Source: Patescibacteria group bacterium (GTDB lineage: Bacteria > Patescibacteriota > Minisyncoccia > Phycocordibacterales > UBA2100). Taken from it: a DNA stretch of 32,848 nucleotides. The notes beneath the pieces are model-generated. The model did not search any database. It saw nothing but the letters and a program-made list of their open reading frames with translations, and was not told the DNA's origin. The stretch lies in contig JANLHO010000049.1 of NCBI GenBank assembly GCA_024654485.1, positions 1 through 32,848 on the forward strand, in the 5' to 3' direction. Positions 1 to 32,848 of the stretch are shown one piece after another. The position numbers and the translations under genes are program-made. Numbering within the stretch: position 1 is the stretch's first letter; each line of letters begins with the position of its first letter.

Positions 1-7
1 TATCGTC

Positions 8-766
8 GTGCTGGGAGTCGCGATCGCACTCATCAGCACTATTAACAGCGATAAGGTTTATAATGAAGAGAAAGGAAGTACCCCCGACGCGTCTATGAAA
101 AACTCACAAGTACAGGTAGTGCCCGTGTCGCATGCGACGGCTGTCTTGCTGTGGGGCGACAAGGTGATATATACCGACCCGACAGGGGGCGTGGAAGCCT
201 TCGCAGGGCAGCCGCCCGCCGACATCGTCCTTTTGACAGACATCCACGGCGACCACATGGAGCCGGACACGCTTTCCGCCGTACTGGGGGATGCCGCGCT
301 GATAGCTCCACAGGCCGTTAAGGACGAGCTGCCGGAAGAGCTAGCCGCACGCGTGCGCGTACTCGCCAACGGCGAGTCTGCCGACGAAGCCGGTTTCCGC
401 ATAGAAGCGGTACCGATGTACAACATACCCGAATCTACCGACGCATATCACACGAAAGGGCGCGGCAACGGCTATGTCGTGGAAAAGGACGGCTTCCGCG
501 TATACGTGGCCGGCGATACCTCCGGCACGCCGGAGATGCGGTCTCTTACGGGCATAGACGTAGCGCTTGTGCCGATGAACCTGCCGTATACCATGAGCGT
601 GGAGGAAGCGGCAGACGCGGTCTTGGCTTTCAAGCCAAGACAGGTCTATCCGTATCACTATCGCGGTCCCGACGGACTGGCGGATGTAGAGAGATTCAAA
701 CAGCTCGTGGATGCCGCGGGCTACGATATAGAGGTGGTACTGCTGGATTGGTACGCGCGCTCCTGA
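8..766 (+). CDS. MBL-fold metal-dependent hydrolase (UlaG-like); 5' end may be truncated by the window edge
   Basis: ORF translation with LLTDIHGDHMEPDTL (HxHxDH-like motif) and VYVAGDTSGTPEM; the N-terminal hydrophobic segment starts at the window edge. Confidence 0.75.
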   Translation: MLGVAIALISTINSDKVYNEEKGSTPDASMKNSQVQVVPVSHATAVLLWGDKVIYTDPTGGVEAFAGQPPADIVLLTDIHGDHMEPDTLSAVLGDAALIAPQAVKDELPEELAARVRVLANGESADEAGFRIEAVPMYNIPESTDAYHTKGRGNGYVVEKDGFRVYVAGDTSGTPEMRSLTGIDVALVPMNLPYTMSVEEAADAVLAFKPRQVYPYHYRGPDGLADVERFKQLVDAAGYDIEVVLLDWYARS

Positions 767-929
767 CCCTACGGCCGAGGCTCTACACGATCAGGCGTGA
801 TGATTGACAAGATTCCACGTCTATGATATCCTAGATATATCAATTTCAGGGCTGATCCAGAGAAGCGGGGATCGACCTACGACTCCAGCACACTGTCCTT
901 GATACTTTATAAGTAGTTTTTTCATTGCC

Positions 930-1133
930 ATGCAAGAAGGAACAATAGCCCGTCTCACCGACAAAGGTTTTGGCTTCATCAAGATCGAAGGACAGGAAAA
1001 GGATCTCTTTTTCCACTCCAACGAGCTCGTTGGCGTCTCCTTTGATGAGCTTCGTGAGGGGGACAAGGTGACCTTTGAGGTCGCGGACAGCCCGAAGGGG
1101 CCCAACGCGGTCAAGGTCAGCCGTGTCGCTTAA
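930..1133 (+). CDS. csp: Cold-shock domain protein
   Basis: 67 aa, DKGFGFIKIEGQEKDLFFHSNEL = RNP1/RNP2 of the CSD fold. Confidence 0.93.
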   Translation: MQEGTIARLTDKGFGFIKIEGQEKDLFFHSNELVGVSFDELREGDKVTFEVADSPKGPNAVKVSRVA

Positions 1134-1150
1134 GACCCAAGAAGTCTTTC

Positions 1151-1181
1151 ACAAAACGCCGCGCTTAGCGCGGCGTTTTGT
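1151..1181 (+). terminator. Intrinsic-terminator-like hairpin after csp
   Basis: Perfect 14-bp stem acaaaacgccgcgc / gcgcggcgttttgt with a 3-nt loop. Confidence 0.75.
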
Positions 1182-1271
1182 GTGCAGGAGAAATAAGCAA
1201 GCCCGCCTTCAGGAGAGAGTCTTTAACCCGCAGATTTTGCACGCGCGGGCATGGCGGGTATACTTGCACGC

Positions 1272-1553
1272 ATGAGGTATGTTCTCTATGTAAAAACAGG
1301 ATGCCCGTATTGCAAGCGCGTGCTGGAATTCGCCAAAAAGAACGGAATAGAATTTGAGCTGCGCAACCGCGATGATGCGGGTGTCAGCGAAGAGCTTATA
1401 GCGCGCGGCGGCAAGCGGCAATTCCCGTACCTGGTGGATACGGAAAATGGGGAAGAGATGTACGAATCGGGAGACATAATCGCGTATCTTGCGAAGCAGG
1501 CGGGTATCACGGCTCAGGAAGGTTCAGGCGAAGGCACATGCGCTGTAGAGTAA
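1272..1553 (+). CDS. Glutaredoxin
   Basis: MRYVLYVKTGCPYCKRVLEFAKKNGIEFELRNRDD with a CPYC active site; start chosen 7 nt after a TATACT box. Confidence 0.88.
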   Translation: MRYVLYVKTGCPYCKRVLEFAKKNGIEFELRNRDDAGVSEELIARGGKRQFPYLVDTENGEEMYESGDIIAYLAKQAGITAQEGSGEGTCAVE

Positions 1554-1759
1554 GGGTATCGGCGGACGTCCGCCGCGAGTCGCTCGCCGAAGGGAAAGGG
1601 GGCGTGCTTGACATATCGGTGCGGGAGAAGGCCGAGCGTGGGGAGGCCAATCTGCGCGTGCGTGAGCTTGTTGCGCGGCATTTCGGGGTCTCCGTGAAGG
1701 CGGTGCGCATCGTCACGGGACATCGCGGAAGCAGCAAGACGCTGGAGGTGATACAATAG
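1538..1759 (+). CDS. DUF167/YggU-family protein
   Basis: VREKAERGEANLRVRELVARHFGVSVKAVRIVTGHRGSSKTLEV pattern. Confidence 0.8.
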   Translation: MRCRVRVSADVRRESLAEGKGGVLDISVREKAERGEANLRVRELVARHFGVSVKAVRIVTGHRGSSKTLEVIQ

Positions 1760-1810
1760 GCGCTAATCAATCACCGTTCACTGTTTACTGGTCACTATTC
1801 ACTGCTATTT

Positions 1811-2179
1811 ATGGACATCCGTATCAAAGCGACCGATTACGAGCTGACGCCGCAGGTGGAGGAATATCTCACGCAGCGCATAGAAGCACTTCGGAAATTC
1901 ATAGGAGACAAAGAGGACGTTACACGATGCGAGGTGGAGCTAGGACGCGACGCGGGCCGCCCGCGCCACGGCGACAATCTTTATTTTGCCGAGATACGCA
2001 TAATCTCTCCCGGCGAGAGCGCAGTGTACGCACGCAACAATTCCGAATCGGTCAACGGCGCCATAGACGATGTGAAAGAGGAGGTGGAGCGCCAGATGCG
2101 CAAATCAAAGCGTGTAAGCATAAGCTTCATTCGCAAGGGCGGGGCGCTGGCTAAGAGGTTGATGAGGTGGGGGAGGTAG
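1811..2179 (+). CDS. hpf: Ribosome hibernation promoting factor / RaiA family (short form)
   Basis: MDIRIKATDYELTPQVEEYLTQRIEALRKF...; typical length and fold pattern. Confidence 0.87.
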   Translation: MDIRIKATDYELTPQVEEYLTQRIEALRKFIGDKEDVTRCEVELGRDAGRPRHGDNLYFAEIRIISPGESAVYARNNSESVNGAIDDVKEEVERQMRKSKRVSISFIRKGGALAKRLMRWGR

Positions 2180-2190
2180 AAGGGGCTTCG

Positions 2191-2310
2191 GCCCCGCACA
2201 CTATCGGCGAGCTTTATCGTTTGAGGTTTTGCTTTGTGTATCACCACTACGACTGGTCAAACAAATTTGAATAATTGGCTGCGCGAGGCTCGTCGATAGT
2301 GTGCGGGGCC
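2191..2310. repeat. Long inverted repeat (23-bp arms, 1 mismatch)
   Basis: ggccccgcacactatcggcgagc (2191) versus gctcgtcgatagtgtgcggggcc (2288), which is the reverse complement with one mismatch. Confidence 0.8.
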
Positions 2311-2431
2311 TGCGCTAGGGTTAGGGTGAGACGCGCGAGGCTCGCAATAAGTATCAGCCTGTCTCGCAGAGGTTGTAGAAGGTGCGCGAGGTCCGCCGAG
2401 GGTATGCTGGACCTCCGCAAGAGTCGGTCAA

Positions 2432-2475
2432 AACTTTTCCACTTCGCTCACGACCGTGAGCGAAGTGGAAAAGTT
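2432..2475. terminator. Bidirectional terminator-like hairpin between hpf and fmt
   Basis: aacttttccacttcgctcac-gacc-gtgagcgaagtggaaaagtt, 20-bp perfect stem between convergent genes. Confidence 0.85.
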
Positions 2476-2482
2476 CTTTTAG

Positions 2483-3367
2483 CTACTCCGTGACGGGTTT
2501 TGCGCCGGAGCGCAGGAATTCTTCGTAGCTCATTTCTCGCTTGCCTTCGGGCTTCACGCGGTCAATGGCAAGCGCTTTCCCGTCCAGATGCGCTTCAAGT
2601 ATCTGCACGCGCAGACGCTTGCCGTCCCGCTCAAAGAAAGAGTGCGTACCCACAGTGGAATCAAAAGCCCGTATTTTCAGGAGATTTTTGTATGCATCGT
2701 CCGCGAGGTCCAGAAGTCCGTCGCTCTTGGTATAGGCGGGGCAGTGAGTCGCGAGGTCGTGATTTTGCGGCCGGGCATTTATCTCGCCCGATAGCCACGC
2801 GGGCATTACCTGTGCCAGAAGCCGCGCGCTCTCGTGCGTCGCCGCCTCTTCCGCCTCGCTCGCGCTCGGCGGCCACCCGCCGGTAGGCGGAGACATCTCT
2901 ATGCGCTTCTGCGCGATAACGGGTCCGTGGTCTATTTTCTCGTCCAGAAGGATGATTGATGTGCCCAGCTCACGATCGCCTCCGGCGATAGCGGCGCGTA
3001 CGGGGGAGGTGCCGCGCCATCGCGGCAGGAGCGAAAAATGGATATTCAGAGTTCCTCGCCCGGGTATCTCCAGCACGCTCTTAGGCAGTATCTTGCCGTA
3101 GTATATGACGACAAAAGCGTCCCACTCTTCGTCGGACAGCTCCTTCGCGAATTTCGAATCAAGCGTATCCGGCTGCATTGTGCGAATGCCGTGCATCTCG
3201 GCCCACTTCTTCACGGGCGGTGATGCGAGCGCCTTACCGCGCCCCTGCGGAGCATCCGGCGTCGTCACTACCAGAGAGGGGACGAGGCCGCTTTTTTCCA
3301 AGTCGTCCAGAAATACTGTCGCAAGATGCGGCGTCCCGAAAAAGGCGAATTTGGTGTCGGGTTTCAT
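2483..3367 (-). CDS. fmt: Methionyl-tRNA formyltransferase
   Basis: KFAFFGTPHLATVFLDDLEKSG..., FVVIYYGKILPKSVLEIPGRGTLNIHFSLLPRWRGTSPVRAAI. Confidence 0.88.
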   Translation of the reverse strand: MKPDTKFAFFGTPHLATVFLDDLEKSGLVPSLVVTTPDAPQGRGKALASPPVKKWAEMHGIRTMQPDTLDSKFAKELSDEEWDAFVVIYYGKILPKSVLEIPGRGTLNIHFSLLPRWRGTSPVRAAIAGGDRELGTSIILLDEKIDHGPVIAQKRIEMSPPTGGWPPSASEAEEAATHESARLLAQVMPAWLSGEINARPQNHDLATHCPAYTKSDGLLDLADDAYKNLLKIRAFDSTVGTHSFFERDGKRLRVQILEAHLDGKALAIDRVKPEGKREMSYEEFLRSGAKPVTE

Positions 3368-3412
3368 TTGGAAAATGGATTATGATATATCATAATTTTC
3401 GCCTGACATGAT

Positions 3413-4000
3413 TTATTTGCCATTCGCGGGCTGTTCGTCGTACATATGCGCCGCCTTGTCGGTGTATAGTACGCCCTCAAGGTGATCCATCTCGTGCTGG
3501 AATATGTGCGCGAGGAATCCCGACGCGCCGCGCGTGAAGCGCCGACCATCCTCATCAAAGGCTTGTATCGTGGCCTTCTCCGAGCGCAGTACCTCGCCCC
3601 ATTTGCCGCGCACCGAAAGGCATCCTTCGTGCTTCTCGCTCTTTTGCCGCGAGAGCTTGGTCATAACCGGATTGATATAGACCTGATCTCGGCCCAAGGC
3701 CGACCCGCCTTGGGCGGGCGGAACGCGCCCGTCGTCTGCATTTGCACTCCCAATCTCGTCGGGAGCGTTGCGCGAGCCGCGAGCAATGGCACGCCCAGAA
3801 ACAATAAAGAGGCGAAGCGGCTCGCCGACCTGCGGCGCGGCAAGCGCGACGCCATACTCTTCTTTTGCAAGGAGTTTTCGCATGTCAGAGATGAGCTCCT
3901 GAATGGTCGCGCCCGATATCTCCGCGACGGGTATCTCGCGCGCGACCTGCCGCAGAGCGCCGTTCGCGCTTTCCGGCAATATTTCCCGCTTTACCTTCAT
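3413..4000 (-). CDS. def: Peptide deformylase with an internal insertion
   Basis: GVALAAPQVG, EGCLS and HEMDHLEG motifs; adjacent to fmt; TATAGT box 7 nt before ATG. Confidence 0.93.
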   Translation of the reverse strand: MKVKREILPESANGALRQVAREIPVAEISGATIQELISDMRKLLAKEEYGVALAAPQVGEPLRLFIVSGRAIARGSRNAPDEIGSANADDGRVPPAQGGSALGRDQVYINPVMTKLSRQKSEKHEGCLSVRGKWGEVLRSEKATIQAFDEDGRRFTRGASGFLAHIFQHEMDHLEGVLYTDKAAHMYDEQPANGK

Positions 4001-4096
4001 ACGCGAAACTATACGGTATGCAGCGCAATAGCCAAAACATCAATGGAGTATGCGGGCAAAATCTGCTCCGGCAATGCTTAGGTGTACAATACGCCC

Positions 4097-4375
4097 ATGA
4101 AGCACATCAGCGCACACATCAAAAGGTCATCCGAGAGGTCGCGGCAGACGGAGCGCGGAGAGCTTATGCGCTACTTTGTGGAGAAGCTCAATGCAGGCCG
4201 CGAGCAGGACGGCCTTCCGCCGATATCAATGGGCCGCATGGGGAAGATGCTTGAGAAGATACCCACCAAAGACCTCTACTATATAAAAAGCGTATGCGAC
4301 GAAGCAAAAAATTTCTCCAAGAAATTTTGGTGGTTATTAAATCCTGACAAGTACGATAAGGGAAAGAAGTCTTGA
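4097..4375 (+). CDS. Hypothetical protein (92 aa)
   Basis: ORF MKHISAHIKRSSERSRQTERGELM...FWWLLNPDKYDKGKKS; TACAAT box 6 nt before ATG; tail duplicated downstream. Confidence 0.6.
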   Translation: MKHISAHIKRSSERSRQTERGELMRYFVEKLNAGREQDGLPPISMGRMGKMLEKIPTKDLYYIKSVCDEAKNFSKKFWWLLNPDKYDKGKKS

Positions 4376-4445
4376 TCGTTCCACTCGTCAACATGCAATG
4401 AGTCTCGCCCCGTAGCTCCGCCAAAGGCGGATGGTACCGGGGTAT

Positions 4446-4484
4446 CTATTGAACCCCGAGAAGTACGAGAAGGATAAAAAATAA
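4446..4484 (+). pseudogene. Displaced second copy of the C-terminal tail of the 4097-4375 gene
   Basis: cta ttg aac ccc gag aag tac gag aag gat aaa aaa taa = LLNPEKYEKDKK*, versus LLNPDKYDKGKKS* at the end of the upstream gene. Confidence 0.75.
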
Positions 4485-4587
4485 ACAATGTCGCCCCGTC
4501 TCGTAGACGGGGGCAGGAACCGCGCCAGTTATACGTTCGCGTCGCGGCTTTGTCAAAGTGCGCACAGCGGATACAATGCCCTGACCC

Positions 4588-5601
4588 ATGTCATTCTTCT
4601 CACCCAAATTAGGCATTGACCTCGGCACGACCACCGTGCTGGTCTTCGTACCCGGCAAGGGCATCGTCTTGAACGAGCCGTCTGTGGTCGCGGTGTCGCA
4701 GGTGGACAATAAGATACTCGCGGTAGGAAACGATGCCAAAGAAATGGTCGGTCGCACCCCGGACGAGATACGGGCGTACCGACCGATGAAAGACGGTGTC
4801 ATCGCGGATTACCGCGTGACGGAGGCGATGCTCCGATACTACATAAGGAAGGCGCTCGGCAGGTGGAATCTTTTTCGCCCCGAAGTGATGGTCTCGGTAC
4901 CCGCAGGCGTCACCTCCACGGAGAGGCGCGCGGTAGTGGAGGCGGCGACCAAGGCAGGAGCGCGGCATGCATTCATCGTCAAGGAGCCGATACTCGCGGC
5001 GATAGGCGCGGGCATACCCATCCACGAGGCGCGCGGGCACATGATAGTGGACATCGGCGGCGGTACGACCGACGTTGCCGTAATCAGCTTGGGCGGCATC
5101 GTTGCATCCACATCGGTAAAATGCGCGGGCAACGCGATGGACCACGCGATAGCGGATTACATAAAGAAAACCTACAACCTCGGCATCGGCGACAAGATGG
5201 CGGAGGAGATAAAGATACATATAGGCTCCGCAACGCCGCTTGATGAAGAGCTCACGATGACGGTAAAAGGGCGCGACCACCTTACGGGCCTTCCGCGCTC
5301 TATAGAGCTATCCAGCAACGAAGTGGTGCGCGCGGTGGGGAAGGAGTTGCGGACAATGATAAACGCAATAAAAGACGTCCTGCAGGATACGCCGCCGGAG
5401 CTGGCAGCCGACATAATAGACAACGGCATCACCATGACGGGCGGCTCCTCCATGCTGCGCAATTTTCCCGAGCTTGTCTTCCGACGCACCGGCGTCAAGG
5501 CGCGCCTTGGCAAAGACGCCCCATACTGCGTGGCCAAGGGCACGGGCGAGGCGCTCAAGCACTTAGAGACTTATAAGAAGGCCATAATTTCAAAACGTTA
5601 G
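4588..5601 (+). CDS. mreB: MreB-like actin homologue (paralogue 1)
   Basis: GIDLGTTTVLVFVPGKGIVLNEPSVVAV, MIVDIGGGTTDVAVISLGG, ITMTGGSSMLRNFPEL. Confidence 0.92.
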   Translation: MSFFSPKLGIDLGTTTVLVFVPGKGIVLNEPSVVAVSQVDNKILAVGNDAKEMVGRTPDEIRAYRPMKDGVIADYRVTEAMLRYYIRKALGRWNLFRPEVMVSVPAGVTSTERRAVVEAATKAGARHAFIVKEPILAAIGAGIPIHEARGHMIVDIGGGTTDVAVISLGGIVASTSVKCAGNAMDHAIADYIKKTYNLGIGDKMAEEIKIHIGSATPLDEELTMTVKGRDHLTGLPRSIELSSNEVVRAVGKELRTMINAIKDVLQDTPPELAADIIDNGITMTGGSSMLRNFPELVFRRTGVKARLGKDAPYCVAKGTGEALKHLETYKKAIISKR

Positions 5602-5628
5602 GTCGTCCGCTTGAGCCATGGAGATTTA

Positions 5629-5658
5629 CCCCGCACCAAGCTTTGCTTTGGTGCGGGG
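5629..5658. repeat. Palindrome of the CCCCRCACCA family
   Basis: CCCCGCACCAAGCTTTGCTTTGGTGCGGGG; related to 20262-20296. Confidence 0.8.
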
Positions 5659-5660
5659 CG

Positions 5661-5690
5661 TATAAAAAAGCCATCATCTCCAAGCGTTGA
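5661..5690 (+). pseudogene. Displaced second copy of the MreB C-terminal tail
   Basis: tat aaa aaa gcc atc atc tcc aag cgt tga = YKKAIISKR*, identical to the mreB end (tat aag aag gcc ata att tca aaa cgt tag) but with synonymous codons. Confidence 0.82.
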
Positions 5691-5720
5691 TCAGGCCGCT
5701 ACTTGCAGTCCATTCTTCCG

Positions 5721-6194
5721 CTACTTGTCGGATTTGGCGGGGCCGGTGGATGGACTGCTTTTCAGGCGCTCAATGTCGGCCATGAGGCGGCGCAGGTCGG
5801 CCTGAATGCTGCCGAGCGCCATCTTTTGCTCCAGCTTGCGGAGCGCGTCGGTCTTCTCTTCCTCCGTCATTTCCTCAAAGTCCTCGGTGATGTCCTCCAC
5901 ATCCTCCTGCAGCTCGTCAATGTCTTTCTGTATCTCGTCAATGTCCTCCCCGACATCTTCCAGCTCCTGCGTGGTGTAGTTGATGCTCATCTGTATGAAT
6001 ATTGATAGATAAATAGCCTCAAGCGATACGAGGGTCGTAACGAAAAGCAGCATAGCGCTCCACTCTATCAGCCCCACGTCCACCGCGACGAAGCTCGCTG
6101 CGAAAAGTATGGTATGCACGACAAGGGATGCCGGCGAGCCTATCCACCGCGTGATGGTCAGAGCGGTCTTTTCTATTTTTTTCTGCGTTGCCAT
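5721..6194 (-). CDS. Small membrane protein with C-terminal coiled coil (possibly DUF1003 / low-affinity iron permease-like)
   Basis: Two hydrophobic segments, then QELEDVGEDIDEIQKDIDELQEDVEDI coiled coil; TATACT box 7 nt before the chosen ATG. Confidence 0.65.
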   Translation of the reverse strand: MATQKKIEKTALTITRWIGSPASLVVHTILFAASFVAVDVGLIEWSAMLLFVTTLVSLEAIYLSIFIQMSINYTTQELEDVGEDIDEIQKDIDELQEDVEDITEDFEEMTEEEKTDALRKLEQKMALGSIQADLRRLMADIERLKSSPSTGPAKSDK

Positions 6195-6299
6195 GTCGGG
6201 GAGTATACTCGCCATTGCGTCCTCCACAAGAGTTTAATGTGCAAAACGCTCCGCCCGCATTCCCGTTCCGCAACATATTTATGGGGGTATACTGGAGCG

Positions 6300-6986
6300 A
6301 TGAGAAGGCAGCCGGTGGGAAATGCGCACCTGATAGCGGGGGGTCCCGAGCACGTAGAGACCGTTCTTGAGATGCTAAAAAATGATGGCATATCCGTCCG
6401 TGGCAATCCGGATATCTATGTGCGCACATACCGGCATTTCGGGATAGACGAGGCGCGCGAGATGCGCGAGCGCGCGGCGGCGCGACCCCTGGGGCCGCGC
6501 CGCTACTTCATCCTCGTCTGCCCAAGCATGACGAGCGAGGCGCAAAACGCGCTCCTCAAGACCATAGAAGAGCCGCCTGTGGAAGCGGCGTTCTACATAA
6601 TCACGCCCGCTCCGCAGACACTTCTGCCAACCCTTCGCTCCCGCATGCAGATCGCGGATGCTTCGGACTATACGACAGAGGCCTCCGGCTCCGGAATTGA
6701 TGCCAGAGAATTTCTTGCCGCCGCGCCGCCGAAGCGGCTGGATATGCTGAAACCGCTTCTACAAAAGGGCGAAGACGAGCGCCGCGACAGTGGCGCCATA
6801 GTCTCCTTCCTCTCCGAGCTTGAGGTGGCACTGTCCGGAGATTTCCGTAAAAAGATGCGTGAAGATATGCCCGCGATGAAGCAGGGAATAGAGGCGCTCT
6901 ATCGCGCCCGCGCCTACGCCATGGATAAGGGTGCGCTCGTCAAGCCCCTCTTGGAACAGGTCGCATTGCTGTGCCCGCAAATGTAA
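6300..6986 (+). CDS. holB: DNA polymerase III delta'-like subunit
   Basis: NAHLIAGG..., ILVCPSMTSEAQNALLKTIEEPPVEAAFYIIT...LLPTLRSRMQ; TATACT box 6 nt before ATG. Confidence 0.8.
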   Translation: MRRQPVGNAHLIAGGPEHVETVLEMLKNDGISVRGNPDIYVRTYRHFGIDEAREMRERAAARPLGPRRYFILVCPSMTSEAQNALLKTIEEPPVEAAFYIITPAPQTLLPTLRSRMQIADASDYTTEASGSGIDAREFLAAAPPKRLDMLKPLLQKGEDERRDSGAIVSFLSELEVALSGDFRKKMREDMPAMKQGIEALYRARAYAMDKGALVKPLLEQVALLCPQM

Positions 6987-7042
6987 CGCGATGGCGTTCT
7001 AGCCATCACTGCATTGAGCATTGAGCGCCGAGACGCACGACA

Positions 7043-7096
7043 CTTGCCACTGACCCGATACTTAGGCAAATAACTAAGTATCGGGTCAGCGGCAAG
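7043..7096. repeat. Long hairpin (23-bp arms, 1 mismatch) between convergent genes
   Basis: cttgccactgacccgatacttag / ctaagtatcgggtcagcggcaag with an 8-nt loop. Confidence 0.85.
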
Positions 7097-7138
7097 AACG
7101 TCTCCGCAGCGACGCATACGGGGACGCCGGCGGGAACG

Positions 7139-7546
7139 TCAATCGTCAAGGCAGAAGGGATCGCGCGTCGCGAGCCATTCGGAGAGCTCTTTAGGCGCGC
7201 GCGTGTTGTAGATGCAAAGGCGAATACGCCCGTGCTTGCGCGTCGTGATCAGGCCAGCCCGCTCCAGGGTCTCCACGTGGGCCATGGCCGAGGGGAGGGT
7301 GATATTAAAAGGCGCTGCAAGTTTAGAAACGGACATCGCGCCTGCGCGGTGCAGGCGTGCGAGCATTCGCCGATTCCGCTCTACGCCGAGCGCATCCAAC
7401 ATGAGTCGTGCGTTCTTGCGCGGTTCTCCCTTGCCGTATGTACGACGACGCAACATCTCCGCTTCCGCATCGCGATACAGCCGCTCTTCTCGCCGCCGTT
7501 CCTGCTCCCGTGCCCGTCTTATTCTGGCTTTGTTCCAATACTTCAT
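7139..7546 (-). CDS. Winged-helix (ArsR/MarR-like) transcriptional regulator
   Basis: MSVSKLAAPFNITLPSAMAHVETLERAGLITTRKHGRIRLCIYN = wHTH with wing. Confidence 0.75.
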   Translation of the reverse strand: MKYWNKARIRRAREQERRREERLYRDAEAEMLRRRTYGKGEPRKNARLMLDALGVERNRRMLARLHRAGAMSVSKLAAPFNITLPSAMAHVETLERAGLITTRKHGRIRLCIYNTRAPKELSEWLATRDPFCLDD

Positions 7547-7550
7547 TTTC

Positions 7551-7565
7551 TAACTAAGTATCGGG
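7551..7565. promoter_or_regulatory. Second copy of the taactaagtatcggg motif, 5 nt upstream of the wHTH start
   Basis: 15-nt exact match to 7071-7085 in the hairpin downstream of the gene. Confidence 0.5.
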
Positions 7566-7648
7566 CATCGGGTCTGACCGGCCTATATCGTACTTGTGGA
7601 AAACGAACACGCGCGAACCGGCCGCCCTCACATGCTATAATGTCGCGC

Positions 7649-8206
7649 ATGGCGATGAACTTCGATTTCAAGAGCTTTGACGAGAAAACGGCGGCCTCGC
7701 TGGAGTGGCTCGCCAAGGAGTATCGCGGACTGCGCACGGGCCGCGCCACCCCCATGATACTGGACGGATTGATGGTTTCCGCGTACGGCTCCATGATGCC
7801 TCTGAAGCAGGTGGCCAATGTCGGCGTAGAGGATGCGCGCACGCTGCGCGTCAGCGCCTACGACGCCGGGCTCATTAAGGATATAGAGCGCGCCATCGCG
7901 GGCGCGGACCTTGGTGTGGGCACTTCCACCGACGGCTCCAGTGTCCGCGTGACCTTTCCGGAGCTTACCGGTGAGCGTCGCGCCGAATTCATAAAGCTTG
8001 CGAAGGCGAAGCTTGAAGAAGCGCGCGCCACTGTGCGCGTCGCGCGTGATGAAGTGTGGAAGAATATCCAGTCGCGCGAGCAGGAGGGGACGCTTACCGA
8101 AGACGACAAATACGCTCTCAAGGACGAGCTGCAGAAAAAGGTGGACGCGGCCAACGAATCGCTGGAAAAGGCATTTGATAGAAAAGAGGAAGAGATGAGC
8201 GCATGA
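7649..8206 (+). CDS. frr: Ribosome recycling factor
   Basis: LRTGRATPMILDGLMVSAYGSMMPLKQVANV...EDDKYALKDELQKKVDAANESLEKAFDRKEEEM; TATAAT 7 nt before ATG. Confidence 0.95.
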   Translation: MAMNFDFKSFDEKTAASLEWLAKEYRGLRTGRATPMILDGLMVSAYGSMMPLKQVANVGVEDARTLRVSAYDAGLIKDIERAIAGADLGVGTSTDGSSVRVTFPELTGERRAEFIKLAKAKLEEARATVRVARDEVWKNIQSREQEGTLTEDDKYALKDELQKKVDAANESLEKAFDRKEEEMSA

Positions 8207-8221
8207 GCAGTGCGTGGAAGG

Positions 8222-8386
8222 CAGTGCGTAGTGCGTAGAACCAGACCATGGCTGATTATCGCGACCTGATTGTCTGGCAGAAATCGGCAGTCAAGACAAG
8301 CGTAGAAATGCCGAGACGCTACTTTCAGAAGTATTACGAATGCTCAACAAGTTAAGTTCGGATTAGCGCCTACGCACTACGCACTG
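8222..8386. repeat. Perfect 17-bp inverted repeat flanking a gene remnant
   Basis: cagtgcgtagtgcgtag (8222-8238) and ctacgcactacgcactg (8370-8386). Confidence 0.85.
8248..8366 (+). pseudogene. Remnant of a four-helix-bundle (23S rRNA IVS-type) protein gene
   Basis: N-terminus MADYRDLIVWQKS, then in another frame AETLLSEVLRMLNKLSSD*, resembling N- and C-termini of the family with the middle deleted. Confidence 0.65.
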
Positions 8387-8407
8387 TAAACTACTCACTA
8401 TTACAAT

Positions 8408-9502
8408 ATGCTAACCGCATTACTCGTCATCGGCATTCTCGTACTCCTCATCGTGGTGCATGAGCTTGGGCACTTCGTCGCGGCGAAATTGTCGGGCGTG
8501 AAGGTGGAGGAATTCGGAGTGGGATATCCGCCGCGCGCCTTTACACTCGTAAAGTTGGGCGGCACGGAATACACGCTCAATTGGATACCCTTCGGCGGCT
8601 TCGTGCGCCTCTTTGGTGATGTGGGCGAGGGTGAGCACGGGAGGGGAAGTCTCGTGGATGCGCCTCGCTGGAAGCAGGCGCTTATACTCGTAGCCGGAGT
8701 GGCCATGAATGCGCTCACCGCATGGATACTTTTTGCGGTTGCTTTTCACATCGGCGTCCCGCAGCCTATTGATGCTCCCATGGCCGGGGAAGAAACGAGG
8801 ATCGTAATCGTAGATGTCGTGCCCGGCTCTCCCGCTTTTGCAGCAGGTCTTTCCGCAGGCGACATACTCGTGGACATGACCGATGAGAATGGAGAGCGCG
8901 CCATTGATGCCTGGACGCCGGACGCTGTCGTGGCTTTCGTAGGCGAGCGTGCCGGAGAGCCGATAGACGTTACTTTCGTACACGAAGGAGAGACGAAGCA
9001 CGCGACCCTCATACCGGCGCAAGGCGTGCTTGAGTCGGAAGCGGGGAAGCCCGCGCTCGGCGTCGCGCTCGTATTGGTGGCCAGCCGCTCCGAGCCGTGG
9101 GGAGATGCCCTGTACGACGCTTATTTTGCCACGATTGATACTTTCAAAAATGTCTTTGACAGCCTCGCCGCGCTCGTGGGGCGACTGACGAGCGGACATC
9201 CGAGCCTGTCCGGTGTGGTGGGGCCGGTCGGGATCGTGGGGTATGTGCACGACGCTTCGCAGAACGGATTCGGGGCGGTCTTGATACTCGCCGCAATAAT
9301 CTCCGTCAACCTCTCAATATTCAACCTCATTCCGATACCGGCATTGGACGGCGGCAGACTTCTTACCCTCGGCGTGGAGGCCGTTCTGCGGAGGGCGGCA
9401 CCACGGCTAATCACGCAGGCCTTGAACGCGCTCGGTGTCGCTTTCATCATTCTGCTAATGGTAGTCGTAACATATCAGGACATACTCCGGCTTATTGCGT
9501 AG
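8408..9502 (+). CDS. rseP: Site-2 intramembrane zinc metalloprotease (M50, PDZ)
   Basis: VVHELGHFVAAKLSGVKVEEFGVGYPPR (HExxH), PDZ segment, NLIPIPALDGGRLL. Confidence 0.92.
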   Translation: MLTALLVIGILVLLIVVHELGHFVAAKLSGVKVEEFGVGYPPRAFTLVKLGGTEYTLNWIPFGGFVRLFGDVGEGEHGRGSLVDAPRWKQALILVAGVAMNALTAWILFAVAFHIGVPQPIDAPMAGEETRIVIVDVVPGSPAFAAGLSAGDILVDMTDENGERAIDAWTPDAVVAFVGERAGEPIDVTFVHEGETKHATLIPAQGVLESEAGKPALGVALVLVASRSEPWGDALYDAYFATIDTFKNVFDSLAALVGRLTSGHPSLSGVVGPVGIVGYVHDASQNGFGAVLILAAIISVNLSIFNLIPIPALDGGRLLTLGVEAVLRRAAPRLITQALNALGVAFIILLMVVVTYQDILRLIA

Positions 9503-9602
9503 GGAAGCGCAAGAGCGAGATTTTGCCTAAATTGCGCGATATGGCTTTGATGCGTTAGAATGTCGTAGAAATTAAGGAGCCGCAGGTGACTATAATTTCA
9601 AG

Positions 9603-9709
9603 ACCCGCCTATCCGCCCTATGCAGCTACACAACTCAGACTTTGGTTACATCCTCCCCCTGTCAGTGGGCAATTTTGTATGTCCCCGTCAATCAGGCGGA
9701 TGGGCGGGT
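9603..9709. repeat. Inverted repeat (15 bp, 1 mismatch) upstream of proS; possible structured leader or ncRNA
   Basis: acccgcctatccgcc ... ggcggatgggcgggt; a tgactataat box lies just upstream. Confidence 0.5.
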
Positions 9710-9752
9710 ATAAGGACTTCTAAACTCTCTGTGCTCGTTAAGAATTCCTAAT

Positions 9753-11000
9753 ATGCGACAATCAAAGCTCTTCACCTCCACGAGGCGCAACGCACCGAAG
9801 GACGAGGTGGTCAGGAACGCCGAGCTTCTCATACGCGGCGGTTTCATACATAAGGAAATGGCGGGCGTGTATTCTTATCTGCCGCTGGGGCTTCGCGTCC
9901 TCCACAAGATAGAGCAGATAATCCGCGAGGAGATGGATGCCGTAGGCGGACAAGAGGTTCGCATGGCGACACTGCATCCGAGCGATAATTGGAAGAAGAC
10001 GGGCGGGTGGAGCAGCGTGGACGTCTTGTTCAAGATACAAAGCCGTACGGAAAAAGAATACGCTCTCGGTTCCAGCGAGGAAGAGATAGTTACTCCGATA
10101 GCGCAAGAATATATAGGCTCGTACAAGGATTTGCCTCTCGCCGTCTACCAGATAGAGCAGAAATATCGTGACGAGTTGCGCGCAAAGAGCGGTATTATGC
10201 GCGGACGCGAATTCGGCATGAAAGACATGTACAGCTTTCACGCCGACCAGAAAGACTTTGAGCGGTTTTATGAGACGGTCAAACAGGCCTACTTCAAGGT
10301 CTTTGAGCGCTGCGGGCTGGATGCCAAGGTGACGGAAGCTTCCGGAGGCGCCTTCTCCAACAAGCTCTCATACGAATTCATGGTGCTCACGGACGCCGGC
10401 GAGGACGACATTCTCTACTGCGGCCAGTGCACGCACTGCGTCAACGTGGAGGTCGCGAAGCACGCGGCAGGGGATACATGCCCGAAGTGCGGCAAGGGCA
10501 AGCTAAAAAAAGCGCGAGCCGCGGAAGTTGGCAACGTATTTGATCTGGGACAGCGGTACCCGAAAAGCTTCGGCTTCACCTTCAAAGACAAAGACGGGAA
10601 AGACAAGACGCCTGTCATGGGCTGCTACGGGATCGGAACGACGCGCCTCATGGGTACGATAGTGGAGGTACTCTCCGACGATAAAGGAATCGTATGGCCG
10701 GCGACCGTCGCGCCTTTTTCGGTCCACCTCGTCGCCATTGCCGGAGGCAACGCGGACGTTACCGCCGAGGCCGACCGCGTGTACGAACTTCTATGCGAGA
10801 ACGGCATCCCGGCCCTCTACGACGACCGCGACGAGCGTGCGGGCGCAAAATTCGCCGATGCCGACCTCATAGGCATCCCAAAGCGGCTGGTCGTTTCGGA
10901 GAAAACGGTCTCGGCGGGCGGAATAGAGGTGACGGATCGCTCAAACGGCTCCTCTACGCTCGTCGCCGACAGCGCGATAGTTGAACATTTGCGGATGTGA
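9753..11000 (+). CDS. proS: Prolyl-tRNA synthetase lacking the usual editing insertion
   Basis: MRQSKLFTSTRRNAPKDEVVRNAELLIRGGFIHKEMAGVYSYLPLGLRVL..., MRGREFGMKDMYSFH, GCYGIGTTRLMGTIVE; 415 aa. Confidence 0.93.
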   Translation: MRQSKLFTSTRRNAPKDEVVRNAELLIRGGFIHKEMAGVYSYLPLGLRVLHKIEQIIREEMDAVGGQEVRMATLHPSDNWKKTGGWSSVDVLFKIQSRTEKEYALGSSEEEIVTPIAQEYIGSYKDLPLAVYQIEQKYRDELRAKSGIMRGREFGMKDMYSFHADQKDFERFYETVKQAYFKVFERCGLDAKVTEASGGAFSNKLSYEFMVLTDAGEDDILYCGQCTHCVNVEVAKHAAGDTCPKCGKGKLKKARAAEVGNVFDLGQRYPKSFGFTFKDKDGKDKTPVMGCYGIGTTRLMGTIVEVLSDDKGIVWPATVAPFSVHLVAIAGGNADVTAEADRVYELLCENGIPALYDDRDERAGAKFADADLIGIPKRLVVSEKTVSAGGIEVTDRSNGSSTLVADSAIVEHLRM

Positions 11001-11003
11001 TTT

Positions 11004-12083
11004 ATGGGATTTCTTGACTCCTTGCGGCGCATTAAAGATCGGGTACTCGGCCTTTTCTCCAACGACATCGGCATAGACCTCGGCACCGCCAACACGCTTG
11101 TATATGTGAAGGGTCGGGGTATCGTCATCAACGAGCCCTCAATAGTGGCCGTCAATCAGAAGACGGGGCAGGTAGTCGCCGTCGGCGGGCAGGCCAAAGA
11201 CATGCTGGGTCGGACTCCGGCGCACATCCTTGCCGTGCAGCCCGTCGTGGACGGCGTCATATCCGACTTTGAAATAACATCCGAGATGCTCGCGTACCTT
11301 ATCGGCAAAGCCCAGGCGGGGCATACGAAGCTTCTGGGGCCGCGGGTCGCCGTGGGCGTGCCTTCCGGCATCACCTCCGTGGAAGCGCGCGCCGTGCGCG
11401 ACGCCGCGCGTGCCGCCGGAGCGCGCGAAGTGCACGTCATAGAAGAACCGATGGCCGCCGCCATCGGCATAGATTTACCCGTGCATGAGCCCACCGGCTC
11501 TATGGTCATTGACATCGGCGGCGGCACGACCGATATCGGCATCATCTCGCTCGGAGGGCTCGTCAACGCGCGCAACGTGCGCATAGCCGGCGACAAATTC
11601 AACGCCGACATCGTCGCGCACGCGCGCAATGAATTCAAGATGCTGATAGGGGAGAAAAGCGCCGAGGATATCAAGATAGCCATAGCATCCGTCTCCCCGA
11701 CGCGCCCGCCTATGCAGGCGATAATCCGCGGCCGCGATCTCGTGACCGGGCTGCCTCGTGAGATAACCATGTCGGATCAGGACGTGCGCAACGCCATAGG
11801 GCACTCCATAGAGGAGCTGGTGGAGGCTATAAAGGAAGTTCTGGAAACGACCCCGCCTGAGATACTTTCCGATATCATGCAACGCGGCATCCACCTCGCC
11901 GGCGGCGGGGCCATGATACGCGGACTGCCGGAATTCCTTACGGCGGAGCTTGGCGTGCCCGTCGTCGTCGCACCCGACCCACTGACGGCCGTCGTTCGCG
12001 GCACGAGCGTGGTCTTACTTAATATTGAGATTTTCCGAGAAACGCTTTTACGCAACGATGAAGAACTCGTACCCACAGAATAG
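11004..12083 (+). CDS. mreB: MreB rod-shape actin homologue (paralogue 2)
   Basis: IGIDLGTANTLVYVKGRGIVINEPSIVAVN..., MVIDIGGGTTDIGIISLGG; next to mreC, mreD and PBP2. Confidence 0.95.
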   Translation: MGFLDSLRRIKDRVLGLFSNDIGIDLGTANTLVYVKGRGIVINEPSIVAVNQKTGQVVAVGGQAKDMLGRTPAHILAVQPVVDGVISDFEITSEMLAYLIGKAQAGHTKLLGPRVAVGVPSGITSVEARAVRDAARAAGAREVHVIEEPMAAAIGIDLPVHEPTGSMVIDIGGGTTDIGIISLGGLVNARNVRIAGDKFNADIVAHARNEFKMLIGEKSAEDIKIAIASVSPTRPPMQAIIRGRDLVTGLPREITMSDQDVRNAIGHSIEELVEAIKEVLETTPPEILSDIMQRGIHLAGGGAMIRGLPEFLTAELGVPVVVAPDPLTAVVRGTSVVLLNIEIFRETLLRNDEELVPTE

Positions 12084-12110
12084 TCGCGACGATTGCACAA
12101 AGTAGCGTAT

Positions 12111-12890
12111 ATGGACAGGTATTACCGAGCACCAAAAAGAGGCAGGCGACGCCTTATGGCCGCTACGGCCCTCGTCATACTCATACTGATAGCGGATGTC
12201 GTGTCAGGCGGGTACGTGCGCGGACAAGTGCGTCTGGTCGCCTCGGTCGTTTCGGGTTGGGGGAGCGCGCTGATGCGAGGCGTCGCCTCTACCGGCTTTT
12301 TGCAAAGCAGCGCCTCGCTCAAGGCGGAGAATCGCGCACTCAAGATTCAAGTGGCGCAACTATCCGAGAGGGCCGCGTCCGCCGAGGCGCTCAAGCGTGA
12401 GAACGATGCATTGCGCGAGCTCGCACGTCTTGCGGCCGATACACCCGGGATAACGGCTCCCATAATCTCGTCGGTGAGCGCTTCGCCGTACGGCACTTTT
12501 CTTATAGGTACGGGCGGGAGCGACATAATCTCAGGCGACATGGTAATGACGGAAGGGGGTTTCGTCGTGGGTATAGTGAGCGATGTGCGCGAAAGTACGG
12601 CGCTCGTGTCCGAGATATTTGCTCCGGGCAACTCCATAGATGCCTCGCTTCAAGGCGCGTACATACGCGTGGAAGGACGCGGGGGCGGCAACGCGCACGC
12701 TGAAGCGCCGCGCGATCTGATTGTCGGGGTGGGGGATGTCGTTGTAGCGCCGAGCTTCGGGCAGCGACCGATCGGCATAGTAGGGGCGGTCGCCTCCACT
12801 TCAGCCAGCGCTTCGCAAGACGTGTATCTGCATCTGCCGAGCGCGCTCTCAGCGATCTCTTTCGTATATGTATCACCTTCCGATTACTAG
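12111..12890 (+). CDS. mreC: Rod-shape-determining protein MreC
   Basis: N-terminal TM, coiled coil, ENDALRELARLAADTPGITAPIISSVSASPYGTFLIGTG; synteny. Confidence 0.85.
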   Translation: MDRYYRAPKRGRRRLMAATALVILILIADVVSGGYVRGQVRLVASVVSGWGSALMRGVASTGFLQSSASLKAENRALKIQVAQLSERAASAEALKRENDALRELARLAADTPGITAPIISSVSASPYGTFLIGTGGSDIISGDMVMTEGGFVVGIVSDVRESTALVSEIFAPGNSIDASLQGAYIRVEGRGGGNAHAEAPRDLIVGVGDVVVAPSFGQRPIGIVGAVASTSASASQDVYLHLPSALSAISFVYVSPSDY

Positions 12891-13143
12891 CATTCGCGTG
12901 TTCGTAGCGCTCGCGGGACTCTTCGGCGTCTTGTGGGGGCCGTGGTGGCTGACCGCTGCCGCCATCGTGCTGCTGTCGGCTCGTTTTCGCGCGTGGGAAG
13001 CGCTCCTACTGGGTCTTTTGACCGATCTCACATGGCTGCCTGCGGTTTCTCTTTTCCAACCCGTGCCGTTTTTCACGCTTGGCGCTATCGCCGTGATTTG
13101 GGCGTTTGAGCCTATACGTTCAAAGTTTTTGCTCAGGACGTGA
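12868..13143 (+). CDS. mreD: MreD-like small membrane protein
   Basis: 91-aa hydrophobic ORF overlapping mreC, in the canonical mreD position. Confidence 0.6.
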   Translation: MYHLPITSIRVFVALAGLFGVLWGPWWLTAAAIVLLSARFRAWEALLLGLLTDLTWLPAVSLFQPVPFFTLGAIAVIWAFEPIRSKFLLRT

Positions 13144-13201
13144 TTTACCACCTCAGCCGACGGGAAGAGTCGCGTGTATGCCCATTTGGTATAGTGTGGG
13201 C

Positions 13202-14932
13202 ATGAGACAAGGGCGCGGAAGCAGTGTGGTGCACGAGATAGCGCCGGATGAAATATTCCTTGATTCCTCCAACTTGCCGGGACACGAGTCCAGCCAGTTT
13301 GAAGGGCGCGTCGCGAAGCCGCTTTCGCGGCGCGCGATAGTGGCTGTCGGTCTCGCATTTTTGCTCGTGGCGCTGGTGTTTGCCGGTCGCGCATTCAGTC
13401 TGCAGATAGTACGAGGCTCCCAGCTCGCGGACGCGTCGCGCTTCAATACGCTGAGCCGTACTATAATTTTCTCTTCGCGCGGCGTTATCTACGACAGGAC
13501 CGGTCGCGAGCTCGCGTGGAATGAGCCGCAACAACAGGCGGTTGCGGATGCGATATCAACTACCGATAAAGGAGAAGCAACGTCCCTCTACGCGCTGCGC
13601 CGCTATGCATCCGCTTCGGGTCTTTCGCACGTCTTGGGATTCGTGCAGTATCCGAAGGCGGATTCGCAGGGCAATTGGTGGCGAACCGAATACGCCCCCA
13701 TTTCCGGGGTTGAGCTTGCTTTCAACGATACGCTTGCGGGCGCGAATGGGAGCACTATGGTGGAGCGTGATGCGCACGGAAATGTTGAGAGAGAAGATAT
13801 CGTCGCCCGCCCTAAGAACGGAGAGCCTCTCACGCTCTCCATAGATGCCGACGTGCAAAGCAAGCTGTACGAAGTCCTTTTTGCTCACGCGAGTGAGCAG
13901 GGATTTGACGGCGGCGCGGCCGTCATCATGGATGTGCGGACGGGAGAGATCCTGGCACTCACGAGTTTCCCCGAGTACGACAATCAGGCATTCACCGACG
14001 GCAACGCGTCCGTAGTGCGGGCCGAGACATCCGACGCCTCCACTCCGCTTCTGGACCGTGCCGTCTCGGGTCTCTACACTCCCGGCTCTATCGTGAAGCC
14101 CATCTTTGCCGCAGCCGCGCTGAACGAGGGGATAATCTCGCCCGATAAAGACATTGTCTCTACCGGAGCGATAAGCATTCCCAATCCGTATGATCCGGAC
14201 AACCCGACCCTCTTTCGCGACTGGACGGTGCACGGCCCCGTCAATATGCGCGAGGCAATCGCGGTGTCCAGCGACGAATACTTTTACACCATAGGCGGCG
14301 GATACGAAGGCCAGCAGGGCTTGGGCATCGCGCGTCTGGATGAGTATGCGAAGCTATTCGGACTCGGAGAGCACACCGGTATAGAACTTTCTGGCGAGCA
14401 GTCAGGCGTTATACCCACGCCGGAGTGGAAAGCTATCACTTTTGGCGAGGACGATCCGTGGCGCATAGGAAATACGTACCATACCGCCATCGGCCAGTAC
14501 GGCTTTCAGATAACGCCGATACAGGCCGCCGTTTTTGCTGCCGCGATAGGGAATGGCGGAAAGCTGCTCAAGCCGCAGCTTGTGGCTTCCTCAACGCCGC
14601 AATTCAGGGATGTCGGCGTGCCCGACAAGTATCTACAGGTAGCGCGCGAGGGAATGCGTCTTGCCGTCACATCGGACCGCACCGATGCCACCGTAAAGTT
14701 CTTCAATATGTCGGGCATAGAGCTGGCGGCGAAAACAGGTACGGCGCAGCTGGGCCTGCACAACGAATGGATGAACTCGTGGTCTATCGGGTTCTGGCCC
14801 GCGAGTGATCCGAAGTACGCATACGCTGTGGTTCTGGAGCACGCGCCCGCAGGCACGCTCTCCGGAGCCGCGCCCGGAATGCTGCCTTTTTTCCGCTGGC
14901 TAATAGCCGCTCACCCTGAGTACGTAAAGTAG
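13202..14932 (+). CDS. mrdA: Penicillin-binding protein 2 / transpeptidase
   Basis: SSRGVIYDRTGRELAWN, GLYTPGSIVKPIFAAAALNEG, AAKTGTAQLGLHNEW; TATAGT 6 nt before ATG. Confidence 0.93.
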   Translation: MRQGRGSSVVHEIAPDEIFLDSSNLPGHESSQFEGRVAKPLSRRAIVAVGLAFLLVALVFAGRAFSLQIVRGSQLADASRFNTLSRTIIFSSRGVIYDRTGRELAWNEPQQQAVADAISTTDKGEATSLYALRRYASASGLSHVLGFVQYPKADSQGNWWRTEYAPISGVELAFNDTLAGANGSTMVERDAHGNVEREDIVARPKNGEPLTLSIDADVQSKLYEVLFAHASEQGFDGGAAVIMDVRTGEILALTSFPEYDNQAFTDGNASVVRAETSDASTPLLDRAVSGLYTPGSIVKPIFAAAALNEGIISPDKDIVSTGAISIPNPYDPDNPTLFRDWTVHGPVNMREAIAVSSDEYFYTIGGGYEGQQGLGIARLDEYAKLFGLGEHTGIELSGEQSGVIPTPEWKAITFGEDDPWRIGNTYHTAIGQYGFQITPIQAAVFAAAIGNGGKLLKPQLVASSTPQFRDVGVPDKYLQVAREGMRLAVTSDRTDATVKFFNMSGIELAAKTGTAQLGLHNEWMNSWSIGFWPASDPKYAYAVVLEHAPAGTLSGAAPGMLPFFRWLIAAHPEYVK

Positions 14933-15004
14933 TGCGACATGCGCACACAGGACGGCGCTTTTGCATTTTCCGGATATCCTGTACAATGCTGCGACTCTTT
15001 CAAT

Positions 15005-15472
15005 ATGAATGATGACACCAACTATCTGAGCAAGGAGAAATTTGACGAGCTGACCGCCGAGCTTGAGCATTTGAAGACCGTGCGTCGCCGCGAGATAGCC
15101 GAGCAGCTTGAGTACGCGCGCAGTCTTGGCGACCTCTCGGAGAATGCCGAATACGAGGAGGCTCGCAACCTGCAGGCGGCCACGGAAGACCGCATCCGCA
15201 ACATAGAGACTGAGCTCTCTCGCGCCCGAATCATAGAACACTCAAAAGGCAACACGGTAAGCCTCGGCTCTACAGTCACGATACAAAAGCAGGGCGAAAA
15301 GGAAGATCTCACATACGAGATAGTCGGCAGCGCGGAGGCCAACATGCAGGAGCACAAAATATCCCATCTCTCACCGCTCGGGAGCGCTCTCATGGAGAAG
15401 AAAAAAGGGGAAACATTCACTTTTGAAACCCCAAAAGGCGCGCAGAAATACAAAGTCGTGAACATCAGGTAA
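15005..15472 (+). CDS. greA: Transcription elongation factor GreA
   Basis: YLSKEKFDELTAELEHLKTVRRREIAEQLEYARSLGDLSENAEYEEAR.... Confidence 0.95.
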   Translation: MNDDTNYLSKEKFDELTAELEHLKTVRRREIAEQLEYARSLGDLSENAEYEEARNLQAATEDRIRNIETELSRARIIEHSKGNTVSLGSTVTIQKQGEKEDLTYEIVGSAEANMQEHKISHLSPLGSALMEKKKGETFTFETPKGAQKYKVVNIR

Positions 15473-15571
15473 ACGAAGACCAGAGAGCAGTGAACAGAGA
15501 AAGGCCGCGCGTTTTCTGTCCACTGTCCACTGTTGACTGAACGCTCCCTTGCGCGTAGTGTGATTTCAATC

Positions 15572-16537
15572 ATGTCCGAACCAGCCTCATCCGAATCCGT
15601 GAATCTGGCGCTGGAGTTCGTAAGAGTGACTGAGGTCGCCGCGATAGCCGCCGCCAAGTGGGTCGGCCGCGGGGACGGCAAAGCGGCCGACAAAGCCGCC
15701 GTGGACGCAATGCGTACGCAGTTCAACACGATAGATTTTCACGGTACCATCGTCATAGGAGAGGGCGCGAAAGACGAATCCCACGAACTCTACGTGGGCG
15801 AGGAACTTGGGCAGGGCAAGGGCCCCGCATTTGATATCGCGGTAGACCCTCTTGAATGCACCGACTCGGTCGCGAACGGGAAGCCGAACGCGCTTGCGGT
15901 CATAGCGACGGGCCCCAAGGGCAGCCTTTACCGTGCGGCCGATTCGTACATGGATAAGATAGCGGTGGGGCCGGAAGCGGCCGGCGTCGTAGACCTTGAT
16001 GCGTCCGTCACGGACAACGTCAAGAAAACCGCCAATGCGCTCGGAAAAGAAGTTTCCGAGCTTGTGGTATCCATATTGGATCGCGATAGGCACGAAGGGC
16101 TGATACGAGAGGCGCGCGCCGCAGGCGCGCGCGTGCGACTATTCTCGGACGGCGATGTAGCCATGGCGCTCGGAACCTGCCTTGAGGACACGAGCGTAGA
16201 CATGCTCTTGGGCACGGGCGGTAGCGCCGAGGCGGTACTCGCGGCCGCAGGCATACGCGTCTTGGGCGGGGAGATACTGTGCCGGTGGAATCCCAAGGAC
16301 GAAAAACACGTTAAGCGCCTGAACGAGGCAGGGGTAACGGATTTCTCGCCGGTGTTTACCGCGCGCGACCTTGCCGCAGGCGACGACATAACCTTCACGG
16401 CGACAGGCGTTCTCACCGGACCCCTCGCGAGGGGCGTGCTATTCGCTGCGGACCACATCATGACGCATTCCGTCGTGATGTCGCTGGAGGGGAGGTCGGT
16501 TAGGTTTATTGAGACCAAGCACATGCCCGCACACTAA
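15572..16537 (+). CDS. glpX: Class II fructose-1,6-bisphosphatase
   Basis: GTIVIGEGAKDESHELYVGEELGQGKGPAFDIAVDPLECTDSVANGKPNALAVIA. Confidence 0.93.
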   Translation: MSEPASSESVNLALEFVRVTEVAAIAAAKWVGRGDGKAADKAAVDAMRTQFNTIDFHGTIVIGEGAKDESHELYVGEELGQGKGPAFDIAVDPLECTDSVANGKPNALAVIATGPKGSLYRAADSYMDKIAVGPEAAGVVDLDASVTDNVKKTANALGKEVSELVVSILDRDRHEGLIREARAAGARVRLFSDGDVAMALGTCLEDTSVDMLLGTGGSAEAVLAAAGIRVLGGEILCRWNPKDEKHVKRLNEAGVTDFSPVFTARDLAAGDDITFTATGVLTGPLARGVLFAADHIMTHSVVMSLEGRSVRFIETKHMPAH

Positions 16538-16655
16538 TTTTGCCGATGCCTCTTATGGACGAAACCGCTTACATGCAGATTACCAACGGAGCCACACGTT
16601 CCGCGTTCGCAACATTTTGCTACGGCGCGGAATGTCGGCAAATTTAGCGTGCGGG
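16526..16655. repeat. Inverted repeat (21-bp arms, 2 mismatches) spanning the glpX stop and the glpX-aldolase intergenic region
   Basis: cccgcacactaattttgccga (16526) versus tcggcaaatttagcgtgcggg (16635). Confidence 0.75.
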
Positions 16656-16688
16656 TGTGCAATAATTATCAGATAGCATAATCATATT

Positions 16689-17717
16689 ATGGATATAAAA
16701 ACACTGAAGAAGACGGCCGGCCAAATGGTCGCCAAGGGGAAGGGTATAATAGCGGCCGACGAGAGCGCAGGGACATGCCAGAAGAGATTTGATTCGGTGG
16801 GGGTGCCGTGCACGGAGGACAACCGTCGCGCCTATCGGGAGACCATAATCGCCGCGCCGGGACTTGAGGAGTATGTGAGCGGCATAATTCTATTTGATGA
16901 GACCATCCGACAGGAAACAACCGACGGCGAACGTTTCTCCGACGTGCTAGCAAAGAAGGGCATACTGCCGGGCATCAAGGTGGACATGGGCGCGAAGGAG
17001 CTTGCGCTTCACGCCGGTGAAAAGGTTACGGAAGGACTGGACGGCCTTCGCGAACGCCTCGCGGAGTACAAGACATTTGGCACGATGTTTGCCAAGTGGC
17101 GCGCCGTCATCACGATAGGAGAGGGTATACCCTCCGATGCCTGTATCCACGCCAACGCGCACGCAATGGCTCGCTACGCCGCGCTTTGTCAGGAGGCCGA
17201 TATCGTACCCATAGTGGAGCCGGAAGTTTTGATAGAAGGCGACCACACGATAGAGCAATGCTATGAGGCCAGCGTCGCCGCGCTCAAAAAGACATTTGAA
17301 GAGCTCGCAGGTCAGGATGTCGCTCTGGAAGGCACTATCCTGAAAGCGAGCATGGTCATAGCCGGCAAGAAGGCCGCGAAGCAATCAAGCGTGGAGGAGG
17401 TCGCGAGCGAGACGCTGCGCTGCCTCAAAGAGAGCCTGCCCTCCGCGCTCGCGGGGGTAGTCTTCCTCTCCGGCGGACAGAGCGACGAGCAAGCCACCGC
17501 GCACCTGAGCGCGATGAATGCCGGAGGCAAGCATCCGTGGCCGCTTTCTTTCTCTTACGCTCGCGCGATACAAAGCCCCGTCCTGAAGATTTGGGCCGAG
17601 AATCCCAACGCCAATGTGGAAAAGGCGCGCGAAGCTCTCCTCTTCCGTTCGCGCATGAACTCGCTCGCGACCATGGGCAAATACTCGGAAGAGATGGAAA
17701 AAGAAAGGCCGTACTAA
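16689..17717 (+). CDS. Class I fructose-bisphosphate aldolase (eukaryote-like type)
   Basis: GKGIIAADESAGTCQKRFDSVGV...; IVPIVEPEVLIEGDHTIEQCYE; GVVFLSGGQSDEQATAHLSAMN. Confidence 0.92.
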   Translation: MDIKTLKKTAGQMVAKGKGIIAADESAGTCQKRFDSVGVPCTEDNRRAYRETIIAAPGLEEYVSGIILFDETIRQETTDGERFSDVLAKKGILPGIKVDMGAKELALHAGEKVTEGLDGLRERLAEYKTFGTMFAKWRAVITIGEGIPSDACIHANAHAMARYAALCQEADIVPIVEPEVLIEGDHTIEQCYEASVAALKKTFEELAGQDVALEGTILKASMVIAGKKAAKQSSVEEVASETLRCLKESLPSALAGVVFLSGGQSDEQATAHLSAMNAGGKHPWPLSFSYARAIQSPVLKIWAENPNANVEKAREALLFRSRMNSLATMGKYSEEMEKERPY

Positions 17718-17752
17718 ACCGCGCAGCAAGTTGCAAAGTTTGGCCTGACCAT

Positions 17753-18814
17753 ATGAGCGAAAAACTAAAACCATCTCAAGTAGCAGCCAGACGCGGTCAG
17801 GAGCAATTACGCACAGTCGGGGAATTCACACCTCCTCCGGGGTGGTTTGCAGATGATTTCACGCAGTACGCTCGCGAAGATTCCGCAGAATATGGAAATC
17901 TTTTTCGCGGTGCTCTCTCACTTTATAAGAATGCGGAACAAGCTCGTGAAGCTGTTCAGAATACCCTCGCAAGGGCATGGGAATCCCATGGGCAATTCAA
18001 GCAAGGCTCCCACATGGCAGCCTGGCTATATACAATCCTACGCAACAACTTCCTAGACGAGAAAAGACGCGAGAAGACCGCCGCTTTATACAACACGCTG
18101 GAGAATAATCTTATGGGGGAGCATGGCGCGCTAGAATCTACGCCCGAGGAAGCAGTGTACGCAAAACAGATAGCAGAGCAAATTGACAAGTTGCCGCCCG
18201 ACATGAGAGCTGCTGTTCTTGCAGTGCATCGTTCGGGCTCATTTAAAGATGCCGCCAAAGAGACAGGGATGTCGCCGGAAAGAATCCGCGAGCTGCTTGA
18301 AATAACGAAGGGCATCATAACGAGTCGGGATGGTGAGGGCGATAGAATAGAAATCCAGCGCCCACCAGATAAGAAAAAGTTTGAAGATTTCATGTCAAGA
18401 CAGGACATTGAAAGATACCTTCCGCGCCTTCAGCAAAAATCAAGAGATGCATACACAAAAGTAGTGTTGGAGGGTAAGACATATAGTAATGCGACGAAAG
18501 AGCTTGGAATTTCCGAAGGCACTCTCAAATCACGTCTCTTTCGCGCCAGACAAAAATTATCGGAGTTAACGGGCGTGCTTATTGACGCTGTAACAAAAGA
18601 AAGCAGCTTACGCTCGTGGTACGAAGCTCGTCCCGAGTCATTTCGCAATGCTATAAAAAGATCAGGCCTGTCGCCTCGCCAGACTGATGTAATAAATCTT
18701 ATTATGGAAGGAAATGGCTCTGCTGAAATAGCAGACAAGCTAGGCGTAAAACTATTATCTGCGCGATCATATATTCAGCACGTGTACGACAAAATCTCCC
18801 CCCATCTTGAGTGA
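17753..18814 (+). CDS. ECF sigma-70-like protein with several C-terminal HTH segments (last LuxR/sigma4-like)
   Basis: EQAREAVQNTLARAWESHGQFKQGSHMAAWLYTILRNNFLDEKRRE = region 2; then three HTH-like segments. Confidence 0.75.
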   Translation: MSEKLKPSQVAARRGQEQLRTVGEFTPPPGWFADDFTQYAREDSAEYGNLFRGALSLYKNAEQAREAVQNTLARAWESHGQFKQGSHMAAWLYTILRNNFLDEKRREKTAALYNTLENNLMGEHGALESTPEEAVYAKQIAEQIDKLPPDMRAAVLAVHRSGSFKDAAKETGMSPERIRELLEITKGIITSRDGEGDRIEIQRPPDKKKFEDFMSRQDIERYLPRLQQKSRDAYTKVVLEGKTYSNATKELGISEGTLKSRLFRARQKLSELTGVLIDAVTKESSLRSWYEARPESFRNAIKRSGLSPRQTDVINLIMEGNGSAEIADKLGVKLLSARSYIQHVYDKISPHLE

Positions 18815-18840
18815 TTTCACAAAAAGATCCGCTATCGCGG

Positions 18841-18911
18841 TGGACTTACCGGGAATCGAACCCGGGACTCGGCAATGCGAATGCCGCGTAATGCCACTTT
18901 ACTATAAGCCC
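18841..18911 (-). tRNA. tRNA-Ala(CGC)
   Basis: GGGCTTA/TAAGTCC acceptor with G3:U70; anticodon loop TTCGCAT; T-arm CCGGGTTCGATTCCCGG; no encoded CCA. Confidence 0.93.
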
Positions 18912-18956
18912 TAGTGAGGAACGAAAATGGAAGCTTGCTTTCATTTTCTCCGAACG
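18912..18956 (-). repeat. 45-nt hairpin repeat abutting the tRNA-Ala(CGC) 5' end
   Basis: Reverse complement is 44/45 identical to 20110-20154, which abuts the tRNA-Pro(GGG) 5' end. Confidence 0.9.
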
Positions 18957-18986
18957 ACGGGTTTATATCGTGAGATATAAGCCCGT
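18957..18986. repeat. Hairpin carrying GGGCTTATA, the first 9 nt of tRNA-Ala(CGC)
   Basis: acgggtttatatc-gtga-gatataagcccgt. Confidence 0.75.
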
Positions 18987-19018
18987 GCGCAGAAATATAC
19001 CAGATACGGGAGCCGCGC

Positions 19019-19489
19019 TCAATTGATGAGCCAGATGTGGAGATTGAGATAGCCGGCAAATAGTATCCATGCGAGGTACGGCATTAGGAGATAGGCGGCG
19101 CGACGGTCTACCTCAAACGCGCCGATGATGAGCGAGAGTATTATGAATGCGAGGAAGAGGATGGCTATGAATGCGATAAATACCGCGTGAAGCGAGAAGA
19201 AGAAAAGCGTCCACGCCGCGTTGAAAAGGAGCTGGACGAAGTAGAAGCGCACCCAGCCCTCCACATGCGGCTCAAACGGCCTGTGATTCCATACGATAGA
19301 AAGGGCCATCGCCATGAGCGCATAGAGGATTAGCCACACCAGAGAAAATGCGGCATCCGGCGGCGTAAGCGAGGGCTTCACGAGCTGCGAGTACCATGAG
19401 CCGGCCTGCGTGTCTATGAGGAGATAGCCGATGAACCCTGCAGTATATGTGGCGACAAACGCTACTGCAGTCCGCGTCGTCGCCTTCAT
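19019..19489 (-). CDS. tspO: TspO/MBR family protein
   Basis: WYSQLVKPSLTPPDAAFSLVWLILYALMAMAL...LFNAAWTLFFFSLH; TATGCT 6 nt before ATG. Confidence 0.92.
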   Translation of the reverse strand: MKATTRTAVAFVATYTAGFIGYLLIDTQAGSWYSQLVKPSLTPPDAAFSLVWLILYALMAMALSIVWNHRPFEPHVEGWVRFYFVQLLFNAAWTLFFFSLHAVFIAFIAILFLAFIILSLIIGAFEVDRRAAYLLMPYLAWILFAGYLNLHIWLIN

Positions 19490-19596
19490 GTCTTAAGCAT
19501 ATTTCACCGGAGAGGCAAAAATCGCGTTATCCACAGATGCCAAATCGGCGCATAGCGGCTTCCCAGCACGCGATAAATAGATTATCCTGCTCGGAC

Positions 19597-19670
19597 GCAC
19601 CCTTAGCTCAGTTGGTTAGAGCGTTCGATTCACATTCGAAAGGTCTCAGGTTCAAATCCTGAAGGGTGCA
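19597..19670 (+). tRNA. tRNA-Val(CAC)
   Basis: GCACCCT...AGGGTGC-A acceptor; anticodon stem-loop TTCGA-TTCACAT-TCGAA; D- and T-arms intact. Confidence 0.93.
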
Positions 19671-19752
19671 CCCGCCTTCGCCGTTTTCGGCGGAGTGCGG
19701 CGCGAGTCCACCATTTGGCCGGTAGTGCGCACGCCGGTTTCGGAGGCTCTGT

Positions 19753-20027
19753 CGGGCTGTAGTATACCTCGGTAGCACAACGCTTCGCGTTGGCTACGGG
19801 GCAAGCCGGTAGTACTTTACAAGACGTGGCGTGAGTGGGGGGTTCTTTTGCCGGGGTGTAGTATACCGGTAGTACGCACGCTTCGGGTGCGTGTAGACCG
19901 GGTTCGATTCCCGGCACCCCGACAAAAGAACCCCGCTATCGTGCGTACAGTCTTCAGTAGTACAGAGGGTTCGACCTGTGCTCCGTAGGCAAACGAAGTT
20001 TGTCCTTCGGGGTTCCCGGCAGCCCGA
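19753..20027 (+). pseudogene. Broken tRNA-Pro: 5' and 3' parts separated, with palindromic inserts in the D- and T-loops
   Basis: CGGGCTGTAGTATACC [19769-19806] CGGTAGTAC ... GGGTTCGA [19975-20012] TTCCCGGCAGCCCGA; flanks match tRNA-Pro(GGG) at 20155. Confidence 0.75.
19852..19922 (+). tRNA. tRNA-Pro(CGG)
   Basis: CGGGGTG/CACCCCG acceptor (C1:G72), anticodon loop TTCGGGT, T-arm CCGGGTTCGATTCCCGG; flanked by ggggttcttttg / caaaagaacccc. Confidence 0.93.
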
Positions 20028-20081
20028 CAGAGCCTCTGAGAAAGTATTTATGCGGTGCAGAATCATTTTCGTTCCTCACTA

Positions 20082-20107
20082 CGGGCTGTAAGCAAGCTTT
20101 CAGCCCG
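20082..20107. repeat. Acceptor-stem minihelix CGGGCTG-TAAGCAAGCTTT-CAGCCCG
   Basis: Starts with nt 1-9 of tRNA-Pro(GGG) (CGGGCTGTA) and closes with its acceptor complement. Confidence 0.75.
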
Positions 20108-20109
20108 GG

Positions 20110-20154
20110 CGTTCGGAGAAAATGAAAGCAAGCTTCCATTTTCGCTCCTCACTA
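20110..20154 (+). repeat. 45-nt hairpin repeat abutting the tRNA-Pro(GGG) 5' end
   Basis: cgttcggagaaaatgaaagcaagcttccattttcgctcctcacta; see 18912-18956. Confidence 0.9.
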
Positions 20155-20225
20155 CGGGCTGTAGTATACCGGTAGTACGCACGCATGGGGTGCGTGTAGA
20201 CCGGGTTCGATTCCCGGCAGCCCGA
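20155..20225 (+). tRNA. tRNA-Pro(GGG)
   Basis: CGGGCTG/CAGCCCG acceptor, anticodon stem-loop CACGC-ATGGGGT-GCGTG, intact T-arm. Confidence 0.92.
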
Positions 20226-20261
20226 ATCAAAATCGGCATTTGCAGTGCACCAGGTGCTATA

Positions 20262-20296
20262 CCCCACACCAGCTTTGCCGCAAAGTTGGTGTGGGG
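20262..20296. repeat. Palindrome of the CCCCRCACCA family just before the prs promoter
   Basis: CCCCACACCAGCTTTGCCGCAAAGTTGGTGTGGGG; compensatory variant of 5629-5658. Confidence 0.8.
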
Positions 20297-20311
20297 GTAT
20301 ACTGGGCTCTC

Positions 20312-21283
20312 ATGGAGTACAAGATATTCAGCCTCGGCTCCAACGACAGCCTCGCGCAGAGGATATCCGACAAGTTGGAGCTTCCCCTGGGGAAGGTAAA
20401 ATGCCGCTCATTCTCCGACGGCGAGCAGCAGGTGCAATTCTTGGAAAATCTGCGGGGCAAGAGCATCTTCCTCGTCCAATCCACCAATCCTCCCGCCGAG
20501 AACTGGGTCCGGCTTCTTCTCGCGATAGACGCTGCGCGCGGAGCTTCGGCGCGAGAGATCACGGTCGTCGCACCATACTTCGGATATTCGCGGCAGGACC
20601 GCAAATCGCGCCCGCGCGAGCCTATCTCGGCGCGCGTCTTCGCGACGACGCTTGAGAGCCTCGGCGCCACTCGCTTCCTAACGATGGATCTGCACAACGA
20701 CGCCATCGGCGGATTTTTCCGCAAGACCATCGTAGACAATCTCTACGCGCGCCGCGACTTCATCGGACATTTTCGCGAGGTCTTCAAGGAAGCGCTTGAT
20801 GGGGACGACCTCGTAGTCGTCTCACCGGATGCCGGAGGCGTGGTACGCGCGCAATCATACGCCAAGCGACTCATGCGCTCGGCCGACCTAGCCATCATCC
20901 ATAAGCAGCGCGAGGTCCCGAATCAGGTCGCCAGCATGAAGCTCATCGGCGACGTCAAAGGCAAGGTCGCGCTCATCGTGGACGATATGGCCGACACGTG
21001 CGGGACGCTCGCGCGCGCGGCGGAGCTCTTGCAGGAGAATGGAGCGCGCGAGGTGTATGCCGCCGCGACGCACGGCCTGCTCTCCGGCGACGCGCTCGCT
21101 ACGATAGGGAACTCTCCGATCAAGAAACTTTTCATCACAGACACCATCTCCACCGACCGCGAGCTCGGCGACAAGGTAGAGGTCGTCTCGGTGGGGGAGA
21201 CTTTCGGCGATGCCATTGATCGCATAGAAACGGGAGAGAGCCTAAGCGCCCTCTTCCAGACCGACGAGGACGACGAGAAGTAA
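20312..21283 (+). CDS. prs: Ribose-phosphate pyrophosphokinase
   Basis: FSLGSNDSLAQRISDKLELPLGKVKCRSFSDGEQQVQ...; VVSPDAGGVVRAQSYAKRL; ALIVDDMADTCGTL; TATACT 8 nt before ATG. Confidence 0.93.
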   Translation: MEYKIFSLGSNDSLAQRISDKLELPLGKVKCRSFSDGEQQVQFLENLRGKSIFLVQSTNPPAENWVRLLLAIDAARGASAREITVVAPYFGYSRQDRKSRPREPISARVFATTLESLGATRFLTMDLHNDAIGGFFRKTIVDNLYARRDFIGHFREVFKEALDGDDLVVVSPDAGGVVRAQSYAKRLMRSADLAIIHKQREVPNQVASMKLIGDVKGKVALIVDDMADTCGTLARAAELLQENGAREVYAAATHGLLSGDALATIGNSPIKKLFITDTISTDRELGDKVEVVSVGETFGDAIDRIETGESLSALFQTDEDDEK

Positions 21284-21322
21284 TCTCGAACAAATCCGAA
21301 ATACGGTGTATCCTTGAAGCGC

Positions 21323-21394
21323 GCCTCCATCGTTCAACGGATAGGACGCGAGCTTCCGGAGCTCGTAATGTGGGTTCGATTCCTGCTGGAGGCA
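21323..21394 (+). tRNA. tRNA-Arg(CCG)
   Basis: GCCTCCA/TGGAGGC acceptor, CGAGC-TTCCGGA-GCTCG anticodon arm. Confidence 0.9.
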
Positions 21395-21467
21395 CAAGAT
21401 ATCGTTTGCCTCTGCTGGCTACAAGCTGTAAGCTACAAGCTATCCTAGGGCCTATAGTATAGCGGTA

Positions 21468-21503
21468 CCCGCCCGAACGACTGACGTCGTTCAGTCGGGC
21501 GGG
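21468..21503. mobile_element. 36-nt palindromic element in the D-loop of the broken tRNA-Ala copy
   Basis: cccgcccgaacgactgacgtcgttcagtcgggcggg. Confidence 0.7.
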
Positions 21504-21514
21504 GAACGCCTCCA

Positions 21515-21546
21515 CCCGCCCGAACGTACCGTTCGGTACGGGCGGG
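21515..21546. mobile_element. 32-nt palindromic element in the anticodon loop of the broken tRNA-Ala copy
   Basis: cccgcccgaacgtaccgttcggtacgggcggg; same ends (CCCGCCCGAACG...CGGGCGGG) as 21468-21503. Confidence 0.7.
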
Positions 21547-21550
21547 TGGC

Positions 21551-21805
21551 ATGGTGGAGCCTATGGTATACACAGTCTACGTCTTGAAGGACGATCTAAA
21601 CAGGTTGTATAAGGGTATGACGAAGAATCTCTCTGGCCGTATCGCTCAACACAAGAATGGCCATACGATAACCACAGCAAAAATGAAGAATTTGCGCGTT
21701 GCATATACCGAGGAATTTGATAACTTTGAGGGCGCAAGGAAGCGCGAATTGTATTTCAAATCTGCAGCGGGCAGGCGTTTTCTGAAGAAAAAACTGGGCC
21801 TATAG
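21551..21805 (+). CDS. Small GIY-YIG nuclease domain protein (UPF0213/YhbQ-like); start may be 21563
   Basis: MVYTVYVLKDDLNRLYKGMTKNLSGRIAQHKNGHTITT... ; the stop codon TAG lies inside tRNA-Ala(GGC). Confidence 0.88.
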   Translation: MVEPMVYTVYVLKDDLNRLYKGMTKNLSGRIAQHKNGHTITTAKMKNLRVAYTEEFDNFEGARKRELYFKSAAGRRFLKKKLGL

Positions 21806-21866
21806 TATAGCGGTAGAACGCCTCCATGGCATGGAGGAGGTCGGGGTTCGACTCCCCGTAGGTCCA
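21796..21866 (+). tRNA. tRNA-Ala(GGC)
   Basis: GGGCCTA/TAGGTCC acceptor with G3:U70; CCTCC-ATGGCAT-GGAGG anticodon arm; intact T-arm. Confidence 0.93.
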
Positions 21867-22194
21867 CAAAAATAAGGAGAACATCCCGAAGCGATTAATC
21901 TTCGCACGCGGCGCGTGCGTGGTGGCTTTGTACTCTGCCTCACGATTCGACTTCGTGCCGACTCTCTCGGGCGCGCGAGTACGCCACGCCCTCGGCCCCC
22001 GCCCCGCCGCCAATCCTCTCCGCCAAAGGCGGACAGGCATTCTCATCTATTTCGCGGGGGGATTTGAAAAAAGGAATGGGCGGCAGGAGGCAGGGTCGGC
22101 TTCCATTCTCGAAAATTAAATTCTAGATTCGGTGTCTAACACGGGGCCCACTATTAGTGACGAATGTGATATATAAAGTATAATGACACCCCAT

Positions 22195-23352
22195 ATGGAA
22201 GCAACAATTAAAAAAATGTTACTGCACGCAGGGATAGAGGTTGGCGGCAAAAAACGAGGGGATATCACGGTGCATAACCCCCGATTTTATTCTCGAATTT
22301 TAAAAAATGGCACTTTGGGTATTGGAGAGTCATATATGGACGGGGATTGGGACTCTAATGATTTGACTGAAACGGCCAATAAAGCATTCAAGGTGAATCT
22401 TAGAAGATCTCTTGCTAGTTTTTCGTTAAAAGATGCTTTCCATGTTGCGCACTCGTATCTTACCAATTTGCAAACTAAAAAACGCTCCTACGACGTTGGA
22501 GAAGAACATTACGATGTTGGAAATGATCTGTATGAAGCGATGCTCGGCAAGAGCATGGCATACACCTGCGCATACTGGAGGAATGGCGCCAAGACTCTCG
22601 ATGAAGCACAAAACGCAAAGTTCGATCTCGTATGCAGAAAAGTCGGCTTAAAAAGCGGCGACTCTATACTTGATCTTGGCTGCGGCTTCGGAAGTTTTCT
22701 CAGATACGCTGCAGAAAAATATGGAGTGAGTGGTCTTGGCGTAACAGTGTCAAAAGAGCAGGCGCGGTTCGCGAATGAACGGAACAAAGACCTTCCCGTC
22801 CAAGTCTTGGTACAGGATTATCGAGATCCAATACTCGATGATGCAGGCAACACACGCGTGTTTGACCACGTTATTTCTATTGGGCTATGTGAACACGTTG
22901 GACCGAGGAATTATCGGACTCTTATGCAAGTGGTTGACCGGCATCTCAAGCCGGGTGGATTACTCTTACTCCACACGATAGGTCAGCCAAAATCGATTAG
23001 AGCAAATGACGCGTGGACACATAAGTATATTTTCCCTAATTCTCAAGCTCCATCGCTTGCGCAAATTGCAAGATCTGCAGAGAAGATTTTCAACATTGAA
23101 GATGTTCACACATTTGGAACTGACTATGAGCCGACCGTACTCGCATGGTACAAAAACTTTTCCGATGCGTGGCCAATGCTTAAGGAAATCAAAAAACCCG
23201 ACGGCACACCTCGCTACACCGAAAGATTCCGAAGGATGTGGGAATTTTATTTACTATGTGGAGCCGGACTTTCGCGTTCGCAAAAATCATCCTTATGGCA
23301 GATTGTTTTCTCACGAGGAGACATTGCGGGTGGCTACCGATCTATTAGATAA
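22195..23352 (+). CDS. Cyclopropane-fatty-acyl-phospholipid synthase-like methyltransferase
   Basis: SYDVGEEHYDVGNDLYEAMLGKSMAYTCAYW, ILDLGCGFGSFLRYAAEKYGVSGLGVTVSKEQ. Confidence 0.9.
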   Translation: MEATIKKMLLHAGIEVGGKKRGDITVHNPRFYSRILKNGTLGIGESYMDGDWDSNDLTETANKAFKVNLRRSLASFSLKDAFHVAHSYLTNLQTKKRSYDVGEEHYDVGNDLYEAMLGKSMAYTCAYWRNGAKTLDEAQNAKFDLVCRKVGLKSGDSILDLGCGFGSFLRYAAEKYGVSGLGVTVSKEQARFANERNKDLPVQVLVQDYRDPILDDAGNTRVFDHVISIGLCEHVGPRNYRTLMQVVDRHLKPGGLLLLHTIGQPKSIRANDAWTHKYIFPNSQAPSLAQIARSAEKIFNIEDVHTFGTDYEPTVLAWYKNFSDAWPMLKEIKKPDGTPRYTERFRRMWEFYLLCGAGLSRSQKSSLWQIVFSRGDIAGGYRSIR

Positions 23353-23364
23353 CCGTTTGGGAGC

Positions 23365-23405
23365 CATCCCCGCCGTTTTATACTGTTCCTCAAACGGCGG
23401 GGATG
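23365..23405. terminator. Hairpin after the CFA synthase-like gene (14-bp stem)
   Basis: catccccgccgttt ... aaacggcggggatg. Confidence 0.6.
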
Positions 23406-23880
23406 ATTGTGCGCGCGTGGGTGGGTCTGGGGCAAGCACATACGGATTTGCGCCTCGCCATTCCTTTAAGAATTTTGTATGGCGAGGTGCCACTTGCATT
23501 CCTGATTTTGTGCAAACGGCTCGTTTGGTGCATTCGAGCCGTTTGCTCCTCATTGTATTTGAATCCCGCCCGCACCCTTTTTCAAAAGTCAGTCAGGGTT
23601 CTCCGCAAAATGGGTTCTGATTTTTTGATACAGTGACTACACAAAACTAGAGTCCAAGCCGTAGCTCGCCGGCTTCGCTGCGCTACGCCAGTCTTCCTTG
23701 AGATCCGTGTCGGTGCGCGGAGCTTTTGGGAGAACGCATAAGAGACAGGATATGCCATGGAGTAATGATAGACATCCTCACTCGTCTTCCTCTAGAGAGG
23801 AACTTAATGAAATCCACATTGTCCGGACTCTACTATAAAAGCTGCGTTTATAAGATAAATACCATACTAACTAATTACAT

Positions 23881-24555
23881 ATGAAAATCCTCATTGTTGA
23901 AGACGAAGAGAAGCTCGCGAATGCACTTGCGCGAGGACTCACCGTGAACGGCTACACGGTTGATACTGTTGCCGACGGCAAAAAGGCATTAATGCGCATA
24001 ACTCTTCATCGGAAAGATTACGACCTCATAATTCTTGACCTCATGTTGCCTTCTATGGACGGTCTGGAAATATGCCGGACAGCCCGTGAGCAGGGTGTCA
24101 CTATTCCCATACTCGTCCTCACGGCGCGAAACGAAACGGAGAAGAAGGTGAATCTTCTCCAATCGGGAGCTGACGATTACCTCGTGAAGCCGTTCTCGTT
24201 CGGCGAGCTCAATGCGCGTATCCAGGCGCTCCTACGCCGCCCGACCGAAGTGGTGCCTGAGATCTTGAAAACTGGCGACATTGAGCTCAACGTGATAGAG
24301 AGGCGCGTCAACCGCGGAGGAAAGAATATCTCCTTGACGCTCAAAGAGTTCGGGTTGCTGGAATACTTTATGCGCCACCCGGATCAGGTCGTGAACCGGG
24401 AGGATTTACTAGCGCACTTGTGGGACTTCAACTATGCTTCCTTCTCAAACGTCGTCGACGTCCACGTCAAAAACCTTCGCAAAAAACTCGGTGATGGCGG
24501 CACTGAGAACACTCTGGAAACGGTTCGCGGCATTGGCTACCGACTACGCGTATAA
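23881..24555 (+). CDS. OmpR-family response regulator
   Basis: MKILIVEDEEKLANALARGL, LIILDLMLPSMDGLE, DDYLVKPFSFGEL, C-terminal winged helix. Confidence 0.95.
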   Translation: MKILIVEDEEKLANALARGLTVNGYTVDTVADGKKALMRITLHRKDYDLIILDLMLPSMDGLEICRTAREQGVTIPILVLTARNETEKKVNLLQSGADDYLVKPFSFGELNARIQALLRRPTEVVPEILKTGDIELNVIERRVNRGGKNISLTLKEFGLLEYFMRHPDQVVNREDLLAHLWDFNYASFSNVVDVHVKNLRKKLGDGGTENTLETVRGIGYRLRV

Positions 24556-25654
24556 GTACCGATTCGATCCGTTTTTGCGAACCGAGGTGCATACAATGCT
24601 CGTCCTCGTCTCTTTTTCGCTTATCATCCTGATTTTTGTCGGCACTATAACGTACTTTCTCTACCGAGATGTTACAACGGTGATGTCGCAAGCGATCAGC
24701 GAAGCCATTGCCGCACAAACCGAGACTGCATCAATCGGGGCCAATGTCGTCTTAAAACTACAGAGCCTGCAGTTGAGAAATATTACGACGCTCGCGTCAA
24801 TCGTCATCGTCGTAACCGTCATTGCGGGCTACATCGTTGCGCGCGTCGTGCTTATGCCCACGAGGCGTGCGCTGGAGTTCCAGAAGCAATTTATCGGCAA
24901 TGTCGCGCATGAACTGCGTACCCCGCTTTCCATAATTAAGACCAACACGGAAGTCCGACTCATGGATGCCGACATACCGCCTGATGTGCAGGCTCTCCAT
25001 AAGGACAATCTCGAGGAACTAGATAGGATCTCCGAGATACTCAACAATTTGCTTTCCCTTTCCGGCTCCCTGCGGCCGGAACGTATTGAGTTTCAAGACA
25101 TTGATCTCGGTACAGTGGCGGAGATTGTTATGGGAAAACTGCGGGAGCTCGCGGACAGGAAGAGCCTCGTGATAACGGCGAAGGTGAGCGAGCGCCGGAG
25201 CGTGTGGGGCAACGCTTCAGCGCTAGAACAGATCGTCACCAATATCCTCAAAAACGCCGTTACGTACACGCCGAAAGGTGGGCACATTACACTGACCATT
25301 GAGCCGGTGCATCCGGACTTTATGGAACTTACGATACGGGACTCAGGTGTTGGTATAGCGCAGAAAGATCTTTTCCGCATCTTTGAGCCGTACTATCGTA
25401 CGGACTTATCACGCTCTCGCGCGAGAGGAGGGAGCGGTCTCGGGCTTACCATTGTGTCAGAACTCGTCAAACTCCACCAAGGCAAGATAACGGTGCAGAG
25501 TGTAGAAGGTCATGGTACGTCCGTGATGGTCCTTCTTCCCGCAGGGAAGAAGTACCTTAGAGAGAAGGCGAGAGGAAGTCGGGGTCGCGAGGGCATGAGT
25601 GAGATCGCGGTTGATTTCTCTCGTCACGGCAATAATCATTCAAATTCATCCTGA
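24494..25654 (+). CDS. Sensor histidine kinase (start uncertain; overlaps the regulator 3' end)
   Basis: NVAHELRTPLSIIKTNTEV (H-box), NILKNAVTYTPKGG (N-box), SGVGIAQKDLFRIFEPYYR, GSGLGLTIV. Confidence 0.9.
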   Translation: MAALRTLWKRFAALATDYAYKYRFDPFLRTEVHTMLVLVSFSLIILIFVGTITYFLYRDVTTVMSQAISEAIAAQTETASIGANVVLKLQSLQLRNITTLASIVIVVTVIAGYIVARVVLMPTRRALEFQKQFIGNVAHELRTPLSIIKTNTEVRLMDADIPPDVQALHKDNLEELDRISEILNNLLSLSGSLRPERIEFQDIDLGTVAEIVMGKLRELADRKSLVITAKVSERRSVWGNASALEQIVTNILKNAVTYTPKGGHITLTIEPVHPDFMELTIRDSGVGIAQKDLFRIFEPYYRTDLSRSRARGGSGLGLTIVSELVKLHQGKITVQSVEGHGTSVMVLLPAGKKYLREKARGSRGREGMSEIAVDFSRHGNNHSNSS

Positions 25655-25778
25655 ACTCACCTCTGTTTTTCTAAAATGTCGCACAGAAGTTCTTTGCGAC
25701 GGAGTTATTGTTATTAAGGTAAGGGAAATCTTCCGTATGCAAGGAGAGGATAGTGCCCGCCGATATATGGTGGGGCGA

Positions 25779-25819
25779 GCCGGGGAGGCGGGAACTCTGA
25801 GGAGCCTAGCCTCCCCGGC
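25779..25819. repeat. Hairpin with 11-bp GC-rich stem upstream of the nucleotide-sugar dehydrogenase gene
   Basis: gccggggaggc ... gcctccccggc. Confidence 0.65.
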
Positions 25820-25972
25820 GTATGTGGGGCTCATCTCGCGTTCACGAATCCCGTTGCATAGTGCGAAAAAGGAGTGAAAACCCTGAAAGAGGCGCGAGTG
25901 TCTCTTCGTCTGTACATGAATGCGATGGGATTATATTGGTATCCGGAATATAAACGTCGCAATTATTTCTCC

Positions 25973-27310
25973 ATGACACAAGAAAAAATACAACAACACC
26001 GCGCACTGGTAGCGATGCCGCGGTATATTAACGAGATTACGTCCATTGGCGTAGTCGGCCTTGGATACGTTGGGCTGCCGCTCGCGATACTCGCGGCTTC
26101 GCGCGGATTCCGCGTGGTTGGCTTTGATATAGATGATGTAAAAGTCGCGCAACTTGCGCGACGAGAGGCTCACTTTTTGAGCAGCGAGGAAGCGGCGCTC
26201 TTTAAACACACGCCGACACTCTCTGTCACGGCAAATGAGCGCGATTTTGAGCGTCTTGACGCCTATATCATCTGCGTACCTACGCCGGTCCACGAGAACC
26301 ACTTGCCAGATCTGCGACCGCTTGAGAGTGCGTGCGCGATCGTCGGGCCTCATATCAAACATGGAACGCTCGTTGTCATAGAGTCCACCGTGAGCCCTGG
26401 TGTCTGCGAGGAAGTCGCGTTGCCGATCCTTGAGCGTTCATCGGGACGTTCGCGCGACGACTTCCATTTCGCGCACTGCCCGGAGCGTATCAATCCGGGC
26501 GACAAGGATTGGAACGTACACACGATATCTCGCGTCATTGGAGCCCGTACGCCTCACGACCTGGAACGAGCCTCCAAGCTTTATGAGAATCTTATAGATG
26601 CCGAGATCGTGCAAATGGGCTCAATAAAGGAAGCGGAGGCGGTCAAGATGGTGGAGAACGCGTTTAGAGACGTGAACATCGCGTTTGTGAATGAGCTGGC
26701 CATTAGCTTTGACCGAGCCGGGATTGATCTTGTGAACGTTATACGAGGAGCCTCAACAAAACCGTTCGGTTTCGTGCCCTTTTATCCGGGGTGCGGCGTC
26801 GGCGGGCATTGTATCCCTGTGGATCCGTATTACCTGATTCGCTACGGGAAGAGGAACGGGTTTGAGCATCGTTTTCTTATCGCCGCTCGCCGCGTCAATT
26901 CTCGCATGCCGCTTTACGCCGTGAGCGTTCTTGAGGAAGCACTTAAGGAAAAGAAGAAAAAGCTCTCGGGAGCAGTCGTTGCGATCCTTGGACTAGCGTA
27001 CAAGCGGGACGTTCCGGATGTACGAGAGAGTCCGGCGGCAGTGATCCATGACGCGCTCCTTCGTAAAGGTGTCGCGGTCCGCACCTTTGATCCATACGTT
27101 CCCGGAACGACCGCGAAGCGGCTGGAAGACGCGCTCAGCGGCGTTGACGCCGCTCTCGTAGCCACCGACCATACGCAGTTCTGCTCTCTTACGCCACAAT
27201 ATTTTGAGTCGCACGGAGTGGATGTTGTCGTGGACGGACGCAATTGTCTTGATAAAGAAGCTTTCATGAATTCGCGGATTCTCTATCGCGGTATCGGACG
27301 CAACGCATAA
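25973..27310 (+). CDS. Nucleotide-sugar (UDP-sugar) dehydrogenase; start ambiguous (25874 GTG or 25973 ATG)
   Basis: SIGVVGLGYVGLPLAILAASRGFRVVGFDID, VESTVSPGVCEEV, GVGGHCIPVDPYYL. Confidence 0.9.
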   Translation: MTQEKIQQHRALVAMPRYINEITSIGVVGLGYVGLPLAILAASRGFRVVGFDIDDVKVAQLARREAHFLSSEEAALFKHTPTLSVTANERDFERLDAYIICVPTPVHENHLPDLRPLESACAIVGPHIKHGTLVVIESTVSPGVCEEVALPILERSSGRSRDDFHFAHCPERINPGDKDWNVHTISRVIGARTPHDLERASKLYENLIDAEIVQMGSIKEAEAVKMVENAFRDVNIAFVNELAISFDRAGIDLVNVIRGASTKPFGFVPFYPGCGVGGHCIPVDPYYLIRYGKRNGFEHRFLIAARRVNSRMPLYAVSVLEEALKEKKKKLSGAVVAILGLAYKRDVPDVRESPAAVIHDALLRKGVAVRTFDPYVPGTTAKRLEDALSGVDAALVATDHTQFCSLTPQYFESHGVDVVVDGRNCLDKEAFMNSRILYRGIGRNA

Positions 27311-27313
27311 GAT

Positions 27314-28627
27314 ATGAACAACACGAGTACCAACATATCGGGTCGGGCAAGCGGGATAAAGGAGAAAGTAGACGGCATCGTCAGCAATCTCGGCGGCTGG
27401 TTCTTTTTCTTCAGCATCATCTATGTCATCCTCCTCTTTAAAGCGGTAACGTACGATTCAATCTCCAACCACGTCTTCTTCGGAATATACAGTTTACTAA
27501 TCACGACGTACATACTTTCTAGATTCCTTTTGGCGTATCTGCACAAACCGATTCCGGTTGATCTCACGTATGAACCGAGCGTGACATTCGTCGTTCCCGC
27601 AAAAGACGAGGAAGACAATATAGAGGAAACCATACGGCGATTTGCGGAGGTAGAGTACCCGAAGGAAAAAATAGAGGTCGTCGCCATCAACGACGGGTCC
27701 ACTGATAGTACGCTTGAGAGAATGTACAGTGTCGCGCACGAGATCAGAGATTCGGTAGGCCGCATAGAAGTGGTCAACTTCCAGAAGAATCGGGGCAAGC
27801 GATACGGCATGGCCGAGGGTGCAAAACGCGCTAAGAACGACGTCATAATATTCATAGACTCCGATAGTTTTATAGATCCGCAATCCGTGCGACACATGGT
27901 CAAATACTTTGCTGATCCGTCGGTCGGCGCCGTTTCGGGACACACGGATGTGTGGAACAGAGACACGAATCTCCTCACGCAAATGCAGGCCATTCGCTAC
28001 TACATCGCTTTCTCGGTGTACAAAGCCGCCGAATCCATCTTCGGAGTGGTCACCTGCTGCCCGGGCTGCTGCAGCGCGTACCGCAGGCGGTACGTTATGG
28101 AATTCATTGACGAATGGCTCCACCAGAGGTTCCTCGGCGTTCAGTGCACCTACGGGGACGATCGGTCATTGACGAATTTCATGATACGAAAATACCGCGC
28201 GGTCTATTCACCTATGGCGAAGGCGCATACCGTCGTGCCCGACACATTCCAGAAATATATGCTCCAACAGCAAAGGTGGAAGAGGTCGTGGATTAGAGAG
28301 ACTTTCATCGCCGCGACGTTCATGTGGAGAAAGAATCTCGTCGCTGCCTCGTCGTTCTATGCGTACATCTTCCTCGCATTCATCTCTCCCATAGTATTCT
28401 TTCGGGCCGTCGTCTGGTATCCGGTCGTGCACGACGGCTGGCCTGTAGTGTATCTTACGGGGCTTTTTCTTATGCTCTTTCTCCACGGGCTCTATTACAG
28501 GATCCATGTCGGCGCGCGCGCTTGGATCTTGGCAGTGGGAAGCTTTTGGCTCAACACCGTAATTCTCATGTGGCAGCTACCGTGGGCGGCATTGACGCTT
28601 CGCGACACGCGCTGGGGCACCCGATAA
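27314..28627 (+). CDS. Processive family-2 glycosyltransferase (hyaluronan/chitin synthase-like)
   Basis: VTFVVPAKDEEDNIEETIRRF, IDSDSFIDPQSV, YGDDRSLTNFM, QQQRWKRSWIRE, multiple TM helices. Confidence 0.87.
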   Translation: MNNTSTNISGRASGIKEKVDGIVSNLGGWFFFFSIIYVILLFKAVTYDSISNHVFFGIYSLLITTYILSRFLLAYLHKPIPVDLTYEPSVTFVVPAKDEEDNIEETIRRFAEVEYPKEKIEVVAINDGSTDSTLERMYSVAHEIRDSVGRIEVVNFQKNRGKRYGMAEGAKRAKNDVIIFIDSDSFIDPQSVRHMVKYFADPSVGAVSGHTDVWNRDTNLLTQMQAIRYYIAFSVYKAAESIFGVVTCCPGCCSAYRRRYVMEFIDEWLHQRFLGVQCTYGDDRSLTNFMIRKYRAVYSPMAKAHTVVPDTFQKYMLQQQRWKRSWIRETFIAATFMWRKNLVAASSFYAYIFLAFISPIVFFRAVVWYPVVHDGWPVVYLTGLFLMLFLHGLYYRIHVGARAWILAVGSFWLNTVILMWQLPWAALTLRDTRWGTR

Positions 28628-28633
28628 AAGCGT

Positions 28634-30217
28634 ATGTACGTAGACTTCTCAATTAGAAAAGCCGGGTTCCTCGCGCTCATCGCGTGCATTATGTTGTTCG
28701 CGGTGATCCAGACGTTTGCTCTCAAAGAGGGTCGGTATGGCTCAACCCCGCCGTTTGCCTCTTTCGGACTAATGTCGCAAGAAGTCGGTCTGCGCGCGCG
28801 ATATGCCATAGAGGGGAGCGTATTTAGACTTTCTCAAGCAGCGGGCTCCGCCTTCGCTTTCCTCGGCTTCAAGCCGCAGACAGACGGACCGTCGCGAAGC
28901 GCGCGGGCGATTCCCGTTCTCACGTATCACCGCATTGTGGGCAGTTCAAACGATTTCAACAACGTTACGACGGGAAACTTCAGAGACCAGATGTTCGCAC
29001 TCAAACGCGCCGGATGGGAGACGGTCACGCTCAAGGAGTACCGAGAGTTCATGGCGGGCACAAGGGAGCTTCCGGAGAAGTCATTCCTCATCACGTTTGA
29101 TGACGGAGCGAAGGAGAGCTTTTACCCCGTTGACCCGCTTTTTGACGTGCTCGGGTACGAGGGAGTTCTGTACGTCATCGCGTCCGCAATGTATACGCCC
29201 GAGAGCACCTACTATCTTTCTCCCACAGAGATACGCCGTCTTCTGGATACGGGGCGCTGGGAAATCGGCTCACACTCCTACGATGGACACCGACCGTATC
29301 CGGCCGATGCAGAAGGGAATACCGGCATTTTCTTTGCGGACAAGTTATGGCTTGAGGAAGAAAACCGTCTTGAAACGGATAAGGAGTTCACTTCTCGCGC
29401 ACGAGACGATCTAGTACATGCGCGGGAAGTGCTTGAGTCGGAATACGGAGTTTTAGTTGATACATTCGCATTCCCGCTCGGCAATGAAACCGGCATTGAG
29501 GGTGCGGCGAATTTCTCCGAAGGAGCGGCGATTACGGAACGCGAGGCCAAGAAGGTATATTCGCTCGGATTCCTCCAGACCGATCCTCATCGGTACTCTT
29601 CCAACTATCAGTCCGACGCCGGATCCATCGCGTACAGGATCCATGTTGATCATGACTGGGACGGTGAACGTCTTTTGCGCGAACTCCAAAATGGCCTCCC
29701 GAAAGACTTGCCATACGAGGACGATTTTTCGGAGGACAAAGGATGGATAGCCTCGTGGGGCGCGCTTGATCTCGGGAGAAATAATTTCTCTCTATCCGCC
29801 GACGAGGGAGCGTCAAGCGCGTCGGCATTTCTCGACGGCTCCAAGCTTTGGGACAACTACTCGTTCAATGTGTCAATGAATTGGCACGAGGGGTCCGCGT
29901 TCCTTATCGCAGATGTCGTGAACTCTAAAACGTATGACGCATGCGTGTTTTCCAACGGAGTTGTTCGGCTCCAAACGACAGTGAATGGAGAGACAAGTAC
30001 GCTCGCGGAGAAGCGCGACCCGAGCATACGTTTTGGCGACGGCGTACGTCCGGGGATTAGAGTGCACGATGCGGTCATTGAGTGCCTATGGAATTACGAG
30101 TCAATTCTGGAAGCGTACGAGCGCAGGAATATCGGGGGAGTGGGTGTTCAGGTGTGGAATCCGCAGCTTGGCACAGCCGCTCTCACTGTCTCCGATATCG
30201 CGGTACAACCGCTCTGA
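28634..30217 (+). CDS. Membrane-anchored polysaccharide (NodB) deacetylase with C-terminal beta-rich domain
   Basis: IPVLTYHRIVGSSNDF, SFLITFDDGAKESF, WEIGSHSYDGH. Confidence 0.87.
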   Translation: MYVDFSIRKAGFLALIACIMLFAVIQTFALKEGRYGSTPPFASFGLMSQEVGLRARYAIEGSVFRLSQAAGSAFAFLGFKPQTDGPSRSARAIPVLTYHRIVGSSNDFNNVTTGNFRDQMFALKRAGWETVTLKEYREFMAGTRELPEKSFLITFDDGAKESFYPVDPLFDVLGYEGVLYVIASAMYTPESTYYLSPTEIRRLLDTGRWEIGSHSYDGHRPYPADAEGNTGIFFADKLWLEEENRLETDKEFTSRARDDLVHAREVLESEYGVLVDTFAFPLGNETGIEGAANFSEGAAITEREAKKVYSLGFLQTDPHRYSSNYQSDAGSIAYRIHVDHDWDGERLLRELQNGLPKDLPYEDDFSEDKGWIASWGALDLGRNNFSLSADEGASSASAFLDGSKLWDNYSFNVSMNWHEGSAFLIADVVNSKTYDACVFSNGVVRLQTTVNGETSTLAEKRDPSIRFGDGVRPGIRVHDAVIECLWNYESILEAYERRNIGGVGVQVWNPQLGTAALTVSDIAVQPL

Positions 30218-30373
30218 ACAAAGCACGAAAGTTTTGTACGGGCGCGGCTTCATGATAGTGGACATGAAGGAAATACCGTACTGCAGAAAATATTTTCTTC
30301 ATAAATCTATAGACATATCCTTAGGCGACGTGTACAAATATATGCAATGTACACGAAACCTATTTCGCTCCAT

Positions 30374-31240
30374 ATGAAACTGCCGGAGATTCAATTCCAT
30401 GGAGTCTTCGGCGTCATTTGCGTCGCTCTTCTCGTGCTTGCGGCAGCCGGTCTAAGTGTATTCTCCAGCGGAGAGCGCCCGCGTCCGGCCGCGCACGTCG
30501 TCGCGCCACTCATATATTCGTTCAATGCTCCCGGTATCCTGAACGAGGCGGGCAGAATGGACCACAGCACGAGTCCGTACTGGTGGCTCAACTCGGGAGG
30601 TCAGATGATCATTGAGGGAGGTTTCGGAAAAACCATGCAAGGAGAGGCATCGCCTTTCAATAAATGGCGATTGCTCTATGCGCTTACAAATCAGACCGAT
30701 ACGGACAGCGGCACGCACCCACAAAACATTTTCCGCCTTGTATCGCGAAGCTTGTGGGGAAACACAGAGACGCGGGTTTCTTTCCGCATTACCAACGTGA
30801 ATCTGAGTGACTCGCCGAACAGAAATGCTTCCAACGGTGTTCTCCTTCTCGGGCGCTACTATGACGATGACAATACGTACTACGCGGGAATCCGCGATGA
30901 CGGGCTCGCGATCATCAAAAAGAAAATCCACGGCGTCTACTATACGCTCGGCTCGGTCCAGATATTCGGGACGCCCGGAAAATACGATAGAAAAACAGTA
31001 CCAACGCTCCTGCCACAGAATTCTTGGATGGCGCTTAAAATGACCATACAGAATGCGTGGGACGGCTCTGTACTCATACGTTTATATCTGGATCGCGAGA
31101 ATGACGGGTCGTTCGTTTCAATTCTTTCGGCTCGCGATCTAGGAATGGAAGACATCCCGCTTAGAGAGGCCGGGTACGTTGGTATACGCACGGATTTCAA
31201 AGACGTGGAATTTGATTCTTTTCGCGCCGAGGAAATATGA
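30374..31240 (+). CDS. Secreted/membrane-anchored protein, possibly LamG/DUF1080-like
   Basis: N-terminal TM; GVLLLGRYYDDDNTYYAGIRDDGLAIIKKKIHGVYYTLGS... similar in style to the deacetylase C-terminal domain. Confidence 0.6.
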   Translation: MKLPEIQFHGVFGVICVALLVLAAAGLSVFSSGERPRPAAHVVAPLIYSFNAPGILNEAGRMDHSTSPYWWLNSGGQMIIEGGFGKTMQGEASPFNKWRLLYALTNQTDTDSGTHPQNIFRLVSRSLWGNTETRVSFRITNVNLSDSPNRNASNGVLLLGRYYDDDNTYYAGIRDDGLAIIKKKIHGVYYTLGSVQIFGTPGKYDRKTVPTLLPQNSWMALKMTIQNAWDGSVLIRLYLDRENDGSFVSILSARDLGMEDIPLREAGYVGIRTDFKDVEFDSFRAEEI

Positions 31241-31429
31241 TCCATAATGGATCCGGTATTCCGGTGTTGCACACATGAAAGGCGTGTGAAGATCGGAGTG
31301 GTCCGGCCGGGTCAGTAGGTAAGGACAGCTCGCGGATTTCGTCTGTACAAATAGCCCGGTAAGGTCTTTGGCCTTTTGTCGACGGGCGTACAGTAAAAGT
31401 GTGAAATTATCCATTAATAACTTAAAATT

Positions 31430-32224
31430 ATGAAAAGAATCTCAGCAATAGCTCTAATGTTGGGGCTGGTACTAGGAATCGCCCCGGTAGCGAGTGCGCA
31501 AGGCTTGTATCTCTATGGCAGTGGTAACTCCGAGACCTCTGTCGGCGCTGACGCTGACGGGATCGTGGATGTGAATCTTGACACGTCCGCCGATGTGGAA
31601 GCTGCCGCCGATGCGCAGGCTGCCGCAACGGGAGAGCAGAAAACGGAAGAAGATGCAGAAACGGGGGGAGATGCCGCTACGAGCGCCTCCGGTGATGTAC
31701 AGATAGGCGCGACGATTGGCGCAGAAGTGTCCGGTGGCACAGAAGGATCCAGTATCGTCATCACTCGTTCGTCGGCTTCGGCGGACAATACCGTCGCCGT
31801 GACCGCACCGAGCTCGGTGAGCACGAGCGCGGATCTTTCGGCTTACGCTTCCGCGGTAGTAGAGACTGACGAGAACGTGGATAGCGCGGAGCTCTCCAAC
31901 GAAGCAGTTTCTCTTGCCTACAAAGTCCGTGCGAAACTCTTCGGGATATTCCCCGTACTTATGCCGGCAACGGCAACAGTAACGGCGAGTGGTGAAACTG
32001 CGATTGAGTATCCGTGGTACTCAATCTTCGCGACCATTGATTCTGCGGAGTCTCTGGAAGCGGGGGTGATTGACGCAACGGCGACCACTCTATCTGCGAA
32101 CGCGAGTACGGAATTATCCGCATCCGCGCAGGCGCAACTTCTCAACCAGATTCACGCGGCGATGAGAAGCAACCTTGAAGCATCACTTGCGGCAGAGGCA
32201 TCCACAAACGCGACAGCGCAATAA
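31430..32224 (+). CDS. Secreted Ala/Ser/Thr-rich low-complexity protein
   Basis: Signal peptide MKRISAIALMLGLVLGIAPVASAQG; acidic, Ala/Ser/Thr-rich remainder. Confidence 0.7.
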   Translation: MKRISAIALMLGLVLGIAPVASAQGLYLYGSGNSETSVGADADGIVDVNLDTSADVEAAADAQAAATGEQKTEEDAETGGDAATSASGDVQIGATIGAEVSGGTEGSSIVITRSSASADNTVAVTAPSSVSTSADLSAYASAVVETDENVDSAELSNEAVSLAYKVRAKLFGIFPVLMPATATVTASGETAIEYPWYSIFATIDSAESLEAGVIDATATTLSANASTELSASAQAQLLNQIHAAMRSNLEASLAAEASTNATAQ

Positions 32225-32404
32225 ACAAGGTCGCTCCCGTCATACCTCGCCCCACAGGGGCGAGGTATTTCGCGGGGAGACACCAGGCTTGTTTTTTGGA
32301 AGACGAAGCGCCCACCGGCGCTTCAAGTCTGTTAGCCTCTCTACCCGGAAGCCATGCTGCGGGGTATTCGGCTTCCAATAAACAAGGTCGCCCTCGTCAT
32401 ACCT
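32219..32404. repeat. Direct repeat pair (29 nt, 2 mismatches) flanking a cluster of small palindromes
   Basis: caataaacaaggtcgctcccgtcatacct (32219) and caataaacaaggtcgccctcgtcatacct (32376). Confidence 0.8.
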
Positions 32405-32539
32405 TGTTGCCCCGCCGCCATACAATTCCGGATTACTCCAGAGAAAAAATCAGAAAAGGAATAGCGGCGCGACGCAGGCCCGAGTTATTTCAAGCATAGA
32501 CCACTGGTATCGGAACAAGGAGACGAAGAATGTTGAGCT

Positions 32540-32848
32540 CTATTTCCCCGAGATTTGGACAGAACGTGGATGCGAAACTGATACTACGGTGCCGCGTTCT
32601 GTGCTAACTCTATTCACTTCGGCATTCAGTTGGTTTGCAAGTGACTCTATGATACTGGTACCCAGTCCTTCTCCTCTCGCGGCGGTTGCCGAAAGTCCGA
32701 CTCCATCATCGCCGATACTTAGCTTCCATTTTTTTGCCTGCGATTCATACGTCACTGTAATCTGACCCTCACCTTTGGGGAAAGCGTGTTTCAGAGAGTT
32801 CATGACCAGCTCTGTCGTGATGAGTCCCAAACCGATAGCCTCATCAGG
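32540..32848 (-). CDS. Histidine kinase ATPase domain (HisKA_2/HWE-like C-terminus), partial at window edge
   Basis: TTELVMNSLKHAFPKGEGQITVTYE...LSIGDDGVGLSATAARGEGLGTSIIESLANQLNAEV; frame continues past the window end. Confidence 0.8.
   Translation of the reverse strand, partial: PDEAIGLGLITTELVMNSLKHAFPKGEGQITVTYESQAKKWKLSIGDDGVGLSATAARGEGLGTSIIESLANQLNAEVNRVSTERGTVVSVSHPRSVQISGK

Follow-up and report, generated by a model that had tools for sequence, protein, structure and literature searches.

A Broken tRNA-Pro Gene Enclosing an Intact tRNA-Pro in Patescibacteria, One Case of a Pattern of Palindrome-Scarred Gene Ends That Suggests a Little-Known Kind of Mobile DNA

Introduction

How did an intact tRNA-Pro(CGG) gene come to lie inside the remains of another tRNA-Pro gene, the D-loop and T-loop of which are each occupied by a palindrome? 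This question is raised by positions 19753-20027 of the window, i.e., the whole stretch of 32,848 nucleotides that was analysed, which is the entire contig C60 of a draft genome (820 kb, 97.7% complete, 60 contigs; G000 in the comparisons). The genome beyond the window was covered by searches and by selected stretches. The genome is one of Ca. Kaiserbacteria (Patescibacteria), and related loci that bear names belong nearly all to the same group. The locus had been described before in a sequence-only reading, and the fate of its claims is given below together with the results that bear on them.

The tRNA-Pro Locus

The gene order at the locus is tRNA-Val, tRNA-Pro(CGG), tRNA-Pro(GGG), ribose-phosphate pyrophosphokinase, tRNA-Arg and tRNA-Ala(GGC), and the order of the tRNA and pyrophosphokinase genes is retained in many relatives. 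The stretch 19753-20027 is a tRNA-Pro relic with one palindrome in the D-loop, one in the T-loop and the intact tRNA-Pro(CGG) at the anticodon loop (Table 1). Its left part consists of CGGGCTGTAGTATA, a 39-nt insert (19767-19805) and CCGGTAGTAC, and its right part of GGGTTCGA, a 38-nt insert (19975-20012) and TTCCCGGCAGCCCGA. When the inserts were omitted, the flanks matched tRNA-Pro(GGG) at 20155 in 24/25 and 23/23 nt. The broken tRNA-Pro, the palindromes in its two loops, the intact gene between its halves and the degenerate anticodon arm, as given in the sequence-only reading, were all borne out. That reading had assigned 38 nt to both inserts, which is correct for the T-loop and one nucleotide short for the D-loop, and had taken the inserts to be related. 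They are only weakly alike: R1, a covariance model built on the D-loop element, gave 66.7 bits for that element and 8.2 bits, on the opposite strand, for the T-loop insert.

Table 1. Coordinates of the features in the window.
Feature	Position	Strand	Basis or remark
Protein gene with new 3' end (LLNPDKYDKGKKS, then stop)	4082..4375	+	Gene beside one of the nine R1 copies in the window genome
Second R1-family palindrome of the window	4403..4443	-	R1, 29.9 bits
Old 3' end remnant of gene 4082..4375 (LNPEKYEKDKK, then stop)	4444..4485, approximate limits	+	Anchored score 53
Old tRNA-Pro 5' leader arm, pairs with 20028-20039	19740..19752	+	Inverted repeat I3; covarying pairing in genus
Old tRNA-Pro 5' remnant, acceptor to D-loop	19753..19766	+	Identical to tRNA-Pro(GGG)
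39-nt palindromic element, D-loop	19767..19805	+	Model R1, 66.7 bits
5' remnant continued, CCGGTAGTAC	19806..19815	+	Identical to tRNA-Pro(GGG)
Nested tRNA cassette leader arm	19839..19851	+	Inverted repeat I4, other arm at 19923-19934
Intact nested tRNA-Pro(CGG), replacement allele	19852..19922	+	ARAGORN; Rfam 57.3 bits
Nested tRNA cassette trailer arm	19923..19934	+	Inverted repeat I4
Old tRNA-Pro 3' remnant, T-stem/loop part	19965..19974	+	Comparison with tRNA-Pro(GGG)
38-nt T-loop palindrome, orientation opposite to and weakly similar to D-loop element	19975..20012	-	Model R1, 8.2 bits
Old tRNA-Pro 3' remnant, T-stem to acceptor	20013..20027	+	Identical to tRNA-Pro(GGG)
Old tRNA-Pro 3' trailer arm	20028..20039	+	Inverted repeat I3
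tRNA-Ala 5' remnant, palindromes at D-loop (21468-21503) and anticodon loop (21515-21546)	21448..21559	+	
GIY-YIG nuclease ORF, stop codon inside intact tRNA-Ala	21563..21805	+	PF01541, E 1.1e-10
Intact tRNA-Ala(GGC) behind GIY-YIG ORF	21796..21867	+	ARAGORN, Rfam

The only tRNA genes called at the locus by ARAGORN and Rfam were the nested tRNA-Pro(CGG) at 19852-19922 and tRNA-Pro(GGG) at 20155, and tRNA was the sole Rfam family that matched the window or ten neighbouring loci. ARAGORN found no tRNA in the relic after omission of the inserts and the nested gene, and therefore the old copy is dead. The earlier hint that the inserts might be spliced out is not supported by this result; function is carried by the nested gene. 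A separate tRNA-Pro(TGG), the presence of which had been left as a question, was located on contig C1.

The stretch 19735-20045 folds far more stably than its shuffles, with z values of -8.9 as DNA and -11.5 as RNA. Beyond the acceptor stem of the relic, 19740-19752 and 20028-20039 form a leader/trailer helix, and the nested tRNA has one too. The leader/trailer pairing of tRNA-Pro(CGG) was conserved and covarying across 29 tRNA-Pro loci of the genus (0/5000 permutations), and in the genus loci the duplex of a leader with its own trailer had -13.8 kcal/mol, compared with -6.4 kcal/mol when permuted. Since the helix is an ordinary trait of tRNA-Pro(CGG) in the genus, the outer copy appears to be a dead gene, the tRNA-Pro(CGG) that formerly served at this locus.

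Nested tRNA Genes in Relatives

A tRNA-Pro(CGG) nested in the remains of another was found at the syntenic locus of five species (G000, G012, G021, G060, and G050), and the junction, where readable, is the anticodon loop (G012, G021, and the 3' side in G000). The inner gene is identical at 71/71 positions in G000, G012, G021, and G060, in all of which it is nested, while un-nested alleles differ. The empty site is provided by the sister species G001, in which an un-nested gene has the outer flanks of G012, with GGAATCCTGCGT before and CAGAGGATTTCA after it. The earlier concern that the flanks might prove unrelated to tRNA-Pro in relatives is answered by these loci, as relatives have the nested locus and one has the uninterrupted gene. 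Compared with G000 and G012, the inner and outer gene of G021 have exchanged leader types, suggesting that more than one event took place. The same layout was found for tRNA-Arg in G005 (L024/L158), where the 39-nt palindrome of the tRNA-Pro D-loop again lies close to the D-loop, a further palindrome lies close to the T-arm, and the enclosed tRNA-Arg is intact.

As a separate observation, a tRNA-Ala(CGC) in G006 (L144) is nested in another tRNA-Ala(CGC), and a long inverted repeat surrounds the inner gene.

The 39-nt Palindrome Family

Copies of the R1 family were detected in 37/52 genomes of the genus, with nine copies in the window genome, and in 23/117 genomes sampled from the order. The unit, mostly 39 nt long (CCCCGGTACCAC...GGCTACGGGGCAGG), is inserted cleanly, with an A on the left side in 89% of the copies. 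Most copies split a truncated copy of a gene end, the distance from the palindrome to the complete gene is 11-25 nt, and the orientation is constant in that the palindrome always turns the same side to the remnant. With the palindrome omitted, an anchored match, i.e., agreement of the remnant and the intact gene that starts at the first codon or reaches the last one, revealed conserved gene-end remnants at 47 of the 73 copies, compared with 2.2% of permuted pairs; the association was reached in 0/2000 permutations. An unanchored control at random positions was too noisy for duplicates at low scores, and the permutation and anchored tests were used instead. All nine copies in the window genome lie in gene-end remnants; for eight of them this rests on the anchored or tRNA criteria, for L068 on a looser match. 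The genes that are hit include typA, smpB, epimerases, rnhA, dnaE, and several ribosomal proteins, the names being based on motif reading and not on full annotation. The sequence-only reading had not noted that the tRNA-Pro relic belongs to a process at work throughout the genus, by which the ends of many protein genes are affected as well, for example that at 4082-4485 in the window.

Old and Rewritten Gene Ends

The remnants are 6-21 codons long. In 36 clear pairs of old and new ends, 128 codons were identical, 217 synonymous, and 98 non-synonymous. At third positions the new ends had a GC content of 0.39, compared with 0.63 for the gene body (p 3e-8), whereas the remnants, with 0.57, did not differ from the body (p 0.21). 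It follows from this codon composition, shared by remnant and body but not by the new end, that the old end is the native one and that the new end is of foreign origin or has been rewritten. Synonymous codons rich in AT mark the new end of the intact gene across a stretch about as long as the remnant; they cover the duplicated codons and about five more. This AT-rich stretch is longer where the remnant is longer: the value for codons 11-15 was 0.71 with short and 0.42 with long remnants (p 0.001; about 0.04 by stratified permutation). Here as in the other tests, independence is incomplete, because the compared loci are related by descent; the genomes are drafts and the remnants short. A permuted boundary contrast with fixed 4-codon windows was uninformative, and the split and stratified tests were used in its place.

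The arrangement at typA was found in five genomes, at three positions, and the typA genes of G000 and G067 carry two different palindromes at precisely the same site. The typA remnant was nearer to the codons of the genus than the new end in 5/5 genomes, and the new ends contained CAT-GTN-GAT-CAT in 5/5, compared with 1/25 genomes without a remnant. Insertion sites recur at one codon across different species, and the recurrent target sites lie in conserved sequence (typA, smpB, and the tRNA anticodon loop); at the tRNA-Pro locus the site is empty in the non-carrier G001.

Several other sources of these structures were considered and rejected. Recent tandem duplication would not account for both ends, as codons for the same residue were identical in 107 cases, compared with 118 expected from independent draws. 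Composition bias of start regions does not explain the AT-rich ends, because the remnants are gene starts too, yet they are native, and 3' ends behave alike. A tRNA-targeting element of the tyrosine-integrase type was discarded as well: the 275-nt locus has no room for an integrase, and in the protein-gene cases the old and new ends are not identical, as att repeats would be, but differ at most synonymous codons.

GIY-YIG Nucleases and Their Palindromic Arms

The tRNA-Pro locus had been regarded as a second instance beside the tRNA-Ala case of the window, with another palindrome family, and this assignment stands. The layout of the tRNA-Ala case, in which a remnant is followed by a GIY-YIG ORF and an intact tRNA, was also found for tRNA-Ser in the window genome (L015) and in G004 (L127), and for tRNA-Ala in G060 (L195). 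In the set of the 77 best-scoring GIY-YIG ORFs, 23 were located between inverted-repeat arms, compared with 0.8% of permuted pairs, and 18 lay within 200 nt of a tRNA or tmRNA. The encoded proteins are single-domain, of 80-100 aa, and keep the usual residues of the catalytic motif.

The arms of the GIY-YIG elements L118, L122, and L192 resemble ORF-less hairpins of the window genome; arms of the type CCCGCACACTAACTTTG...CAAAGTTAGTGTGCGGG nearly duplicate these hairpins, e.g., that at 20262-20296 of the window. Similarly, the typA variants of the 39-nt family in G008 and G052 (CCCCATTAGA...TCTAACGGGG) resemble the GIY-YIG arms CCCGTTAGAGAT...ATCTCTAACGGG. Because of these resemblances, it is suggested that the palindromes may be ORF-less relatives of the GIY-YIG elements. 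No GIY-YIG ORF was found inside the copies of the 39-nt family that were read or in the tRNA-Pro locus, and no endonuclease ORF lies between the remnant and the new end at tRNA-Pro or at most protein genes. The autonomous GIY-YIG elements are mostly located at start codons, with direct repeats of 4-5 nt, and not deep in remnants, which counts against GIY-YIG nucleases as the driver. Genomes with more palindromes tend only weakly to have more GIY-YIG ORFs (rho 0.36, p 0.009, without correction for kinship).

Further observations concern individual GIY-YIG elements. L119, L135, L192, L193, and L211 are inserted at start codons and flanked on either side by TATG or ATGAA, which restores the start codon. 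In G045 (L125), a GIY-YIG ORF with palindromic arms is located in the 5' part of the 16S rRNA gene. In G000 and G005 (L071, L073, L129, and L012), smpB with a palindrome-split 5' remnant, tmRNA, and a GIY-YIG ORF occur within about 1.2 kb.

Other Hairpin Elements Near tRNA Genes

The blocks at 20064-20154 (+), upstream of tRNA-Pro(GGG), and 18912-18990 (-), upstream of tRNA-Ala(CGC), each consist of a 9-nt tRNA 5' remnant, its antisense and a common hairpin block (CGTTCGGAGAAAATG...CATTTTCGTTCCTCACTA) that ends at the intact tRNA and is also present in L153 and L020. They are a further class of elements with 5' remnants. Structured elements of 100-180 nt lie between an intact tRNA and a 3' tRNA remnant in L141, L147, L153, L158, L161, and L022; they start with an antisense copy of the T-arm, have the conserved core CGCCGGAaCGATGCC...GTGAGGCGGTGcCCAGaCC...GAGtCGAGGGAGAT, and matched no Rfam family at the gathering threshold. 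A GIY-YIG version of this element seems to be present in L109. The hairpin GTATACCCCCACACCAACTTTG...CAAAGTTGGTGTGGGGGTATAC at 20262-20296 of the window immediately precedes the start of the pyrophosphokinase gene and recurs at other places in the genome (L004, L006); its arms have the likeness to those of L118, L122, and L192 noted above.

Proposed Mechanism

The pattern of a broken old end, a palindrome and a rewritten new end, present in dozens of tRNA and protein genes, points to mobile DNA of a kind that is barely known. We lean, with modest confidence, towards intron-less homing-like elements that break conserved sites in genes and tRNAs and leave behind a rescued allele and a palindrome-scarred remnant. 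Judged from the sequences, small GIY-YIG nucleases in palindromic arms would be the likeliest driver, and intron-less homing, as the most economical model, is what we infer as their mode of spread. The fuller proposal, for which our confidence falls somewhat below even, is a class of break-and-rescue selfish DNA in Patescibacteria: a small nuclease attacks essential genes and tRNAs at conserved sites, and the spreading allele combines a palindrome-split remnant with a synonymously recoded, resistant copy of the attacked stretch only.

The steps may be envisaged as follows. A GIY-YIG nuclease would cut a conserved site in a tRNA or at the end of a protein gene, and repair would copy in an allele in which this site is split by a palindrome, sometimes one that encloses the nuclease ORF. 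The same allele would resupply the damaged part of the gene in a recoded form, which the nuclease no longer targets. In a long gene one end would be replaced; for a tRNA the whole gene would be supplied and both old halves would remain. The nuclease ORF would be lost later, and the palindrome, the remnant and the rescued gene would persist. At the tRNA-Pro locus, the old tRNA-Pro(CGG) would have been opened at the anticodon loop, an entire replacement tRNA-Pro(CGG), which brought along a leader/trailer helix, would have been installed, and mobile palindromes would have entered the D- and T-loops of the old gene.

Alternative Explanations

REP/RAYT and Rickettsia palindromic elements are short and numerous palindromes, some of which lie in frame inside genes; the palindromes described here differ from them in being tied to gene-end remnants and recoded ends. 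The alternative that survives best, although we hold it to be unlikely, is that REP-like palindromes were moved by Y1 (HUH) transposases into many places and were tolerated only in dead gene ends of separate origin. Y1_Tnp (RAYT-like) genes, which could move hairpins, are present in 46/52 genomes of the genus, with two in the window genome. The 39-nt element has a GTAG/CTAC foot, and this foot, the clean insertion without target duplication and the A on the left side are as in IS200/IS605 and REP; moreover, in G005 (L095) a palindrome copy seems, as read by eye, to be in frame within an otherwise open dnaG reading frame. However, this explanation accounts neither for the location of most copies in gene-end remnants beside recoded ends, nor for two unrelated palindromes at one typA site, nor for the GIY-YIG and tRNA cases, and the copy number of palindromes does not track that of Y1 genes (rho 0.21, p 0.14).

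Less probable again is homology-assisted illegitimate recombination with DNA acquired from relatives, in which ends would be replaced and remnants left without any nuclease, and palindromes would accumulate later in the dead remnant. The foreign codon composition and the saturated synonymous differences of the new ends fit this explanation, and transfer is implied by the nested tRNA allele, which four species share without any difference. It is opposed by the rewriting, which stops about where the remnant stops, by the recurrence of insertion sites at one codon in different species, and by the fixed and short distance between hairpin and junction (about 11-25 nt).

It is very improbable that selection has kept the nested inverted repeats as an RNA scaffold which aids processing of the inner tRNA. 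The conserved and covarying leader/trailer pairing across the genus would agree with such a role, but the helix is equally present in un-nested loci, so that the relic is not needed, and there is no such role in the protein-gene cases. A functional outer tRNA, split or intron-bearing, that is freed of its palindromes and of the nested gene, is scarcely credible: the perfect acceptor stem, the retained leader/trailer helix and the very stable fold speak for it, but the anticodon arm is lost, the negative ARAGORN result holds without the inserts, and the nested gene together with the separate GGG and TGG genes covers the proline codons. Finally, an assembly artefact, conceivable in a 60-contig assembly, or chance decay of a pseudo-tRNA has a negligible probability, since the locus structure recurs in independently assembled genomes and the permutation tests exclude chance for the palindrome family.

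Comparison With Known Systems

The nearest published precedent for the break and rescue by homing-like elements favoured here is the fungal mitochondrial mORF (mobile ORF) gene hybrid. Such hybrids were described for atp6 of Allomyces and for atp6, atp9, cox2, and nad3 of Glomus; an endonuclease element is located in the gene, a foreign gene end takes over and the native end becomes a remnant, and in the atp9 case the enzyme is of the GIY-YIG type (PMC3630166). A foreign gene end that replaces the native end, with the native remnant kept, was found in the present genes, and in both systems the foreign end is the functional one. The present case differs in that it is bacterial, comprises dozens of genes, and affects 5' as well as 3' ends and whole tRNAs; a short palindrome is found at the junction, the replaced stretch is 6-21 codons, and the ORF is usually absent.

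In phage T4, according to the portions of the source used here, Seg and Mob are free-standing homing endonucleases that act by intronless homing, SegB being located in the tRNA region (PMC2988022). On that basis the likeness lies in stand-alone GIY-YIG genes beside conserved genes or tRNAs and in intron-free spread; those portions describe no palindromic arms, gene-end remnants or recoded ends for the T4 nucleases. In the rRNA genes of CPR bacteria, GIY-YIG proteins were reported only in insertions other than group I/II introns, and many further insertions were short (<200 bp) and uncharacterised, most of them at the top or base of stem-loops (PMC11270868). The GIY-YIG element with arms in the 16S gene at L125 is similar to these. 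That paper deals with rRNA genes only, and the terms "palindrome," "inverted repeat," and "tRNA gene" are absent from its text. No description of bacterial palindromic gene-end replacements was found in searches of an open-access library.

Implications

If this reading is true, tiny mobile elements have repeatedly overwritten the ends of the most conserved genes and tRNAs in a bacterial lineage with very small genomes, and the scars can still be read. The many short GIY-YIG ORFs and palindromes of Patescibacteria would then have a role, and some of the uncharacterised short insertions in their RNA genes would be accounted for. There would also be a warning for annotation, since in genomes of this kind gene starts and tRNA calls are open to misreading.
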